Below are positions 1-64,000 of a DNA stretch of 64,000 nt, one piece after another (the stretch's first letter is position 1; each line of letters begins with the position of its first letter). The notes under the pieces were generated by a model. It searched no databases. It worked only from the letters and a program-made list of their open reading frames with translations, and was not told the origin of the DNA. Position numbers and translations under genes: made by a program. The stretch covers positions 2,914,001 through 2,978,000 of the forward strand of contig NC_015321.1 of assembly GCF_000194605.1 (NCBI RefSeq), in the 5' to 3' direction. This DNA comes from Fluviicola taffensis DSM 16823. Lineage in GTDB: Bacteria; Bacteroidota; Bacteroidia; Flavobacteriales_D; Crocinitomicaceae.

Positions 1-891
1 TCCAATGTAACAAGTACTGCACGAAATAATTACTTCAATTTCTTTCCATCGTTTAATGCAATCTATCGCATGAATTCCATGGTGAATATCATTGGAACGT
101 ATTCTCGGAAAATCGGAATCCCAAATTTCACACAGTACGATCCAAATAATTCAGGATATTATGATTCATTTAGTTCTTCCAGTGGAAATACGCAGCTGAA
201 GCCTAATTTTTATGACAATGCGCAATTTAAAATCACTGTTTTGGATTATGCGCAGTTTTCAGTCAATTTCACGCATTCGCAGTTTCTGAATCTGAACGAA
301 GTAGTTGTCGCACCAAATTCGGTACAAACGGTTCAAACTTACCGTACTTATAACAATGTGAACTCGATGAATTATTTTTTAGCAATTCCAGTTCCATTTG
401 CCTTGTTTACGAAAGGACTGAAATTCATGGATGATCCTGTTGACGTAGATAAAATGTCCTTTTTATACATTTATACTTCTTATACGAAGACGAGTATTTC
501 GGGCTATAACTATGTGAATCCGAATAAGGGAATGTGGACTTTGGGAGTGTATTCACAATTTATTTTACCTTGGAAAATTCGAATGAATATTGATTATTAC
601 ATCACGAGTAAAGGAAATTATCAGATTTATGAGTTTGTAAGAAATCGCTCGGCTTTTGATGTTATTTTGAGTAGAGAGTTTTACGACAAAAAGTGGAAGA
701 CTTCGATTTCATTTGAGGATATTTTCAATACCGACCAAAGTAATGCCCGGGTTTCGTTTCCAAATATTCAAATGAACAGTTATTCTAAGCAGGACACGCG
801 AATCATTTGGTTCAAAGTTTCTTATTCCTTTGGGAAAGTGGAAAAGAATGATTCGGATGGATTGAACTTGCCAAATGTGGGTGGGGAATGA
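1..891 (+). CDS. C-terminal part of an outer-membrane beta-barrel / TonB-dependent receptor-like protein (5' end outside window)
   Basis: The reading frame is open from the first base of the window, so this is the C-terminal ~296 residues of a longer protein. It has alternating aromatic/polar beta-strand texture and a FFPSFNAIYRM-like strand followed by a YSRKIGIPNF segment. This is the pattern of the C-terminal barrel of Bacteroidota TonB-dependent receptors of the 'outer membrane beta-barrel' family, in which a plug and barrel import substrate or solute. Seen: strand periodicity and aromatic content. Inferred: receptor identity, because the plug and TonB box lie outside the window. The last residues (after GKVEKNDSDG) are not the usual terminal aromatic strand, so a short polar tail follows the barrel. 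Confidence 0.7.
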   Translation, partial: SNVTSTARNNYFNFFPSFNAIYRMNSMVNIIGTYSRKIGIPNFTQYDPNNSGYYDSFSSSSGNTQLKPNFYDNAQFKITVLDYAQFSVNFTHSQFLNLNEVVVAPNSVQTVQTYRTYNNVNSMNYFLAIPVPFALFTKGLKFMDDPVDVDKMSFLYIYTSYTKTSISGYNYVNPNKGMWTLGVYSQFILPWKIRMNIDYYITSKGNYQIYEFVRNRSAFDVILSREFYDKKWKTSISFEDIFNTDQSNARVSFPNIQMNSYSKQDTRIIWFKVSYSFGKVEKNDSDGLNLPNVGGE

Positions 892-952
892 TGCCTCTGA
901 TAAAATATTACCCGGGTAAGTGGTGGATAATCTTGCACTTATCCTTATGAGA

Positions 953-991
953 CAAAAAAAGTCCCAGTCTACCTAAGTAAAACGGGACTTT
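953..991 (-). terminator. Rho-independent terminator of tpx
   Basis: Perfect 8-bp stem, AAAGTCCC (958-965) with GGGACTTT (984-991). On the minus strand it is followed by a T run (complement of the A run 953-960). It lies just after the tpx stop and also separates tpx from the convergent barrel gene. Confidence 0.8.
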
Positions 992-1008
992 CATATTCAA
1001 TTTATTTT

Positions 1009-1506
1009 TTACAATGCAGCCAAAGCTCCGTCGTAATTCGGTTCATCTTTAATATCCGGTACCAATTCTGTGTAAACAACATTGTGATTCTCATCCAAAA
1101 CAACAACTGATCTTGCATGCAATCCCTTCAAAGGACCATCTAATAATTCCAATCCGTAGTTTTTTCCGAACTCACCATCTCTGAAATCAGAAAGCGTTAC
1201 TACATTTTCAATTCCTTCTGCGCCACAAAAACGTTTTTGAGCGAAAGGTAAATCGCGAGAAATACACAAAACAGTAGTGTTCTCCAAAGCAGAAGCTTTC
1301 TTGTTGAATTCACGCACAGAAGCTGCACAAGTTCCTGTATCAATGCTCGGGAAGATATTTAAAATCAATTTTTTTCCTTTGTAATTTTCCAGTGAAATAG
1401 TTCCCAAGTCTGCATTTACTAATGAAAAATCTGCTGCGTGTGCTCCTTTTACTGGTAATTCACCGCTTGTGTGTAGAGGATTTCCTCCTAATGTTACGTT
1501 TGCCAT
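1009..1506 (-). CDS. tpx: Thiol peroxidase (atypical 2-Cys peroxiredoxin Tpx)
   Basis: 165 residues, the usual Tpx length. It reduces hydrogen peroxide and alkyl hydroperoxides using thioredoxin as electron donor. The peroxidatic cysteine is Cys60 in the SIDTGTCAASVR motif and the resolving cysteine is Cys94 in KRFCGAEG, matching the Tpx pattern. The N-terminus (VTLGGNPLHTSGELPVKG) is also typical of the family. No signal peptide is seen; E. coli Tpx is reported as periplasmic-associated, but here a cytoplasmic location is more likely. It is a single-gene unit with its own terminator. The ATG at 1506 is the only sensible start. Confidence 0.95.
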   Translation of the reverse strand: MANVTLGGNPLHTSGELPVKGAHAADFSLVNADLGTISLENYKGKKLILNIFPSIDTGTCAASVREFNKKASALENTTVLCISRDLPFAQKRFCGAEGIENVVTLSDFRDGEFGKNYGLELLDGPLKGLHARSVVVLDENHNVVYTELVPDIKDEPNYDGALAAL

Positions 1507-1620
1507 TTGTTGTATTTTTTACCAGTCTAAAGTTAGAAGTAAATATGACAGAAATGATTGTTTTTACGAATTAATCCATGTCAAAATAACTTTTGGTAGT
1601 AAAGAATTAAATCCTGTGAA

Positions 1621-2793
1621 TCAATTTTCCACAACTAGTTTATGAATGGCGAAATTTCCACTTTTATCAATAGATTTTAAAATGTAAATTCCTGATGGTA
1701 AATTAGTTAGTTGTAATTGTGTTTCAGTTGCTCCATTTACCTGTTTTTCAGTAATCAATTTACCCGACAAGTCAGTTAATTGGATGGAAATTAAAGGGAT
1801 ATGAAATTGTAGGATCACTGTTTCTTTTACTGGATTTGGATAGATGGTAATCCAGTCTTCTCCGTAGACATTTCCCGAACCAATACCTGTAGTACAGTTG
1901 CCAGGTCCTGGTTGACAACTCGCTAAATTCGCTAGTTGATAGTCTTTGAAGAAATTCCAGATTGCTGTTGCTGCATTAAAGCCATTTACCGCTGGCCAGC
2001 CATGTCCTCCTCCTACGATTCGAATGATTGAAACTTCTTTGCCACTCGTACAAAAGGGATATTTTTGAACCCCAGAAACAATGGTGGATACGTTTGAAGC
2101 ATTGTATGTATTCGCTCCACAAGCACTTGCTGGTGCACTAAAAAAAGACAATGGCCATTCGTTCCAAGCTGTTGGTGTAAAATCAGAATCTGGATAAGCT
2201 ACGGTCCCGTCAGCATCTCCATGTATGTGCCACACAGGAACTGGAACAAATGAATTTTGCGAATAAGTGGTCAAATAGTTATTATCACCATACATATTAC
2301 CTGCAACAGGCGCTATTCCTGCTATTTTATCAGCTAACTCTACCCCTAATCTGTATGAAAAAAAGGCTCCTCCGGAATGACCAGTTGCATATACCTGTTT
2401 CTTGTTAATCCCATAATTAGTACATAGGTAGTCAATCAACTGAGAAACAAAAGCAACATCTTGTGGTTCCCCTGTTTCATCGCCGTCTACAGGTTTATTC
2501 CATATTCCGTTTCCTAAATCGTTGGTAGACTGAGCATAAACGACTAAAAAATCATTGTTATCAGCTGCAGCGTCAAATCCTGAGTAACCTTTAATTCCTG
2601 AGGCTGTCCCTCCATCTCCGTGAAACACTAAGACCGTTGGTAAATTAGTGGCTACGCATGTGCCTGGTGAGTGAATGATAAACGTTCGGGTAACTCCGTT
2701 TACTTGAATATTTCCATTAATATCCAAGGCTTTCAAATTATTTATAAAAGAGATACACAGGGTAATTGCGAGTAGGAAAGATCTTTGTGTCAT
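1621..2793 (-). CDS. Secreted PHB-depolymerase/LpqC-type esterase with T9SS C-terminal sorting domain
   Basis: 390 residues. A hydrophobic signal peptide (about residues 1-22) is followed by an alpha/beta-hydrolase domain of the polyhydroxybutyrate depolymerase/feruloyl esterase type. Visible landmarks are the oxyanion motif VFHGDGG (57-62), the nucleophile elbow GHSGG with Ser140, an acidic residue in HGDADGTVAY (Asp193 or Asp195), and a histidine in GGGHGWP (His264). A linker leads to a type A sorting domain starting around ITIYPNP (~316) and ending in LPSGIYILKS and KLVVEN. The domain architecture implies export by Sec, then by T9SS, with removal or attachment of the C-terminal domain by PorU, encoded in this window. 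Substrate (polyester, feruloyl ester or acetyl-xylan) cannot be told from sequence. Confidence 0.85.
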   Translation of the reverse strand: MTQRSFLLAITLCISFINNLKALDINGNIQVNGVTRTFIIHSPGTCVATNLPTVLVFHGDGGTASGIKGYSGFDAAADNNDFLVVYAQSTNDLGNGIWNKPVDGDETGEPQDVAFVSQLIDYLCTNYGINKKQVYATGHSGGAFFSYRLGVELADKIAGIAPVAGNMYGDNNYLTTYSQNSFVPVPVWHIHGDADGTVAYPDSDFTPTAWNEWPLSFFSAPASACGANTYNASNVSTIVSGVQKYPFCTSGKEVSIIRIVGGGHGWPAVNGFNAATAIWNFFKDYQLANLASCQPGPGNCTTGIGSGNVYGEDWITIYPNPVKETVILQFHIPLISIQLTDLSGKLITEKQVNGATETQLQLTNLPSGIYILKSIDKSGNFAIHKLVVEN

Positions 2794-2946
2794 AGTGAAA
2801 ATAGTTTCTAAAAAAAGATCACCAAAAGGAGGTGCTTTATGATTAAATGTGTCAGATTATTTTTGACTGATGAACCCGAGTTGCTATTTGTTTACAGCCC
2901 TTTATTTGGTTTATTCTACTCAAAAATAGTGTTTTATCAGGAGTTT

Positions 2947-3618
2947 TCAGAATAATTTTTTTACTGCCTTCGTCATTTCACGCTTTCCTGGAGGACCAGG
3001 CAATGAAGTCACTTCGAATCCAACAGACTTCAAATCGCGTTTCACTTGTCCTTTTGCGCAATATGTTACCAAAACACCTCCTGGACTCAACCAATCGTAG
3101 ATTTTTTGAAAAATTTCCGGAGTCCATAGTTCTGGCTGAACTCTGGGGCCAAATGCATCGTAGTAACACAAATCGATTGTTTCTTTTCCCATTTCCAATT
3201 CCTGAATCTGTTTTCCGACTTTTTCAAGTACAAAATGTTCTGAAATCTCGCGTGCTACATTCCATTCCACCTGATGCATTTTTTTGAAAACTTCCACCGC
3301 TTCTTCATCGCGGGTAAAGGAAGTGTAATTCATTCCTTCAATTTCTTCTGCACTTGGTGGAAAAGCTTCGAGCCCAATGTAATGAATGTATTGATTGCGT
3401 TTTTCCGAAGCAAAATAGGTGAGGAGTGCATTCAATCCAGTTCCGAAACCCATTTCAAAAATCGTTAGATAATCGCCTGATTTTGGGTTTAGCCCATGTT
3501 TAATGAAAACGTGTTGTGCCTCTTGCAATGCACCATGACTTGAATGATAATGTTCGTTCCATTCCGGAAGATAGATTGTTGTTGAACCATCTGCAGTTTT
3601 TACCAATTCACGTTTCAT
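2947..3618 (-). CDS. mnmD: tRNA 5-methylaminomethyl-2-thiouridine methyltransferase (MnmD, stand-alone MnmC methyltransferase domain)
   Basis: 223 residues. The N-terminus aligns with the MnmC methyltransferase half: DGSTTIYLPEWNEHYHSSHGA is followed by the SAM-binding motif MGFGTGLN (56-63). A later YYDAFGPRVQPELWTPEIF contains the family's conserved D-A-F and P-E-x-W elements, and the C-terminus has SPGGVLVTYCAKGQVKR. The oxidoreductase half of fused MnmC is absent, as in other stand-alone MnmD proteins. Expected role: final methylation giving mnm5s2U at wobble position 34. Cytoplasmic. Upstream at 3619-3721 it is divergent from the MFS gene. Confidence 0.9.
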   Translation of the reverse strand: MKRELVKTADGSTTIYLPEWNEHYHSSHGALQEAQHVFIKHGLNPKSGDYLTIFEMGFGTGLNALLTYFASEKRNQYIHYIGLEAFPPSAEEIEGMNYTSFTRDEEAVEVFKKMHQVEWNVAREISEHFVLEKVGKQIQELEMGKETIDLCYYDAFGPRVQPELWTPEIFQKIYDWLSPGGVLVTYCAKGQVKRDLKSVGFEVTSLPGPPGKREMTKAVKKLF

Positions 3619-3709
3619 GGTGTAAAGCTAGCTATTCATAATTGATAATTCATCAGGTACATTTTACCTAAAATTAAAGTTCAGATTTCCAACAACTAAA
3701 ATGAATCCT

Positions 3710-3717
3710 TAATTTTG
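3710..3717 (+). promoter_or_regulatory. -7 element (TAnnTTTG) of the MFS gene
   Basis: TAATTTTG matches the Bacteroidota consensus TAnnTTTG. The ATG begins only 4 bases after it, so the transcript would be leaderless or nearly so. No clear -33 TTTG was found at the usual spacing. Confidence 0.5.
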
Positions 3718-3721
3718 AAGC

Positions 3722-4990
3722 ATGAGTGAAAAACAAACCAAAGGCTTACTATTTATTTTAATTACGATTTGTATTGATTCCATTGGGTTGGGGATTATTA
3801 TTCCTTCACTTCCAAGTTTGATTGCAGATGTAACACATTTGTCCATAACTGAGTCATCCAAATATTCCATTCCAGTTTTGATTCCATATGCATGTATGCA
3901 ATTTTTGTTTTCTCCACTCATTGGAAATTTGAGTGATCGTTTCGGACGAAGACCAATCATTTTAATGTCGCTTCTTGGTTTGGGCTTGGATTATGTATTC
4001 ATGTACTTTGCTCCAAGTTTGGGATGGTTGATACTTGGTAGAGCTATTTCTGGAATGTTTGGTGCAAGTTTCACGTCAGCAGCAGCTTATATCGCAGATA
4101 TTTCTACCAATGAGAACAGAGCTCAGAATTTTGGGTTGATTGGAGCGGCTTTTGGAATCGGATTTGTTATCGGACCAGCAATCGGAGCAGCTGCATCTGA
4201 GTTTGGTTTGCGTGTTCCTTTCATGGTTGCCGCATTTTTATCTTTGGCGAATTTCATTTATGGTTTATTGATCTTGAAAGAGTCATTGCCTGTCTCTGAC
4301 CGCAGAAAGTTTGAGATTGTACGCGCGAATCCGATTGGTGCGATCATGCAAATCGTTCGTTTTCCAAAATATAGGGGATTGTTTGTAGTAACTTTTGTTG
4401 TATTACTTTCAAATATGGCAATTCATTCGGTGTGGAATTATTATACCATAGCACGTTATGGATGGGAAACAAAAGACGTGGGAATTTCATTGGCAGTTGT
4501 TGGAGTTTGTTTTGGCTTAGTTCAAGGAGCATTATCTGGACCAATCGTTAAGAAAATGGGAGAGAAGGGCGCCGCAACTTTAGGCTTGGTCATATTAAGT
4601 GTGGTAACACTTGGAATTGGTTTGATTCCCTATGGTTGGATGATGTATGTGATTATTTTGCCTTATGCATTTTCAGGAATTGTGGATCCAAGTATTCGCT
4701 CTTTAGTTTCAGCCGAAGCTAAAAGCAACGAACAAGGAGAATTGCAAGGGATTTTTACTTCTCTGATGAGTTTGGCTGAAATTATCGGTCCGATTTTCAT
4801 GATTTGGATTTTTTACAAATCTGTTCCATTGGCGGAGAAAAATTCGATCTTTTATGGATCTCCATTCTTTGTCGCTGGAGCTTTGGCAATTATTGCCTTG
4901 ATTCTCTTACGGTATGTCTTCAGTAAGATTGCTTTTAAAGCAAATGAAGCACTTTTGGATGAGCAGTCAGAAGAATCTGTAGAAAACTAA
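3722..4990 (+). CDS. MFS efflux transporter, TCR/Tet (TetA-like) family
   Basis: 422 residues with about twelve hydrophobic segments. Signature motif A, GNLSDRFGRR (68-77), sits in the loop between helices 2 and 3. The start of helix 1 reads DSIGLGIIIPSLPSLI, as in tetracycline/H+ antiporters, and the helix 5 region GFVIGPAIGA matches antiporter motif C. It likely exports a drug or metabolite in exchange for protons at the inner membrane. TetA-like naming reflects family only; Bacteroidota carry many housekeeping members and resistance cannot be inferred. The start ATG follows directly on a -7 element. Confidence 0.88.
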   Translation: MSEKQTKGLLFILITICIDSIGLGIIIPSLPSLIADVTHLSITESSKYSIPVLIPYACMQFLFSPLIGNLSDRFGRRPIILMSLLGLGLDYVFMYFAPSLGWLILGRAISGMFGASFTSAAAYIADISTNENRAQNFGLIGAAFGIGFVIGPAIGAAASEFGLRVPFMVAAFLSLANFIYGLLILKESLPVSDRRKFEIVRANPIGAIMQIVRFPKYRGLFVVTFVVLLSNMAIHSVWNYYTIARYGWETKDVGISLAVVGVCFGLVQGALSGPIVKKMGEKGAATLGLVILSVVTLGIGLIPYGWMMYVIILPYAFSGIVDPSIRSLVSAEAKSNEQGELQGIFTSLMSLAEIIGPIFMIWIFYKSVPLAEKNSIFYGSPFFVAGALAIIALILLRYVFSKIAFKANEALLDEQSEESVEN

Positions 4991-4991
4991 A

Positions 4992-5020
4992 AAAGTTCCG
5001 ACAATGAGTGTCGGAACTTT
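4992..5020 (+). terminator. Terminator after the MFS gene
   Basis: Perfect 12-bp stem AAAGTTCCGACA / TGTCGGAACTTT with a 5-base loop, 1 base after the stop codon; only a short T run follows. A second small hairpin with a T6 tail follows at 5036-5057. Confidence 0.8.
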
Positions 5021-5035
5021 CCTCTTTAATTTACT

Positions 5036-5057
5036 CAGCTAAAAACAGCTGTTTTTT
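5036..5057 (+). terminator. Second small terminator-like hairpin
   Basis: CAGCT, a six-base loop, AGCTG, then TTTTTT. A weak 5-bp stem but with a good T tract; it may back up the preceding hairpin. The rest of 5058-5420 is AT-rich DNA without a gene I can support. Confidence 0.4.
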
Positions 5058-5423
5058 CTTCTGTTTCGGGTTCTGACTTTCGTTTGTTTCGCTTTGTTAA
5101 TTGCTGAAGTATCTCAACTTACTCATGTTACCTAACCATACTCTCTATCTACCTATTTACTCTGACTAAAACCAAGTTTTTCGTAAGAGTGTTAAAACAA
5201 ACGGAGTCATACCTAACCTTGAAGAAATATCTTACCTTATTTTTTACCGAAAATTGCGAAAAGATCGATAATGCTTGTTTGAATGAACCATTGTATCATA
5301 TCCTTTTTATTTAGTTTATTTCTTCAAAACTGCTTGTTTTTTTTCGTTTGCCTATTGTCTGTTTTTGTACTTGAATGTAAACGGTTTGTTATCAGTGATA
5401 AATGGCAATATAAAATGATTTCA

Positions 5424-5453
5424 TATCATTAATTGATGTGTCAATTAATGATA
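5424..5453. promoter_or_regulatory. Operator: perfect 13-4-13 inverted repeat upstream of the AraC/MarR operon
   Basis: TATCATTAATTGA, spacer TGTG, then TCAATTAATGATA: 13 perfect base pairs. It lies 8 bases upstream of a consensus -7 element (5461-5468), so it covers the -33 region. MarR-family dimers bind AT-rich palindromes of this kind, and a marR gene is second in the operon, so autorepression is the simplest reading. Confidence 0.75.
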
Positions 5454-5460
5454 AAACAAG

Positions 5461-5468
5461 TATATTTG
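5461..5468 (+). promoter_or_regulatory. -7 element of the AraC/MarR operon
   Basis: TATATTTG fits TAnnTTTG exactly. It is 20 bases upstream of the ATG at 5488 and just downstream of the inverted-repeat operator. Confidence 0.6.
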
Positions 5469-5487
5469 TTTTTAACAGTTCGTGATT

Positions 5488-5841
5488 ATGAAACAAATGT
5501 TGCACTCAGAAGATCGCAAGGCAATTGAGAAATTGATTGATTATATGCATGAGCATCCTCAAGAATGTTTTGATATTTCGAAACATGCTCTAATGATTGG
5601 TTTCTCCGTTTCTAAACTGAATAAAAGCTTCAAAGTTTTAATTGGAATTGGACCTGCGAGCTATTTTAGAAGGATTAAAATGCAAAAAGCGAAAGAATTA
5701 CATATTCAACAAAGCTATACTTGGACAGAAATCAGTTCGCTTTTTGGATATTCAGATTTAGCCTCGTTCAGCAAGGCTTTTAAAAGAATTCATGGTTTTT
5801 GTCCACGGAATGCAACTTCGAGTGATTATTTGACGTCCTGA
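5488..5841 (+). CDS. AraC-type DNA-binding-domain-only regulator
   Basis: 117 residues, made almost entirely of the double helix-turn-helix of the AraC/XylS family: a first HTH around FDISKHALMIGFSVSKLNKSF, the linker helix RRIKMQKAKELH, and a second HTH with the signature EISSLFGYSDLASFSKAFKR followed by GFCP (usually G-x-x-P). No ligand-binding domain is present, so any signal must come from a partner protein. I chose the ATG at 5488 rather than a GTG two codons earlier. It forms an operon with the MarR gene 17 bases downstream. Target genes are unknown. Confidence 0.8.
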   Translation: MKQMLHSEDRKAIEKLIDYMHEHPQECFDISKHALMIGFSVSKLNKSFKVLIGIGPASYFRRIKMQKAKELHIQQSYTWTEISSLFGYSDLASFSKAFKRIHGFCPRNATSSDYLTS

Positions 5842-5858
5842 TAATAACTCAATTCATC

Positions 5859-6311
5859 ATGTACTACAACGTAACTCAAGTGGAAAAATTAGATTCGATT
5901 ATTTTTTATAAGATCGATAGAGCAATAAGAACTTACCGTCAGTTTGCGCAAGCTCGTTTAAGATCTTTAGGTCATCAGATTACAATCGACCAATGGTTGG
6001 TGATAAAGTGTTTGATTGAAAATCCAAAAATTCAGCAAAATGAAATTTCGGAACAGGTATTTAAAGATGCAGCTTCTGTTAATCGAATGATTAACTTATT
6101 GGTAGAATCTAAATATTTGAAGCGTAAGATCAATAAATTAGACCGCAGAAAGATGGATATTTTGGTCACACAAAAAGCTCTAGATGCTATTGATGCGATG
6201 GACGAGGTCATTCCGAACAATCGCTCACATGCATTGACGGGACTTACACAAGAAGAAATGCAAATTGCAACGAAGGTGATGACTCAAATTGCAACCAATT
6301 GCAAACGATAA
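5859..6311 (+). CDS. MarR-family winged-helix transcriptional regulator
   Basis: 150 residues. The core has the MarR layout: an N-terminal dimerisation helix (KLDSIIFYKIDRAIRTYRQF), then LGHQITIDQWLVIKCL, a helix-turn-helix (QNEISEQVFKDAASVNRMINLL), and the wing RKINKLDRRKMDILVT, with the D-R-R motif of the family. It is translated from the same transcript as the AraC-type gene. It is the best candidate to bind the inverted repeat upstream of that operon. Effector and regulon cannot be read from the sequence. Confidence 0.88.
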   Translation: MYYNVTQVEKLDSIIFYKIDRAIRTYRQFAQARLRSLGHQITIDQWLVIKCLIENPKIQQNEISEQVFKDAASVNRMINLLVESKYLKRKINKLDRRKMDILVTQKALDAIDAMDEVIPNNRSHALTGLTQEEMQIATKVMTQIATNCKR

Positions 6312-6338
6312 ATACGCTTTAGAATCAAAAAACAGAGC

Positions 6339-6380
6339 AAAAAAAAGGTGCCTAATCGAATTCGATGGCACCTTTTTTTT
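6339..6380. terminator. Bidirectional terminator between marR and the DUF3857 operon
   Basis: An A-run, GGTGCC, an inner 12-base palindrome (ATCGAATTCGAT), GGCACC, then T8. A and T tracts on both sides let it end the rightward marR transcript and the leftward operon. Confidence 0.85.
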
Positions 6381-6391
6381 ATGGATTCTTT

Positions 6392-8356
6392 TTATTCCAG
6401 TACAATCACCAATTTATTGAAATCGGCAGCACCATTGATTACTTTTTCATACATTTCGTATTCTGAAACGGTGTAGTTTACTTTGTTGTAGAATTCATTA
6501 ATGGTAACAATCAATTGGTTTCCTTTCATTTCGTAAGAAGACACAAAACCAGATTGTAAAGCTTTCTCATCGTTTGTAACAATGTTGAAATTCAATACCT
6601 CTGGATTTTTTACTGTTACTCCCTCTGGAATATTTACAATGATTTTTCGTACATATTGACGAGTAAATTGAGTTGATACAGGTAATTTACGTGCTTCTTT
6701 GTTATACATTTCAGCTTGTGGCCCAATCAACATTCCAATTTTTAAAAGGGTTTTGTTTCCAGCTTTTTCAATGAAAGATGTTCCAGATATTTTCCCTCTC
6801 GCAACAAATGGTTCTTTCCCGGCTAATTTACCATTGTCGTTTTCGTAAGTAACATCGGTTAATTTTGCCTCATTATCGATATACAACAAAACATCTTCTT
6901 TAAGTTCAGTTTTCTTTGCGTCATCTTGTACCATGTCTAAGATGAATTGTGGAATCATGGATTTGTAGCCTGATAATTTTCGTTCTACTTGAACTGTAGG
7001 TTCTGATAAACTAGCGTCGAATGTTACAATTGTATTTATTTCGTCAATGGATTCTTCACTTTTTGTTCCACCAATGTATTTTACTTTCCCCACTCCAAAA
7101 GCTTGTTCATTCACAATGCGTTCTTCAATGAATAAGCCGTAATTGTTATTGAATTCGAAAGGGGAAAAGCCAATGCGGGAAAAAATACCAGCTGACCAAT
7201 ATTTTTTCAAATCACTTAAATAAATAAGTGTTTCATCCAAAAAGTTGTAAGCTTCATAATCGGTTAAAAAAGGATTTTCATCTCTGTTTGAAGTCATAAC
7301 AACCTCAAATTTCACATTGAGTGCTTTCAAGCAAGCAATCATCAATTTGATCGTTCCAGTTTCATTGGTGACTTTCTTCGTCAAAATATTGTCTAAATCG
7401 CTAATTCCATCGAAGTACTCTTCCGTCAACCCGTATTCTGTTTTTAGATTGTATTCTAAGTTGCGCAGTTTTGACTCTAAATCGCCTTTTCCTAAGGCAT
7501 TTTCTGAGGTCAATTCAGTAATTTTTTTGGATGATTTTTTCGATGGAGTTTCATATAAATTAGAATATACGTTCTTGGAAACGTTTAGGTAAGTATACAA
7601 ATTGGACTTTCCAGAAGAAGTGTTTTTTTGCAATTTGTAATAACATTTCATCAGGTTTGCATTGTATGCACTCGATTCTTCGTCTTTTAAACCTTCAATA
7701 TTTGTGGTATCAATAAAGCTGCGATTAACATCCGCATTTAAAGTGTCTTTTTTAAAATTAGGCATTCCATTCACAGAGTGAAACATGAGTTCCAGGTGCT
7801 TCGGACATATAATATCGTATTCAACTTTCTTTTTGTCGATGGAGGATTGAAGGTATAAGGAAGCGCCAGATAAAGTTGGTTCTTCGCTCATGTAATGTAA
7901 ATACTCAATATAGCTGCCTTTTTCCAAACCTTCCAAAGCGAAATAGCGATATTCAACTTCTCCATTTTCATTTTTAGATTCCTGAATGTCTGATTCTTTT
8001 AGATTGATAATTTTCCCATCTGGTTTAATAACGCGGGCTTTTTGTTTCAGTACTTTTGCTCCTGGTTTGTTGGAGATATAGACTTTGTTATTCTCCTCAA
8101 TACCCGCATCTGTGTTGATTAATTGAATATTGTGAAGTAGAACCATTTGATAGAATCCATCGCCATACTCTGCAAATTCCACACTTCTTTTTTCGAAAAG
8201 CATCACTTCATCTTTCAATTTGTCTTTTTCAGAAGCTTCTATTTTTTCTGGTGTACTTTTCCAGTCATAATTGAGGTAAATTGGTTTCACTTCCGATTGA
8301 GCAATGGTGTAATTCATACAACCACATGCGATAAGAATGATTAAGAGTTGTTTCAT
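6392..8356 (-). CDS. DUF3857 protein with degenerate transglutaminase-like domain
   Basis: 654 residues with a signal peptide (MKQLLIILIACGC...IAQ). The N-terminal half has DUF3857 texture (KVYISNKPGAKVLKQKARVIKPDGKIINL, then a GLEKGSYIEYLHYMSEE-like strand). The middle corresponds to the transglutaminase fold, but where active members carry G-D-C-K-D this protein reads NETGTIKLMIACLKALN, with no cysteine at the nucleophile position. The C-terminal part is beta-rich. It is probably periplasmic or surface-linked and non-catalytic. It lies 2 bases downstream of a catalytically intact homologue of the same length and is the last gene of the operon. Substrate unknown. Confidence 0.7.
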   Translation of the reverse strand: MKQLLIILIACGCMNYTIAQSEVKPIYLNYDWKSTPEKIEASEKDKLKDEVMLFEKRSVEFAEYGDGFYQMVLLHNIQLINTDAGIEENNKVYISNKPGAKVLKQKARVIKPDGKIINLKESDIQESKNENGEVEYRYFALEGLEKGSYIEYLHYMSEEPTLSGASLYLQSSIDKKKVEYDIICPKHLELMFHSVNGMPNFKKDTLNADVNRSFIDTTNIEGLKDEESSAYNANLMKCYYKLQKNTSSGKSNLYTYLNVSKNVYSNLYETPSKKSSKKITELTSENALGKGDLESKLRNLEYNLKTEYGLTEEYFDGISDLDNILTKKVTNETGTIKLMIACLKALNVKFEVVMTSNRDENPFLTDYEAYNFLDETLIYLSDLKKYWSAGIFSRIGFSPFEFNNNYGLFIEERIVNEQAFGVGKVKYIGGTKSEESIDEINTIVTFDASLSEPTVQVERKLSGYKSMIPQFILDMVQDDAKKTELKEDVLLYIDNEAKLTDVTYENDNGKLAGKEPFVARGKISGTSFIEKAGNKTLLKIGMLIGPQAEMYNKEARKLPVSTQFTRQYVRKIIVNIPEGVTVKNPEVLNFNIVTNDEKALQSGFVSSYEMKGNQLIVTINEFYNKVNYTVSEYEMYEKVINGAADFNKLVIVLE

Positions 8357-8358
8357 AG

Positions 8359-10323
8359 TTATTTTTTACGTTTTAATTCGATGGTTTCCGATAATGCTTT
8401 TTTCTTTTGTGCGATGAATTTATTCCATTCTGGAAATTGACTCGGCTCGAGAATGGTGAACTTATTAGCGATTGTTAGTGTTAAAACAACCTGATTTCCA
8501 GTTTGTACATAGTTTACATCAAAGTCAACCATATCTGAATGGTAAGAGATTGGTTTAGGCAGGCTACTCACGACATAATTTTCTGGAATTTCAAGCTCTA
8601 CAATATACGTATCTGAAAACTCATGATCTAATTCAAAAGGAGCAACACGTGTTTCTTTCAATTCATTTTGATACGTAATAGTCTTATTCAAAATTAGGTT
8701 GATGTAAATTTCATCGTTCAAACTTGTACAGTAATTCTTACAAGTCCAATCAAAGTACATCATTCCAATTGTATCTCTTTCAAGCATGTTTTTCATGTGC
8801 CCTTTTGTTACGAAAAACGAATTATTTCCACGCTGATTGATTCCTGTCAAAAATTTCAATTCATCCTTTGAAAGCACATCTTTTGCATAATTTCCAATCA
8901 ATGTATGGTAATATCCACTCATCGAACAAGTGGATGAACCAACCAAATCTTTTCCTTCAATTTTGATTTTAGAATGATCAACCACCGATGAGTAATTGGC
9001 ATCTTGAATCGGAACGGTTGTTAATTCAAATTCAGTTGGACTAATGTGTAAAAGCGCTTCTTTTCCTTGAATAAATCCAGTAGATGCATTCATTGTTTGA
9101 AAGGAATTGGTTGCATCTAAGAAGTAGAATTTTCCGTTTTCTTTGTAGGTTGTTATCATGTGATTATCACACATTCCACTAGGAAAGTCACTGTATTTAA
9201 ACGGTATGTCTCGAGAACCAATCCATGTTAAGTAACTTGGGATATTTGCCGCTTTCAATAAGGAATAAATCAACGAAGCCATGTCTTTACAATCTCCAAA
9301 TCGTTTGTCCACAACGGCATTTGGTTGACGAGGCACAAATCCGCCCATTCCTTCTTCAAAGGCTATGTATTTCACATGATCCTGAACCCAATAATAGATT
9401 GCTCTTACTTTATCTAAGTTGTTTGTGAGGTTTTTGGTAATAGAATCTGCAATCCGAGTGATTTCAGGACTTGGTTTTTCATTTTCAACTTCAGCTACAT
9501 TTGGTGCATAGTTGGTGTGTAAATCTTGTAAATTACTTCCAACATTGGTTCGTTTTCCTTTGTAATTGTAATAAGAAAGCTGCCCTAAAACTTGCGGTGC
9601 ATAATAACGCATGTTTGGAGCATTTTCTTCTGGTTTTAACAGCAAAGCATTTTCACAACTGTAGGTTGTTGTTTTGATATTTTTGGAAATGGATTCTTCT
9701 CTTTTCAGCTGGATTTTATCTGTATAATATTCCTTCAGCATAAGATGAATCGATGTATCAGTAATTATTTTAAATGTTGGGTTTTCACACGGAGAATAGT
9801 CGAAAAAAATGAATCCGAAGGGAAAATTATTCTCCTTCATAGTCACATCGTAGGAAATATGTCGCAATGCACCTTCTACTAAACCTGGGAAAACGATTAC
9901 TGTTTCTTTGTTGTCATCGTGAAAAATTCCTCTGTCTGCCTCAGCGTCTCGGGTAAATGCTTCGTTGGAACTTACTTTTTTGCTTTTAGTTCCAACTGGA
10001 ATGATTGAATATGCTTCGATATTGGCAATTGCCTCAAATGAAGTAAAATCAATGGAATATTCCGATAACATGCTTGCACCATTTTTATCGATAATCAAAT
10101 CTTCGTATTCGAAATGATAAACCAGTGTAGGAACGCCCTTTACATATTTGATCGTGACCGTGCGTTCATTTTTTGTTTGAACAATGTGGTTCCCAGGATA
10201 CTTCTTTTTATAAGTTGCTAGAATATCAATTGTTTGAGCAGTTGAGCAGAAACCGATGAAAAGTAAACCGAATAAAAGAGTGAAACTTTTAGAATTTTTG
10301 AATTTTGATTGCTTCATCTCCAT
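8359..10323 (-). CDS. DUF3857 / transglutaminase-like exported protein with intact catalytic triad
   Basis: 654 residues. Signal peptide (SFTLLFGLLFIGFCSTAQ), DUF3857 region (~40-230), then a transglutaminase-like domain with Cys345 in RFGDCKDMAS, His388 in CDNHMITT and Asp403 in YFLDATNS, the papain-like Cys-His-Asp triad. The C-terminal ~200 residues are a beta-rich DUF2569-like extension typical of these Bacteroidota proteins. Possible roles are peptide-bond cleavage or isopeptide formation in the envelope; the true reaction is unknown. The start overlaps the 3' end of the upstream YwqK-repeat gene by 35 bases (29 if the ATG at 10317 is used), implying translational coupling. Confidence 0.8.
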   Translation of the reverse strand: MEMKQSKFKNSKSFTLLFGLLFIGFCSTAQTIDILATYKKKYPGNHIVQTKNERTVTIKYVKGVPTLVYHFEYEDLIIDKNGASMLSEYSIDFTSFEAIANIEAYSIIPVGTKSKKVSSNEAFTRDAEADRGIFHDDNKETVIVFPGLVEGALRHISYDVTMKENNFPFGFIFFDYSPCENPTFKIITDTSIHLMLKEYYTDKIQLKREESISKNIKTTTYSCENALLLKPEENAPNMRYYAPQVLGQLSYYNYKGKRTNVGSNLQDLHTNYAPNVAEVENEKPSPEITRIADSITKNLTNNLDKVRAIYYWVQDHVKYIAFEEGMGGFVPRQPNAVVDKRFGDCKDMASLIYSLLKAANIPSYLTWIGSRDIPFKYSDFPSGMCDNHMITTYKENGKFYFLDATNSFQTMNASTGFIQGKEALLHISPTEFELTTVPIQDANYSSVVDHSKIKIEGKDLVGSSTCSMSGYYHTLIGNYAKDVLSKDELKFLTGINQRGNNSFFVTKGHMKNMLERDTIGMMYFDWTCKNYCTSLNDEIYINLILNKTITYQNELKETRVAPFELDHEFSDTYIVELEIPENYVVSSLPKPISYHSDMVDFDVNYVQTGNQVVLTLTIANKFTILEPSQFPEWNKFIAQKKKALSETIELKRKK

Positions 10324-13300
10324 AATAAGTAACGATTCGTATTAATTTTCCTTCTGCGTTGTATTCTTTTGCTTCGCCATGTAATTCTCCAAAACGATAC
10401 ATCGCCTCATAAATCAATTTGCCTACTGCATTGAATATCATGTATTTTCCATGCAATTGATCTTTCAAGTAGTTAATTTCTTTTACTTTGATACCCTGTT
10501 CATTGAAATCAAGAGATTTTCCAGATAATTCACCGTGCTCGTATCCTTCATCTTCCCATACTTTCCCATTTTCATGGTAGGTGATGTATCTTCCTTCAAT
10601 AAGTCCATTTTTCCGTGTGTGATCACCTGATTTTTTACCTGTTTTGTAATAAGTAACAACTTTCATTTCGTTACCAACTAACTCAATGGGTTTCACCAAT
10701 TTTCCTTCTGAATTGTGATAAGAATAGGCCGTGAAGATCCCATAATCGTAAGTTCTAGACATCATCAAAGCCCCTTTTGTATCGTAGTATGTTACTTCTC
10801 CATGGCGTTTGTCGTCCAAATGCACTCCTGCGATGGATAATTTTCCGTTTGGATGGTAATAAGTGAATTTCCCCTGACGATCTCCATTGATGTATGTGAT
10901 TTCTGATTCGATTGAACCATCATCATTGTAACGTTTTTCAACACCGTCTATATTTGCATTTACATACTTCGATTCACGGATTAGTTTACCTTCTTTGTTG
11001 TACCATTTCCAAATACCATCTTTGTCTCCATTTTTATAGCTTCCTTCACAAGTGATGATATTGTTAATAGTATACCAAGTGAATTTCCCGTCAGCAGTTC
11101 CATTTTTGTAATTTCCGATAAAACGAACGTATGAGTTTGTAGGATCTTTTAATTTGATTTCACCGTTGTATTCTCCCAACTGGCCAATCATATTTTCGGT
11201 AGTATCGAATTGCGTATGCACGATAATTCTACCGTTGTCATACTCATCCATGGAGTTCAACTTACTTTCAACATCATACGAGATTTGGTATCCTTGTTTG
11301 TTTCCTTGAACATAGAAGTTTTTGTAAGAGAAGCTTCCATCGGAAAAATAACCAATCCATTCATTGTCGTATTCTCCTTCAGAATAATACCCCTCACTTG
11401 TTAAGTCTCCAAAAATATTGAAGGATTGGTATAAACCATCTCGTTTACCATCTTTGATGACACAGAAGCTTTCCAATTGGCCGTTGGAATAGAATTCTTT
11501 CAAGGTATCGGTCACTTTTCCATCTTTGTATTTTTCGATAGAAGTGATATTCCCATACTTGTCATAATATTTCCATTCTCCAGTTCTTTCTTCGTCTGTA
11601 ATTTGACCTTCCACCGATTTTTTACCATTTGGATAAGAACGGATGTAATCAATTTTCTTTCCTTTTTTGGTTGCCAAAACCTTTGCTGTTCCTGCTTTGT
11701 CGTAATAGGTAATTGATTTCAATTCTCCTTTCGAGAACTCCAACTCTTCGAATTTTTTTCCATCCAAATCATATTGGGTATTTATCCCGTTTTGTTTTCC
11801 TGATTCGTCTAATTGCATTGAAATTGCTAAAGCTCCGTTGGAATAATATTCTTCAAATTTCCCGATTTCAACACCGTTTTTATAGGTTCCTTTATTTTCA
11901 ATACGACCATCGTAAAAATAGGTCGTGTATTCACCATCGTATTTCCCATTCACGTAGTTGTATTGAGATGCGAGCTGACCGTTTGAATAGTATTTTTTAC
12001 GAATGCCTTGTATTATATCATTGACCAATTTAAACTCGTCATCTTTTACACCATTATTGCTGTAAGAGATATAGTTTCCTTCGCCAATTCCAGCTTTGTA
12101 ATTCATTTCAACGGATAATTGACCATTGGGAAAGTAGGATCTGTAAATTCCATCTTTTTTAGCATCCTTGAGGAAGTATTTTTCTTTCACAGTTCCATTT
12201 CGGTAAAAATAAGTCACGGTATCTTGTTCAATACCATTAATCATTTTGTACTTCACATATAATTCGCCGCTGAAATAATACGAGTATTGGATTTTCTCTT
12301 TTTCAATTGCTGTAAATTCAATTCTTCGTGAAATATTACCATCAAAATCATTGTAAATTTCCCATGTTCCAATAGATTTTCCGTGATCGTCAAAATGAGC
12401 ACGCATTTCTAATAATCCATTTTTGTGATATCCCAAGTAGTTTCCAATGCTTTCATTCTTGTCATTCAGTTTTCCAATGCTTTCCAAATGACTTGATTTG
12501 TAATCAACATTTACCCATTGCATTTTCCCCTCAAACTCCATGTATTGGCTGGATGTTGTTTCTTTATAGGCTGTTTTTGACCAATCGTAGAATGCTTTAA
12601 TCTTAGGGATTTTAGACTTAATGGAATTTTGAATTTCTGGGCTTTCAAATCCAATTAAAGGAACCATTGTAAATTGGTCAAACATTTTTTCTTTCCAAAT
12701 TTTCTCAAAGAATGGCATATAATGTTGATTCCAAAAATCCATGTTATCCTTATCGTAGGTGTTGTTTTTCAGAAACAAATGCAATTGCTTTCCATAAGCA
12801 GTTGGAACACTCATTTTTGCTTTGTAATTATCTTGCAAGGCAATCTTGTTTTCGAAAAGTAAATTGTAATCCTCATAATTATCGGGGCCTAGCAATTCTT
12901 TAATATTCTTAGATTCTTTTTCAAAAGATCCGTTGGCAATTCTCTCCATGATACCAGTAATCCCAGGTGCTCTAGAGTCATCTGGATTCAACCATGTAAA
13001 CGTTAATAGTGACATCATTGCTTGGTCATACAATCCTTCATTTGCTGCCAATAATCCTAGAGCTAAATGACTATTTCCATGATAAACATTGCTTTGAATT
13101 GCTTGTTTATAGTCGCTAATTGCTTCTTTGTATTTCTTTTGATTTGCGTAAGCAAGACCTCTGTTGTATAACAAATTGTGTTGATAAGGATACAATTTCA
13201 ACCCTTCATTGTATACCCGAATAGCTTCATCGGGCTTCTTGTTTTGATCGTAGCAATTCCCCAAAGTCAAATAAACGCGGTGTTTAAAATTGAATCGGAT

Positions 13301-13570
13301 TTTGTATTGTAACAAATCATTTAGAATATTTTGCGCTTTATCATAATGTTCCAATTGCATTTCACTCAAAGCAATTTCATATTGTGCCAAGGCATACGCC
13401 GTATCATTGATATTGATCTTTTCATATTCTAAAATTGCCTCTTCGTATTTTTCGCTATCATGTAGCTCGACACCTTTATCAATAACATCTCTAGCAACTA
13501 CACGAGAAATGTTTTTTTGGGCAAATAAAGAAAATGGAGCAAGAACAGTGAGGAGTAATAATTTCTTCAT
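10289..13570 (-). CDS. Large TPR plus YwqK/MORN_2-repeat exported protein
   Basis: About 1093 residues. After a signal peptide (MKKLLLLTVLAPFSLFAQ) comes a TPR region (to ~210, e.g. EKYEEAILEYEKI, NLLYNRGLAYANQKKYKEAI) and a linker. Residues ~350-1090 hold more than twenty ~23-residue repeats of the form Y-x-x-N-G-x-L...Y-x-x-G-x-x-x-G, the YwqK/MORN_2 type. Databases label such proteins 'YwqK family antitoxin', but nothing here suggests a toxin-antitoxin pair. It is probably a repetitive beta-strand scaffold in the periplasm or outer membrane. I chose the ATG at 13570 because it gives a standard signal peptide; an ATG 15 bases upstream is possible. First gene of a three-gene operon with two DUF3857 proteins. 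Confidence 0.8.
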   Translation of the reverse strand: MKKLLLLTVLAPFSLFAQKNISRVVARDVIDKGVELHDSEKYEEAILEYEKININDTAYALAQYEIALSEMQLEHYDKAQNILNDLLQYKIRFNFKHRVYLTLGNCYDQNKKPDEAIRVYNEGLKLYPYQHNLLYNRGLAYANQKKYKEAISDYKQAIQSNVYHGNSHLALGLLAANEGLYDQAMMSLLTFTWLNPDDSRAPGITGIMERIANGSFEKESKNIKELLGPDNYEDYNLLFENKIALQDNYKAKMSVPTAYGKQLHLFLKNNTYDKDNMDFWNQHYMPFFEKIWKEKMFDQFTMVPLIGFESPEIQNSIKSKIPKIKAFYDWSKTAYKETTSSQYMEFEGKMQWVNVDYKSSHLESIGKLNDKNESIGNYLGYHKNGLLEMRAHFDDHGKSIGTWEIYNDFDGNISRRIEFTAIEKEKIQYSYYFSGELYVKYKMINGIEQDTVTYFYRNGTVKEKYFLKDAKKDGIYRSYFPNGQLSVEMNYKAGIGEGNYISYSNNGVKDDEFKLVNDIIQGIRKKYYSNGQLASQYNYVNGKYDGEYTTYFYDGRIENKGTYKNGVEIGKFEEYYSNGALAISMQLDESGKQNGINTQYDLDGKKFEELEFSKGELKSITYYDKAGTAKVLATKKGKKIDYIRSYPNGKKSVEGQITDEERTGEWKYYDKYGNITSIEKYKDGKVTDTLKEFYSNGQLESFCVIKDGKRDGLYQSFNIFGDLTSEGYYSEGEYDNEWIGYFSDGSFSYKNFYVQGNKQGYQISYDVESKLNSMDEYDNGRIIVHTQFDTTENMIGQLGEYNGEIKLKDPTNSYVRFIGNYKNGTADGKFTWYTINNIITCEGSYKNGDKDGIWKWYNKEGKLIRESKYVNANIDGVEKRYNDDGSIESEITYINGDRQGKFTYYHPNGKLSIAGVHLDDKRHGEVTYYDTKGALMMSRTYDYGIFTAYSYHNSEGKLVKPIELVGNEMKVVTYYKTGKKSGDHTRKNGLIEGRYITYHENGKVWEDEGYEHGELSGKSLDFNEQGIKVKEINYLKDQLHGKYMIFNAVGKLIYEAMYRFGELHGEAKEYNAEGKLIRIVTYYGDEAIKIQKF

Positions 13571-13707
13571 AAAGTAAGTATTCAATTAAGTTGACGAACT
13601 AATCAGTTAGACACTAAATTTAATGAATATTCTAAATATAAGAATGGTGTAATGGAAATTTGATAGATACGTCAGGCTTTTGTTGAAAACCCTTGGGGAT
13701 TTTAGAA

Positions 13708-14043
13708 TTATTTCTTTCTCAGCTCCTGTCCGTGATAAAAGTAGTATTTTGGAACTCCCGAAACATGAATTCCTAAATACTGTGAAGCATAAGCAGTTTT
13801 GGTTTCTGGAGATTGGCCGAAAATTTCCAGAAATTCAACCTTCAGTTCATAAACATCTTCCTTATAACTGAAAGTGATTTTATCACCAACGGAAATCTTG
13901 CCTGTTTGTATTTGTCCAGTAATTACAATTTTCCCATCTGAAAGTGTAAATCCGTCGTCTACAATCATTAGAAAATCATTTTGCTTTTGTTTTTTGAAAG
14001 AAAAAAGTGAGAATAGGCTCATTGATAGTATCAGTAATTTCAT
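13708..14043 (-). CDS. Small exported protein resembling the EF-Tu domain 2 beta-barrel
   Basis: About 111 residues from the ATG at 14043, which gives a hydrophobic start (MKLLILSMSLFSLFSF); an in-frame ATG at 14085 would add 14 residues. The segment MIVDDGFTLSDGKIVITGQI followed by QTGKISVGDKITF closely follows domain 2 of translational GTPases (pattern: I-x-D-x-F-x-I...G-x-V-x-T-G-R-I-x-x-G-x-I-x-V-G-D). No GTPase domain is present. This is a visual motif match, not a proven homology. The gene stands alone between the YwqK operon and the tRNA region. Function unknown. Confidence 0.6.
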   Translation of the reverse strand: MKLLILSMSLFSLFSFKKQKQNDFLMIVDDGFTLSDGKIVITGQIQTGKISVGDKITFSYKEDVYELKVEFLEIFGQSPETKTAYASQYLGIHVSGVPKYYFYHGQELRKK

Positions 14044-14155
14044 AGATTGAACAGAAATAATTTTGAACTTGATAAAGGTATTCATAAATGGTAAAAAGCG
14101 TTATAGTCTTTTTCAAATTAAACTACCTTCATTGGCGCCGAACTATTAGAAAAAA

Positions 14156-14190
14156 AATAAAAGCCTCGCAAAATTTGCAAGGCTTTTATT
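14156..14190 (-). terminator. Duplicated tRNA terminator (copy 1)
   Basis: AATAAAAGCCT and AGGCTTTTATT flank a GCAAA/TTTGC inner stem. On the minus strand the one mismatch becomes a U-G wobble, indicating leftward transcription. It is the same hairpin as at 14527-14557. Confidence 0.75.
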
Positions 14191-14226
14191 TTCAAGTGGG
14201 AAATGAGGGATTCGAACCCCCGACAT
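14159..14226 (-). repeat. Direct repeat copy 1: terminator plus 3' third of tRNA-Val
   Basis: 68 bases identical to 14528-14595 at 66 positions (two mismatches at 14188-14189). The copies are 369 bases apart and flank the GIY-YIG gene. The unit contains the terminator hairpin, the acceptor 3' strand, the T-arm and the variable loop. Confidence 0.9.
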
Positions 14227-14265
14227 TCCCGATTGCTACAGCATATCGGGACACTCTGAACCAAG
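14197..14265 (-). pseudogene. tRNA-Val-like remnant with replaced anticodon arm
   Basis: Read on the minus strand it begins CTTGGTTCAGAG, the D-loop/D-stem end of the nearby tRNA-Val. An unrelated hairpin (TCCCGAT...ATCGGGA around an ATGCTGTAGCA loop) stands where the anticodon arm should be. Then come the intact variable loop, T-arm and acceptor 3' strand. The 5' acceptor strand and a real anticodon are missing, so it is not a functional tRNA. The stop codon of the GIY-YIG gene lies inside its hairpin. Confidence 0.8.
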
Positions 14266-14505
14266 AGAATCAATGAGCTTTTGAATCATACTTCTAGATT
14301 TCCAGTTTTTGATTTTCTTTTCGAATGCCATTGCTTCTGCACGTGTATCAAATCCTTGTGTAAAAACAATTTTCCAATCATGGGTTTGATTTGTAAACCC
14401 TTTGTTCTTGTTATTGTGTTTTTTTAGTCTTTCTGGAGGATTTTCAGAACTTCCGATATAGAATTTATCTTTCGATGATGAATATAGGATGTAAGTGTAG
14501 AAAAT
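14236..14505 (-). CDS. GIY-YIG endonuclease-domain protein inserted beside tRNA-Val
   Basis: About 89 residues spanning a complete small GIY-YIG domain. Seen are the first strands YTYILYSSSKDKFYIGSSEN (the 'Y-I-L...Y-I-G' form of the motif), Arg in ERLKKHNN, and the conserved Glu in AMAFEKKIKNWKSRS. A longer open frame continues upstream only by translating the tRNA itself, which I reject. No ATG, GTG or TTG lies at the expected N-terminus; homologues usually start 'MFYVYIL', and here the matching codon is ATT (14505-14503). So it either uses a rare start or has lost its start codon. The C-terminus (SLGSECPDML) is encoded by the tRNA-like remnant. Confidence 0.65.
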   Translation of the reverse strand: MFYTYILYSSSKDKFYIGSSENPPERLKKHNNKNKGFTNQTHDWKIVFTQGFDTRAEAMAFEKKIKNWKSRSMIQKLIDSLGSECPDML

Positions 14506-14526
14506 GAATGGTGAAGTATTAAAAAG

Positions 14527-14557
14527 AAAAAGCCTCGCAAAATTTGCAAGGCTTTTT
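14527..14557 (-). terminator. Terminator of tRNA-Val (copy 2)
   Basis: AAAAAGCCT / AGGCTTTTT with an inner GCAAA/TTTGC stem, 9 bases after the tRNA 3' end. The minus strand gives a T run after the stem. Confidence 0.8.
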
Positions 14558-14595
14558 CTTTCAAGTGGGAAATGAGGGATTCGAACCCCCGACAT
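14528..14595 (-). repeat. Direct repeat copy 2: within functional tRNA-Val and its terminator
   Basis: The partner of 14159-14226 (66 of 68 bases identical). This copy belongs to the complete tRNA. Confidence 0.9.
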
Positions 14596-14640
14596 CCTGC
14601 TTGTAAGGCAGGCGCTCTGAACCAACTGAGCTAATCTCCC
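14566..14640 (-). tRNA. tRNA-Val (anticodon TAC)
   Basis: 75 bases folding as a full cloverleaf: acceptor GGGAGAT/ATTTCCC with discriminator A, D-stem GCTC/GAGC, anticodon stem CCTGC/GCAGG with loop CTTACAA (anticodon TAC, reading GUA and other valine codons), and T-arm GGGGG-TTCGAAT-CCCTC. CCA is not encoded. It lies 58 bases downstream of folC and could be co-transcribed with it. Confidence 0.95.
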
Positions 14641-14698
14641 GTGCTTAACGTTTTCTGAGTTACCGTTGTTCCTCAAACGCGAGTGCAAATATAAGGCA

Positions 14699-15946
14699 TT
14701 ATTTCTTTTCTGCAAGCCCTTTTTCAAAAAAAAGTTCAAAAAAATCATGAACTAAAAAGAACGACCCGAAAATCAGAATCGTATCCGATTTGTTTACAGT
14801 TTCTTGCGCTTTTTTTAAGGCTTTGATGGGAGAATCAAAAAAAGTAGCTTTTTTTATGCGAGGAGTCATTTTTTGAGTCAATTCTTCGAATGAAAGACTT
14901 CTCGGATTTTCAAAAGTGGTGAAATAATAAGCTGCTTCTGCGGGTAGTTCATGGATGATTGTCTCCAAATTTTTATCCGAACTGGTTCCATAGATGCAAT
15001 GAAGTCTTCCTTTGTTTACTTCTTGAATGGATTTCATGAGTACATGAATGCCCTCTGCGTTGTGCGCGCAGTCCACAATGGTTAGAGGAGAGTGATTAAT
15101 TATTTCCATCCGACCAAAGAAGCCTGTATTTGCTTTTAAGTTCAGAATTCCGTTTTCACGGATTGGCTGATTGCATGAAAAACCTTGTTCTTCTAAATAA
15201 TCACAGACGGCTGAAACAATCGAATAATTGCCTATTTGATAGCCAATAATTCCTTTTGGAAGTGAACTGTCTTGATGAAGTGGGATGATGATTCTCGAAT
15301 TTCGTTCATTTGCTGTAGCTTCAAAAACTGGAAAGGTTTCGGAATCTACTTCGCCAATCACAACGGGTATATTTTGTTTGATGATTCCAGCTTTTTCAAA
15401 GGCAATTTTAGTTCTGGTGTCGCCAAGGATGTTGATGTGATCTAATCCAATGTTGGTGATTACTGAAATAATGGGTTGAATGATATTGGTGGCATCTAGC
15501 CGGCCACCTAAACCAACTTCTGCAATCACAATCGAACAGTTATTTTGATGAAAGTAATCCAGTGCCATCATCCAAGTTATTTCAAAGAAGGATGGTTCAA
15601 TACTCCAACTATGATTTTGAACTTTTTCGCAAAAATCAATCACAAATTGATTATCAATTGGATTTCCATTGATTCGAATGCGTTCTGTGAAGTCGAATAG
15701 GTGAGGGGAAGTAAACAATCCAACTGTTTCTCCGCTTTCGGTAAGAATCGAAGCTAGCATATTGGAAACAGAACCTTTTCCATTTGTTCCACCTACATGA
15801 ATGAATCTCAATTTTTCTTCTGGATGGTTAAAAAAGGCACTGAGTTCTTCGATGTTTTTAAGTCCAGGGTTGTATGCTTGAGCTCCAAGGTTATGATAAG
15901 CGGGAAATTGCTGAAACAACCAATCGATAGTTTCTGAGTAATTCAT
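14699..15946 (-). CDS. folC: Dihydrofolate synthase / folylpolyglutamate synthase
   Basis: 415 residues. Mur-ligase-type ATP-binding loop in FIHVGGTNGKGSVSNML (~50-65); FolC signatures TSPHLFDFTERIRING, EVGLGGRLDATN and ITNIGLDHINILGDT; the C-terminal domain contains VDCAHNAEGI. It adds L-glutamate to dihydropteroate and to folates using ATP, in the cytoplasm. The start lies 3 bases after the stop of the upstream TonB-like gene, so the two are probably co-transcribed although functionally unrelated. The 3' end is close to tRNA-Val. Confidence 0.95.
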   Translation of the reverse strand: MNYSETIDWLFQQFPAYHNLGAQAYNPGLKNIEELSAFFNHPEEKLRFIHVGGTNGKGSVSNMLASILTESGETVGLFTSPHLFDFTERIRINGNPIDNQFVIDFCEKVQNHSWSIEPSFFEITWMMALDYFHQNNCSIVIAEVGLGGRLDATNIIQPIISVITNIGLDHINILGDTRTKIAFEKAGIIKQNIPVVIGEVDSETFPVFEATANERNSRIIIPLHQDSSLPKGIIGYQIGNYSIVSAVCDYLEEQGFSCNQPIRENGILNLKANTGFFGRMEIINHSPLTIVDCAHNAEGIHVLMKSIQEVNKGRLHCIYGTSSDKNLETIIHELPAEAAYYFTTFENPRSLSFEELTQKMTPRIKKATFFDSPIKALKKAQETVNKSDTILIFGSFFLVHDFFELFFEKGLAEKK

Positions 15947-15949
15947 GAT

Positions 15950-16894
15950 CTATTGAGACTTGAAATAATACGTAATAGTTCCTTCTTCGATGGTTTTTTG
16001 AGAGAACTCGAAACGCGATTTCTTGGCGTAATTGATTGCTTGGTCTACACAACATGGATTTGAACCTTCAGGTGCTTGAGATTGCGCCCAATATACATCG
16101 CCATTGGAATTGACTTTCACCTTCACGACAATTTTTTCGTTCACACCTTTCCCACACATGTAACCTGGAATCTTAATGTAATCCGGATTATTTTGATGCG
16201 GTTTTCTGCCATTCATGTTCCATTCAGCCAGTGTTTTACCTTGTGTTCCAGTATTTGAACCTATATTTCCTCCTTGCCCGCCTTCTTGTTTCTGTTGCTG
16301 CTTTTTCTTCTCCTCGCGCTCTTTTTTGCGTTGATCCATTTCTTTTTGAATCTTTTCTCGCTCAGCAGCTCCACCAGTCATATTGAATTGTTGCTTCTCA
16401 AAATCTTGAATGGATTCTTCAGGGGTTTTTGGTTTGGTCTTTTCTGGCTTTGTCTGAGGTTCAGAAGAATTTTCCGTTGTTTCTGGATTTTCTTCCGCTC
16501 TTTCTCCACCATCCTTTGCTTCTGGCATTCCGTCTCCATTATTGCCATTGAAGTTGAATTGACTTGGAGGAGTTTCTTCCACATTTTGATTATTCAAGGA
16601 AAATTGAGTGGTATCAGAAACTTCGCTAAAGGTCATAGAATTGAGACCTTCGTAATTGTTGTAAATTGTTTTCGCGTAAATTGAAAGTGCACCAGCAAGG
16701 ACAAATGCTAGAATGATGTACATTAAAACAGCAGATTCACGGGTTCTTATTTGATAGGCACCGTATCGTTTATTACGATTGGCAAAGATTGCTTTCAGAT
16801 TATTTGTGCGAAATTCTTCCCATTCACTATTCTCAATATATTGATAAAGCGAAAAAACAATGATGAGAAGAAATAGAATATAAACGAATGCCAT
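15950..16894 (-). CDS. TonB-like energy transducer (Bacteroidota type, two N-terminal membrane segments)
   Basis: 314 residues. A first hydrophobic helix (3-20), then FRTNNLKAIFANRNKRYGAYQIRTRES, the 'N-R-N-K-x-Y-G-A-Y-x-x-R' motif placed before the TonB anchor helix in Bacteroidota. A second helix (~57-75) follows, then a long Pro/Glu/Lys/Gln-rich periplasmic linker with an EREKIQKEMDQRKKEREEKKKQ charged stretch. A C-terminal domain (KIVVKVKVNSNGDVYWAQSQ...AKKSRFEF) carries the TonB_C pattern. It would pass proton-motive force from ExbB/ExbD to outer-membrane receptors. Third TonB-like gene of the cluster. Confidence 0.8.
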   Translation of the reverse strand: MAFVYILFLLIIVFSLYQYIENSEWEEFRTNNLKAIFANRNKRYGAYQIRTRESAVLMYIILAFVLAGALSIYAKTIYNNYEGLNSMTFSEVSDTTQFSLNNQNVEETPPSQFNFNGNNGDGMPEAKDGGERAEENPETTENSSEPQTKPEKTKPKTPEESIQDFEKQQFNMTGGAAEREKIQKEMDQRKKEREEKKKQQQKQEGGQGGNIGSNTGTQGKTLAEWNMNGRKPHQNNPDYIKIPGYMCGKGVNEKIVVKVKVNSNGDVYWAQSQAPEGSNPCCVDQAINYAKKSRFEFSQKTIEEGTITYYFKSQ

Positions 16895-16970
16895 AAACCT
16901 CTTTGTAAACCACTTTAAAGCTACAAGTAAAAAATGAACAATTAATTTTTTAAAGGACTTTTAACGAAAA

Positions 16971-17744
16971 CTAGTTGGCTACAATGCGTATTGTGATTGC
17001 TTCCTTCATATTTTTTGTTGTATTGGCCTTGTTGAAACGCGCTTCGTTTTGAACTACTCGAATAACTTGATTAATTAAAACCATATCATTTGTAGTAGAA
17101 GAAGCTTTTACGAACGTTGGTTTTCCAATGATATTTCCATTTGGATCAACCAATACGGATAAAATAATCTTACAAGGCTCATTGGATTTGATGTTTGTTG
17201 TATTCGGTTGTTCTACCAAAAATCGTTTTACATTTCCTCCAGAACCATCGCCTCCAGAACCAGGTCCAGTTCCATTGCCGTCATCATTTCCAATACCCTT
17301 GCCGTTTCCACTTCCTTCTCCGCCGCCGCTTCCACCAGTTCCAAACGGATTATCGCTGGTGTTTTTTCCACTTGGAGGATTGTCGGTAGGAGTTTTTGTG
17401 TTGTTCATATTGGAATTTCCCGATTTCACACTCGTAGTGCTTTTTGATTGAGTCAGGATTTGTTCCGTTTGAGGCGGAGTTGTTTCAGCCTTTTCAACTT
17501 TTGCTGGAGTTCCTGATCCGCCACCGCCTAAACCTTTGGGAAGTTCTTCCAATTCAAGAGGGATTAATTCCATCTCCATGTCCTGATACAATAATTGCTC
17601 GGGAAGTGGGGGAGTTGGGATTCGATATCCTAAGAAATGAAGAATCGCTAATAGCGTAACAAATGCAGATGCTGCAATGATTCCCGCTACTTTTCGATCT
17701 TTAATCTCTTCGGCCTTTACTGTTTCAAAAGCAAATTCTTCCAT
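16971..17744 (-). CDS. TonB-like protein (Gly/Pro-rich paralogue A)
   Basis: 257 residues. A short cytoplasmic start with EEIKDRKVAGIIAASAFVTLLAIL marks the anchor helix (~20-40). A Gly/Ser/Asn-rich linker follows (GGSGGGEGSGNGKGIGNDDG and similar). The C-terminal domain KIILSVLVDPNGNIIGKPTF...NQVIRVVQNEARFN is a TonB C-terminal-like beta fold. It is clearly a paralogue of the neighbouring gene at 17837-18583: anchor helix, GLGG-SGTPAKV block and C-terminal domain match. Role presumed to be energy transduction together with the ExbB/ExbD encoded upstream. Confidence 0.75.
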   Translation of the reverse strand: MEEFAFETVKAEEIKDRKVAGIIAASAFVTLLAILHFLGYRIPTPPLPEQLLYQDMEMELIPLELEELPKGLGGGGSGTPAKVEKAETTPPQTEQILTQSKSTTSVKSGNSNMNNTKTPTDNPPSGKNTSDNPFGTGGSGGGEGSGNGKGIGNDDGNGTGPGSGGDGSGGNVKRFLVEQPNTTNIKSNEPCKIILSVLVDPNGNIIGKPTFVKASSTTNDMVLINQVIRVVQNEARFNKANTTKNMKEAITIRIVAN

Positions 17745-17836
17745 GGTCTTAATTCTATATTTTTCGAACTTGTTAGTAATTACAATTTACCACTCAAATC
17801 GGGAAACGTTCATTTTTTAATAACTTTTAGCGAAAA

Positions 17837-18583
17837 CTAGTTTGCTGTAATTCGAATGGTAATCACCTCTTTTGTATTCTTAGTCGTGTTCACCGTGTTA
17901 AATTGAGCTTGATTCTTTACTGCACTAATCACCTGATTAATTAAGGACACATCATTCGTCGTAGAATTGCCTTTTATGAGAGTTGGATTTTCAACAATGT
18001 TTCCGTTTGGATCTACTAAAACAGATAAGACAATTTTACAGTTGTCATTTGATTGAATAGTATGTGTATTGGGAAAAGAAACCAAGTTTCGTTTTACTTT
18101 TTCTTCCGTTTTAGGATTGTCATTTTGATTATCCCGAATCGCATCGGTACTATTTCCGCGGTAGTTTCCATCATTGATTCCACCTGTTGCAAACGGATTA
18201 TCACTTGTATGTTGCGCACTTGCGGGATTGTTATTCGGAGTAGTTGTATTCGTAATACTAGAACTACCCAACTTAACAGATGAATTACTACTCTGTTGCG
18301 TTAGAATCTGTTCCACTTGTAAAGGAGTCGTTTCTGTTGCTTTTACTTTTGCAGGAGTTCCAGATTGACTTCCTCCGAGACCTTGTTGCAAAAGTTGTGG
18401 GTCGAGCGGAATTAAAGTTAATTCATCATATAAGGCCTGCTTTGGAATGATAGGATTCGAAAACCGGTATCCAATGAAACAAAGAATGGTTAATAGAACT
18501 AGAAAAGCAGATGCGGAAATGATTCCCGCAACTTTACGGTCTTTTACTTCGTAAGTTTTTTCTGATTCTAAACTAACCTTCAT
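17837..18583 (-). CDS. TonB-like protein (paralogue B)
   Basis: 248 residues with the same plan as the next gene: KDRKVAGIISASAFLVLLTIL anchor helix, the GLGGSQSGTPAKVKATETTP block, an Asn/Thr-rich linker instead of a Gly-rich one, and the C-terminal domain KIVLSVLVDPNGNIVENPT...NQVISAVKNQAQFN. It follows exbD by 19 bases. Linker divergence with conserved ends suggests tandem duplication and then specialisation for different receptors, or redundancy. Confidence 0.75.
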   Translation of the reverse strand: MKVSLESEKTYEVKDRKVAGIISASAFLVLLTILCFIGYRFSNPIIPKQALYDELTLIPLDPQLLQQGLGGSQSGTPAKVKATETTPLQVEQILTQQSSNSSVKLGSSSITNTTTPNNNPASAQHTSDNPFATGGINDGNYRGNSTDAIRDNQNDNPKTEEKVKRNLVSFPNTHTIQSNDNCKIVLSVLVDPNGNIVENPTLIKGNSTTNDVSLINQVISAVKNQAQFNTVNTTKNTKEVITIRITAN

Positions 18584-18602
18584 AGTTCTTGAATTTAATG
18601 AA

Positions 18603-18998
18603 TTAGCCAGCTTTGGTAGCTATTACAAACTTCAATTGATGCTTCAATCCAAGTTGTAACAAGTCTATCAATTCCTGAACATCTAGGTCATACGCAGGAC
18701 GTATCACTACGGTTTCATCTTTTCGCAATTTTGTTTCTTGCAATAGGCGAACCTCTAGGTTTTCTGGAGTTACTTCTTCTTTGTCCAAGTAATATTTCTT
18801 GTCACTAGTTACAGTCAACGTTAGATGTTGAACATTTGTTTGACCAGTATCCTTCGCGTCTGGAAGCGGAACTTGAATCACGTTCGGGTTTGCTAATGTT
18901 GAAATAATCAAAAAGAACAAAAGCAAAAAGAACATGATATCACTCATGGAAGAGGATTCAACCCCCGCATGAAATCGTTTTTTGCGTTTTATTGCCAT
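18603..18998 (-). CDS. exbD: Biopolymer transport protein ExbD/TolR family
   Basis: 131 residues with one N-terminal membrane helix (SDIMFFLLLFFLIISTL, ~19-35). The preceding SSMSDIMF holds the conserved Asp of ExbD/TolR that takes part in proton transfer. A short periplasmic domain follows (LTVTSDKKYYLDKEEVTPENL, VVIRPAYDLDVQELIDLL). It forms the proton channel with ExbB and drives TonB. Its start overlaps the exbB stop by 10 bases, a strong sign of coupled translation. Confidence 0.88.
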   Translation of the reverse strand: MAIKRKKRFHAGVESSSMSDIMFFLLLFFLIISTLANPNVIQVPLPDAKDTGQTNVQHLTLTVTSDKKYYLDKEEVTPENLEVRLLQETKLRKDETVVIRPAYDLDVQELIDLLQLGLKHQLKFVIATKAG

Positions 18999-19744
18999 TT
19001 CCCTGGACGTTGAATGATATTAATAAATCCTAAGTTCGTAGACTGAATTTTTAAGGTGTAGTTATCAATCATTGCGTTTAAAATGTGATACGCAGAATAG
19101 GCAATGATACCAACTGTCAAACCAGCTCCAGAACTAATCATTTTCTCGTATAAACCTCCTGAGATATTTCCGATACTCACATTTTCAGAAATCGAGATGT
19201 TGTAGAATATTTTAATTACCCCCGCAATAGTACCAATAAATCCAAATGTTGGTGCGATACCAGCAATTAATCCAAGAACACCCATTCCTTTTTCCATCTT
19301 ACCAATTTCAATATTGGCCACCTTGTCCATGTTGGATTCGATTTCAGAAACTGGTCTTCCAATGGTTTGAATTCCTTCTGCAACAACAGATCCATAAGCA
19401 CTTTGATCGCGTTGGACGGTATTCAATGCATCTTGAATATTTCCTTTCTCCAAGTTCATTCGAATGTCATTCAACAAATTTGCATTGTATACAGACATAC
19501 GACGAATATATCGGAATCGCTCAATAATTACATACAGGGTATAGAATAACAAAATGATAATTGGGATGATAAAAACCCCGCCTTTCATTACGAAATCTAA
19601 TGCAGTGATTTTTTCGCCGGGAACTGCTTTTTCAGCGTTTTGCGCCGTGTTTTCAACAACTTGTGCTAAGCTTATTAGTGGAGTTGCTAAAAATAAAAGT
19701 GTAAATATTGCTGCTTTTCTCATCTGGTCTATAAATGAATACAT
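18989..19744 (-). CDS. exbB: MotA/TolQ/ExbB proton channel family protein
   Basis: 251 residues. N-terminal signal-like segment (KAAIFTLLFLATPLISLAQ), then a first membrane helix (GGVFIIPIIILLFYTLYVIIERF), a cytoplasmic region, and the paired C-terminal helices LGLIAGIAPTFGFIGTIAGVI and SSGAGLTVGIIAYSAYHILNAMI. The GLIAGIAPTFGFIGTI stretch is the family hallmark. First gene of an exbB-exbD-tonB-tonB-tonB-folC run. A -7 element lies 12 bases upstream of the start; an internal ATG at 19723 is an alternative start. Confidence 0.9.
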   Translation of the reverse strand: MYSFIDQMRKAAIFTLLFLATPLISLAQVVENTAQNAEKAVPGEKITALDFVMKGGVFIIPIIILLFYTLYVIIERFRYIRRMSVYNANLLNDIRMNLEKGNIQDALNTVQRDQSAYGSVVAEGIQTIGRPVSEIESNMDKVANIEIGKMEKGMGVLGLIAGIAPTFGFIGTIAGVIKIFYNISISENVSIGNISGGLYEKMISSGAGLTVGIIAYSAYHILNAMIDNYTLKIQSTNLGFINIIQRPGKWQ

Positions 19745-19755
19745 GAATCAATTTC

Positions 19756-19763
19756 CAAAAATA
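19756..19763 (-). promoter_or_regulatory. -7 element of the exb/tonB operon
   Basis: Minus-strand TATTTTTG, an exact TAnnTTTG match, 12 bases before the exbB ATG. Confidence 0.5.
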
Positions 19764-19897
19764 CGCCCAATAAAAGCTGTTTTCCCCCTTAATCTCAAGA
19801 GATATTCACAGTATTTTGTTTATAGGGATTGGATTTTTGAAATTCGCGTGTATACTTTGAATAAGTGACTGATGATGTTTTGGTTACAACTACAATC

Positions 19898-21100
19898 TTA
19901 ATTCGCGTGTTTAGCGGTCGCTTTTTTCTGAGTTTTGATTCTTCTTGAGCGATCTTTAAAACTAGCTTTCAACCAAATATACCCGATTAATCCAGCTAAT
20001 AATGAAGAAATAAGAATTGCAAACTTCGAATCATTGATGATTTCTTTCTCCGAAAAAGCAAGAATCGTCACGAAAATAGACATCGTAAATCCAATTCCGC
20101 CAAGAATTCCGACTCCAAATAATTGACTCCAAGTCGTGCCTAGTGGTTTTTCAGCAAAGTTAAATCGAATAGAAATCCACGTAAACAGAAATATTCCGAT
20201 CGGTTTCCCAAGAACTAGCCCTATGATTATTCCTAAACTGGCATTATGAAGCAATGCGGTATCCCAAGTTGGACCAATTTCGATTGCTGTATTTACCAAA
20301 GCAAATAAAGGCAAGATAAAGAAGGGAACAGGGTAGTGTAATGCTTCTTGCAGACGATGTGATGGAGAAATGGCATTGGCTGATTTGCCAAATGCGGGAA
20401 TTGCTAATGCTAGAAGTACTCCAGTTATGGTAGCATGAATTCCTGAATGGTGCATGAAATACCACATAACGATTCCCAAAGGAATATAAACCCAAAGGGA
20501 AGTTACTTTCAGTTTGTTAAACACTAATAATCCAACAAAGATACCTAGTGCAATGCCGAAGTTTAGCCAGAAAATAGTTTTTGTATAGAAAACGCCGATA
20601 ACCACAATTGCTCCCAAATCATCAATCACTGCAAGTGCTGTCAAGAAAACCTTAATTGAAAGAGGCACTTTGTTTCCTAAAAGAGAAAGTGCTCCTAAAG
20701 CAAATGCAATATCTGTTGCCATTGGAATTCCAAATCCAATGCTGGTTGGTTTTCCAAGGTTTACGAAAATGTAAATTCCAGCAGGAATAAGCATTCCTCC
20801 CAAAGCACTAAAAATGGGAAGTGTTGCTTTTTTGAGGGAGGAAAGTTCACCAACAAGAAATTCGCGTTTCAATTCAAGGCCAACCAATAAAAAGAAAATA
20901 GCCATCAAGCCATCATTGACCCAGTGCTCAATCGTCATTCCACCAAGTGACATTTCCCAAAATTCGGTGTACTGATCTTTGATCGAAGAATTTGCCAAAA
21001 GAAGAGATAGAATGGTAAATGCAATTAGCGTTAAACCACTCGATTTCTCACTCTCGAAGAATTTTTTAAAGACTTGATTCTTTGAGGCGCTTCTTGCCAT
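19898..21100 (-). CDS. nhaA: Na+/H+ antiporter NhaA
   Basis: 400 residues with about eleven or twelve membrane helices. The paired aspartates of the ion site are visible in LTALAVIDDLGAIVVIGVFY; other NhaA marks are WVNDGLMAIFFLLVGLELKREF, PMATDIAFALGALSLLG and GIGFTMSIFV. It exchanges sodium for protons at the inner membrane, for pH and salt homeostasis. The start is 4 bases from the stop of the upstream amino-acid dehydrogenase, so the genes are likely co-transcribed. The C-terminal tail is rich in Lys and Arg. Confidence 0.95.
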   Translation of the reverse strand: MARSASKNQVFKKFFESEKSSGLTLIAFTILSLLLANSSIKDQYTEFWEMSLGGMTIEHWVNDGLMAIFFLLVGLELKREFLVGELSSLKKATLPIFSALGGMLIPAGIYIFVNLGKPTSIGFGIPMATDIAFALGALSLLGNKVPLSIKVFLTALAVIDDLGAIVVIGVFYTKTIFWLNFGIALGIFVGLLVFNKLKVTSLWVYIPLGIVMWYFMHHSGIHATITGVLLALAIPAFGKSANAISPSHRLQEALHYPVPFFILPLFALVNTAIEIGPTWDTALLHNASLGIIIGLVLGKPIGIFLFTWISIRFNFAEKPLGTTWSQLFGVGILGGIGFTMSIFVTILAFSEKEIINDSKFAILISSLLAGLIGYIWLKASFKDRSRRIKTQKKATAKHAN

Positions 21101-21104
21101 ATTC

Positions 21105-22334
21105 TTATACTAATTGATTCAGAGCAATTTCAAATGCAGCTTTTGCAATTCCCGTTTTAGATGAATTGGAAGCATGTGTTTTCTTCAAAGCATCGCCAAT
21201 AATTTTGCTTGTGTCCTCAAAAATACCTTGGTCAGTCAATTCTTTCAAGTCGTTACTCATCAAGTAAGCAAAAACACGTGCCATTCCACAATTCGAAATA
21301 AAATCAGGAATAATTGAAAGGTGATTATCTGCGTAATCTGCAATTGGTCCGAAGAAAATTTCTTTATCTGCAAACGGAACATTTGCTCCTGCAGCTATTA
21401 CTTGAACACCTGATTTAATCATACGTTCGACTTGCTCTTGCGTAATTAAGCGAGAAGCAGCGCAAGGAATAAAAACATCAGCTTGAATATCCCAGATTTT
21501 TGCATTGATTTCATCAAAAGACTTCAAGTCTGGGTGAATGATTTCGTTTCCGTTTTTTGTCAAAAACAATTGTTTGATTTCTTCTAAAGAGAATCCATTT
21601 TCATTGATTAAGCCACCAACACGGTCAATAATACCAACGATTTTAGCACCTGATTGAGCCAAATAATAGGCTCCAGCTGAAGCTACATTTCCCCAACCTT
21701 GAACAATGACTTTTTTATCTTTCAAATCACCACCCCAAATATCGTAATAATGGGCAACTGATTGAGCAACACCGTAACCAGTAATCATATCAGCGATTAC
21801 AAATTTCTTTTCTACACTTGGACTGTACTGTTTGTCTTCGATTACTTTCAGAACTCCTTGTCTCAATTGACCAATGCGGTTAATTTTTTGTGCTTCACGT
21901 GGTTGGAAATGCCCATTGAAAACACCTTCCTGCGGATGCCAGATTCCACAATCTTCCGTAATTGGAATGACTTCATGAATTTCATCAACATTTAAATCTC
22001 CTCCAGTTCCATAATAATGTTTCAAAAGTGGTGTAACAGCTGCGTACCAACGTCTCAAAACGCCCTCTTTACGTGGGTCTTTTGGATCAAAGTTGATTCC
22101 AGATTTTGCACCACCAATTGGAGGCCCAGCAACTGTAAATTTCACTTCCATTGTTTTTGCAAGACTTTCTACTTCACGTTTGTCCAAACCTACGCGCATA
22201 CGAGTTCCTCCACCAGCAGCGCCTCCGCGTAATGAGTTAATGACAACCCATCCTTCTGCTTCTGTTTCTGCGTCTTTCCATTCAAAAACGATCTCTGGGC
22301 GTTTGTTTTCAAACTTGTGAAGTAAATCTTTCAT
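21105..22334 (-). CDS. Glu/Leu/Phe/Val family amino-acid dehydrogenase
   Basis: 409 residues. N-terminal substrate domain with GGAAGGGTRMR, then VAGPPIGGAKSGINFDP, carrying the catalytic lysine region of the family. The NAD(P)-binding Rossmann domain follows (VIVQGWGNVASAGAYYLAQSGAKIVGIID). The C-terminus contains IPDFISNCGMARVFAYLM. It catalyses reversible oxidative deamination of an amino acid to its 2-oxo acid. Whether glutamate or a branched-chain amino acid is preferred cannot be decided here, so no gene symbol is given. Forms a likely two-gene unit with nhaA. Confidence 0.88.
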   Translation of the reverse strand: MKDLLHKFENKRPEIVFEWKDAETEAEGWVVINSLRGGAAGGGTRMRVGLDKREVESLAKTMEVKFTVAGPPIGGAKSGINFDPKDPRKEGVLRRWYAAVTPLLKHYYGTGGDLNVDEIHEVIPITEDCGIWHPQEGVFNGHFQPREAQKINRIGQLRQGVLKVIEDKQYSPSVEKKFVIADMITGYGVAQSVAHYYDIWGGDLKDKKVIVQGWGNVASAGAYYLAQSGAKIVGIIDRVGGLINENGFSLEEIKQLFLTKNGNEIIHPDLKSFDEINAKIWDIQADVFIPCAASRLITQEQVERMIKSGVQVIAAGANVPFADKEIFFGPIADYADNHLSIIPDFISNCGMARVFAYLMSNDLKELTDQGIFEDTSKIIGDALKKTHASNSSKTGIAKAAFEIALNQLV

Positions 22335-22449
22335 ATATGTTAAATTCTATTATTCGATAATTATTGAGTTGTAAAAGTAGGCATTATTGCTCTTTTAGAA
22401 TGATAGTAGGTAGTAATCTCTGTGATTATTCCTCACAATAGATTTGTTT

Positions 22450-23520
22450 TTAAGGTAAATGATGAACACCACCAATTACATTTTTGTCAGCTCCAGTAAC
22501 GCTTGATAAACAATTTGGTTCATTGTTTAAATTGAGGGCACCTAAAAGACCGAAAATAAGAGCTTCCTTATAATCAATGAGTTCATTGTCGACGGTTACA
22601 ATTTCGCCCGTATAATATCGTTTGAATCGTTCAATCAAGAACGTGTTTTTTGCACCTCCACCAGTTATCATTACCCGTTTCAAGTTGTTTTTAGTGCAAA
22701 TTTCTCCCAATTGAATTGCGATGTGCTCTACAACTGTTGCTAAGTTGTTTTCGATGTCTTTGTCGAATTTGAGAAGCGGGTAGAAGTGCTGTTCCAACCA
22801 CTCCGTTCCCAACGATTTTGGTCCTTCCTCTTTGTAGTAGTCCAAGCTATTCAACAAATCGAGTAGGAAATAATTTAATTCACCTGCTCGAGCCAAATCG
22901 CCATTTTTATCGTATTCCAACTGCTTGGAACGCGCTAATTTGTTCATTGGCAGATTTGCTGGACAAATATCGTAGGCTCTAACAACTCCTTTTTCTTCAA
23001 AACTGATATTTGCAAAACCACCAATATTGATAAAACCATCTGCTTTTGATCCAAACAAATACACATCTCCAATTGGAACTAAAGGCGCTCCTTGTCCGCC
23101 AAACAAGACATCTTTTGTTCTAAAATCGCCAATTGTTTTTATTCCTGTTTTTACAGCAATCACAGCCGGATTACCAATTTGTGTTGTAAATCCTTTGGTT
23201 GGTTGATGAAAAACGGTTTGTCCGTGTGATGCGATTGCATGTATTTCCTCTCGTTGAATGGAATTAGTTGTTATGAATTGATTGATGCAATCTGCTAAGA
23301 AAACACCTAAATCGTGATCCAATGTTGCTAATTGAGAGCCAGATAACTTAGTTGATTCATGCAGGCTCGAGAGTAGTAATTCATTGAATTGAAAAGTGTG
23401 TGCAGCCTGGATGCTAAACTCCCAGTTCTTGTCGGAAATTTTAGTGTACGATGCAAAGGTAATATCCACTCCATCAAGAGAGGTTCCTGACATTAAGCCA
23501 ATTATTTTGAATGAGTTCAT
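22450..23520 (-). CDS. anmK: Anhydro-N-acetylmuramic acid kinase
   Basis: 356 residues. The N-terminus IIGLMSGTSLDGVDI is the AnmK signature. Further family motifs are IASHGQTVFHQP, IGNPAVIAVKTGIKTIGDFRTKDV, GGQGAPLVPIGD, INIGGFANIS and VMITGGGAKNTFLIERF. It phosphorylates and opens the anhydro ring of 1,6-anhydro-MurNAc to give MurNAc-6-P in cell-wall recycling, in the cytoplasm. Divergent from the acyl-CoA dehydrogenase across 71 bases that contain -7 elements for both directions. Confidence 0.95.
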   Translation of the reverse strand: MNSFKIIGLMSGTSLDGVDITFASYTKISDKNWEFSIQAAHTFQFNELLLSSLHESTKLSGSQLATLDHDLGVFLADCINQFITTNSIQREEIHAIASHGQTVFHQPTKGFTTQIGNPAVIAVKTGIKTIGDFRTKDVLFGGQGAPLVPIGDVYLFGSKADGFINIGGFANISFEEKGVVRAYDICPANLPMNKLARSKQLEYDKNGDLARAGELNYFLLDLLNSLDYYKEEGPKSLGTEWLEQHFYPLLKFDKDIENNLATVVEHIAIQLGEICTKNNLKRVMITGGGAKNTFLIERFKRYYTGEIVTVDNELIDYKEALIFGLLGALNLNNEPNCLSSVTGADKNVIGGVHHLP

Positions 23521-23547
23521 AAAAGACGAAAATTAAGTTTTTATCGG

Positions 23548-23555
23548 TACATTTG
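23548..23555 (+). promoter_or_regulatory. -7 element for the acyl-CoA dehydrogenase gene
   Basis: TACATTTG matches TAnnTTTG; the ATG is 36 bases downstream. It lies upstream of, and faces, the minus-strand -7 element at 23566-23573. Confidence 0.5.
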
Positions 23556-23565
23556 TCTTCTTAAA

Positions 23566-23573
23566 CAAATATA
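23566..23573 (-). promoter_or_regulatory. -7 element for anmK
   Basis: Minus-strand TATATTTG, an exact consensus match, 45 bases before the anmK ATG. Confidence 0.5.
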
Positions 23574-23591
23574 AAATAAACTACGATATAG

Positions 23592-24734
23592 ATGAATTTC
23601 GAATTGACAGAAGAACAGAAAGCAGTAAAAGAAGCTGCGCGTGATTTCGCTCAAAACGTTTTAAAACCTGGGGTAATTGACCGCGATAGAGAACAAAGAT
23701 TTCCTGTCGAAGAAATGAAACAGTTGGGTGAATTAGGTTTCTTAGGTATGATGGTTGATCCAAAATACGGAGGTGGCGGTATGGATACCATGTCTTACGT
23801 ATTAGCAATGGAAGAAATTTCCAAAGTAGATGCTTCGACTTCGGTATGTATGTCTGTAAACAATTCATTGGTTTGTTGGGGATTGGAAAAATTTGGAAAT
23901 GAAGAGCAAAAAGTGAAATTTTTGACTCCACTTGCAAAAGGAGAGAAAATTGGCGCATTTTGTTTGTCTGAACCAGAAGCTGGATCTGATGCGACTTCAC
24001 AACGCACAACAGCAATTGACATGGGTGATTATTACCTTGTAAATGGAACAAAAAACTGGATTACAAACGGTTCGACTGCTTCTACTTATATTGTAATTGC
24101 TCAAACAAATGCTGAATTAGGGCATAGAGGAATCAATGCTTTGATTATTGAAAGAGGAATGGAAGGTTTCATTGTTGGAGCTAAAGAAGATAAATTGGGT
24201 ATTCGCGGAAGTGATACACACACCCTGATGTTTCAGGATGTGAAAGTTCCGAAAGCAAACCGTATTGGTGAAGATGGATTTGGATTCAAATTCGCGATGA
24301 AAACGCTTTCAGGAGGTCGTATCGGTATTGCTGCTCAAGCATTAGGTATTGCTGCTGGAGGTTTTGAATTAGCGGCTGCTTATTCGAAAGAGCGTAAAGC
24401 ATTTGGTAAAGAAATTTACAAACACCAAGCAATTGCATTTAAAATTGCAGACATGGCTACAGAAATTGAAGCTGCTCGTTTGTTAGTTTACCGTGCTGCG
24501 GCTGATAAAGATGCTGGTAGAAACTTTGATCAATCTTCTGCAATGGCGAAATTGTATGCTTCGAAAGTTGCAATGGAACAAACAGTCGAAGCTGTTCAAA
24601 TCCACGGAGGTTATGGCTACGTAAAAGAGTACCATGTTGAGCGTTTGATGCGTGATGCAAAAATTACTCAAATTTATGAAGGAACAACTGAAGTACAGAA
24701 AATCGTTATTTCAAGAAATATATTGGCTGATTAA
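23592..24734 (+). CDS. Acyl-CoA dehydrogenase (short-chain/butyryl-CoA type)
   Basis: 380 residues, the standard ACAD length. Landmarks: MNFELTEEQKAVKEAARDFAQ at the start, FCLSEPEAGSDATS and YLVNGTKNWITNG (FAD and substrate binding), ERKAFGKEIYKHQAI, and near the C-terminus QIYEGTTEVQKIVISRNIL, where the Glu of Y-E-G-T is the catalytic base of short- and medium-chain enzymes. It oxidises acyl-CoA to trans-2-enoyl-CoA in fatty-acid or branched-chain amino-acid breakdown, passing electrons to ETF. Single-gene unit with a strong terminator. Confidence 0.93.
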   Translation: MNFELTEEQKAVKEAARDFAQNVLKPGVIDRDREQRFPVEEMKQLGELGFLGMMVDPKYGGGGMDTMSYVLAMEEISKVDASTSVCMSVNNSLVCWGLEKFGNEEQKVKFLTPLAKGEKIGAFCLSEPEAGSDATSQRTTAIDMGDYYLVNGTKNWITNGSTASTYIVIAQTNAELGHRGINALIIERGMEGFIVGAKEDKLGIRGSDTHTLMFQDVKVPKANRIGEDGFGFKFAMKTLSGGRIGIAAQALGIAAGGFELAAAYSKERKAFGKEIYKHQAIAFKIADMATEIEAARLLVYRAAADKDAGRNFDQSSAMAKLYASKVAMEQTVEAVQIHGGYGYVKEYHVERLMRDAKITQIYEGTTEVQKIVISRNILAD

Positions 24735-24753
24735 TATTGGTCATTACAATAAC

Positions 24754-24789
24754 AAAAAAACGGGGCGAAATTTTTCGCCCCGTTTTTTT
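24754..24789. terminator. Strong bidirectional terminator between acyl-CoA dehydrogenase and murF
   Basis: A7, then CGGGGCGAAA / TTTCGCCCCG, then T7. Symmetric A and T tracts serve both convergent genes. Confidence 0.92.
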
Positions 24790-24793
24790 GTTG

Positions 24794-24813
24794 GGACGCG
24801 ATGCATCGCGTCC
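24794..24813. repeat. Palindromic dispersed repeat, copy 1
   Basis: Perfect 20-base palindrome GGACGCGATG/CATCGCGTCC (with flanking G it begins GGGACGCG). A related, longer but imperfect copy is at 44915-44944. GC-rich palindromes of this form occur as scattered intergenic repeats in many Bacteroidota (from memory). Confidence 0.7.
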
Positions 24814-24824
24814 GTACTATGTTT

Positions 24825-26108
24825 TTATAAATATGGAATTACCTTTTCCAACGAAATTCCTCTGGATCCTTTCAATAGAATCAATAAATCAGCAGGTGGA
24901 TTTTGAGAAAAATGCTCAATCAACGGATCGGTTGATTTCAAAAAGATGGCATTTGGGTGAGTTCCTTTAAATTTCAAGAACTCTTCTCCAATAAAAAATC
25001 CACTTAGACGCAAATCTATTGTTTGTTGGATAACTTCTTCGTGAACCGCTGGTGCTTCATCCCCCATTTCACGCATATCTCCTAAAATGAAAATTTTTGC
25101 ATGGTTATCGATTTTTGCAAAACTAGATAGGGCAGAGCGCATACTTGTTGGGTTTGCATTGTAGCAATCCACAATCAGTGTGTTCTTTTCTGTTTTGGTA
25201 ACCTGAGATCGATTGTTTGTTGGCTGATAGTCGGAAATAGCCTTGTTACAGTTTTCTGCGCTTATACCGAAGAACCGCCCAATTCGAATTGCAGCAAGGA
25301 AATTTATGAAATTGTATTCGCCTACCAAGTTTGTATGAATGTCTGAACTCGTATAGTTGGGCTCGCTCCAAGTCATATTCACGAAAGGATTCAAGCTTAT
25401 TAATTCTCCATGTAGTTCCTTAGAATCGTTGTAGAAATGATTGTGAGTATTTGAAGGCAAGTGACTTGTTATCGTTTCATCTTCTTTATTAGCAAAGATG
25501 TGTCCTCTATTTTGTGCTAGGAAATTAAATAGCTCTGTTTTTGTTTTTATGACTCCTTCTAAAGATTTAAAACCTTCTAAATGTGCTCTTCCAATATTGG
25601 TGATTATTCCGTGAGTTGGCAAAGCAATTTCAACCAATTCTTTGATGTCTCCTGGTTTGTTTGCTCCCATTTCGATCACAGCAATTTCATGCGTGGTATT
25701 GAGTTGGAGGAGTGTAAGCGGAACTCCAATGTGGTTGTTTAAATTGCCAGATGTAAAGTGAACATGTAATTGTGTGGATAAAACTACCGAAATCAATTCT
25801 TTTGAAGTTGTTTTTCCATTACTTCCTGTAATACCAATAATGGGAATTTGAAACTGACATCTGTGATGCTTTGCTAGATTTTGCAATGCAAGCAAGGTGT
25901 CGTCTACTAGTATTGTTTTTCCTTCAATGTGATATTCAGGGTTATCAACAACGGCTGCAATTGCTCCCTGCTGGATTGCTTCTTGTGCAAATTTGTTTCC
26001 ATCAAAGTTCAATCCTTTTAAACAAAAGAATAAAGATCCCTTTTGAATTTTGCGTGTATCCGTTTCAATACCTGTACTCGCTAAAAATAGATTGTATAGT
26101 GCTTCCAT
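24825..26108 (-). CDS. murF: UDP-N-acetylmuramoyl-tripeptide--D-alanyl-D-alanine ligase
   Basis: 427 residues. N-terminal domain with STGIETDTRKIQKGSLFFCLKG, ATP loop in IIGITGSNGKTTSKELI (~93-109), central motifs NNHIGVPLTLLQL and IEMGANKPGDIKEL, and the C-terminal VDCYNANPTSMRSAL and ILGDMREMGD. It adds D-Ala-D-Ala to the UDP-MurNAc peptide in peptidoglycan synthesis, in the cytoplasm. It sits just downstream of gldJ, an order also known in Flavobacterium, but a terminator lies between the two. Confidence 0.95.
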   Translation of the reverse strand: MEALYNLFLASTGIETDTRKIQKGSLFFCLKGLNFDGNKFAQEAIQQGAIAAVVDNPEYHIEGKTILVDDTLLALQNLAKHHRCQFQIPIIGITGSNGKTTSKELISVVLSTQLHVHFTSGNLNNHIGVPLTLLQLNTTHEIAVIEMGANKPGDIKELVEIALPTHGIITNIGRAHLEGFKSLEGVIKTKTELFNFLAQNRGHIFANKEDETITSHLPSNTHNHFYNDSKELHGELISLNPFVNMTWSEPNYTSSDIHTNLVGEYNFINFLAAIRIGRFFGISAENCNKAISDYQPTNNRSQVTKTEKNTLIVDCYNANPTSMRSALSSFAKIDNHAKIFILGDMREMGDEAPAVHEEVIQQTIDLRLSGFFIGEEFLKFKGTHPNAIFLKSTDPLIEHFSQNPPADLLILLKGSRGISLEKVIPYL

Positions 26109-26118
26109 ATCTCATAAA

Positions 26119-26152
26119 AAACCCCGATTCCGTTTGTACGGGATCGGGGTTT
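26119..26152 (-). terminator. Terminator after gldJ
   Basis: AAACCCCGAT...ATCGGGGTTT stem with an inner CCG/CGG and a six-base loop; the minus strand ends in a T run. Located between the gldJ stop and the murF start, so murF may need its own promoter or read-through. Confidence 0.85.
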
Positions 26153-26170
26153 CAATCAATTAGTTGATTA

Positions 26171-28204
26171 TTATCTTTTCTTTTGTTTCTTTTTACCGTA
26201 GTTGTGACCAACTGGGCTTCCAATTCTATCCATTGCACATCTGAATCCGATTGTACAAGTAGATTGACCTTCGTCTAAGAATCTTCTAGAACCTGCATTT
26301 AACCAGTAAGCACGATCTTTCCAAGAACCTCCTTTGTAAACGCGAGATTTATCAGAGATTAATGTTGTTGGCCAAGATGTTCTATCTTCTGGTTTAATAG
26401 GAGTTCCTGTTAAATCATACGTTTCAAATTCATTTTGATACATGATTAAGTTAGGATCACGAGTTGCCTCATTAATTCCGTTTTTACGATCATCATTGTC
26501 ATAATAAATAGAGCTTTCGATATCTCCATCTAAATGATCGATATAATCATCTTTGCGGTAGTTTAGACGCCCAATATTTTCTTCCTCAGTTACATTTCTG
26601 TATTTCAATTTACCTGGCGTACCGATGATGAATTGATTGAAACCTTCACGTAAGATAGGAATGATTTCAAATGAGTATTCTTCATCACGACCTTGTCTTG
26701 TACGTTCAGCAAAAATTCCTTCGAAAATTTCATCTTGTACTAATGAAGATGCTTCGATGTCGTATTTGTCATTTTTATCAGCGATTGCTCTATCCAAAAC
26801 AGCGTTTATCTCAGCGATTAGTGCTAATTCGATTGAATCTTTCTTTTTACCATGAGAAACAAAGTAAGGATCTGGAGCAACACCACGTTGTGTGCGGTGT
26901 TCAGCTTGATTGTGCATTTGAATTCCGTTTGAAATAACAGAATCTCCAGGTAAGTGATTTGCAGCAGAAATACGTTGGTAACGAACTCGCTCGAATGCAT
27001 TCAAGTATTCTTTCATACCGTGAACATCATACATTACCTGTTGGTCTTTTTGCTCAACAACACCATCATTATTCAATACTTTTGTTTGGAAAACATTTCC
27101 ACGGAAAGGACGGAATTCTTCGAAATCTTCAGAAGATAGTGGACGATAAACATCCATAACCCACTCAGAAACGTTACCTGCCATGTGATATAAACCATAG
27201 TCATTTGGCCAGAAAGATTCAACTGGTGCAGTAACATCAGCTCCATCATTCAAACGACCAGCAACCCCCATGTAATCTCCTTTTCCTCTAACAAAGTTTG
27301 CACGAATTGCTCCTGTAAACTCTTTGTTGTCTTGACGAACGAAGTGGCCATTCCAAGGATATTGACGACGCTCTGTAATCACTTCTGTTCCTTCAGATAA
27401 ATTTCCAATTAATCCAAGAGATGCATATTCCCATTCAGCTTCAGTTGGGAGACGGTATCTTGGAAGAAGAATTCCATCTTCCATACGAACGATTCGTTTA
27501 CCTAGTTTTTTACCATCACGGTGTGAAGGATCTAAATCTGTTAGTTTATCACCTCCTAATTGCTCATCTTGTTCGAACTGACCAACTAAATATGAATCGG
27601 TATTAAATGTTTCTGCATCTGCTGCATCAACATCCCATCCTAAAACTCCTTCACGAATTAAGATATACTCATTCACACGGTCAGTACGCCATTTACAAAA
27701 ATCATTTGCTTGAATCCATGAAACTCCAACTACTGGATAATCTCTATAAGCTGGGTGACGTAGGTAGTAATCTACAAACTTATCCATGAATGCTAAAGGA
27801 CTTCTCCATACCAAAGTGTCTGGTAAAGCATTTCGGTAAACCATATTGTACTTCTCATAAGATCTTTTTGTCCAGTACAAATATTCTCCCCATTGGAAAT
27901 TTGTGACTTCTGTTTGATCCATATAGAATGAAGAGACAGTAACACGTGCAGGACGATTGTTATAATCGAACATCACATCTTGTTCTACCATTCCCATGGT
28001 GAAAGTACCACCTTCAACCAAAATTAATCCTGGTCCAGTCTCCTGATCTATGAAGGGAACTTTTTGGTAGCCTCCCTGTTTTACATTATTGTAATCCCAT
28101 CCAGTTGATGAGGATACATCTCGGCTACAAGAAGCAATTGCGATTCCTGCAACAGCTACTATAAATAAACGCAACATTTTCATATGCTTGGTTTGTTTTT
28201 TCAT
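26171..28204 (-). CDS. gldJ: Gliding motility lipoprotein GldJ (FGE-sulfatase fold)
   Basis: 677 residues. Lipoprotein signal with lipobox A-I-A-S-C (cysteine ~26), then a formylglycine-generating-enzyme-like domain: GPGLILVEGGTFTMGMVE, YMDQTEVTNFQWGEYLYW, YPVVGVSWIQANDFCKWR, LPTEAEWEYAS, YHMAGNVSEWVMDVY and, at the C-terminus, YKGGSWKDRAYWLN and CTIGFRCAM. GldJ and GldK share this fold; adjacency to porU, porV and murF favours GldJ. In Flavobacterium GldJ is needed for gliding and T9SS stability. A large insertion (~400-600) separates the two halves of the fold. ATG at 28183 is an alternative start. Confidence 0.85.
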   Translation of the reverse strand: MKKQTKHMKMLRLFIVAVAGIAIASCSRDVSSSTGWDYNNVKQGGYQKVPFIDQETGPGLILVEGGTFTMGMVEQDVMFDYNNRPARVTVSSFYMDQTEVTNFQWGEYLYWTKRSYEKYNMVYRNALPDTLVWRSPLAFMDKFVDYYLRHPAYRDYPVVGVSWIQANDFCKWRTDRVNEYILIREGVLGWDVDAADAETFNTDSYLVGQFEQDEQLGGDKLTDLDPSHRDGKKLGKRIVRMEDGILLPRYRLPTEAEWEYASLGLIGNLSEGTEVITERRQYPWNGHFVRQDNKEFTGAIRANFVRGKGDYMGVAGRLNDGADVTAPVESFWPNDYGLYHMAGNVSEWVMDVYRPLSSEDFEEFRPFRGNVFQTKVLNNDGVVEQKDQQVMYDVHGMKEYLNAFERVRYQRISAANHLPGDSVISNGIQMHNQAEHRTQRGVAPDPYFVSHGKKKDSIELALIAEINAVLDRAIADKNDKYDIEASSLVQDEIFEGIFAERTRQGRDEEYSFEIIPILREGFNQFIIGTPGKLKYRNVTEEENIGRLNYRKDDYIDHLDGDIESSIYYDNDDRKNGINEATRDPNLIMYQNEFETYDLTGTPIKPEDRTSWPTTLISDKSRVYKGGSWKDRAYWLNAGSRRFLDEGQSTCTIGFRCAMDRIGSPVGHNYGKKKQKKR

Positions 28205-28218
28205 TTTTTTTGGGATAC

Positions 28219-28251
28219 CAAAGTTAAGCTTATAAACGGATTATCAACAAA
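28219..28251 (-). promoter_or_regulatory. Promoter of gldJ
   Basis: On the minus strand, -33 TTTG (28251-28248), 21 bases, then -7 TAACTTTG (28226-28219). Both match the Bacteroidota sigma consensus. The ATG follows about 15 bases after the -7 element. Confidence 0.65.
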
Positions 28252-28265
28252 AGGTTACAAAAAAA

Positions 28266-29231
28266 TTAGAATGATGGACAAGAGATTGTTTTAAAGGTAC
28301 TGCCTTTCGTTTTACATTTAGTATAGATACCTAGTGAAACTTCATGTGAACCTCCTGAAACGCCATTGTTTAATCTCGAAACAGTAACATCATAACTATA
28401 TCCTATTCTAAATGTCCCTGTATTGACACCAATCGTTAAGATGAAAGCATCCCGATTTCTGAACCATGCACCAGCAGTAAAAGCACCATATTTAATGTAT
28501 GTACCGATATTAATCTCTTGGAAACCTTGTTGGTATTGATAAATAATATTTGGCATGATAGAAGTCGTATTCTGATATTTAGACTTTCCTCCTAATGGAA
28601 TCTCAGCACCGATATGTCCAGTGAATCGCATAGGCATTGGTGAATTACCAATAATCACAGATTCGTTAGGCATGTTTAAGTGATGAACTGCTCCTCCAAA
28701 GAAGAAGTGTTTCGAATAACCAACAAACCCTGCTGATGCATCAAAGAATCCTTTTGAACCTCCACGTCTTTGATCTCCTGTTTGGTAGATAAAACCTCTT
28801 CTTGGGTCAATCATATCTCCAAAAGTCAATTTGTCCCAATCTAAGAATTTTTGGTACCAGGCTGCTCGCGCTCCAAAAAGCATAGCGAACTTTCTATTTA
28901 CTTTTAAGTGGTAAGAGTAAATTAAGCCCAACATAGATGTGTTGATTGTACCTTGTCCCTGCATGTCATGGGTCGCTAAAATTCCAATTCCACCAGAGAT
29001 GTTTTTGAAATGTTGATCATAAGATGCGCTATAGGTAACATAGTTCCCTGAAAGACTTGGCCACTCATTTCTATAATTCATAGAAAAACGAGCACAACCA
29101 TGTGAACCTGCGAATGCTGGATTCAAGTATAAGGGATTCGCATAAAACTGCGTAAAAGTTGGGTCTTGCGCATATAATTGACACGTGCCAAATAGACATC
29201 CAACAAACGCTAATAGTTTAATATTTCTCAT
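28266..29231 (-). CDS. PorP/SprF family type IX secretion outer-membrane protein
   Basis: 321 residues with a signal peptide (LLAFVGCLFGTCQLYAQ). The mature start DPTFTQFYANPLYLNPAFAGS is the clear PorP/SprF hallmark. Later come NYRNEWPSLSGNYVTYSASYDQ, GGIGILATHDMQGQG and the barrel strands with GYSYDVTVSRLNNGVSGGSHEVSLG. PorP/SprF barrels act as T9SS membrane components, often as partners of adhesins or of the attachment complex. Lies between gldJ and porU and is divergent from porU. Confidence 0.88.
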   Translation of the reverse strand: MRNIKLLAFVGCLFGTCQLYAQDPTFTQFYANPLYLNPAFAGSHGCARFSMNYRNEWPSLSGNYVTYSASYDQHFKNISGGIGILATHDMQGQGTINTSMLGLIYSYHLKVNRKFAMLFGARAAWYQKFLDWDKLTFGDMIDPRRGFIYQTGDQRRGGSKGFFDASAGFVGYSKHFFFGGAVHHLNMPNESVIIGNSPMPMRFTGHIGAEIPLGGKSKYQNTTSIMPNIIYQYQQGFQEINIGTYIKYGAFTAGAWFRNRDAFILTIGVNTGTFRIGYSYDVTVSRLNNGVSGGSHEVSLGIYTKCKTKGSTFKTISCPSF

Positions 29232-29386
29232 TCGGTTAAGAATATTTTCAAGCTAATTTGTAGCATTGGTTCGCCAATGTTACGAAAAAAAAATACAATG
29301 GTTACAACTAAATCGCCGAAACACAAAAATAAAAAAAGAATTCATACGTTTGAATGAACATTCATCTAGTTTTCGAAATTTGTACC

Positions 29387-32300
29387 ATGAAAAACGATAA
29401 AACACTGGCAAGTTACATTTTTAACATTATTTACACGACTATTTTATGTGTTGTTTTGACTCATTATTCTGTAGCTCAGGATGTTTCTGTTCAAATTGAG
29501 TGGTTAGAGTCTAAACAAATGACGATTAATAACACTTCTATTCAAGTTCCTTTTGTTGTTGGAGAAGATTTTGAAAATCAATTGCCTATTCATTCTTTTC
29601 AGCAAAAAGTTAAATCTGGTCAGTTTCAGGTTGAAATTTTTGATGTTCAGTTTGTAAATGTTGAGGCCTATGAAGCCAATTATTTGAATTTTATAAAGCA
29701 ACAATTACCAAAAACTGCCCAAATTGAGGCGAAAGTTTCAAAAGCGAGAGATGTGTCCTATTTGAAATCGAAATGTGTTCCTTACATTCAAACAGCTGCA
29801 GGATTTCAAAAAATTGTTTCATATAAATTGCGGATGATGCCAACTGGAGGTAGTGTTTCTACAAACTATCTTGAAAAAAGTTATGTAGCAAACTCGGTCT
29901 TGAATTCTGGTCAATGGTTCAAAATTTCAGTTCCGAGTGATGGTGTTTATAAACTAGATAAAGATTTCTTCAAGAAAATGGGGCTTGATGTAGATAGTTT
30001 AGATCCTACTTCGATTAATTTATATGGAAACGCAGAAGGAAGATTGTCTGAATTGAATAGTGATCCTTATAAGGATGATTTGATGAAGAATGCTATTCAA
30101 TTTGTTGGTAATGCTGATTCAGCGTTCGATACTGATGAGTATTTTTTGTTTTTTGGGGCTGGTCCCAATACATGGAAGCGTGGAGTTGGAGCTGCTTATC
30201 AGAGAGATCAACATATATATAGTGCTGTAAGTCATTATTTTATTCACATTGATTTTGCCGATGTACCATTGCGAATTCAAAATCTATCCGAATCACCAGC
30301 ACCTTCAAATCAAACGGTTGATTCCTATACATACTATGATATTCACGAAAATGAATCTGTGAATATAGTGAGAGGTGGACAAAGATGGTATGGAGAATTG
30401 TTTGATGCTAACTTGACCCAATCTTTTAAGTTCACGATTCCAAATGTTATTCAAAGTGTTCCGCTACAGGTTGAGTATGCTGTTGCTTCCAATGGATCCA
30501 ACTTAAATTATATGATTGTCAATTATAATGGGAATCAAGTTGAGAACAAACAATTGAATTCTGTAGGAGAAGATTATATTCGAACAGGGAGTAGTTTCTC
30601 TGTTAATCCAACTTCTTCGGCAATTGATTTAGTATACACATTCAATAGATCAAATCCATCTGTTAAGGCGTATTTGGATTTTATTAAAGTAATCGGAAGA
30701 CGATTATTGAGTGTTACTGGCGATGCAATGCTTTTTAGAGATGTAAACTCGGTAGGTTTAGGAAATGTGAGTTTGTTCAATGTTAGCGGTATGTCATCCA
30801 ATCACCAAGTTTGGGATGTTACTTCTAGAACAACTCCAAGACTTGTTTTAGGAACTTTGACAGGAAGTTTGTTTTCTTTCAAGCAAAGTACAGATACATT
30901 AAGAGAATTTTTAGCGTTCAGTCAAACTAGTTTGGGAGTTCCCACTTTTGTGAAGGAGGTTGAAAACCAAAATTTACATGCCTTAGGTGAATATGAATAC
31001 ATCATTATTAGTCCAAAACAATTCATTGGACAGGCTGCGAGATTGGGTTCCTTGCATCAGAATAACGGTTTGACTACTGCTGTTGTTGATATTGAACAAG
31101 TGTACAACGAGTTTTCTTCAGGGAATCAAGATGCAACTGCAATCAGGCGATTTGTAAAGATGTTTTATGATCGTGCAAATGGTGATGTAACCAAGCAACC
31201 AAAATATTTGTGCTTATTTGGTGATGCAACTTATGACCCGAAAAATCGTGTTGCTGGAAACAATTACATGATTCCTACTTATGAGTTTTTGAATTCTGAA
31301 AATCACATTGCAGCCTTGGTTTCGGATGATTATTTTGGATTATTAAACGATAATGAATCAATAAGCGGATTGGATTTGATGGATATTGGTGTAGGGAGAC
31401 TTTTGGTTTCAACTGCCAATCATGCCCAAACGCAAGTAGATAAAATTGAGCATTATATGAGAAATGGAATTAATTCGCCATTAACGTCTAATGATCCGAA
31501 TAGTTGTTGTATTGGTGAGGCGGCGACTATGTTTGGAGATTGGAGGCAGGTTTATACCTTGATTACGGATGATGAACAATTGGGGGATTTTATCACAAAA
31601 GATGCTGAGCCAGCATTCATCCAAGTTCAATCTTCGGCAAATGAAATGAATTGCGAAAAAATATATTCAGATGCCTACAAACAGGTTGCTACTACTGGCG
31701 GGCATCGTTATCCAGATGCTTTTAATGCGATTACAGATAGAGTGGAAAGAGGTAGTTTAATCACCAACTATATAGGTCATGGTGGAGAAGTTGGTGCTGC
31801 TTCGGAACGAATCATTACTATTCCACAAGTGAACGCATGGAACAATCTAAACAGAATGGGATTATTTGTTACAGCTACTTGTGAGTTTACCAAGTTTGAT
31901 GATCCATCCAGAGAATCCATTGGTGAGTTAATCTCCCTGAATCCGAAAGGAGGTTCTATATCTTTGATGACAACTACACGATCTGTTTATGTTTCAATTA
32001 ATACTCAGGTCGTAGCAAGCTTGTTTACACATGTGATTGAAAGAGATGTCAATTTTGACCCCTTACCTTTTGGCGAAATAATGAGAAGAACTAAAAACTC
32101 TTCGGGTTCATCTGACAATAGAAGGTGTTTTAATTTAATTGGTGATCCTGCCTTGAAAATCAGCTTGCCTAAGTGGAGGGTTGTGACGGATTCAATTAAT
32201 CACATTTCAATTACTTCTGGAGCTGATACAGTGAAGGCACTTACTAAAATGCATGTAGTTGGACATCTGGAAGATTACAGCGGGAATAAATTAACAGCTT

Positions 32301-33271
32301 TTAACGGCGTATTGTCTCCAACTATTTTTGATAAACCAAAGAAAGTTAAAACCTTAGCAAATGATCCGATTTTACCTGGGCAAGATGGTTCTCCAGTAAT
32401 TGAGTTTACCACTCAGAAAAGTGCTCTCTATAAAGGAAAGGCAACGGTACAAAACGGTGATTTTAAGTTTGAATTTATTGTGCCAAAAGATATTGATTTC
32501 AATTACGGCAGAGGGAAAATTAGTTATTATGCCGATAATAAGGTGGTAGATGCTGATGGCTGGGATACTACGTTTATACTTGGAGGTATAAATCCGAATC
32601 CTCCAGTTGATAACACGGGACCTGAATTGAAAATTTATTTAAACGACGATTCTTTTGTTGATGGAAGTATCGCTAGTTCAAATCCTTTATTAGTCATAGA
32701 GGCTTATGATGAATTTGGAATAAATACTGCAGGGAATGGAATTGGTCATGATATAACTGCAGTTTTGGATGGAAATACGGGAAGCCCAATCGTTTTGAAT
32801 GAATATTATAAATCCAATTTAGACAGCTATCAAAATGGAAAAGTGGAGTATACGCTTCGGAATTTGAGTATAGGAACCCATACGTTAGATGTGAAATTAT
32901 GGGATGTGAACAACAATTCAAATACGACAAGATTGGAGTTTGTAGTGACGGAAGATAAAGATGTTCAGTTAGATCACGTATTGAATTATCCAAATCCATT
33001 TACAACGAATACCATGTTTATGTTCGAGCACAATCAATCCTGCGCATCTTTAGAAACTCAAATACAAATTTTCACCGTTTCTGGTCGATTAGTAAAAACG
33101 ATTAATCAATTTGTACCCACAAATGGTTTCCGAGTGGAGGGAATTACTTGGGATGGAAAAGATGATTTTGGGGATCAATTAGCGAAAGGGGTTTATGTAT
33201 ATCGATTAAAAGTTACGATGCCTGACGGGAAAAAGGCCCAAAAGATGGAAAAATTAGTCCTTTTGAAATAG
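29387..33271 (+). CDS. porU: T9SS C-terminal signal peptidase / sortase PorU
   Basis: 1294 residues from the ATG at 29387. I chose this start because the upstream frame (from 29354) runs through the likely promoter and the protein then begins with a signal peptide (ending ...HYSVAQ). The N-terminal half is beta-rich. A gingipain-like C25 peptidase domain follows, with His798 in NYIGHGGEVG and Cys832 in TATCEFTKFDDPSRES. The C-terminus holds its own sorting-type domain (LDHVLNYPNPFT...GKDDFGDQLAKGVYVYRLKV). PorU removes the C-terminal domain from T9SS cargo and links it to the cell surface. porV follows after 60 bases. Confidence 0.93.
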   Translation: MKNDKTLASYIFNIIYTTILCVVLTHYSVAQDVSVQIEWLESKQMTINNTSIQVPFVVGEDFENQLPIHSFQQKVKSGQFQVEIFDVQFVNVEAYEANYLNFIKQQLPKTAQIEAKVSKARDVSYLKSKCVPYIQTAAGFQKIVSYKLRMMPTGGSVSTNYLEKSYVANSVLNSGQWFKISVPSDGVYKLDKDFFKKMGLDVDSLDPTSINLYGNAEGRLSELNSDPYKDDLMKNAIQFVGNADSAFDTDEYFLFFGAGPNTWKRGVGAAYQRDQHIYSAVSHYFIHIDFADVPLRIQNLSESPAPSNQTVDSYTYYDIHENESVNIVRGGQRWYGELFDANLTQSFKFTIPNVIQSVPLQVEYAVASNGSNLNYMIVNYNGNQVENKQLNSVGEDYIRTGSSFSVNPTSSAIDLVYTFNRSNPSVKAYLDFIKVIGRRLLSVTGDAMLFRDVNSVGLGNVSLFNVSGMSSNHQVWDVTSRTTPRLVLGTLTGSLFSFKQSTDTLREFLAFSQTSLGVPTFVKEVENQNLHALGEYEYIIISPKQFIGQAARLGSLHQNNGLTTAVVDIEQVYNEFSSGNQDATAIRRFVKMFYDRANGDVTKQPKYLCLFGDATYDPKNRVAGNNYMIPTYEFLNSENHIAALVSDDYFGLLNDNESISGLDLMDIGVGRLLVSTANHAQTQVDKIEHYMRNGINSPLTSNDPNSCCIGEAATMFGDWRQVYTLITDDEQLGDFITKDAEPAFIQVQSSANEMNCEKIYSDAYKQVATTGGHRYPDAFNAITDRVERGSLITNYIGHGGEVGAASERIITIPQVNAWNNLNRMGLFVTATCEFTKFDDPSRESIGELISLNPKGGSISLMTTTRSVYVSINTQVVASLFTHVIERDVNFDPLPFGEIMRRTKNSSGSSDNRRCFNLIGDPALKISLPKWRVVTDSINHISITSGADTVKALTKMHVVGHLEDYSGNKLTAFNGVLSPTIFDKPKKVKTLANDPILPGQDGSPVIEFTTQKSALYKGKATVQNGDFKFEFIVPKDIDFNYGRGKISYYADNKVVDADGWDTTFILGGINPNPPVDNTGPELKIYLNDDSFVDGSIASSNPLLVIEAYDEFGINTAGNGIGHDITAVLDGNTGSPIVLNEYYKSNLDSYQNGKVEYTLRNLSIGTHTLDVKLWDVNNNSNTTRLEFVVTEDKDVQLDHVLNYPNPFTTNTMFMFEHNQSCASLETQIQIFTVSGRLVKTINQFVPTNGFRVEGITWDGKDDFGDQLAKGVYVYRLKVTMPDGKKAQKMEKLVLLK

Positions 33272-33298
33272 TTACACAATAAAAGTCCAAGTTTTACG

Positions 33299-33306
33299 TA
33301 TTTTTG
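33299..33306 (+). promoter_or_regulatory. -7 element before porV
   Basis: TATTTTTG matches TAnnTTTG, 25 bases before the porV ATG. No clear -33 element was found, so porV may also be read from porU transcripts. Confidence 0.4.
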
Positions 33307-33331
33307 TCACAATTAAAACTGAAAAAATTCC

Positions 33332-34594
33332 ATGTCTTCTTATAAAATACTGATTTTATCCATTTTTGTTAGTTCTGTATCATTTTCTCAAGGTGGTGGT
33401 CAGGGCGTTACTCAAAATGACATTCAATTAAACACAATCACCACAGCTTTACCGTTCTTAGGGATTAATCCAGATTCACGTTCTGGAGCAATGGGGGATG
33501 CGGGAACAGCTTTAAGTCCAAATTCATCGTCCATCCTTTGGAATACGGCAATGCTTAATTTTTCTGAATCTAAATCAGAAATAGGTATTAGCTACACTCC
33601 TTGGTTGAGACAATTGACTAGTGATATGCACCTTTCTTATCTTTCTGGGTATGCCCGAATTAAAGATCGTCATGTTGTTGGGGGGGCTTTGCGCTATTTC
33701 AGCTTAGGTGAAATTACATTTACAGATAATGCTGGAGGTTACATCCGTGAATTTAAACCAAATGAGTTTGAATTGACTTTAGCTTATGCTTTTAAGTTAG
33801 CTGAAAAACACAGTGTGGGTATTAATGGGAAGTTTGCTTATTCAAATTTGACAGGTGGTTTGGTAACAGGAGGAGCTCCAACTAAAGCCGCGATTGCTGG
33901 GATTGCTGATATTTCTTACGCGTTTAGAACGGAGGATATTAATTGGTTTAAGGTGAATGGAATTTATTCCTTTGGTTTAACAATTAATAATGTTGGAAAT
34001 AAAGTTGCGTACTCAGAAAATGCACGTAGAGACTTTTTACCAACATCGTTAAAAATTGGGAATGCGTATACTGCTAAGATTGATAAATACAACAAATTAA
34101 CAGTCAGTGTTGATGTGTCTAAATTATTGGTGCCCACTCCTGCAATTAGAGATAATCTAACAGGCAAACTCATTTCAGGAAAAGACAATAATGTAGGTGT
34201 TGTTGTTGGAATGGTTCAATCTTTTTATGATGCGCCGGGTCGAATTATTAAGAATGATAACGGAGATCCGGTATTGAATGAAGACGGAACTGCTCAAGTA
34301 AAAAAAGGATCTAAGTTTGGTGAAGAAATGCGTGAAATTATGATTGGTTCAGGATTGGAGTATTGGTACAATGATATTTTTGCGCTTCGTGGAGGTTATT
34401 TTTACGAGAACATTTCTAAAGGAGGCCGCCAATTTTTTACTGTTGGAGTTGGATTTAAATACAATATATTTGCATTTGACTTTTCATACTTAGCATCGCT
34501 TAAAAGAAATAATCCTTTAGCAAATACCATGCGTTTTACACTTCGCTTTACTTTAGGAGAAAAATCAAACGATTCAAAGGAGACTCCTGAATAG
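33332..34594 (+). CDS. porV: T9SS outer-membrane shuttle protein PorV (LptO)
   Basis: 420 residues. Signal peptide (ILILSIFVSSVSFSQ), then the PorV pattern: TTALPFLGINPDSRSGAMGDAGTALSPNSSSILWN, followed by FadL-like 14-strand barrel segments (LRQLTSDMHLSYLSGY, GINGKFAYSNL, FTVGVGFKYNIFAFDFSYLAS). PorV carries cargo from the Sov channel to PorU at the outer membrane. The gene order porU-porV is that of Flavobacterium. ispF begins on the base right after its stop codon. Confidence 0.93.
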   Translation: MSSYKILILSIFVSSVSFSQGGGQGVTQNDIQLNTITTALPFLGINPDSRSGAMGDAGTALSPNSSSILWNTAMLNFSESKSEIGISYTPWLRQLTSDMHLSYLSGYARIKDRHVVGGALRYFSLGEITFTDNAGGYIREFKPNEFELTLAYAFKLAEKHSVGINGKFAYSNLTGGLVTGGAPTKAAIAGIADISYAFRTEDINWFKVNGIYSFGLTINNVGNKVAYSENARRDFLPTSLKIGNAYTAKIDKYNKLTVSVDVSKLLVPTPAIRDNLTGKLISGKDNNVGVVVGMVQSFYDAPGRIIKNDNGDPVLNEDGTAQVKKGSKFGEEMREIMIGSGLEYWYNDIFALRGGYFYENISKGGRQFFTVGVGFKYNIFAFDFSYLASLKRNNPLANTMRFTLRFTLGEKSNDSKETPE

Positions 34595-35071
34595 ATGGAT
34601 ATCCGAATTGGTTTTGGAGTTGATGTTCATCGCTTAGAAGAAGGTCGCGAATTTTGGTTGGGAGGTTTAAAACTCCCTTCTTCATTTGGGGCTGTCGGCC
34701 ATTCAGATGCAGATGTATTGATTCATGCCATTTGTGACGCTTTGCTTGGAGCTTTGAACTTGCGAGATATCGGATTTCATTTTTCAGATACCGATCCACA
34801 ATACAAAGGAATCGATTCCAAAATCCTTTTGAAGAATGTAATGACTCTAATCAAGGAAAAACAGTTTGGGGTTGTGAATATTGATGCAACAGTTATTCTA
34901 GAAAAGCCGAAAGTCAATCCGTATATACCCGAAATTCAAACGATTCTAGCTGAAATTTTAGAAGTAGAAGTAGATCGAGTCTCTATCAAAGCAACCACCC
35001 ACGAAAAAGTAGATTCCTTTGGAGCGGGAGAGGCTGTGAAAGCTTATGCTGTTTGTTTGGTGTCTAAATAG
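34595..35071 (+). CDS. ispF: 2-C-methyl-D-erythritol 2,4-cyclodiphosphate synthase
   Basis: 158 residues. N-terminal RIGFGVDVHRLEEGREFWLGG contributes the zinc ligands D-x-H, then GHSDADVLIHAICDALLGA (third ligand and active site), DIGFHFSDTDPQYKG, and the C-terminal KATTHEKVDSFGAGE. It makes the cyclodiphosphate intermediate of the MEP isoprenoid pathway in the cytoplasm. The start touches the porV stop, so translation is likely coupled; the pairing with a secretion gene is not explained by function. Confidence 0.95.
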   Translation: MDIRIGFGVDVHRLEEGREFWLGGLKLPSSFGAVGHSDADVLIHAICDALLGALNLRDIGFHFSDTDPQYKGIDSKILLKNVMTLIKEKQFGVVNIDATVILEKPKVNPYIPEIQTILAEILEVEVDRVSIKATTHEKVDSFGAGEAVKAYAVCLVSK

Positions 35072-35109
35072 TTCAAATGTTCAAATGTTCAAATGTTCAA
35101 ATGTTCAAA
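35071..35109. repeat. Tandem octamer repeat GTTCAAAT
   Basis: Four exact 8-base units and a partial fifth, beginning at the last base of the ispF stop codon. Length variation here would not alter ispF. No gene lies in 35072-35182. Confidence 0.9.
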
Positions 35110-35182
35110 ATTTGATTTAAACATTTTTCAATTTTTTATCGGCCGCGGTTGACTCAATTTCTATTAAACTGATTGAACCCTT

Positions 35183-35680
35183 TTAACTTTTTGAACTTTC
35201 ATCCAAAACCATATCATACCGATGCATTCCTTCACCATAACCATTCTCCGTTATTTTCAACGTCTTAAATCCATACTTAGCAAAGAATGTGTATGAAAAT
35301 TGCGTTGTGTCTAAAATGACTTTTTTAGTTGGGAAATGCAGTTTAATTTCACCGAGACGAAATTGTAAAAGTTGTTCGCCAAATCCTTTCTTGTGGGATT
35401 CATTGTGAACCATTCCCCAAACAAAAGTAATTGAAGGGATTCCATCAATTCCTTCTTTTTCACCAATTCCTCCACAACCGATAAACTTGTTTTCCAATTC
35501 CATGACGTAATAAAGCGGATTGTCTAAAACTTCAGGATTATCTAATTTCGCTAAAAACTGCTCGTATTCATTCACTTCCTCCAATGTGAAATACTTAGGA
35601 ACATTCGTCTTGAAAGCATCCATGCACGCATTATGGTCAGCAGCTTCGTATTTCCGGATATTTACTTGGTTTTGATTCAT
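35183..35680 (-). CDS. GNAT family N-acetyltransferase
   Basis: 165 residues with the GNAT layout: VNIRKYEAADHNACMDAF at the start, a core strand FVWGMVHNESHKKGFGEQLLQFRL holding a Q/R-x-x-G-x-G/A-like acetyl-CoA loop (KKGFGEQL), and C-terminal VILDTTQFSYTFFAKYGFKTL, with the usual 'F-Y-x-K-x-G-F' motif. It likely transfers an acetyl group to a small molecule or protein. Substrate unknown. Lies 110 bases from, and divergent to, bioB. Confidence 0.8.
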   Translation of the reverse strand: MNQNQVNIRKYEAADHNACMDAFKTNVPKYFTLEEVNEYEQFLAKLDNPEVLDNPLYYVMELENKFIGCGGIGEKEGIDGIPSITFVWGMVHNESHKKGFGEQLLQFRLGEIKLHFPTKKVILDTTQFSYTFFAKYGFKTLKITENGYGEGMHRYDMVLDESSKS

Positions 35681-35764
35681 GCAAGAATATTTATGCTTAT
35701 AAAGATAATTGTTTCCTGTTCATAATTTCAAAAGCCAAGTAACTGTCACCTTCAGTAGACTTTG

Positions 35765-35772
35765 TATATTTG
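35765..35772 (+). promoter_or_regulatory. -7 element of bioBF
   Basis: TATATTTG fits TAnnTTTG and is 20 bases before the bioB ATG at 35792. It lies inside the longer open frame, which rules out the upstream TTG start. Confidence 0.6.
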
Positions 35773-35791
35773 TGGTCACAAGAATTCAGAC

Positions 35792-36886
35792 ATGAAAGTA
35801 AATCCAGCATATAATACGAAAGAAAGTTTATTGGAATTGTACAATAAGCCTTTGTTAGAATTAGTTTTTGAAGCAGCAACGGTTCACCGTCAATTTCACA
35901 ACCCAAGAGAAGTTCAAATGTCTTCTTTGTTGAGTATTAAAACAGGTGGTTGCCCAGAAGATTGTGGATATTGTCCGCAAGCAGCTCGTTACCACACTGA
36001 TGTGGAAGCTCACAAATTAATGACGGTCGAATCAGTGATCGAACAAGCTAAAAATGCACAGGCAAATGGTTCATCTCGTTTGTGTATGGGAGCAGCCTGG
36101 AGAGAAGTACGCGATAACAAAGATTTTGACAATGTAATCGAAATGGTTGCAGCAGTAAATGATCTTGGAATGGAAGTTTGTGCGACGCTTGGAATGATGA
36201 ATGAAAATCAAGCGCATCGTTTGAAAAATGCAGGTTTGTTCGCTTACAATCACAACTTGGATTCATCCAAAGAATTTTATGGAGATGTTATTTCTACTCG
36301 TGAATACGAAGATCGTTTGAATACCATTGGGAATGCAAAAAAAGCAGGTTTGACTGTTTGTTCTGGAGGAATTATCGGAATGGGCGAAGCAATTGAAGAC
36401 CGTGTTGGTTTATTGATGAGCTATATGGAAATGGATACACCGCCGGAGTCTATTCCTATCAATGCTTTGGTTGCTGTAGAAGGAACTCCATTGGAAGATC
36501 AAAAACCAATTGAACAATGGGAAATGATTCGCATGGTTGCAACAACGCGTGTGGCATTCCCAGAAGCCGTAGTTCGTTTGTCGGCTGGTAGAACAAAAAT
36601 GACTATGGAAGGTCAGGCTTTGTGCTTTATGGCAGGAGCAGGATCTATTTTCGCAGGAGATAAATTATTGACAACTCCGAATCCTGAATTCAATGAAGAC
36701 AAAGAGATGTTTGCTATTTTAGGTTTAATGCCCAAAGAAGCATTTGCAGATGGTGAACAACCCGTTTCGAAACCAGATCCAATCATTGAAGCTAGAAAAG
36801 AAAAAGAAGCTCAACGAGCGAAAGAATTGGCTGAAGCTAAAATTGCATCCGCTGGATTTGCTCCGAGAAAAGTCACTGTTTCATAA
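35792..36886 (+). CDS. bioB: Biotin synthase
   Basis: 364 residues. Radical-SAM cluster ligands Cys54, Cys58 and Cys61 in SIKTGGCPEDCGYCPQ. Other BioB motifs: SSRLCMGAAWREVRDNKDFD, YNHNLDSSKEFY, CSGGIIGMGE, and VRLSAGRTKM with the [2Fe-2S]-site arginine. It inserts sulfur into dethiobiotin. The C-terminus has an extra charged tail (EARKEKEAQRAKELAEAK...) beyond the normal core. The start at 35792 follows the -7 element; bioF begins 3 bases after its stop. Confidence 0.95.
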   Translation: MKVNPAYNTKESLLELYNKPLLELVFEAATVHRQFHNPREVQMSSLLSIKTGGCPEDCGYCPQAARYHTDVEAHKLMTVESVIEQAKNAQANGSSRLCMGAAWREVRDNKDFDNVIEMVAAVNDLGMEVCATLGMMNENQAHRLKNAGLFAYNHNLDSSKEFYGDVISTREYEDRLNTIGNAKKAGLTVCSGGIIGMGEAIEDRVGLLMSYMEMDTPPESIPINALVAVEGTPLEDQKPIEQWEMIRMVATTRVAFPEAVVRLSAGRTKMTMEGQALCFMAGAGSIFAGDKLLTTPNPEFNEDKEMFAILGLMPKEAFADGEQPVSKPDPIIEARKEKEAQRAKELAEAKIASAGFAPRKVTVS

Positions 36887-36889
36887 GAA

Positions 36890-37951
36890 ATGAATTCGAA
36901 GTTTCAAAAACGCTTAGAAGATAGAAAAGAAAAGGGGAGTTTACGCTCCCTTTTGTCGTTTGAAAACCATGTGGATTTTTGGTCGAACGATTATTTGGGT
37001 TTGGCTCAAATTCCGCATGTATTCGCATTGAAAGGAAGTACAGGTTCCCGATTAATTTCTGGAAATTCAACAGTCGTTGAAGAAGTAGAACAAGCCATCG
37101 CTACTCATTTCGAGTCTGATGCTGCTTTGATCTTTAATTCAGGATACGATGCGAATGTGGGATTGTTCTCATCCCTTCCTCAAAAAGGAGATACGATCAT
37201 TTATGATGAACTTGTGCATGCATCTGTTCGTGATGGAATTCGTTTGAGCTTTGCGCATTCGTTTTCATTTAAGCATAATGATATTGAGGATTTAGAAAAG
37301 CGACTTCAAAAGGCAGAAGGAACCATTTTTGTAGCTGTAGAATCGCTTTATAGCATGGATGGAGATCTTGCGTCTTTATTGGAGATTAATCGTTTGTGTG
37401 AAGAGTATGATGCTTTATTGATTGTTGATGAAGCGCATTCAGGTGGTGTTTTTGGAACAGAAGGAAAAGGTTTGTGTGAAGAAGTTGGAATTGAAAATTC
37501 CGTTTTCATTCGTTTATTTACTTTTGGAAAAGCTTATGGAGCGCATGGTGCTGTGGTTTGTTGCTCAGATGAGGTGCGGCAATTTTTAATCAACTTTGCA
37601 CGCTCTTTTATCTACACAACAGCTCTTCCAGAAGGATTTTACACCCACATTTTGCATCAAATCGAGTTCAGTAAAGAAGATTCTCTTCGAGAACAATTGC
37701 GATTGAATATTGCTCATTTTTCTCAAGGAATTCAGTCTACTTTGAGTTCGAATAAATCTCCAATCCAAATTGTTGAGTTTTCAGAGTTAGAGTTGTGTAT
37801 TCAAAAAGCACATCAACTTCAAGAGGCTGGGTTCGCTGTCAAAGCTATTTTACCACCAACCGTTCCAACTGGTTCTCAACGCTTACGTATTTGCATTCAC
37901 ACATTCAATACGAAAGAACAAATAGAAAAGCTGATTTCTTTGTTACAGTGA
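36890..37951 (+). CDS. bioF: 8-amino-7-oxononanoate synthase-like PLP enzyme (BioF)
   Basis: 353 residues. Alpha-oxoamine synthase family: WSNDYLGLAQ, GSTGSRLISGNS, IIYDELVHASVRDGIRLS, VDEAHSGGVFG with Asp180, and the PLP lysine Lys214 in TFGKAYGAHGAVV. It condenses pimeloyl-ACP/CoA with alanine. KBL and serine palmitoyltransferase share the fold, but position directly after bioB supports BioF. Slightly shorter than typical members (~380). No other biotin gene lies in the window. Confidence 0.88.
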   Translation: MNSKFQKRLEDRKEKGSLRSLLSFENHVDFWSNDYLGLAQIPHVFALKGSTGSRLISGNSTVVEEVEQAIATHFESDAALIFNSGYDANVGLFSSLPQKGDTIIYDELVHASVRDGIRLSFAHSFSFKHNDIEDLEKRLQKAEGTIFVAVESLYSMDGDLASLLEINRLCEEYDALLIVDEAHSGGVFGTEGKGLCEEVGIENSVFIRLFTFGKAYGAHGAVVCCSDEVRQFLINFARSFIYTTALPEGFYTHILHQIEFSKEDSLREQLRLNIAHFSQGIQSTLSSNKSPIQIVEFSELELCIQKAHQLQEAGFAVKAILPPTVPTGSQRLRICIHTFNTKEQIEKLISLLQ

Positions 37952-38093
37952 GGTCAAATTCACGGAGGTATTTATCACAATAGCCGTTAAATAAAATTAA
38001 ATTAGGAAACATCGGATATTTAGTTGTACCTTTAATCCATTCAATAGAAGATTGTTATCTCGATCAAATTGTAAAGTCACATTTACACTTCAA

Positions 38094-38185
38094 TTAATTT
38101 CACATTTTCCGTAAAAAACTCCGTGCGAAGTGCGTACGGATAAGAATAGTTTACATGGTTCAAAACGAACCGCAAATTAAAGAAT
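38094..38185 (+). promoter_or_regulatory. Possible structured 5' leader of the cold-shock gene
   Basis: Contains two small hairpins: CCGT...ACGG with an inner CG/CG (~38121-38139) and GGTTC-AAAAC-GAACC (38157-38171), directly upstream of the csp start. Cold-shock mRNAs often have structured leaders; this is suggestive only. The rest of 37952-38093 holds nothing I can name. Confidence 0.3.
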
Positions 38186-38377
38186 ATGAATAAAGGAACA
38201 GTAAAATTCTTCAACGATGCAAAAGGCTTCGGATTTATTAAAGGAGAAAACGAACAAGATATATTTGTACATGCTACAGGTTTAAACCAAGATATCCGTG
38301 AAAACGACAATGTAACTTACGATACAGAAAACGGAAGAAATGGTTTGAATGCGGTGAATGTATCATTAGCAAACTAG
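38186..38377 (+). CDS. Cold-shock domain protein (CspA family)
   Basis: 63 residues forming a complete cold-shock domain: NKGTVKFFNDAKGFGFIKGE with RNP1 (KGFGFI), then DIFVHATGLN with RNP2 (DIFVH), and the closing strand. It binds single-stranded RNA or DNA as a chaperone in the cytoplasm. Several such genes are usual in Bacteroidota, so no specific symbol is given. Single gene with its own terminator. Confidence 0.93.
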   Translation: MNKGTVKFFNDAKGFGFIKGENEQDIFVHATGLNQDIRENDNVTYDTENGRNGLNAVNVSLAN

Positions 38378-38393
38378 AATAACTAAAGTTCTT

Positions 38394-38432
38394 AAAAAGA
38401 GGCTGTCTATAACGTAGATAGCCTCTTTTTTT
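38394..38432 (+). terminator. Terminator of the cold-shock gene
   Basis: A5, GAGGCT-g-TCTA, loop, TAGA-t-AGCCTC, then T7. Strong stem about 15 bases after the stop. Confidence 0.88.
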
Positions 38433-38591
38433 GTTCCTAATTGTCGGAATTGCAATGCTTTAAGTGAATGAGTGACTTGAATCAGAATATTTCGGCCCAT
38501 TACAGTCTCAGTGCGTCAAAAAACACTCAAAACTGAGTGCTTATTACATTGCTCCATAACAAATTCTCATGACTTCCTACACCTATCAATT

Positions 38592-38669
38592 AACCACATA
38601 GAAACATAGGTCACATAGTTTTAGAGAATAATATTCTATGTTCCTATGTTCCTATGTTCCTATGTGGTT
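38592..38669. repeat. Long inverted repeat with tandem octamers (TTCCTATG)
   Basis: AACCACATAGAAACATAG on the left pairs with CTATGTTCCTATGTGGTT on the right (one mismatch). The centre has a second palindrome, AGAATA-A-TATTCT. The right arm carries three exact TTCCTATG units (38641-38664). It can form a large hairpin on either strand. The gene-free stretch 38433-38730 otherwise shows nothing I can name. Confidence 0.8.
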
Positions 38670-38725
38670 CAAATACCCATAAATAAAGGATGTTCATATT
38701 TTTCTTTCATTTTTTTGAAATAAAA

Positions 38726-38756
38726 TTTGGATACTTAACGCTGTTAAGTATATTTG
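38726..38756 (+). promoter_or_regulatory. Promoter of tetR with embedded operator
   Basis: -33 TTTG (38726-38729), 19 bases, -7 TATATTTG (38749-38756): a near-ideal Bacteroidota promoter. The operator palindrome fills the spacer, so a bound repressor would block polymerase. Confidence 0.75.
38731..38751. promoter_or_regulatory. TetR-type operator, copy 1
   Basis: Perfect 9-3-9 palindrome: ATACTTAAC, GCT, GTTAAGTAT. It lies between the -33 and -7 elements of tetR. Confidence 0.8.
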
Positions 38757-38774
38757 TACCATTCAATATTCAAA

Positions 38775-39392
38775 ATGGGAATTAACGAACGTAAGGAAAG
38801 AGATAAAGAACTGTTGCAAAAAAGCATCCTCACAGCTGCTCGTGAAGTGTTTTTGGAAAAGGGTTTTGATCAAACGTCTATTCGCTCAATTGCCCAACGC
38901 ATTGAATATAGTCCAACAACGATTTATCTATACTTCAAAGACAAAGACGCAATCCTTTTTGCGCTTCATTCCGAAGGATTTCAATTATTGGGAAGCAAAT
39001 TGGAGGTGCTTTACTCGGTAGAGAATCCCTATGAACGCTTGAAAGCAATGGGACGAATTTATCTTCAGTTTGCTGCCGATTATCCAGATTACTATGATTT
39101 GATGTTTGTTCAAAAATCACCTTTGAGTAACTTGGAAGATGATGAACTTTGGAAAGAGGGTGCTTCTTCATTTGAAGGGTTGAAAGCAACCGTACAACAA
39201 TGTATGGACCAAGGTTATTTACCGTTTTTAGATGCGGAAGCTGGCGCTTATTTAGTTTGGTCTGCAATGCACGGTATGTGTAATTTGTATGATCGCGGTC
39301 GATGTAAAGTATTGGATCCAGAAAAAAGTGAAAAAATTGTCGATATGGGGTTTGATGAGTTTATTCGTATGATGGATTCTTTTAAGATCTAA
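38775..39392 (+). CDS. TetR/AcrR-family repressor of the RND efflux operon
   Basis: 205 residues. N-terminal HTH: KSILTAAREVFLEKGFDQTSIRSIAQRIEYSPTTIYLYFKDKDAILFAL, the canonical TetR DNA-binding pattern. The C-terminal helical domain (YPDYYDLMFVQ, WSAMHGMCNLYDRGR) would bind an inducer. I chose the ATG at 38775; the frame is open from 38754, but that codon overlaps the -7 element. Two palindromes flank the gene (its own promoter and the gap before the tolC-like gene), so it probably represses itself and the pump. Confidence 0.9.
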   Translation: MGINERKERDKELLQKSILTAAREVFLEKGFDQTSIRSIAQRIEYSPTTIYLYFKDKDAILFALHSEGFQLLGSKLEVLYSVENPYERLKAMGRIYLQFAADYPDYYDLMFVQKSPLSNLEDDELWKEGASSFEGLKATVQQCMDQGYLPFLDAEAGAYLVWSAMHGMCNLYDRGRCKVLDPEKSEKIVDMGFDEFIRMMDSFKI

Positions 39393-39403
39393 TTTTTTAA
39401 TAA

Positions 39404-39424
39404 TTACTTAACACTGTTTAGTTA
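39404..39424. promoter_or_regulatory. TetR-type operator, copy 2 (before the efflux genes)
   Basis: Left half TTACTTAAC, spacer ACT, right half GTTTAGTTA (7 of 9 positions symmetric). The left half differs at only one position from copy 1. The site lies 8 bases before the ATG of the TolC-like gene. Confidence 0.65.
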
Positions 39425-39431
39425 AATAACA

Positions 39432-40790
39432 ATGATTACTATGGGGCGAAAAATTATTCTTCTAGTGGCGATTTCAATAAGTATGTTTCTGCATGCAACA
39501 GTTTGGTCGCAAGCAGTATTGGATAAATACATTCAACAAGGGTTGGATTCCAATTTAGTGCTCAAACAACGTTCCATTCAATTGGAAAAGGCTCTTCTAA
39601 CTTTAACTACAGCAAAAAGCAATTTTTTGCCTTCTGTAAACTTCAATGCTTCGTATACAACTGCACAAGGCGGACGTTATGCTGATCTTCCTCTTGGAGA
39701 TATGTTGAATCCGGTTTACACGACCTTGAATCAAATGACAGGAACGAATGCTTTCCCTCAAATTGAAAATCAACAAATTAATTTCTTACCAACCAATTTT
39801 TACGATACATATATTCGAACATCGGTTCCCTTATTGAATATGGATATCATTGCGAATAAACGTATTCAACAACAAAAAGTGGAGTTGAGCAACCTCGATA
39901 TGCAAGTCTATGCACGTGAATTGGTGAAGAATATCAAAGTGTCCTATTACAATGTAATTCTGGCTTCAAAATCGGTAGATATTTATGAAGCGAATAAAAA
40001 AGTATTGGAACAAAACGTCGCGCTCAATGAAGCCTTAATCAAACAAGGAAAAGGATTGAAGGTGAATTTATTGAAAGCTCAAACGGAATTGATGAAAATG
40101 AATACGTCTATTTCTACGGCTAAAAATCAGTTGAAAAACGCACAAGCTTATTTCAATTTTCTAATAAATCGACCGCTTGATTCTGATATTTCGTTAGAAG
40201 AAACGGTGAGTGCTACTCCACAATTGGAAATAACTGAAAAACGGGAAGAAATTCAGTTAATCAATCAATCGATTGAAGTACAAGAGTCTGTTTTGAAAAT
40301 GAATAAAAACTATTGGGTTCCGAAGGTGAATGCATTTTTAGATCTTGGTTCACAAGGCCAAGATTGGGAAGTGAGTAAAAAATCGGCCTATTACATGTTT
40401 GGTATTTCCGCATCTATTCCGATTTATAACGGTTCACGTAATCAACAACAAGTGAAACAAACGAAATATGAAATTGAAACTGCAAAACTACAATTGGATC
40501 AAGTTTCGCAGCAGTTGGAATTGCAGCGTCAGCAAGCACTCCGAAATGTGTTGAATGCACAAGAAAATTGGGAAACAGCTAAAGTACAATTAGAAGCTTC
40601 CAACCAATATTTTGCCTTAGTTTCAGGAGCAAATAGAGAAGGATTAACAAGTCAGCTTGAGTTTATTGATGCCTCCAATCAAGTAACCAATGCAGAATTA
40701 TTTGTCCTCATTCAATATCAAAATTACTTGAGTTCACTCGCTGAACTTGAGCGAGCAGCAGCAACATATCCATTGAATATCAATAACTAA
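39432..40790 (+). CDS. TolC-family outer-membrane efflux protein
   Basis: 452 residues with a signal peptide (IILLVAISISMFLHATVWSQ). The two-fold coiled-coil repeat of TolC is visible: LDKYIQQGLDSNLVLKQRSIQLEKALLTLTTAKSNFLPSVNFNASYT at the start of one half and QEWENWETAKVQLEASNQYFALV-like helices near the end, with the family's L-x-x-x-A...N motifs. It forms the trimeric outer-membrane duct of the pump. First gene after tetR; the adaptor follows 11 bases later. ATG at 39441 is an alternative start. Confidence 0.88.
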   Translation: MITMGRKIILLVAISISMFLHATVWSQAVLDKYIQQGLDSNLVLKQRSIQLEKALLTLTTAKSNFLPSVNFNASYTTAQGGRYADLPLGDMLNPVYTTLNQMTGTNAFPQIENQQINFLPTNFYDTYIRTSVPLLNMDIIANKRIQQQKVELSNLDMQVYARELVKNIKVSYYNVILASKSVDIYEANKKVLEQNVALNEALIKQGKGLKVNLLKAQTELMKMNTSISTAKNQLKNAQAYFNFLINRPLDSDISLEETVSATPQLEITEKREEIQLINQSIEVQESVLKMNKNYWVPKVNAFLDLGSQGQDWEVSKKSAYYMFGISASIPIYNGSRNQQQVKQTKYEIETAKLQLDQVSQQLELQRQQALRNVLNAQENWETAKVQLEASNQYFALVSGANREGLTSQLEFIDASNQVTNAELFVLIQYQNYLSSLAELERAAATYPLNINN

Positions 40791-40801
40791 ACTATTCGAT
40801 T

Positions 40802-41845
40802 ATGAAAAAAATAATAAGTTCAGCAATCTTTCTTTCATTCTTAATAGCTTCTTGTGGCTCGAAAGAAAAGACAACCAATGAAATTCCAAAAGTGGAAGTA
40901 ATTCCAGTCAAATTAGCCTCTTTACAAGTACTAAATTCAAACGAAGAAATTCATGTTTCTGGACAATTTACTACCGATGACGAAACGTATTTGTCGTTTT
41001 TATCTGGCGGTGTAATCCAAAAACTATTTGTTCGTGAAGGCGATAAAGTTCAAAAAGGACAATTATTAGCAACCTTGGATTTGACGCTTGTAAAAGCTAC
41101 TGTGAGTCAAGCTAAATTGGGCTTAGAAAAATCAAAACGCGATTTGGAAAGAGCGAAAAATTTGCAGAAAGAAGGCTTTGCAACCTTAGAACAGATGCAA
41201 AATGCACAAACCGCTGTAGATGTTGCCGAGGAGCAATTACAATCAGCCTTATTCAATTTGAAATACGCGGAAATTAGAGCGGTTTCAAATGGATTTATTT
41301 TGCGTAAAATGGCCAATCAAGGTCAATTAGTGAGTAGCGGGACTCCTGTTTTTCAAACAAATGGTGCCGGATCGAGTTCTTTTAAATTGAAAGTGGGGGT
41401 TAGTGATCGTCAGTGGAGTCAAATCAAAATTGGTGACGAAGCAGAAATTGAATCAGATGTTTTCAGAAATCAAACGGTAAAAGCAGTCGTTTCACGTAAA
41501 TCAGAAAGTATTGATCCATTCAGTGGAACATTCACTGTGGAATTGGAATTAAAAGGAAAAGCTCCTCAAGGGCTAGCAAGTGGTGTTTTTGGTAAAGCTA
41601 TTATTCACCTTTCTGAAACTTCCGAAAACTGGAAAATTCCTTACGAAGCTCTGCTCGATGGAAATGCCGATGAAGGATATGTGTTCATTTCAAACGACAA
41701 AAAAACAGTGAAGAAAGTTGCCGTGAAAATTGATAATTTGAATCAAAATGTAGTGGAAGTATCTGAAGGTTTAGAAGGATACAAGTTTGTGATTGTTTCA
41801 GGTGGACCTTACTTGAACGAAAATTCAACCATTTCAGTCAAATAA
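40802..41845 (+). CDS. RND efflux periplasmic adaptor (HlyD/MFP family lipoprotein)
   Basis: 347 residues. Lipobox L-I-A-S-C near residue 18 implies inner-membrane anchoring by lipid. Lipoyl/barrel-sandwich motif GGVIQKLFVREGDKVQKGQLLATLD, a coiled-coil hairpin (AKLGLEKSKRDLERAKNLQKEGFATLEQMQNAQTAVDVAEEQL), the returning half FILRKMANQGQLVSSGTPVFQ, then beta-barrel and membrane-proximal domains. It bridges the RND pump and the TolC-like duct. Second gene of the operon; the pump begins 10 bases later. Confidence 0.9.
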   Translation: MKKIISSAIFLSFLIASCGSKEKTTNEIPKVEVIPVKLASLQVLNSNEEIHVSGQFTTDDETYLSFLSGGVIQKLFVREGDKVQKGQLLATLDLTLVKATVSQAKLGLEKSKRDLERAKNLQKEGFATLEQMQNAQTAVDVAEEQLQSALFNLKYAEIRAVSNGFILRKMANQGQLVSSGTPVFQTNGAGSSSFKLKVGVSDRQWSQIKIGDEAEIESDVFRNQTVKAVVSRKSESIDPFSGTFTVELELKGKAPQGLASGVFGKAIIHLSETSENWKIPYEALLDGNADEGYVFISNDKKTVKKVAVKIDNLNQNVVEVSEGLEGYKFVIVSGGPYLNENSTISVK

Positions 41846-41855
41846 TTCCACAACA

Positions 41856-44800
41856 ATGAAAATCGCAACATACGCAGTGCGCAACTACCAATTTACCTTG
41901 GTGTTGTTCATTATGGCGATCGCTCTAGGAGTGAATACGCTACTTACTATGCCTCGAAGTGAGGATCCTGCCACAAATTCCCCGATGTTTCCAGTAATTG
42001 TGATTTATCCAGGAACAAGTCCTTCCGATATGGAAGAATTGGTGGTGAAACCGTTGGAAAAACAAATTTATAGCTTAGAGAACATTAAACGGATTAAAAC
42101 GCAAATCAAAGATGGTGTAGCGATTTTGACTGTAGAATACAAATACGAATCGAATGTTGATGAGAAGTTTCAGGAACTGACTCGTGAAGTAAATGGAATG
42201 CGTTCTGAACTTCCAGCTGAAATTTTAAGCATTGAAGTGAAGAAATTGGTTGCTTCGGATGTAAATGTCATTCAGACAGCTTTGATTAGTGAAAACGCTT
42301 CACGAAAAAGTCTCAAGAAAACCGCTGAAGATTTGCAAGAACAGTTGGAAAAACTTCCGGAACTAAAGAATGTGAAGATTCATGGTCTATCGGAAGAACA
42401 GGTGAGAATTGATTTAAGAACGGATAAATTGGCGCAATTACATCTTCCTTTGAACGCTGTAGTTGGTACCATTCAAAGTGAAATTGCAAATATTCCTGGT
42501 GGAAGTATCGATGTGGGAACAAAGTCGCTCAATGTGAAAACGAGTGGAAATTATGTGTCGCTTGATGAAATTGCAAATACGATTATTTATGCTTCCGAAG
42601 GAAAAACTATTCCACTGAAAGATGTGGCTGATGTGTATTATGATTTTTCAGAAACGAAGCATATTACGAGACTAAACGGTCATCGTTGTGTGTTCGTGAC
42701 AGCCGCGCAAAAAGAAGGATTCAATATTTCAGAAACACAAAAGAAGTATCAAAAAGTATTGGAGGAATTTGATGAAACACTTCCTTCAAATATGGATATG
42801 GTGAATCACTTTGATCAAGGTGATAATGTCAATGATCGCTTGGGAGGATTGGGAATTGATTTTCTCATCGCTATTTTATTGGTGGCTATTACCTTACTTC
42901 CATTGGGTGGTAGAGCTTCGTTGGTGGTGATGATTTCCATTCCACTTTCACTCGCAATTGGATTGGTCTTACTGAATGTGATGGGTTTTAATATCAATCA
43001 GTTGAGTATTGTTGGATTGGTTGTTGCACTTGGTTTACTCGTCGATGATAGCATTGTTGTTGTTGAAAATATTGAACGCTGGTTGCGAGAAGGGCATTCG
43101 CGAATGGATGCAACTTTGATGGCAACACAGCAAATTGGACTTTCAGTTGTGGGGTGTACCGTCACATTGATTATTGCTTTTTTACCTTTGGTATTCTTGC
43201 CAGAAGTTTCAGGGGATTTTATTCGAAGTCTTCCAATGGCGGTGATTGCGAGTGTCTTAGCTTCGATGGTGGTTTCACTCACAATTATTCCATTTTTGTC
43301 GAGCCGTTTATTGAAACAACACGATGGAAAGCACGATGGAAATATTTTCCTGAGAGCTCTTCAAAAAGGAATTTCAGGAACCTATTCCGTATTGCTGGAT
43401 AAAGCATTGAAAAGACCTATAATTACAATGCTAATTGCATTGGGTGTTTTTGTCGGTTCTCTAGCGTTATTTCCAGTAATTGGTTTTAGTTTATTTCCAG
43501 CTTCGGAAAAACCACAATTCATGGTTGATGTAGTGGCTCCTTTGCAAACCAATCTCAAGCATACGAATGAAATTACAGAATATGTAGAGAAAGAATTAAA
43601 GAAAATTCCTGAAATACATTATTTCGCTACAAACGTTGGAAAAGGGAATCCACCTGTTTATTACAATGTGGCACAAGAAAATGAACGAAGTGACTTTGCT
43701 CAAGTCTTTGTTCAGCTGGACAAGCATGCAAGTGTTGATAAAAGACAAGAAATTACGGATCATTTGCGCTCTATTTTCAATGAATATCCAGGAGCTAAAA
43801 TCGAGGTGAAGAATTTTGAACAAGGACCGCCAATGGTTGCCCCAGTTGAAGTTCGTTTATCTGGAGATAATTTGGATAGCTTGCGAAAATTGAGTCAGGA
43901 AGTAGAATATTTACTGAAGGAAATTCCAGGAACTATGTATGTTAATAATCCAATTGGAAACTTGAAGTCGGATTTCAAATTGGTTATTTCTAAGGAAAAA
44001 GCACGTGCTTTAGGTATAAATACGGTAGATATTGATAGAACGGTTCGTTTGGCAATTGCAGGAGTTGATTTGGGGACTTTTTCTGATGAAGACAACGATG
44101 AGTTTTCCATGCTTTTGACAACTCATAAAGGAGAACGAGCGACTTTGGATGTATTCAATCAATTGTATATCAACAATCAACAAGGGCAAGCGATTTTGCT
44201 TTCTCAGATTGCTCGTTTGGAGTTGGAAAGTTCTCCGTTGTTTATTAATCACTACAATAAAGTTAGAACAGTTTCCGTAAGTGCTTTTGCTCAAAAAGGA
44301 GTATTGGTGGATAATTTGATTAAGGAAGTCATTACTAAAATGGATGAGAAGAAATTACCCAAAGGATATTCGTATGTAATGGGAGGGGAATACGAATCTC
44401 GGAATGAATCTTTCGGTGGATTTAACACGATTATAACCATTACTGTTTTCTTATTCGTTGCCGTATTAATCTTACTTTTCAAAACATTCAAAAGTACTTT
44501 GATCGTATTGTCTGTAATTCCTCTTGGAATAGTTGGAGCAGTAATCGCTTTATGGATGACGGGGAATTCACTTTCATTTGTTGCGGTAATTGGTTTGATT
44601 GCACTTGCGGGAATTGAAGTTAAGAATTCTATTCTTTTGGTTGATTTCACCAATCATTTGCGAGAAGAAGGAAGAACCTTGGATGAAGCTATTCGAGAAG
44701 CGGGTGAAGTTCGTTTTTTGCCAATTGTTTTGACATCACTCACTGCGATTGGAGGTTTAATTCCAATTGCGATCTCAACGAATCCGCTAATCTCTCCATT

Positions 44801-44906
44801 GGCAATTGTTTTAATCGGAGGGTTGATTAGTTCGACCTTACTTTCAAGAGTGGTAACTCCGATTATTTACAAATTGATTCCACCGAAAGTGGAGGTGAAA
44901 AAATAA
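41856..44906 (+). CDS. RND-type efflux pump permease (AcrB family)
   Basis: 1016 residues with 12 expected membrane helices in two pseudo-repeats separated by large periplasmic loops. Helix 1 is followed by MPRSEDPATNSPMFPVIVIYPGTSPSDMEELVVKPLE; helix 4 reads GLVVALGLLVDDSIVVVENIERW with the proton-relay Asp pair; the second half has GLIALAGIEVKNSILLVDFTNHL and FLPIVLTSLTAIGGLIPIA. It uses the proton gradient to expel substrates through the adaptor and TolC-like protein. Drug, bile or metabolite range unknown. Last gene of the TetR-controlled operon. Confidence 0.93.
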   Translation: MKIATYAVRNYQFTLVLFIMAIALGVNTLLTMPRSEDPATNSPMFPVIVIYPGTSPSDMEELVVKPLEKQIYSLENIKRIKTQIKDGVAILTVEYKYESNVDEKFQELTREVNGMRSELPAEILSIEVKKLVASDVNVIQTALISENASRKSLKKTAEDLQEQLEKLPELKNVKIHGLSEEQVRIDLRTDKLAQLHLPLNAVVGTIQSEIANIPGGSIDVGTKSLNVKTSGNYVSLDEIANTIIYASEGKTIPLKDVADVYYDFSETKHITRLNGHRCVFVTAAQKEGFNISETQKKYQKVLEEFDETLPSNMDMVNHFDQGDNVNDRLGGLGIDFLIAILLVAITLLPLGGRASLVVMISIPLSLAIGLVLLNVMGFNINQLSIVGLVVALGLLVDDSIVVVENIERWLREGHSRMDATLMATQQIGLSVVGCTVTLIIAFLPLVFLPEVSGDFIRSLPMAVIASVLASMVVSLTIIPFLSSRLLKQHDGKHDGNIFLRALQKGISGTYSVLLDKALKRPIITMLIALGVFVGSLALFPVIGFSLFPASEKPQFMVDVVAPLQTNLKHTNEITEYVEKELKKIPEIHYFATNVGKGNPPVYYNVAQENERSDFAQVFVQLDKHASVDKRQEITDHLRSIFNEYPGAKIEVKNFEQGPPMVAPVEVRLSGDNLDSLRKLSQEVEYLLKEIPGTMYVNNPIGNLKSDFKLVISKEKARALGINTVDIDRTVRLAIAGVDLGTFSDEDNDEFSMLLTTHKGERATLDVFNQLYINNQQGQAILLSQIARLELESSPLFINHYNKVRTVSVSAFAQKGVLVDNLIKEVITKMDEKKLPKGYSYVMGGEYESRNESFGGFNTIITITVFLFVAVLILLFKTFKSTLIVLSVIPLGIVGAVIALWMTGNSLSFVAVIGLIALAGIEVKNSILLVDFTNHLREEGRTLDEAIREAGEVRFLPIVLTSLTAIGGLIPIAISTNPLISPLAIVLIGGLISSTLLSRVVTPIIYKLIPPKVEVKK

Positions 44907-44914
44907 TGATTACA

Positions 44915-44944
44915 TGTAGGGACACGAAGCATCGCGTCCCTACA
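44915..44944. repeat. Palindromic dispersed repeat, copy 2; likely doubles as terminator
   Basis: TGTAGGGAC...GTCCCTACA with a 12-base centre (ACGAAGCATCGC) related to the perfect palindrome at 24794-24813. It lies between convergent genes, 8 bases after the RND stop, and is followed by TTTTTA. Confidence 0.7.
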
Positions 44945-44955
44945 TTTTTATTCGA

Positions 44956-46239
44956 TTATTGAACAACCACTTTTTGAATAGTTATCTGCCCCTTCGAGAT
45001 TAATTCCATAAAGTAAGTTCCAGCTTCTGGATTGATTAATTGAATTTTTCCATCATTTAGTTCAAAAGGTACGAGTTTACCTACGCTGTTGCGGATAGAA
45101 CGAATCTGTAAATCCTTTTCAAACGGATAAATAGACCAAGATCCATTGTTTGGGTTCGGATAAATTGTTAATGTAGGTGAATCTGATTTGCAAGCCACAT
45201 AGAACGGATCGTAGTTGGTTTCTTTTCCATCAAAATCAACTTGTACCAATCGGTAATACTGATCATTAGTTGTAGTTAAATTACCCAAATGAGATTCGTA
45301 GCGATGAGATATTGTCGTTGTCCCGTTACCTTTCACCATAGCGACTGTTTTCCATTTGTCGACATCAATCATCTGTTGAATTAAGAAATGACTGTTTTTT
45401 TCTTCATTTTCAGTTGACCAGTAAAAATCAATTTCGTTATCTGAACATTGGTAATGATAGTCGGATAAACTTACACCTAGAGCAGATGAATTGATTGTTA
45501 TTTGTGCACAGGTTGTAGAGCAAGTTCCAACAGATTTCACGTAGTAAGTTGTTGGTGCAAGAACTGTCGGTGAGATAGTTGCGCCAGTTCCAATAAAAGT
45601 TCCATTGCATCCACCAGTATACCAATTGTAAACGGCACTTCCATTTGTAGTTGTTCCTCCAACTTGAGTCAGTGTTACAGGTTGTCCAGTTTGAATCAAT
45701 GGGCTGGATGCATTAATTGCTGTAGGAGCAGTGTTTGTGAGTAAATTTCCTGTTACACGGTATTGAAGAGTTACTCCCCAAGTAACGGTATTGCCACCAC
45801 CACATTTATCTCCAGCAGCTGTTGCGGAATACGAAGCAATCGTTGTAAAAGTAGTTGCATTTAAACCACCAGCAGGGATGCTGACAGTTTGCCAGCCTGT
45901 ACTTGCTTCAATGATTTCTCCAAAGAACCAACCATCGTCTTCAAAAGCTCTCCAACGAAACGTGAAATTTGCGGGTAAAGCACAATTGTAAGCACGCGAA
46001 CCAAATGTTTGATTGTATGTTCTAACTCCAGGACAATTTGCGGTGATTTCTTCGTCGAAAGACCCCAAACTAGTTCCATCCAAGATTTCGGCTTGCCAAT
46101 TGGGATCACTATCTCCTTGAAGGAATCCATCCATATCGGCGATATCGCTGTTAACAGTGGAGATTCTGAATTCGATTGTAGTTTGGGCATTGGCCATTAG
46201 GCATGACAAAGTCAACGCCAAGGTTAAAATTGGTTTCAT
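44956..46239 (-). CDS. Secreted protein with Ig-like module and T9SS type A sorting domain
   Basis: 427 residues with a signal peptide (ILTLALTLSCLMANAQ). Residues ~20-170 form a Trp/Gly-rich beta domain that I do not recognise (WRAFEDDGWFFGEIIE, CGGGNTVTWGVTLQY). A PKD/Ig-like segment follows (VTLTQVGGTT...YNWYTGGCNGTFIGTG...TTYYVKSVG), then YHYQCSDNEIDFYWSTENEEKNSHFLIQ, a common module before sorting domains. The C-terminus LTIYPNPNNGSWSIYPF...GTYFMELIS...IQKVVVQ is a type A CTD. Likely T9SS cargo, surface-bound or released. Function unknown. Confidence 0.8.
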   Translation of the reverse strand: MKPILTLALTLSCLMANAQTTIEFRISTVNSDIADMDGFLQGDSDPNWQAEILDGTSLGSFDEEITANCPGVRTYNQTFGSRAYNCALPANFTFRWRAFEDDGWFFGEIIEASTGWQTVSIPAGGLNATTFTTIASYSATAAGDKCGGGNTVTWGVTLQYRVTGNLLTNTAPTAINASSPLIQTGQPVTLTQVGGTTTNGSAVYNWYTGGCNGTFIGTGATISPTVLAPTTYYVKSVGTCSTTCAQITINSSALGVSLSDYHYQCSDNEIDFYWSTENEEKNSHFLIQQMIDVDKWKTVAMVKGNGTTTISHRYESHLGNLTTTNDQYYRLVQVDFDGKETNYDPFYVACKSDSPTLTIYPNPNNGSWSIYPFEKDLQIRSIRNSVGKLVPFELNDGKIQLINPEAGTYFMELISKGQITIQKVVVQ

Positions 46240-46515
46240 CGCAAGAGTTGTAAGGTGTAATATTTCTTCTAATCGGGCACAAAAGTACTTCTAAAAGTCC
46301 TATTCTATTGGAGTTAAGTGAATTTTAACGAAAAAATAAAGAAGTATTCAAAGTAACTTTTTGCTGATGAATAAGTTATGGTGTTTTTATCATATAAATG
46401 GATTCATTGAATAATAGGATGATTGTTTTAAAGTTTGAAAATAAGTTTTGTCATTGCTTTTAATAGATAAAATCGGTGTCAAAATGAACGCTTAACTTCA
46501 ATTTATGATTCGACG

Positions 46516-46546
46516 GAGGTATCTAGCAATTTCTTCGGAATACCTC
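46516..46546. repeat. Small inverted repeat in a long intergenic stretch
   Basis: GAGGTAT and ATACCTC, 17 bases apart. The rest of the 365-base gap 46240-46604 holds the promoter at 46580 and no gene I can support. Confidence 0.4.
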
Positions 46547-46579
46547 ATTTGCATGATGATGGCGCTTTCAAATAATGGG

Positions 46580-46587
46580 TAGATTTG
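46580..46587 (+). promoter_or_regulatory. -7 element of the WG-repeat gene
   Basis: TAGATTTG, exact TAnnTTTG match, 17 bases before the chosen ATG at 46605. It rules out the in-frame ATG at 46575 as a start. Confidence 0.55.
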
Positions 46588-46604
46588 ATTCAAAATACAT
46601 ACAA

Positions 46605-48461
46605 ATGAAATATATCTTTTTTGTTTTTCAGTTTATACTTATTACAGCTGCTTTTTCCCAATCGAATCGGACATACTTTCTTGATTATGTGGAAAAGGAC
46701 ACGGTATTTATGGAGTGGAACTTGAAAGTTCTGGGAGATAAAACTGAAATTAGAACTTACTTTGATTCTCCCTTTGCATCATTTGACGGTGTTGCCATTC
46801 CTGCATTCCGTGATGTTTACTACGATGAGTTGAATAATGGAGTAGAAGTAACATGGCAAGATGGATTAAATTGGGATATTCTACAGGTCTTGCAAAAGAA
46901 TGGAACAGAAACGAAAGCCGCTTTTTACGATGTGCGTTTACGCAAATATTGGACTCCATGGATGAGCCAAAAATTGGATCAGTTTTATCACATCAATTTC
47001 AATAACGAAACACATTTATTTGTCTTTGTGGATGAAAACGGTTTCTTGAATTACGTCTCTTCAAATGGACAATATCATCCGGTAACCACTTCTTATTCTA
47101 ATATTCGACCAGCCTCTGGAAACTTTTTGATTGTAACAAAAAAAGAAGGAGAAGAATATTTGGCGGAATTAAAAGATAGCACGATTGTAGAACGATTTCC
47201 GATTTCCAGTTATTCAACAAGCAGTGAGTATGGAGATCCATTTTATATAAGCATAGGTACCAATTCTGCTTTTCAAAATTCGTTTCATGTCTTCAAAAAA
47301 GGAAATGGAAAATTTGGAATTTTCACAACTGAAGGTAAACTGATTGATCTCGATGCAGACACACTTGTTTCGGGTGATTATCAGCAATTAGTGAAGTATT
47401 ATCGTGGAAATAGCATTGGTGCGGTAAACTGTTTTACAGGAGTTCGAAATGAATCAGAATATTTAGACGCGCGTTTTATGCCTTTGGGTGAAGCTGTTGT
47501 TCGGACAGGACCGAATAATGAAGGGATAATTGACGATAGAGGAAGAGCATTTGTGACGGATTATCTGGAGATGAATATTTCCAAAAAAGGAGGATATGAA
47601 GGCATTTCTCATTATTCAAACTATGAAACAGAAGATGGAAGAACGCTTGAGCAAGCGTACATTCCGTATGAGTACAAAAAGTTGAACTATACGCTTTTGA
47701 CGGATTATCACCCAGAGTATATTTTGGCGCAAAATAAATCGAATAAATGGGGAATTATTGATGGGCTCAATACAACTGTTTATCCTTTTCAATACGATGA
47801 AATTCAGTTTTTAGAAGTAGGCTTTCCTTTCCGAGAGTTCGAACCACAGGGATTAACACGCATTGGTAAATTGCATGGAGTAATTGATTTCAGAAACCGG
47901 AAAGAACTTCCAGCTGTTTTTGATGAGGTGAAGTTTGTTGATGAGCAGGTTTTCCGGACTCGAAAAGCCACTAAATTCGGAATGGTAGATTATCAGTTGA
48001 ACGAGCAGCTAACTCCCATCTTTGATGAGCTATTTGTGGAAATGTTCTTTGAATCGAATTGGCTAATTCATGCTCAAAAAGATGGGAAATGGTACAATGC
48101 TGTTTTCTATGAAGGACAGATTCCAAATCAGAACAAGTTATTGCAAGAAGCGCCTTGTGATTTGGTTATTAATAAGTTGGGGTTTATCAAAACGGAAAAA
48201 GGATATGATGTGATTGATTTAATCAGTCACACCTATATTGCTCGTAATGCTTCACCAATGGATTATCTGGATAACCAGTTTTTTCAATTGCTAAATAATC
48301 AAATCATCATAATCGATTCCAAAGGCAAAAATTTGTACAAGGAATCGTTTACCAATATCCATTTTGATGTGGGGAATCCGTATGAAATTACGAGCAGTAA
48401 AAATGGTGTTAAGTGGACTTATTACACCCTGAAAAAGGATAAAAGAACCTTTGTTTATTGA
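46605..48461 (+). CDS. WG-repeat (KWG-type) exported protein
   Basis: 618 residues from the ATG at 46605, giving a signal peptide (KYIFFVFQFILITAAFSQ). Degenerate WG repeats are visible in the second half: KSNKWGIIDGLNTTVYPFQYDEI, IGKLHGVIDFRNRKELPAVFDEV, ATKFGMVDYQLNEQLTPIFDEL and DGKWYNAVFYEG. The form is K-x-G-x-I-D...P-x-x-Y-D-E. Such proteins are common and poorly understood in Bacteroidota. Likely periplasmic or surface-linked. The N-terminal ~200 residues are unassigned. Stands alone, convergent with the DUF3050 gene. Confidence 0.75.
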   Translation: MKYIFFVFQFILITAAFSQSNRTYFLDYVEKDTVFMEWNLKVLGDKTEIRTYFDSPFASFDGVAIPAFRDVYYDELNNGVEVTWQDGLNWDILQVLQKNGTETKAAFYDVRLRKYWTPWMSQKLDQFYHINFNNETHLFVFVDENGFLNYVSSNGQYHPVTTSYSNIRPASGNFLIVTKKEGEEYLAELKDSTIVERFPISSYSTSSEYGDPFYISIGTNSAFQNSFHVFKKGNGKFGIFTTEGKLIDLDADTLVSGDYQQLVKYYRGNSIGAVNCFTGVRNESEYLDARFMPLGEAVVRTGPNNEGIIDDRGRAFVTDYLEMNISKKGGYEGISHYSNYETEDGRTLEQAYIPYEYKKLNYTLLTDYHPEYILAQNKSNKWGIIDGLNTTVYPFQYDEIQFLEVGFPFREFEPQGLTRIGKLHGVIDFRNRKELPAVFDEVKFVDEQVFRTRKATKFGMVDYQLNEQLTPIFDELFVEMFFESNWLIHAQKDGKWYNAVFYEGQIPNQNKLLQEAPCDLVINKLGFIKTEKGYDVIDLISHTYIARNASPMDYLDNQFFQLLNNQIIIIDSKGKNLYKESFTNIHFDVGNPYEITSSKNGVKWTYYTLKKDKRTFVY

Positions 48462-48465
48462 GAAA

Positions 48466-48500
48466 AGTAAGGTGACAAAGCTTGCCAAAGTCACCTTACT
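48466..48500. terminator. Hairpin between WG-repeat and DUF3050 genes
   Basis: Perfect 11-bp stem AGTAAGGTGAC / GTCACCTTACT with a 13-base loop between two convergent stops. No long T tract follows, so termination efficiency is uncertain. Confidence 0.65.
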
Positions 48501-48509
48501 AAAAGATGT

Positions 48510-49316
48510 TTATACTAGTTGATGTTTCTTGATTTCATCAAAAACCCCATCCCACAAGTGCTTGCGCATTTCAAGTGACTTAAGGGAGTATTTTTCTGCT
48601 TCTTTCCATTTTTCGGCATCATCTCCACAAAGTTCACTGACCATTTGAAGCGCTAAATGTCCGTGGTGATCACCATCAATTTCAATGTGGCGATCCAAAT
48701 AGAATTTGAAGGTTGCCAATTCTGTTGGAAATTTGGAGTTTAAGTCACTCACAATACTGTGGAACATATTTGGAATCAAATCTTCTCTTCCAAATGTGAA
48801 AACTGCGGCAATGATATGTGGTTTTCGTGTTGCTATCACCTCAAATGTAAACCGCAAAAATTGCTTAGCAGATTCTGGAATCGATACAGTTTCAATTGCT
48901 TCTTCTACCGTTTTTCCAGAATGAATATGACTGAAAAGCGCATCAATTCCGGTGCGAGAAGCACCTGTTTGTGCCATCGCATCCAAATACAATTCAAAAT
49001 GACTTTTGCGAATTCCATCTCCCTTTTTTACATCATCCGCGGAAGCTAAATCCGATTCTTCTCCACAAACAATTTCATTGATGAGGTAGCGTACTTCTGC
49101 CGATCCAACCGGAAACCAAGGAACTTGAGTGCAGGTTAATTCATTCTGTAAAGCTTTCAATAAAGACATGAAATCCCAAACGGCATAAATATGATGTTCC
49201 ATAAATATGCGAATATCTTCAATGGATTGAATTGCTTGGTAGCTTGGATGATTAACTATTTCGAAACGAATGGAATCCAGATTTTTTTGAAGCTGGTTTA
49301 TTTGCGTACTAATCAT
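48510..49316 (-). CDS. DUF3050 protein (heme-oxygenase-like fold)
   Basis: 268 residues. Motifs of the DUF3050 family: FMEHHIYAVWDFMSLLKALQ, WFPVGSAEVRYLINEIVCGEESD, SHFELYLDAM, and YLDRHIEIDGDHHGHLALQMV. The arrangement of His/Glu in helices (E-H-H, E-E, H, H-x-E...D-H-H) is what one expects of heme-oxygenase-like diiron proteins, so a metal-dependent oxidase role is possible but unproven. No signal peptide; cytoplasmic. Single gene, substrate unknown. Confidence 0.82.
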   Translation of the reverse strand: MISTQINQLQKNLDSIRFEIVNHPSYQAIQSIEDIRIFMEHHIYAVWDFMSLLKALQNELTCTQVPWFPVGSAEVRYLINEIVCGEESDLASADDVKKGDGIRKSHFELYLDAMAQTGASRTGIDALFSHIHSGKTVEEAIETVSIPESAKQFLRFTFEVIATRKPHIIAAVFTFGREDLIPNMFHSIVSDLNSKFPTELATFKFYLDRHIEIDGDHHGHLALQMVSELCGDDAEKWKEAEKYSLKSLEMRKHLWDGVFDEIKKHQLV

Positions 49317-49361
49317 AAGAGTTTAATACAATTAATTAAATGGGTGACTTTTGAGCCTTTA

Positions 49362-50141
49362 TTAGAGTATTCGTAAAGCAGCCCCTACATTTGCAAAGAT
49401 ATTATACATTTTGAAACTCAGTCCTGTAAAATCAGAAGGAAATACAGGTTTCAATCCCCATTGAAGATTAGCTTGAACACTCCAGCGTTTTCCAATGAAA
49501 ACCCCAGCTCCAGCATCAATCCCCAAATCCCATTTACCTTGTTGATCAGAGAAATCGAAATCAGCATGATCGATAATGACTTTTTCACCTAAAGAATTTC
49601 CATTTCGGATATAACCGTTAGAAACACTTCCTTCAAATTTCCCTTCCCATCTGTATGCGATGTAACCTCCAAGTCTGTAATACCATTGTTTATTCGGAAT
49701 AAATACAGCATAAACAGGTAAGTTAAAATAAACATTGCGGGCTTTGGTATAATTAGTTCCCGTGAAATCGCCTTCAAATTTGGACGTTTGACCATTCTTT
49801 TCCTGCTCGATGGAGACACGATAATAAGCCACACTATCTGTTATTGACATTCCTTTGTAATCAATTTTTGCACTGAATCCTATACTCCATTTAGGGGTAA
49901 TGTGATGTAACATTTCGTATCCGAAGGAAGGACAGAATTGCGGATCGTATTTGTTGATTTTTCGAATATTTGCAGGAAGAGATGTGGGAGACATCGCTCC
50001 AATATTCAGCCCGAAAACGATACTATGCGTAAATTTTCTTTCTTCAAAAGGATGTATTCTTTCCTTCTTTTCCTGAGCATGGATAGTGAAGCATTTGGTA
50101 GAAAGAAATAAGATGCTAATTATAATTATTAGTGCTTTCAT
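49362..50141 (-). CDS. Outer-membrane beta-barrel protein paired with the PCMD lipoprotein
   Basis: 259 residues with a signal peptide (ALIIIISILFLSTKCFTIHAQ). The mature part has amphipathic strands (SIVFGLNIGAMSP, KWSIGFSAKIDYKGM, YYRLGGYIAYRWEGKFEGS, WDLGIDAGAGVFIGKRWSVQANLQWGL) and ends IFANVGAALRIL, typical of the porin-like 'outer membrane beta-barrel' family. It begins 2 bases after the PCMD gene stop, so the two are in one operon and probably act together at the outer membrane. Role unknown. Confidence 0.75.
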   Translation of the reverse strand: MKALIIIISILFLSTKCFTIHAQEKKERIHPFEERKFTHSIVFGLNIGAMSPTSLPANIRKINKYDPQFCPSFGYEMLHHITPKWSIGFSAKIDYKGMSITDSVAYYRVSIEQEKNGQTSKFEGDFTGTNYTKARNVYFNLPVYAVFIPNKQWYYRLGGYIAYRWEGKFEGSVSNGYIRNGNSLGEKVIIDHADFDFSDQQGKWDLGIDAGAGVFIGKRWSVQANLQWGLKPVFPSDFTGLSFKMYNIFANVGAALRIL

Positions 50142-50143
50142 AG

Positions 50144-51195
50144 TTATTCAGGTATAATTCTTAAACTGTCAATAATTAATTCACTTCCAATTGCGCCACG
50201 ATATTGATCGCCTTGATAACTGGATGTTGCTATAATTGCCATTTGTGTGCTATTACCTGCGGTTACTCCAGTAAATGTGAATGGAATGTCAAAATGAACA
50301 AAAGTATTGGCAGGAGTTCCGTTTGGAACTATTGCCTTAGCGATAATTTGCTGGGAAGTGTTAACAGTTGATCCGTTCAATCTGTCTGGTCCATTGTAAA
50401 AAACGGCATAAAGGGAAAACTTGTCTGTTTCAGAAGGCAGAGCAGTTCCATTCTGATCTATGAAACTAGGTCCAGGAGAATATTTATAATAACCTGTAAA
50501 ACGGGCTGGTGTTGCTGCACTATATGGTTGACCGAATTCAGTAGCGGTTAGAGGATCTGTAAATGCATTTATAATATTAAAATCACCTAGGAAAATAGAT
50601 CCAGGAATAATATGAATACCAAGGATTTCAGAAGTAGGAGTTCCAGCAAGAGTAGCCATTTTTGCTGCTTTGGTTCCATTTAGTCCATTAGTTGTGGAAC
50701 CCGTCGGATAAGATCCAAGACTTGGATTGACACCTGCCAATGCAGCTCCAGCGTTTGCTGAAGACCATAATTGTATTCCGTCAGATTCAACAGGATATTC
50801 ATATTGGTTGTCAGGATTTGTTTCCCAGTTTTCGAAGTTGAAAGTCCAGCTTCCAATTCGTACAACCTCAATTTGGTATGTTTTTTTGTTCTCTCCAGAT
50901 TCTGAAGTTACCGTATAGAAGACTGGTTGATCAAATGTGATATGTGTTCCTGAAGCAGGAGAAATGGTTGCTCCTTTGGTGATCGAAATCGTTGGAGTTA
51001 CACCGTTTTGATAAGCGGCACCATTCAGGTAGATAAATATTTTCTTATTTGACTCATCAATAACGGTATTGGCGGTAGTCTCAGAATTACTCAATTCAAA
51101 AGACAAAATATCTGCCTCTGGATTTGCAAGTTTTTTTTGATACAGCTGGTTACCAATATAGCTGGAATGAGAGAAAGGAGTAGAAAAATACGCAT
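50144..51195 (-). pseudogene. PCMD-domain lipoprotein interrupted by a -1 frameshift in an A8 tract
   Basis: The gene starts with a good lipoprotein signal (MRIFLLLSLIPAILVTSC, start 51195) followed by I-K-K. At a run of eight A on the minus strand (T8 at 51131-51138) the frame shifts and stops within 14 codons. If the run had nine A, the frame would continue KKKLANPEADILSFELSNSE straight into the remaining 320 residues (50144-51106). That part has an Ig-like N-terminus (ISITKGATISPASGTHITF), then a PCMD-type carbohydrate-module-like jelly roll (SWTFNFENWETN to SELIIDSLRIIPE). Could be a real loss, a phase-variable tract, slippage-rescued expression or a sequencing error. Confidence 0.75.
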
Positions 51196-51218
51196 ATTGT
51201 TTGATTTAATGAGTTTGA

Positions 51219-51626
51219 TTAATCTGTTTTTGATAAATCCATGTGGAGTCCATTCCAGCGATGTCCATCCAAATCTGCAAAAGTAAATCCGTACATCCAT
51301 CCTTGAATTTCTGAGGGTTCTGAAAAAACGTTCCCTCCAGCTTTCTTTACTTTTTGAGCCAATTCATCGATTTCTTCTCTAGTTTCAGCATCAAAGGAAA
51401 TGAGTATTTGGGCTGTTTTTGAGGTGTCATTCTTCTCCAAACCACCATTGAACTGTTTCAAAATAGCATCTGGAAAAAGCATGATTATAGATTTTCCTGC
51501 TTGAATACAAGCTCTTTCTTCAGGAGCAGATTGTTCCAGTTTTGCAGTAAATCCAATTGCTGTGAAAAAATTTCGGGAAGCTTCCACGTCTTTTACGGGC
51601 AAATTCAGCCAAATTTCTTTTGTCAT
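51219..51626 (-). CDS. VOC-superfamily (glyoxalase/bleomycin-resistance-like) protein
   Basis: 135 residues with two beta-alpha-beta-beta-beta modules: EIWLNLPVKDVEASRNFFTAIGFTAKL and, later, ILISFDAETREEIDELAQKVKKAGGNVFSEPSEIQGWMYGFTFADLDGHRWNGLH. The ending F-x-D-x-D-G-H is typical of the glyoxalase fold and carries a likely metal ligand. Reaction unknown; many members are annotated only by fold. Cytoplasmic. Its stop is 23 bases before the PCMD gene start, so co-transcription is possible. Confidence 0.8.
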   Translation of the reverse strand: MTKEIWLNLPVKDVEASRNFFTAIGFTAKLEQSAPEERACIQAGKSIIMLFPDAILKQFNGGLEKNDTSKTAQILISFDAETREEIDELAQKVKKAGGNVFSEPSEIQGWMYGFTFADLDGHRWNGLHMDLSKTD

Positions 51627-51731
51627 TTTTCTTCAGTATACTTTCAAAAGTAAAACTAAAAAATTCTTTTTAAAATTCTAAAAAAATAATCAGGTGGTTT
51701 GGATGAATAACTGGTTTATAGGGAGTTTACT

Positions 51732-52526
51732 CTACTTCTGTTCAAAATAGTTTCCATTAAAGGAATAGGTGATGTAATTATTCGTAATCTCATCTTTTTC
51801 ATTTGTAGTAGAAACAGAAATAATCTTTTTCTTGGAATCATATCTAATAACGGAAACCGGTCTCTCTGGTCGATCAACCACACTGAAAAAATCGTAGTAG
51901 ACATCCAACGAGTTTTGTAAACCTTCGTCTGTTTTCATCAAAAGCACTCTGTCATTGATTCCTTGATTGGTTAGCTCAAATGCTTTGATGGATTGTTTCA
52001 TATCTTTTGTGGAATAAATTCCGTTCGTGATTGCCAGATAAAACGTGTTTTTTTTCGCTTTTACAGTGAAAATATCTGAGCAGAACCAAGCAGGATCATC
52101 TTCTGTGTTTGAGCGATAGAGTTGGATTTTTATGTTGTTTCCAGTCCGATATTGGTAAATCACATTGAAAAATCGCATAGTTCCTCCTAATTGTGAGTCC
52201 CAACTGTAAATCCGGAACAAACCATCTTTTGACGTATTTACATTACAACTATTTTCTTCGGTCAATGATTTAAACGAATAAGTAAGTGTTTTGCCATCAG
52301 AAAGAAGTTCCTGTAATTTGGAACTGAAGAGCTCACTGTAATAAGGAAGTGAATCACTAAACTCTGAACGGAGTTCCATGATTTTTTGATTAATCTGGAT
52401 CAATTCCTGTTCTTTTTTAGGAATTCCACTTATTGGTTCTTGAAGCTTAGCCGGTTGATTCTCGCATGAGAAAGTAGCCAATGTTCCACAAAGAAATAAA
52501 CCAAGTATTGTAATTTGCTTAAACAT
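51732..52526 (-). CDS. Lipoprotein of unknown function
   Basis: 264 residues from the ATG at 52526 (a longer frame from 52559 would overlap the upstream gene). Lipobox F-S-C near residue 20 after FKQITILGLFLCGTLATFSC. The rest is a mixed beta-rich domain without a family I recognise: GLFRIYSWDSQLGGTMRFFNVIYQY, WFCSDIFTVKAKKNTFYLAITNGIYS, and YITYSFNGNYFEQ at the end. It lies 4 bases after the serine hydrolase, suggesting one operon. Probable envelope location; function unknown. Confidence 0.65.
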   Translation of the reverse strand: MFKQITILGLFLCGTLATFSCENQPAKLQEPISGIPKKEQELIQINQKIMELRSEFSDSLPYYSELFSSKLQELLSDGKTLTYSFKSLTEENSCNVNTSKDGLFRIYSWDSQLGGTMRFFNVIYQYRTGNNIKIQLYRSNTEDDPAWFCSDIFTVKAKKNTFYLAITNGIYSTKDMKQSIKAFELTNQGINDRVLLMKTDEGLQNSLDVYYDFFSVVDRPERPVSVIRYDSKKKIISVSTTNEKDEITNNYITYSFNGNYFEQK

Positions 52527-52530
52527 GTTA

Positions 52531-54342
52531 TTATTTGCGTTTTGCAGTGAAGTTTCCATTTGGTTGTTGGAAAACTACGGCTATTGATTTGCCATTATCC
52601 ATTGTGAATTTCACACTATAACCTTTGGCAATAGTTAATTCGAAAGTATCATTTCCAATAGAAGCTGTTTCGTAATCGGGTTGACCGGGAACAAGAACCA
52701 TCAACACTTTTCCTTTGATATAAACCTTGATGGTATTTCCTTCTAAATCATAGTCTCCAACATATTTCGTTAGATCGTCATTAGATAGTTCAACTTTTGG
52801 AGTACTTCGCAGGAATTCGGTTGTTTTTTCTGGTTCATCTAAATCTAAGGAAACACGGTCTATTTTGCCATTAGATGCACTTGCAAAGTTGAGAAGAAAT
52901 TTAGATTCGTCTTCTTCATCCTCTTTTTTAACTGATTCTAAGTTAAATATGTCGTAGTGATAATGACTCATCCACATTTTCTCTCCTGCTAAAAATGTTT
53001 TCAAGGTATCGTTCTCGTATACAACGGTAAAGTTTCCGTAAGCATCGTTGGAGTAATAACCAGCATAGTCTTTCAATGGATGAGAAGGTTGTGTGTTTTT
53101 AACCTGAAGAGAAGTTGTATCGGCTTTTGACTCCAATTTTTTTACTTCTGCCATCATTTCATCTTTTGCTTTTTTCGCATCTGCATTCCATGGAATTGGG
53201 GATAAAGCAAATAGTTTGTCTGAAATGAAGTTACGAACGATTTCTGGAACCTCTGATCCATTTTGATTGGTTAGAACTACAATTCCAATAGAATCTGAAG
53301 GGTAAAATGCCACGTTTGCGGAGAAACCATTGATATTTCCACCATGCTCTACTAAAAAATGTCCGCGGTATGATTCTAAAAACCAGCCCAATCCGTAGTT
53401 TGTAAATTGAATGTCTGAATGATCGGTTGGCTGGCCACCACGAACTACCATTTGAGAACTCGAAGCATCTTTCACATAAGAACTCGGAATAATTTCTGAT
53501 TCATTGAATTTACCGCCCATAATCCATGTAGCAACCCAATTTCCCATATCATTTGCGCACGAATTGATACTTCCCGCAGGTCCCATTCCATTGATGTTAT
53601 AATAATCCATTTTTTTAATGGACATTTTAGAATCCAAGGTGTAGGGAAGGGAGGCATCTGCATCTTTTTGGGTCGCAAAAATATCCGTATTACTGTGAGT
53701 CATTTTCAATGGAGTAAAAAAACGCTCTTGAATGTTTTGTTCCCATGTTTTCTCGGTGATTTTCTCTGCAATCATTCCTTGAGCTAAGAACATCCAGTTG
53801 TTGTATTGCCATTTCTCCCGCAGTTTCACTGTTGGTTCCATGTACTTAACACGAGAAATAAGGCTGTCGCGATTGCTGGTATTGAAAAAATACCACGAAT
53901 AATCGAAGCGCGAAAATCCTGTTCTGTGACACATCATATCGCGAATCGTAATTCCTGTATTGAGATAATCGTATTTGAAACTTAATTGTGGCAAGTGACT
54001 CGTTGCTAGATCCTTTAGTTTCAGCTTTTCTTCTTTTTCCAACTGACCAAGAATTGCAGACGTAAAGGCTTTTGTAGAGGAACCGATTGCAAACAAAGTG
54101 TTTGGAGTAACTGGTTTCTTGTTCTCCAAATCGCGGTATCCGAACCCTTTTGAGTAGATGATTTTGTCTTTGTAAACCACGGCAACGGAATAACCTGCCA
54201 CTTTTTGATCTACGAGCACTTGATTTAATTCTTTCTCAATTCCCGAAAGACGTTTAGCGAAATCAGGCTTCTTTTCTTTTGACTGAGAAGTTGCAGAAAA
54301 AATGAAAGTTGTTGTGAATAAAAGGATAAGGATTTGTTTCAT
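52531..54342 (-). CDS. Serine hydrolase, class C beta-lactamase-like, with C-terminal DUF3471-type domains
   Basis: 603 residues with a signal peptide (ILILLFTTTFIFSATSQ). The penicillin-binding fold is intact: S-x-x-K in FAIGSSTKAFTSAIL, Y-x-N in WQYNNWMFLAQGMIAEK, and H-G-G in FLVEHGGNINGFSANV. The C-terminal ~200 residues contain two lipocalin-like DUF3471 modules (LKDYAGYYSNDAYGNFTVVYENDTL; LTKYVGDYDLEGNTIKVYIKGK). It is probably a periplasmic esterase or D-aminopeptidase rather than a resistance lactamase. A TATCTTTA -7-like element lies ~25 bases upstream. Forms an operon with the lipoprotein downstream. Confidence 0.85.
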   Translation of the reverse strand: MKQILILLFTTTFIFSATSQSKEKKPDFAKRLSGIEKELNQVLVDQKVAGYSVAVVYKDKIIYSKGFGYRDLENKKPVTPNTLFAIGSSTKAFTSAILGQLEKEEKLKLKDLATSHLPQLSFKYDYLNTGITIRDMMCHRTGFSRFDYSWYFFNTSNRDSLISRVKYMEPTVKLREKWQYNNWMFLAQGMIAEKITEKTWEQNIQERFFTPLKMTHSNTDIFATQKDADASLPYTLDSKMSIKKMDYYNINGMGPAGSINSCANDMGNWVATWIMGGKFNESEIIPSSYVKDASSSQMVVRGGQPTDHSDIQFTNYGLGWFLESYRGHFLVEHGGNINGFSANVAFYPSDSIGIVVLTNQNGSEVPEIVRNFISDKLFALSPIPWNADAKKAKDEMMAEVKKLESKADTTSLQVKNTQPSHPLKDYAGYYSNDAYGNFTVVYENDTLKTFLAGEKMWMSHYHYDIFNLESVKKEDEEDESKFLLNFASASNGKIDRVSLDLDEPEKTTEFLRSTPKVELSNDDLTKYVGDYDLEGNTIKVYIKGKVLMVLVPGQPDYETASIGNDTFELTIAKGYSVKFTMDNGKSIAVVFQQPNGNFTAKRK

Positions 54343-54453
54343 GATATGCTTTTTTGTTGTAAGTAAAGATAAGAAACTCCTTCAAAAAGGGTAATTAAAT
54401 GATAGTTGAAAGGAACAAAAATGAAAACCAGAAGATATACTTCTGAAAATGGA

Positions 54454-56466
54454 TCAGGTTTTTGAGGTTAAATTTCGAATTTCTACCGTGAAAAGTGTAC
54501 CTTCGGAAACTGGATTTGCAAAAATATGGATATTGACTTTTTCAGCTAACATGTGAGATATTTTTAATCCGTATCCTGAATTTTGGCTGTTTATTTGGTT
54601 CCAATCAAAAATTTTTGTTGACTCTAGATCTTGAATTGGTATTCCTGAATTGAAAAATAAGATTCTTGATTTTTGATCCTCACTTTCCCAAGAAATTCGA
54701 ATATTTCCATGTTCAGGGGTATGTTTTATGGCGTTTGAGAGGATGTTTCGAAAGACAGTTTGTAAAATGTTTTCATCGGAATAAAACGAAAAGTCATCTT
54801 CGGGTAAAATAAGGGTAATTTCTTTTTGGGTAATAGATGGTTTATAGATTTTCAATACGCATTGGAGTAATTCGGTCAGTGAAAGCGTTTTCTTTTCGGG
54901 GGTAAATGAATCCATTTGCGATTTACTCCAAATCAACAAATCTTCCATCGTGTTTAGCAGATTCTCAATATTATTCGCCAATTGTTCTTCTTTTAGCAAT
55001 CTAAACTCGGGATTCATTTTTGTGGGAGCCATCTTTAGCAATTGCAGATAAGTGTACAAACCACTCACCGGACTTCTCAAATCATGACTCAGAATGCTGA
55101 ATAATTTTACTTTACTCTGATTTGCTTCATCCAAAGCATCATTCAAATTAGATAGTTTTTTGTTGTTTTTTTGTTTCAGTTTGTTGTTTCTAATTAAGCT
55201 AATGATGATAAAAGCAAGTAAAGCCAATCCTCCAAATAGAAAATAGGTTGTTTGTTGTTTGAGCTTGTTTTCTTTGTTCAAAATCTTGATTTGAGCTTCC
55301 TTTTTTCCGGTTTCATATCGGGTTTGCATTTCTGCTATTTTTGACCGGCTTTCATTGGTAAGAATCGATTCTTTCAGTGAATATGCTTCTCGCATGGTTT
55401 CCTGAGCACGCTTGTAATCGCCTGAATTTTCATAGCATTTGGAAATGAGAAGTAGGGTTTCTAGTTCTGTAGTTTTATTGGAGCGATTCTTCGAAATAGC
55501 GAGCGATTTTTGATAGTTTTCAAGCGCTTTCGAGTAATTGTGAGTTATTTTTACTTCATACGTTCCGAGACTGTTGTAATAATCACTCCAATCAATTTCT
55601 TCATAACTGATTTTCTTCGAATAAAAGATTACACTATCAATTGCTTTTGAATAATCTTGAAAGTGATCAAATTCACTACAGAAGTAGGCTACTCTTCCCC
55701 AAGATTCAAAACTACTAATGTCATCTTTCATTTGAATGGAAAGCTTTGTATTGAGCAAAGCATAATGAAAGGCCGAATCTTGCTGTTTTAATTTTCCATA
55801 GCAATTGGCAATATAGGAATACCCAATGTATAGGTTAAACCAGAATTTATGCTTTTTCAAAGTAGGAATCTCTTTCTTATATCCATCCAGTGATTTCTGA
55901 TAAAACCCCTGTTTGTAATACGTACCAGCAATGTTCATGTTGATACTTGTGATATCTTCCACATTCCCAATCTGATCGTAAATCTTTTTGGTTTTGTAGT
56001 AGTAATTTGCTTGAGTTACGAAATCGGATTTTTCTCCGTAAACAACTCCCAAGTCATTATATGTTCCGGCAACAAGTTTCCATCTCTTCGCTTTTTTCTT
56101 CAATTCGAGTGAAAGAAGCATGCAGTGAATGGATTGATTATAGTCTAAATCGGCATCGTACAAACTCGCCAAATAATCATAGTGTCTCCATAAAATAGAA
56201 TCAACCTCGGTTTTTTTAACAATAGGAAGCCCTTTTTTTGCCCAGTAAATTCCTCGTTTCGGTTGGTAATAGTAATTGTAATATTTGGCTAGATTTTGGG
56301 TTGCGATACTTTTTTTAACAAAATCCGGGTTGTTTTTGAATATAGCAATCCACACATTGGTATCCCGATCCTTTTCTTGTGCGTTGCAAGTAAGTTGAAC
56401 AAATACAAGTAAAACTAGAAGTTTAAATTTCTTTCTCTGAAAAAACTTGAAATGTGATAGAATCAT
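54454..56466 (-). CDS. TPR-containing sensor histidine kinase
   Basis: 670 residues. Signal sequence (LLVLLVFVQLTCNAQ), then a periplasmic TPR solenoid (~55-390), one membrane helix (~409-425), a coiled-coil linker, an H-box with His461 (FSILSHDLRSPVSG), and a HATPase domain with N-box FRNILSNAIKHT (~595) and a G-box NSGYGLKISHMLAEKV. Such TPR kinases are typical of Bacteroidota. It lies 40 bases downstream of a LytTR response regulator, its likely partner. The signal sensed by the TPR domain is unknown. Starts at ATG 56466. Confidence 0.88.
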   Translation of the reverse strand: MILSHFKFFQRKKFKLLVLLVFVQLTCNAQEKDRDTNVWIAIFKNNPDFVKKSIATQNLAKYYNYYYQPKRGIYWAKKGLPIVKKTEVDSILWRHYDYLASLYDADLDYNQSIHCMLLSLELKKKAKRWKLVAGTYNDLGVVYGEKSDFVTQANYYYKTKKIYDQIGNVEDITSINMNIAGTYYKQGFYQKSLDGYKKEIPTLKKHKFWFNLYIGYSYIANCYGKLKQQDSAFHYALLNTKLSIQMKDDISSFESWGRVAYFCSEFDHFQDYSKAIDSVIFYSKKISYEEIDWSDYYNSLGTYEVKITHNYSKALENYQKSLAISKNRSNKTTELETLLLISKCYENSGDYKRAQETMREAYSLKESILTNESRSKIAEMQTRYETGKKEAQIKILNKENKLKQQTTYFLFGGLALLAFIIISLIRNNKLKQKNNKKLSNLNDALDEANQSKVKLFSILSHDLRSPVSGLYTYLQLLKMAPTKMNPEFRLLKEEQLANNIENLLNTMEDLLIWSKSQMDSFTPEKKTLSLTELLQCVLKIYKPSITQKEITLILPEDDFSFYSDENILQTVFRNILSNAIKHTPEHGNIRISWESEDQKSRILFFNSGIPIQDLESTKIFDWNQINSQNSGYGLKISHMLAEKVNIHIFANPVSEGTLFTVEIRNLTSKT

Positions 56467-56506
56467 GGTTGGAATTTAGTTCCTAGCGACAAGATAGCTG
56501 AAAAAT

Positions 56507-57211
56507 TCAGAAAGAAGATTTTTTCCATTCACTGACTGTACTTTTATATGTTTTACCAATTGGAATCTGATTGGTACCAATTAAGATGTTGTTTTCAATA
56601 ATACTATTGATATATCTTGGATTAATAGCAAAACTTCGGTGAACCCTTTTGAATTGAGGTGTATTGAAACTTTCCAAAATTCGACTAATATTTCCAAGCG
56701 TAATGTAGCTTTTGTTCTTGGTGAAAATGCGGGTGTAATCTTTTAAAGCTTCGAGGTATAAAATTTCGGAAAGTAAAATACGGTGAGTATTGTATCCTTC
56801 TTGAATAATTACAGTGTCATCTTCCAAATAATGTTCATAGCTCAATGCCTTTTCTCGAATATCAATAAAGCTTTTTATGCGAGAAACGGCTGCTTCGAAA
56901 CGATCCAGAGTCAAGGGTTTTAAGATATAATCCAAAGCAAATAACTCAAAAGCATCCAATGCAAATTCGGGGTGACTGGTAATGAAAACACACAGGGGAG
57001 GTTTGGGCAAGGATCTTAAAAAATCGATTCCGTTTAGATTTGGCATTTCGATATCCAGAAAAAGCACATCGGGCGGATAATTCGATAGTTGATGAATAGC
57101 TTCAATTGGGTCTGAAAAACTTCCAAATAATTCAAAATCAAGATGCTGTTTAAAGAATGATTCTATGATCATTCTATCCATTTCGTTATCGTCGATTACT
57201 GTATATCTCAT
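56507..57211 (-). CDS. LytTR-family response regulator
   Basis: 234 residues from the ATG at 57211. Receiver domain with acidic pocket VIDDNE and phosphoacceptor Asp53 in LFLDIEMPNLNG, plus FITSHPEFALDAFELFALDYILKPL (the Thr/Ser-to-Lys switch is present as K-P). The C-terminal LytTR DNA-binding domain contains HRILLSEILYLEALKDYTRIFTK and FKRVHRSFAINPRYINSI. It pairs with the downstream TPR kinase. I chose ATG 57211 because the upstream GTG (57223) touches the -7 element. Confidence 0.92.
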   Translation of the reverse strand: MRYTVIDDNEMDRMIIESFFKQHLDFELFGSFSDPIEAIHQLSNYPPDVLFLDIEMPNLNGIDFLRSLPKPPLCVFITSHPEFALDAFELFALDYILKPLTLDRFEAAVSRIKSFIDIREKALSYEHYLEDDTVIIQEGYNTHRILLSEILYLEALKDYTRIFTKNKSYITLGNISRILESFNTPQFKRVHRSFAINPRYINSIIENNILIGTNQIPIGKTYKSTVSEWKKSSF

Positions 57212-57224
57212 AATTACTCTCACA

Positions 57225-57232
57225 CAAATTTA
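57225..57232 (-). promoter_or_regulatory. -7 element of the LytTR/kinase pair
   Basis: Minus-strand TAAATTTG, exact TAnnTTTG match, 13 bases before the ATG. Confidence 0.55.
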
Positions 57233-57316
57233 GCAAATATTCGGAGTTGTGATTTCATTAGTCGATTAATAAGATACGTTCGTATATTCTTTAAGGGGTT
57301 TCGAAGACAAACATTC

Positions 57317-57324
57317 TAGATTTG
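57317..57324 (+). promoter_or_regulatory. -7 element of the SPFH/Tim44 cluster
   Basis: TAGATTTG, exact match. The ATG at 57348 is 23 bases downstream; an ATG at 57330 is only 5 bases away and would sit at the transcript start. Confidence 0.5.
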
Positions 57325-57347
57325 ATTAGATGAATGAAAGAACTTCA

Positions 57348-57827
57348 ATGAAGACGAATTTAAAAGAGAAGAAGCTATGGTATCCGATAATCGACAAAGT
57401 ATCTGGAGCAATAAAATTGAATGACGGATTCAGTTTTGGCCCTGACACATTAGAGGAAGAATTAGCCAAACACTTTAATGTTCCCTTACAGCCCAAACCC
57501 GAAAGAGAAAAAGATGCTACTCTTTACTTTCTTTCTGATGCCGAAATTGGTGATTGGAAAGTTAATCTGAGCCTGTCTTTTTATAGAGGAAGATTGGGAA
57601 GTCTATTTATGTACCCTCAAATTTCAGCAGAATTATTTCCCAATTTAAACCCAGAGCGCACGGGTTATGGACCTTCAGAATTGGAATATGCTGTGTTGGA
57701 CATCTATGAAAATTGGTTGACGGAACAGTTAAACGAACAACGAGAATTCACTTGGGGAGTCATTGAAGCACTTTTTGCAAAACGACCCGATGGACCAGGT
57801 GCACCATTGATTTCACTCGTATATTAA
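57348..57827 (+). CDS. Protein of unknown function, first gene of the SPFH/Tim44 cluster
   Basis: 159 residues from the ATG at 57348 (165 if the ATG at 57330 is used). I do not recognise the family. It is cytoplasmic by composition, with a mixed alpha/beta pattern: WYPIIDKVSGAIKLNDGFSFGPDTLEEELAKHF, WKVNLSLSFYRGRLGSLFMYPQ, and an amphipathic C-terminal helix LDIYENWLTEQLNEQREFTWGVIEALF. The fold feel is like small immunity or SUKH-neighbour proteins, but this is weak. The next gene follows after 11 bases. Confidence 0.65.
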   Translation: MKTNLKEKKLWYPIIDKVSGAIKLNDGFSFGPDTLEEELAKHFNVPLQPKPEREKDATLYFLSDAEIGDWKVNLSLSFYRGRLGSLFMYPQISAELFPNLNPERTGYGPSELEYAVLDIYENWLTEQLNEQREFTWGVIEALFAKRPDGPGAPLISLVY

Positions 57828-57838
57828 TTCGCTGATAG

Positions 57839-58267
57839 ATGACTAAATATAGTTTTGAGAATTACAGAGAAATAAGCATCGAAAACTACAAAGAGTTGTC
57901 GGATGTTTTTCAAAAGGAAATGCAAAAGATAGCAAAATCTGATTCCTTTTATAGCAATGATGGAAGTATTGAAAGCTTTATGGGTTCTTGTAAAGCAGAA
58001 TTTACGAATGATTCCAATTTGGATTTGTATGATGTGGTGCTGACAGACCACCCAGAAGTAGTCATCTATCATTTCTGGAAATATTTTGATGAGTATGGAA
58101 GTCTCTTTTATGCAGATTCAGGAGAAGATGTAGGAGTTGGGATGATGGATTTCAACTTTGTTTTGACTGAAGGATCCATTGAACAGTTGAAATTATGCAA
58201 AGAATTACACGAATCTTTTTACCAAGATGAAGCACTGCTTCCAAGAATTAATTCATGGAGTGAATAG
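57839..58267 (+). CDS. Protein of unknown function, second gene of the SPFH/Tim44 cluster
   Basis: 142 residues, acidic (many Asp/Glu), no signal or membrane segment. Visible blocks are YREISIENYKELSDVFQKEMQKIAKS and LYDVVLTDHPEVVIYHFWKYFDEYGSLFYADSGEDVGVGMMDFNFVLTEG. I recognise no domain. It begins 11 bases after the previous gene and ends 30 bases before the next, so it is in the same operon. Function unknown. Confidence 0.65.
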   Translation: MTKYSFENYREISIENYKELSDVFQKEMQKIAKSDSFYSNDGSIESFMGSCKAEFTNDSNLDLYDVVLTDHPEVVIYHFWKYFDEYGSLFYADSGEDVGVGMMDFNFVLTEGSIEQLKLCKELHESFYQDEALLPRINSWSE

Positions 58268-58297
58268 AATAAAAACAACGATTAAACACTAAAAATT

Positions 58298-59353
58298 ATG
58301 TTAGGAATAGACAAATACGGACAAATGTATCTGGCAATGATTGGAGCTTTTGGAAACCCAGAAGCGCAATCAAAAATTTGCAATGAAAACGGAATTTCAC
58401 TTGTTCAATGGGACGAAGCAAATGCACATTACACGGCAAAAATGTCGGATGTAAGTGATATGGGACAAACTGCAATGGCGCTTGCAAAATACATGATGCC
58501 TCACAATGCTCCTGGAGCTCCAAAAGATGACACTCCTGTTGATTTTATTGCAATAGACGTTCGTTTGTATGTGAACGAAAATAATGTTCAAATGGCGGAA
58601 TTTATAAACGGAGATCGACATGTTATTTTGCAGTATGGTGTTGATAACGATCCGAATGATGAGTTTATAGCAAATTATGTTCAGGGACGTGTTCACATGC
58701 TTGTAAATGACCAAAGTTACAGTATTTATGGAGGTGTTGAGCGTGTAGAGTTGTTCAGGAATAATTTGATATTCCATTTCGACCAAGAAGGAAAAGAACG
58801 CATGAAACGTGATACTCTTACGATTACTTTCCTAATTTCTAATACAAAGTATGGGTATTTGGAACGCACGCTTTACCACATGTACAAAGATCACCCAGTA
58901 TTGGTTCTCTCCAAAGAAAAACCATCCGAAATAGAAAATTGGAATGGGATTGAGTATGATTTGACTAGAGGATCGTTCGGTTTTGAGAACGGCGGTATTG
59001 TAAACCTTCGTACCAATATCGGAAATCTTCAGGAAACCGGGAAATACAATCAAAGCGTCGCAATAACCTTTGAAAAAGAAGGAACTTCGAAAGAACTGTT
59101 TGAAGCCTTTCTGAATGAGATGATGGCTGTAATGGAAGCCGATTACGAATCGATTATCTCCATGATTATCATTGAGGACGAAAAGAATGAATTATTCCTT
59201 TACACGCAATTATCGGAACGTGATTTTATGGAACGTGTAAATACAGCTTTGTGTTATTTACCGAACCTGGCTTTAGGATTCAGCGCAGAACCCGATACTG
59301 AATGGGTACATTACAAGGCGTGCTTGCAGGATTATTTGGACTCAAGATCATAA
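58298..59353 (+). CDS. Three-part protein of unknown function with Imm10-like centre (third gene of the SPFH/Tim44 cluster)
   Basis: 351 residues, no signal peptide. Residues 1-70 form a helical segment with DKYGQMYLAMIGAFGNPEAQSKICNENGISLVQWDEANAHYTAKMSD. Around 125-205 a segment reads DQSYSIYGGVERVELFRNNLIFHFDQEG...ISNTKYGYLERTLYHMYKD, which resembles Imm10-type immunity domains in strand order and the closing helix; this is weak similarity by eye. The C-terminal ~100 residues are unassigned. It lies directly before the SPFH gene (41 bases). May be a regulator or adaptor of that pair; function unknown. Confidence 0.6.
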   Translation: MLGIDKYGQMYLAMIGAFGNPEAQSKICNENGISLVQWDEANAHYTAKMSDVSDMGQTAMALAKYMMPHNAPGAPKDDTPVDFIAIDVRLYVNENNVQMAEFINGDRHVILQYGVDNDPNDEFIANYVQGRVHMLVNDQSYSIYGGVERVELFRNNLIFHFDQEGKERMKRDTLTITFLISNTKYGYLERTLYHMYKDHPVLVLSKEKPSEIENWNGIEYDLTRGSFGFENGGIVNLRTNIGNLQETGKYNQSVAITFEKEGTSKELFEAFLNEMMAVMEADYESIISMIIIEDEKNELFLYTQLSERDFMERVNTALCYLPNLALGFSAEPDTEWVHYKACLQDYLDSRS

Positions 59354-59394
59354 TGTTAATAATCTGAATAGTTAATTTTTTAAAACTAAAAATT

Positions 59395-60507
59395 ATGGGA
59401 CTTTTTGATAAAATAAAGAATGAATTCATTGATATTATCGAGTGGAATGATGAAACCAATGACACGATTGTATGGAAATTTCCACGCTATCAGAATGAAA
59501 TAAAAATGAAAGCAAAACTAACTGTTCGTGAATCACAGCAAGCAGTTTTTTTGAACGAAGGTAAAATGGCTGATGTCTTTGAGCCAGGAATGCACACCTT
59601 AGAGACTCAAAACATGCCAATTCTTGCTACGTTGAAAGGATGGAAATATGGTTTCGATAGTCCATTTAAAGCAGATGTGTTTTTTGTTTCAACGAAGCAA
59701 TTCTTAGATCAACGATGGGGAACAAAAAATGCCATTACAATTGATGATGAGCGTTTTGGTATGATTGAGCTAAGAGCTTTTGGTTCTTTTGCTTACAGAG
59801 TAACAGATGCAGGAAAATTCTTAAAAGAAGTTTCGGGAACTGATTCAGAATTTACAACCGATGAAATAAACGGTCAATTGAGAAGTTTGATTATGTCAAA
59901 GTTCTCGAATCTCGTTGCTAGTGGAAATATTCCGATTGATAAAATTGCTGCAAACATTGACGATCTTTCAAAGCTTTGTCATGAAAAAATGAACGAAGAT
60001 TTCGAAGAATATGGGTTGAAAATCACTAAATTCTTATTGGAAAATGTCTCTATGCCAGACGATATCAAGAAAGAAATTTTTGAATACTCTCGCTTGAATC
60101 GAATTGACATGCAAAAACTCACACAATTCAAAGCTGCAAATAGCATTGAAGCTGCTGTTTCCAATCCAGGAATTGGTGGAATGGGAGTTGGAATGGGGGT
60201 TGGAATGGGAATGGGAAATATGGTTGCCAATTCAATGTCTCAAGCTATGAACAGCCCACAAGCAACACCCCCAAGTGCAGGAACCCCACCGCCACTTCCA
60301 CAAGCAAGCGCTTATTTTGTGGCAGTGAATGGTCAGCAAAACGGACCTTTTACCTTGGAAATACTTGCTTCAATGGTTCAAAACGGAACTTTTAAAAGAG
60401 ATTCAAAGGTTTGGAAAAACGGAATGGCAAGTTGGTTGGATGCAGGTGGAGTGGATGAGCTAGGTGCTTTGTTCCAAAATGAACCGCCGCCACTTCCTCC
60501 AATGTAA
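59395..60507 (+). CDS. SPFH-domain protein of the YdjI ('virion core protein') type with C-terminal GYF_2 domain
   Basis: 370 residues. The start MGLFDKIKNEFIDIIEW plus LTVRESQQAVFLNEGKMADVFEPGMHTLETQNMP and LKGWKYGFDSPFKADVFFVSTKQF is the diagnostic YdjI-type SPFH sequence. A helical region follows, then a Gly/Met-rich linker (~255-275), a proline stretch, and a GYF_2 module (YFVAVNGQQNGPFTLEILASMVQNGTFKRDSKVWKNGMASWLDAG). Proteins of this type associate with membranes, in Bacillus alongside PspA (ydjFGHI operon). GYF_2 domains bind proline-rich peptides; the protein's own tail is PPPLPPM. Followed closely by the Tim44-like gene. Confidence 0.85.
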   Translation: MGLFDKIKNEFIDIIEWNDETNDTIVWKFPRYQNEIKMKAKLTVRESQQAVFLNEGKMADVFEPGMHTLETQNMPILATLKGWKYGFDSPFKADVFFVSTKQFLDQRWGTKNAITIDDERFGMIELRAFGSFAYRVTDAGKFLKEVSGTDSEFTTDEINGQLRSLIMSKFSNLVASGNIPIDKIAANIDDLSKLCHEKMNEDFEEYGLKITKFLLENVSMPDDIKKEIFEYSRLNRIDMQKLTQFKAANSIEAAVSNPGIGGMGVGMGVGMGMGNMVANSMSQAMNSPQATPPSAGTPPPLPQASAYFVAVNGQQNGPFTLEILASMVQNGTFKRDSKVWKNGMASWLDAGGVDELGALFQNEPPPLPPM

Positions 60508-60547
60508 TATTGGTTTTATAGATTATCATTTATTTAAAAATACACAC

Positions 60548-61999
60548 ATGAATTTGCTTAAAAAAACCTTTTTAAGATTGTTACTTGTCCTTGTTGTCCT
60601 GTTTTTCAATTCGGTGGATTTGTATGCTCGAGTAGGGGGTGCTGGAGGAGAAAAGAAAGAAGAACTTCTGATGCCTACTGGAGGTGGAATCTCAAAACTT
60701 ACAATTCCTGGATTAATTGGCTTAGCAGTCGTCCTAATCATTTATTTCATCCTTCGAAAAAGATTGGGATTAGGCTCTGGATCGGGTTCTAAAAGTTCAC
60801 TGATGACTGGATTGAAAGGAGCAATGTCTGGTGGAGGAATTGGAGGAGCTTTATCAGCAGTGATTGCCAAAGATTTTACGGGTGCTTCAACTGTAGGAAA
60901 TAAATTATTTCCCGATGGGTTGACCGAAGAAAAGGTGAGTACTTCCTTTATGGCTTTGCAAGCTGCTTGGGAAGAACAAGATCTGAGTAAAGTGCGCAAA
61001 TGGATGTCGGATGGTGTTTATCAAAGATTTACAGCACAGTTTATCATGATGAAGCAATTGACACAAAGCAATACTTTGAGCAATGTTCGAATAAAAGATG
61101 TTTCTGTAATGGATATTCGCACTGATGGTGAGTATCAATCTGCAGATATATCGATTACATTTTCAATGGACGATCGTTTCATAAGTGAGAAGTATCCGGA
61201 ATTGAATGAGTCATACAAAGGCGATTCAGATACCGAAATCTGGACTTTTATCAAACGAAAAGATACTGCTGTTTCTGTTCAAAATGATTTGTACTTGTCG
61301 AATAATTGTCCCAATTGTGGCTCTTTATTAGAACTTCAACTTGGAGAGGTAAGTCGTTGTTCGAATTGTAAAACTTTGACCAATAACGCTTCATTTGATT
61401 GGGTTTTAAACGAAATCACGCAAGACGAGGATTATAAAAGCGGAAATGATTTGTTGGGTGATTCGCGCTTGAAAGAGTTGGTGAAAAACGATTCACATTT
61501 TGCAATTCAGCGCATGGAAGACATTGCTTCAAACGTGTTTATGCAAGTGATGGAAGTTTGGAGTGGTGCCACCAATAAAAAATTAGCTCGTTTTTCGGAT
61601 GAGGGTGTAGCGAATAAAATTCTTGCTCAAAAGAAACAACAAGGCGAGTTTGTCTTTGACCGACTTTATTTGAAAGAAGTAACCATGCAATCATACACTG
61701 TTCAAAATGCTCAGTTGCAATTGTCCTTTAGATTAACAGCCAATTATCAGCGAGTTCAGTTGGGTAAGAAATTAACGAAGTTAGATCCTTCGATTGCTGA
61801 ACATACTTTCAAAATGGTGCTGTCGAAAAACACTGCTGCATTGAGTACTCCAGAAAAAGATATTGCATTTAGTTATGAATGCGCCAATTGTGGAGCTCCG
61901 TATGAAGATACTACCAATCATACTTGTACTTATTGTGAAGCCTTGGTGGTTGATCCTTCGAAAAATTGGGTTTTAACGGATTTTGATCAAGTGAAATAA
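60548..61999 (+). CDS. Tim44-like double-domain membrane protein with two zinc ribbons
   Basis: 483 residues from the ATG at 60548 (a longer frame reads back into the SPFH gene). Hydrophobic N-terminus (LLLVLVVLFFNSVDLYA), a membrane helix ~60 residues in (LIGLAVVLIIYFIL), a Gly/Ser linker, then a Tim44-like domain (MALQAAWEEQDLSKVRKWMSDGVYQRFTAQF). The first zinc ribbon is CPNCG...CSNCK, then comes a second Tim44-like unit (FMQVMEVWSGATNKKLARFSDEG) and the final ribbon CANCG...CTYCE. Known relatives in the Bacillus YdjGH group sit beside YdjI/PspA. Likely an inner-membrane partner of the SPFH protein in envelope stress; mechanism unknown. Confidence 0.8.
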   Translation: MNLLKKTFLRLLLVLVVLFFNSVDLYARVGGAGGEKKEELLMPTGGGISKLTIPGLIGLAVVLIIYFILRKRLGLGSGSGSKSSLMTGLKGAMSGGGIGGALSAVIAKDFTGASTVGNKLFPDGLTEEKVSTSFMALQAAWEEQDLSKVRKWMSDGVYQRFTAQFIMMKQLTQSNTLSNVRIKDVSVMDIRTDGEYQSADISITFSMDDRFISEKYPELNESYKGDSDTEIWTFIKRKDTAVSVQNDLYLSNNCPNCGSLLELQLGEVSRCSNCKTLTNNASFDWVLNEITQDEDYKSGNDLLGDSRLKELVKNDSHFAIQRMEDIASNVFMQVMEVWSGATNKKLARFSDEGVANKILAQKKQQGEFVFDRLYLKEVTMQSYTVQNAQLQLSFRLTANYQRVQLGKKLTKLDPSIAEHTFKMVLSKNTAALSTPEKDIAFSYECANCGAPYEDTTNHTCTYCEALVVDPSKNWVLTDFDQVK

Positions 62000-62040
62000 A
62001 ACAAAATTACCTGTGACTTGAAATACCTTTAATGGTATAG

Positions 62041-62107
62041 ACCTTCGTGAGATTTGTGTTTATCATGGTTTTATTTTAGCCATTTCAGATACGAATCTCA
62101 CGAAGGT
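62041..62107. repeat. 14-bp inverted repeat with 39-base loop
   Basis: ACCTTCGTGAGATT and AATCTCACGAAGGT, perfect, followed on the right by TTTTT. It could end the Tim44 transcript, though the loop is large. It resembles intergenic repeats seen in Bacteroidota (from memory). 62108-62259 shows nothing else. Confidence 0.6.
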
Positions 62108-62259
62108 TTTTAGTCTTATTTTATTGCTGATAATCATTATTCAGTCCGTTATTCAGTTTCTTTATTTTTGAATTGGTTACTTGAATTTAAGACTTGTTAA
62201 AGTTACTCCAACAAAAAACACGATTATTGAAAGCCAATTTTCTGTAGCGATTTAAGTGA

Positions 62260-62736
62260 TTACGAATCTCTAGTGGTCAGTCTTCGGTTTCGGATACTAG
62301 AAATCAAAATATTCAGTACGAAAATGATTTGTGCTCCAACAAGCATGTAAAACGCATAGATAATCCAATCTGTAGTTTCTTCCGATTGATTTTGCATGTC
62401 TTCTAATACACTGTAGTCAGAAGTTATTGATGGCATTCCTTTCTGTTCTTGCTGAATAGCAAAATAGATGATAAGTAAACTGATAATTGTAAGTAAATAA
62501 TGAGTTCCAAAAAGGTATTTATTCATCCGTTGTCTGAAGAGCTCAAAACAGAGGGAAATTCCTGCAAAAAAGATAAACAATCCAGCAAGTACTAGCCAAA
62601 CAATACTTTTTGGAAGGACAATGTAGGTTTCATTAAAAACAATTGTTAGACTTTCTGATTGTTCAGACCAAGCCAATACTACAAAAATGAGAGCGGTTAT
62701 GAAATAAATTACTGAAATAAAATAACCTTTGAACAT
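62260..62736 (-). CDS. Small membrane protein of unknown function
   Basis: 158 residues with four hydrophobic segments: YFISVIYFITALIFVVLAW, IVWLVLAGLFIFFAGISLCF, YLLTIISLLIIYFAI and WIIYAFYMLVGAQIIFVLNILI. An acidic loop (SDYSVLEDMQNQSEETTD) separates the last two. I recognise no family. Inner-membrane location is very likely. Upstream is the lipoprotein gene on the same strand (70 bases away). Confidence 0.6.
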   Translation of the reverse strand: MFKGYFISVIYFITALIFVVLAWSEQSESLTIVFNETYIVLPKSIVWLVLAGLFIFFAGISLCFELFRQRMNKYLFGTHYLLTIISLLIIYFAIQQEQKGMPSITSDYSVLEDMQNQSEETTDWIIYAFYMLVGAQIIFVLNILISSIRNRRLTTRDS

Positions 62737-62806
62737 GCTTGAATGTAATCAAAATAGTTGGAATATGAATGTAATTGATATCATGTATGATTTTATTAAT
62801 GTTAGA

Positions 62807-63493
62807 TTATCGGATAAACCGGAATGCTTTTCCATCATAAACATATCGGGTTCCATTGTTTTTGATGAATAGTTCATTTTTACCACCTGGATGAACTAAA
62901 AGGGTATCTGCTTGGAAGCTGAAAATAGTTTTGCCTTTTGATTCGTTGATTTTTAAAATATCGATCACACTTGTTTCCAGATCTTTCCCCGAAATGTCGA
63001 TATCGCCCAAGTAATTTGTTTTTCCTTTTTCAAACAAAAATACAGATGCACCACAGTAATATTCAAAGGCCTGCTGACAAACAATAAAGCGTTTGTTGTT
63101 CTGTTTATTTTTGTAAAAATGCGGTTCGAAAAGATACAAATCTCCAGAACCTAATGATTTGTAACGCATCTTTTTTTGAGAATCGATAATCATCAGTCGA
63201 TTTCCGTAATCTGTTTCCGTATTTGGATATACAATTTTTCCGTCGGGATACGAATAATATCCTTCCAAAACATAAAATGAATCGAGTAGGTAAGCGGCTT
63301 GAATTTCAAATCCCTTTACTTGAATTCCCGATACAGTATCTGCTTTAAACTCGACGTACTCTACATTTTTCGAATCATCGGTTAAGGTAATTTCTGGTTT
63401 ACTGACTGTTTTAGCTATTGCTTGAATCTCTTTCTTCTCTTCAGAACAAGAATAACAAACTATGAGGATTAGAAGAACGTAAATTAATTTCAT
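62807..63493 (-). CDS. Lipoprotein of unknown function
   Basis: 228 residues. Lipoprotein signal LIYVLLILIVCYSC (lipobox cysteine ~16), then a Lys/Glu-rich linker and a beta-rich domain: YVEFKADTVSGIQVKGFEIQAAYLLDSFYVLEGYYSYPDGKIVYPN, LYLFEPHFYKNKQNNKRFIVCQQAFEYYCGASVFLFEKGKTNYLGDIDI, and FIKNNGTRYVYDGKAFRFIR at the end. No family recognised. One base separates it from the DUF3592-like gene upstream, so they are coupled. Confidence 0.65.
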   Translation of the reverse strand: MKLIYVLLILIVCYSCSEEKKEIQAIAKTVSKPEITLTDDSKNVEYVEFKADTVSGIQVKGFEIQAAYLLDSFYVLEGYYSYPDGKIVYPNTETDYGNRLMIIDSQKKMRYKSLGSGDLYLFEPHFYKNKQNNKRFIVCQQAFEYYCGASVFLFEKGKTNYLGDIDISGKDLETSVIDILKINESKGKTIFSFQADTLLVHPGGKNELFIKNNGTRYVYDGKAFRFIR

Positions 63494-63494
63494 A

Positions 63495-63983
63495 CTAATT
63501 AAATGATAGATGAACCAAACCTGTTAAATTGCAAATCCCCAGGCTAATCATACCTATTCCTAGTAATCCAAAAATTACAGTGAGAAATAAGTTGAATTTA
63601 TTCTCATTTACAAAAACAAAATGCTTCGAATTTTTCGGATCATATAGTATTGGAAATGACTGATTGATTCGTTTTTTGTAAGTTCTAAATTTGCTAAGAT
63701 CTGAAGTTGAATAAATATACGGCCTCTCTTGAATCAATTCTCCAGAATTTGTGATGAATTCAACGATTGGCATTTTGGATCCTTCACTATCTGATTCGTA
63801 ACGGATAATTTTTCCAGTACCTGTGATTCCAATTCGATTTATTTTTCGAATAAATGCAAAACCGGAACCAGATACATAGCTTATTAAGCCTCCAAGTATA
63901 AAAAGGCAAATAGTAGGTTTGATAAACATGAATAGACCAAAAATGATGACTATTCCAACCCAATATTTTTCAAGAGACTTCAT
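63495..63983 (-). CDS. DUF3592-like membrane protein
   Basis: 162 residues. Two N-terminal hydrophobic segments (WVGIVIIFGLFMFIKPTICLFILGGLISYV), a soluble beta domain TGKIIRYESDSEGSKMPIVEFITNSGELI...YKKRINQSFPILYDPKNSKHFVFVNEN, and a C-terminal helix (FNLFLTVIFGLLGIGMISLGI). The 'G-x-I...P-V-V-E-F...V-x-V-L-Y-D-P' order is that of DUF3592. It is an inner-membrane protein of unknown role and precedes the lipoprotein gene in an operon. Confidence 0.72.
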   Translation of the reverse strand: MKSLEKYWVGIVIIFGLFMFIKPTICLFILGGLISYVSGSGFAFIRKINRIGITGTGKIIRYESDSEGSKMPIVEFITNSGELIQERPYIYSTSDLSKFRTYKKRINQSFPILYDPKNSKHFVFVNENKFNLFLTVIFGLLGIGMISLGICNLTGLVHLSFN

Positions 63984-64000
63984 TAAACTAATCTAGATTA

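Follow-up and report, generated by a model that had tools for sequence, protein, structure and literature searches.

The window analysed here is a 64,000-nt stretch of Fluviicola taffensis DSM 16823 DNA. ARAGORN reports a single tRNA gene in it, a tRNA-Val(TAC) with an Rfam score of 73.2 bits, and a repeat search returned one 75-nt pair (14152–14226 and 14521–14595) with a spacing of 369 nt and 95% identity (71/75). There are four mismatches in total, two of them inside a 68-nt span for which the first-pass annotation of this DNA had given 66 identical positions at a distance of 369 bases, and the repeat search bears that observation out. As that annotation also described, each copy contains a tRNA T-arm/acceptor strand and a terminator-type inverted repeat, the right-hand copy is part of the intact tRNA-Val gene, and a GIY-YIG domain lies between the two. 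Read on the minus strand, the order is tRNA-Val, terminator, GIY-YIG gene with a hairpin at its end, T-arm/acceptor copy, and a second terminator (Table 1). Apart from the tRNA, all matches in an Rfam scan of the unit are below the gathering score.

Table 1. Features of the tRNA-Val/GIY-YIG unit, in minus-strand order.
Feature	Position	Strand	Source
Intact tRNA-Val, anticodon TAC (invaded gene)	14565..14640	-	ARAGORN, Rfam
Proximal copy of the 75-bp duplication (T-arm, acceptor 3′ strand, terminator)	14521..14595	-	Repeat search
Terminator-type hairpin behind the intact tRNA; similar stem-loop at occupied tRNA-Val sites of congeners	14523..14561	-	
GIY-YIG gene, from ATT codon (ATG in relatives) to stop; catalytic domain ~14293–14502	14236..14505	-	
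D-arm piece TTGGTTCAGAG within the 3′ end of the GIY-YIG gene	14254..14264	-	
Hairpin TCCCGAT...ATCGGGA replacing the anticodon arm; contains the GIY-YIG stop codon	14227..14251	-	
Distal tRNA remnant (variable loop, T-arm, acceptor 3′ strand)	14196..14226	-	
Distal terminator-type hairpin	14154..14192	-	Repeat search

In the left-hand (outer) copy the anticodon arm is replaced by the hairpin TCCCGAT-ATGCTGTAGCA-ATCGGGA, which also codes for the C-terminus of the nuclease (..CPDML-stop), in agreement with the first-pass annotation. That copy had been described as a tRNA 3′ half; the 3′ half is indeed present, but an 11-nt D-arm piece, TTGGTTCAGAG, read as LGSE in the nuclease frame, is also retained, and the outer copy is therefore more than a 3′ half.

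The frame between the copies, P0001 (14236–14532, minus strand; 98 aa), matches Pfam GIY-YIG at 3e-18. The domain spans residues 11–80, and besides it the family search gave only an overlapping T5orf172 match and no extra DNA-binding region. Residues Y14, Y25, G27, R35, H39, and E71 are invariant among 27 aligned sequences. The nearest solved structures are those of UPF0213 (9e-13; 1zg2 and 1ywl) and SLX1 (2e-8) rather than of homing enzymes, and because P0001 is a catalytic domain alone with these as its neighbors, sequence-specific cutting is unexplained under a homing view. Phage relatives were sought among 50,697 phage records, with no match at 1e-5. The window gene has ATT (14505–14503) where relatives such as those at L116–L118 start with ATG, so translation may be poor or the gene may be decaying, and this copy is probably aged or inactive.

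Identity to the window protein is 65% at L116, 62% at L117, 63% at L118, and 58% in Pedobacter (L119), and the corresponding FolC identities are 75%, 49%, 50%, and 53% (the last over half the length). The higher identity of the GIY-YIG protein than of FolC at L117 and L118 (62–63% versus 49–50%) suggests lateral movement of the gene. Pfam GIY-YIG matches four genes in the window's own genome, two of them in long frames (604 and 461 aa). A second small GIY-YIG gene, at 409 kb in the same genome (L001), has no tRNA beside it and lies between two repeat-like stretches that each end in CTCGACATGACAC.

Recurrence and anatomy of the unit in Bacteroidota

Three samples of loci were compared. Homologues of P0001 at 1e-6 are present in 42 of 59 relatives, and the 87 loci fetched from them leave 73 after removal of 11 repeated places and three own-genome loci without a P0001 match. 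The second sample comprises 78 loci from the best 80 matches in named records, using a query of the tRNA-Val type, and the third the best-scoring 29 loci, besides the window's own, from 148 genomes across the phylum at a family threshold of 1e-8. A same-strand tRNA lies within 250 bp upstream of the first GIY-YIG gene in 43/73 relatives' loci, 64/78 of the best-matching named-record loci, and 24/29 of the best-scoring loci in the third sample; an opposite-strand tRNA occupies that interval in none of them (0/73, 0/78, and 0/29). Without the four places common to both, the first two sets together give 103/147. At the tRNA density of the window's own genome, the chance of a same-strand tRNA end within 250 bp upstream is about 0.0012 per random place, and the recurrence of these pairs across samples rules out a chance repeat.

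A same-strand tRNA is located downstream in 7/73 relatives' and 3/78 named loci, and takes the place of an upstream one at, for example, L022, L045, L081, L130, and L131. Neither an upstream nor a downstream tRNA of this kind is present in 25/73 and 12/78 loci, of which 7 and 5, respectively, start within 250 bp of a contig end. L076 and L083 show no tRNA and L069 only an opposite-strand one, and these three may be of a housekeeping type.

Family members at 1e-8 are present in 92 of the 148 Bacteroidota genomes and in 60 of 83 genera, with 0 to 21 matches per genome, and the tRNA labels at the loci include Val, Met, Asn, Ala, Asp, Leu, Pro, Arg, Gly, Ser, Thr, His, Phe, and Gln. The first-pass annotation had pointed to GIY-YIG frames near tRNA 3′ ends in Bacteroidota; these recur across the phylum samples, which confirms the arrangement and extends it far beyond the window.

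The unit consists of a GIY-YIG ORF of ~80–100 codons that begins shortly behind a tRNA gene with its trailer, extends into a partial copy of the same tRNA gene, and stops in or close to a short palindrome, which takes the place of a loop or arm of that copy. At many loci of the 3′ type the GIY-YIG ATG follows shortly after the T-run of the tRNA terminator, and at tRNA-Val(GAC) loci it is ~15 nt past the tRNA, a proximity that makes expression from the tRNA transcript likely. No leader motif common to the tRNA classes was found ahead of the start, only T-rich sequence. The copied tRNA supplies codons for the end of the protein (e.g. LAQLVRVP.. in the tRNA-Asn type), and the two tRNA copies are ~335–470 bp apart in most loci.

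Of the 121 units that have 90 nt or more of downstream sequence (double places excluded), 81 show a hairpin directly ahead of copied tRNA sequence, and in 58 there is tRNA sequence on both sides of it; the hairpin ends are TCC...GGA in 59/81. The remaining 40/121 have no hairpin by the rule used, which misses at least one plain case (L028). As in the window, the entire anticodon arm is the most frequent site: 33/81 units resume at tRNA position 44–46, and in 20 of these the left part ends at 26–28. Elsewhere the hairpin is in the T-loop (tRNA positions 57/63 in tRNA-Ala and 68/72 in tRNA-Leu) or at positions 37/48 in an initiator-like tRNA-Met. Strong non-terminator hairpins are found in the distal 150 nt of 55/58 named loci versus 19/58 and 7/58 control stretches, and of 25/35 relatives' loci versus 7/35 and 6/35. 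The combination of hairpin and repeated tRNA end seen in the window thus extends to 81/121 units, with both the hairpin sequence and its tRNA position varying by lineage.

Tandem units are frequent, and 31/147 loci have two or more GIY-YIG matches, fragments counted. Genome G120 has an array of eight GIY-YIG units with a period of ~365 bp, which begins from a cut tRNA-Met end and is accompanied by no intact tRNA within the 4.8 kb read, an exception (L280) to the intactness of the invaded gene; in G199 the tRNA is downstream in two arrays. The earlier claim that the tRNA is spared accordingly fits most loci, where an intact tRNA lies directly upstream, but not every array. Similarly, the layout with a regenerated 3′ end is recurrent but not the only one, as there are GIY-less forms and mirror-image loci with the copying on the 5′ side (L045 and L131: hairpin copy, then GIY-YIG gene, then intact tRNA).

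For a tree of the GIY-YIG sequences, 129 of 187 matches remained once short matches and matches containing stops had been removed; the tree has 127 rows (97 labelled by tRNA and 30 unlabelled) and 82 columns, with 56/122 inner branches open. The tRNA amino acid label changes 28 times on it, compared with a shuffled mean of 65.9, and no shuffle of 200 was as low. Among 30 named rows carrying both labels, tRNA type changes 12 times (shuffled 19.6; 0/200 as low) and host order 15 times (shuffled 19.1; 1/200 as low), so that host descent also leaves a mark. GIY-YIG lineages keep to their tRNA type.

Most pairs of GIY-YIG genes are under purifying selection. NG86 dN/dS is 0.02–0.28 in the 32/40 pairs with a defined value and undefined in 8/40. 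In this comparison dS is often saturated, columns with stops were left out, nine of the frames extend 2–8 codons beyond the stop, and L166 has an internal stop; dropping the five L166 pairs leaves 27/35 defined and the range unchanged. A second method, where run, gave 0.04–0.14, and 0.35 for the window gene against L006.

Occupied sites, empty sites, and a dispersed palindrome

The folC–tRNA-Val site was examined in 14 genomes of the window's genus. A GIY-YIG match is present behind the tRNA in G000, G003, G006, G008, and G002, and a truncated one in G001; no match was found at this site in G013, G012, G011, and G010, and G007 has a more distant GIY-YIG gene, farther off. G004 and G005 end at contig ends before the tRNA, and G009 has no folC match. 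The comparison is one-sided, resting on the folC side. A terminator of the AAAGCCTTGC...GCAAGGC type beside the intact tRNA-Val tends to accompany the element: mean trailer identity is 0.60 within occupied sites, 0.36 between occupied and empty, and 0.46 within empty ones, with overlapping ranges. The outer copy in G003 has a different terminator. Two side observations concern these genomes: in G007 a hairpin-marked relic of a tRNA-Val copy without a GIY-YIG gene lies just upstream of the intact gene (L092), and record CP034120.1 (the G003 contig, with L116), titled Glaciecola amylolytica, groups with the window's Bacteroidota genus and is probably mislabelled.

At the tRNA-Gly/tRNA-Leu(TAA) site there is matching DNA on both sides, and G000 lacks a GIY-YIG gene whereas G008 has one. 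The two are 91.4% identical over 406 columns to the trailer end and 91.9% over 149 bp at the next common gene. In G008 a 137-bp stretch from T-loop to trailer end occurs twice, with 100% identity, separated by the GIY-YIG gene and TTCA[TCCCGATAGCTATCGGGA]CCCGC, and 2.8 kb of other DNA follows the second copy. The G000 site is not pristine either, as a palindrome-marked 5′ tRNA copy lies ahead of it. The duplicated DNA need not be cargo of the element; at this site the G008 trailer matches that of the GIY-less congener G000. At tRNA-Asn, G002 has a GIY-YIG gene that is absent from G000, and the DNA matches on both sides with other differences between. Empty sites, proposed as a check in the first-pass annotation, thus exist among congeners at tRNA-Val, tRNA-Leu, and tRNA-Asn. 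Because a unit lost by recombination between its repeats would also leave such a site behind, single sites cannot separate gain from loss.

The palindrome is also dispersed away from GIY-YIG genes. TCCCGAT-N3-12-ATCGGGA has 21 occurrences in the window's own genome and the exact 18-bp form, TCCCGATAGCTATCGGGA, is in 14 places (L101, L102, and L104–L115), with no occurrence of the backward control in either case; by eye, it appears to replace a 3-nt ANT at eleven of the own-genome places. Five of the 14 are in partial copies adjoining intact tRNA-Leu (two genes, one of them with two copies), tRNA-Met, or 5S rRNA genes (L104, L108, two in L109, and L112), and no GIY-YIG match was found at those five. 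Another (L102) is in a stretch resembling tRNA-Phe that belongs to a cluster of unusual tRNAs, and several are in short tandem repeats. Behind tRNA-Met at L112 (1360–1900) are repeated GIY-less units of ~80 bp, each with a palindrome and terminator. A related hairpin is in a 5′ copy of tRNA-Arg, and GIY-YIG genes are located behind tRNA-Arg(TCT) in G001 and G007. Among the relatives the pattern is in 35/59, with the control at zero in all rows. A simple dependence of palindrome number on GIY-YIG number is not supported: G013 has 11 palindromes and no P0001 relative, and G006 has no palindrome and one P0001 relative.

Two further own-genome or shared features were noted in passing. At 646.7–648.2 kb in the own genome (L194) are divergent tRNAs for Leu, Tyr, Pro, Cys, and Ser, with the palindrome in the D-loop of a Phe-like stretch, and the cluster looks like that of a mobile element. 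L206 and L112 share a repeat starting GGATCAAGACCAAATTC behind tRNA genes, perhaps an insertion sequence.

These distributions raise an alternative in which the palindrome is the real mobile unit, entering structure-prone loops of RNA genes and simple repeats during tandem duplication, with insertions in essential RNA genes surviving only in a spare copy and the GIY-YIG gene a later rider. The tRNA, 5S rRNA, and tandem-repeat settings of the 14 exact palindromes and the GIY-less count in G013 argue for it, as does tRNA-Leu of G003, in which the palindrome occupies the same T-loop position as in G008 and the gene's own trailer is duplicated in tandem; the 801 bp read there contain no GIY-YIG gene. 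Most hairpins of GIY-YIG units, on the other hand, deviate from the dispersed palindrome in stem or loop, and the purifying selection on GIY-YIG genes and their fidelity to tRNA type sit poorly with a rider; we consider this alternative unlikely.

A candidate mobile element that spares its tRNA

We think it fairly likely that the window locus represents a mini-element, widespread in Bacteroidota, that is mobile and spares the gene it enters, with cleavage by the nuclease as a presumed step. The nuclease would cut a tRNA gene that lacks the element, at the loop or arm where the palindrome is found today. The break would then be repaired from a copy that carries the element, with the tRNA sequence on either side of the ORF serving as homology, and this repair would insert the ORF and palindrome and duplicate the tRNA end and trailer. 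Since the tRNA end and trailer are duplicated in such a repair, the first tRNA would remain whole. Expression would probably be driven by the tRNA transcript, and recombination between the repeats could give rise to arrays, excision, and ORF-less units. The intact tRNA retains the presumed target, and self-cutting must therefore somehow be avoided. The first-pass annotation had proposed a tiny element that enters a tRNA and regenerates the gene; the recurrence, the copied tRNA end, and the occupied and empty sites agree with this, and ORF-less and 5′ variants exist besides.

We regard the element as a variant of the known homing-type elements that spare the genes they enter; if the palindrome is the centre of the system, it would amount to a new class. 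An enzyme that chooses structures would suit palindromes in loops, although this is a guess. More tentatively, the units might form a new class of minimal elements, in which a single-domain, Slx1-type, structure-choosing GIY-YIG enzyme would cut RNA genes in their loops. Repair would then duplicate part of the gene in tandem, with a palindrome at the cut loop and the intact copy spared. Such a class would have autonomous forms (with the GIY-YIG gene), non-autonomous forms (palindrome only, also in 5S rRNA and simple repeats), and arrays, with the GIY-YIG family in about three in five of the sampled Bacteroidota genomes.

Three other explanations fare worse than the palindrome-centred one. P0001 could be a host gene, a structure-specific repair nuclease of the UPF0213/SLX1 type co-transcribed with tRNAs by happenstance and with the duplications as by-products, as its nearest structures and the purifying selection might lead one to expect; its presence or absence at the same tRNA in congeners, the many tRNA types, the range of 0–21 matches per genome, and the arrays make this very improbable, and presence/absence and copy number disfavour an ordinary host gene in particular, for which one conserved copy in each genome would be expected. 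We are equally doubtful of a role at the RNA level, in which the tRNA copy with its palindrome arm would give the GIY-YIG mRNA a tRNA-like 3′ end that protects or processes it or guides the nuclease. In keeping with such a role, the hairpin substitutes for the anticodon arm between two stretches of tRNA sequence in 20/81 units, and a D-like arm, hairpin, and T-arm form in the fold of the window's outer copy; the acceptor stem does not form in that fold, however, and the T-arm is broken by the hairpin in other units. Finally, a remnant of a larger integrative element with the tRNA 3′ end as attachment site and the GIY-YIG gene as leftover cargo is extremely unlikely, because although the repeated tRNA 3′ end and terminator resemble attL/attR, the spacing of the copies in most loci leaves no room for an integrase (in the window, 369 bp with no enclosed ORF longer than the GIY-YIG frame) and the copy edge is variable within the tRNA and hairpin-bearing. 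Integrative elements that target tRNA genes encode integrases and restore the 3′ end of the tRNA on insertion, so that a partial copy lies at their other end; the present unit differs from these in its size of a few hundred bp as well as in the features just given.

The mobile, gene-sparing reading has closer parallels. The P0001 family has features of homing endonucleases, namely a catalytic domain with conserved residues and congeneric alleles with and without the gene. SegB of phages T4/T6 is described, in the part of the report available, as a free-standing GIY-YIG homing endonuclease beside many tRNA types that cuts within tRNA genes at the motif RAWTSGAAC and drives tandem amplification, for which its authors suggest microhomology of tRNA 5′ and segB 3′ regions (PMC13096335). 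The likeness as far as described there is a GIY-YIG enzyme adjoining tRNA genes of many types and forming tandem units, and by its letters the complement of the SegB motif resembles the T-loop. SegB is phage-borne and, at 221 aa, has a long part outside the domain, whereas P0001 (98 aa) is the domain alone; their best match is a 23-aa motif (E 0.009), indicating no relationship beyond the GIY motif, and the available part of the SegB report describes neither a regenerated tRNA end nor a palindrome (PMC13096335).

The mobile ORFs of fungal mitochondria (atp6 in Allomyces; atp6, atp9, cox2, and nad3 in Glomus) provide a second parallel, in which, according to the portion of the account available, an endonuclease ORF (GIY-YIG in atp9) brings a spare gene 3′ end that replaces the native one, the latter being displaced behind the ORF (PMC3630166). 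A duplicated gene end flanking an ORF, with the invaded gene intact, is common to those ORFs as so described and to the window. They differ in belonging to organelle protein genes and in being larger, and that portion of the account describes no palindrome-marked copy, arrays, or ORF-less forms (PMC3630166). The reported cutting of tRNA genes by SegB and replacement of 3′ ends in fungi mean that both steps of the proposed mechanism have precedents.

With the prokaryotic Slx1-like GIY-YIG proteins (UPF0213), to which its closest structures (1zg2 and 1ywl) belong, P0001 shares a minimal single domain. A 2006 analysis of the superfamily, in its available part, places the origin of selfish GIY-YIG enzymes in the lineage related to UvrC and not in Slx1, and for the Slx1-like family it mentions a fusion with a tRNA methyltransferase and describes no link to tRNA genes (PMC1564403). 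A literature search by title or start of abstract, among the best matches and with most subscription papers and bioRxiv outside its scope, gave no description of the GIY-YIG/tRNA-copy arrangement, and no occurrence of the palindrome letters was found in literature text.

If this interpretation is correct, the unit would be an autonomous selfish element of very small size, with its gene family present in 92 of the 148 sampled Bacteroidota genomes, and a minimal GIY-YIG domain from the repair-enzyme branch would be capable of a selfish life. It would account for odd annotations such as GIY-YIG frames with a start or end read from tRNA sequence and ARAGORN tRNAs with odd anticodons behind GIY-YIG genes, as well as for contigs that end beside them. 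It would also be a case of a parasite protecting the essential gene that it invades, and would tie a dispersed palindrome to duplications of RNA genes.
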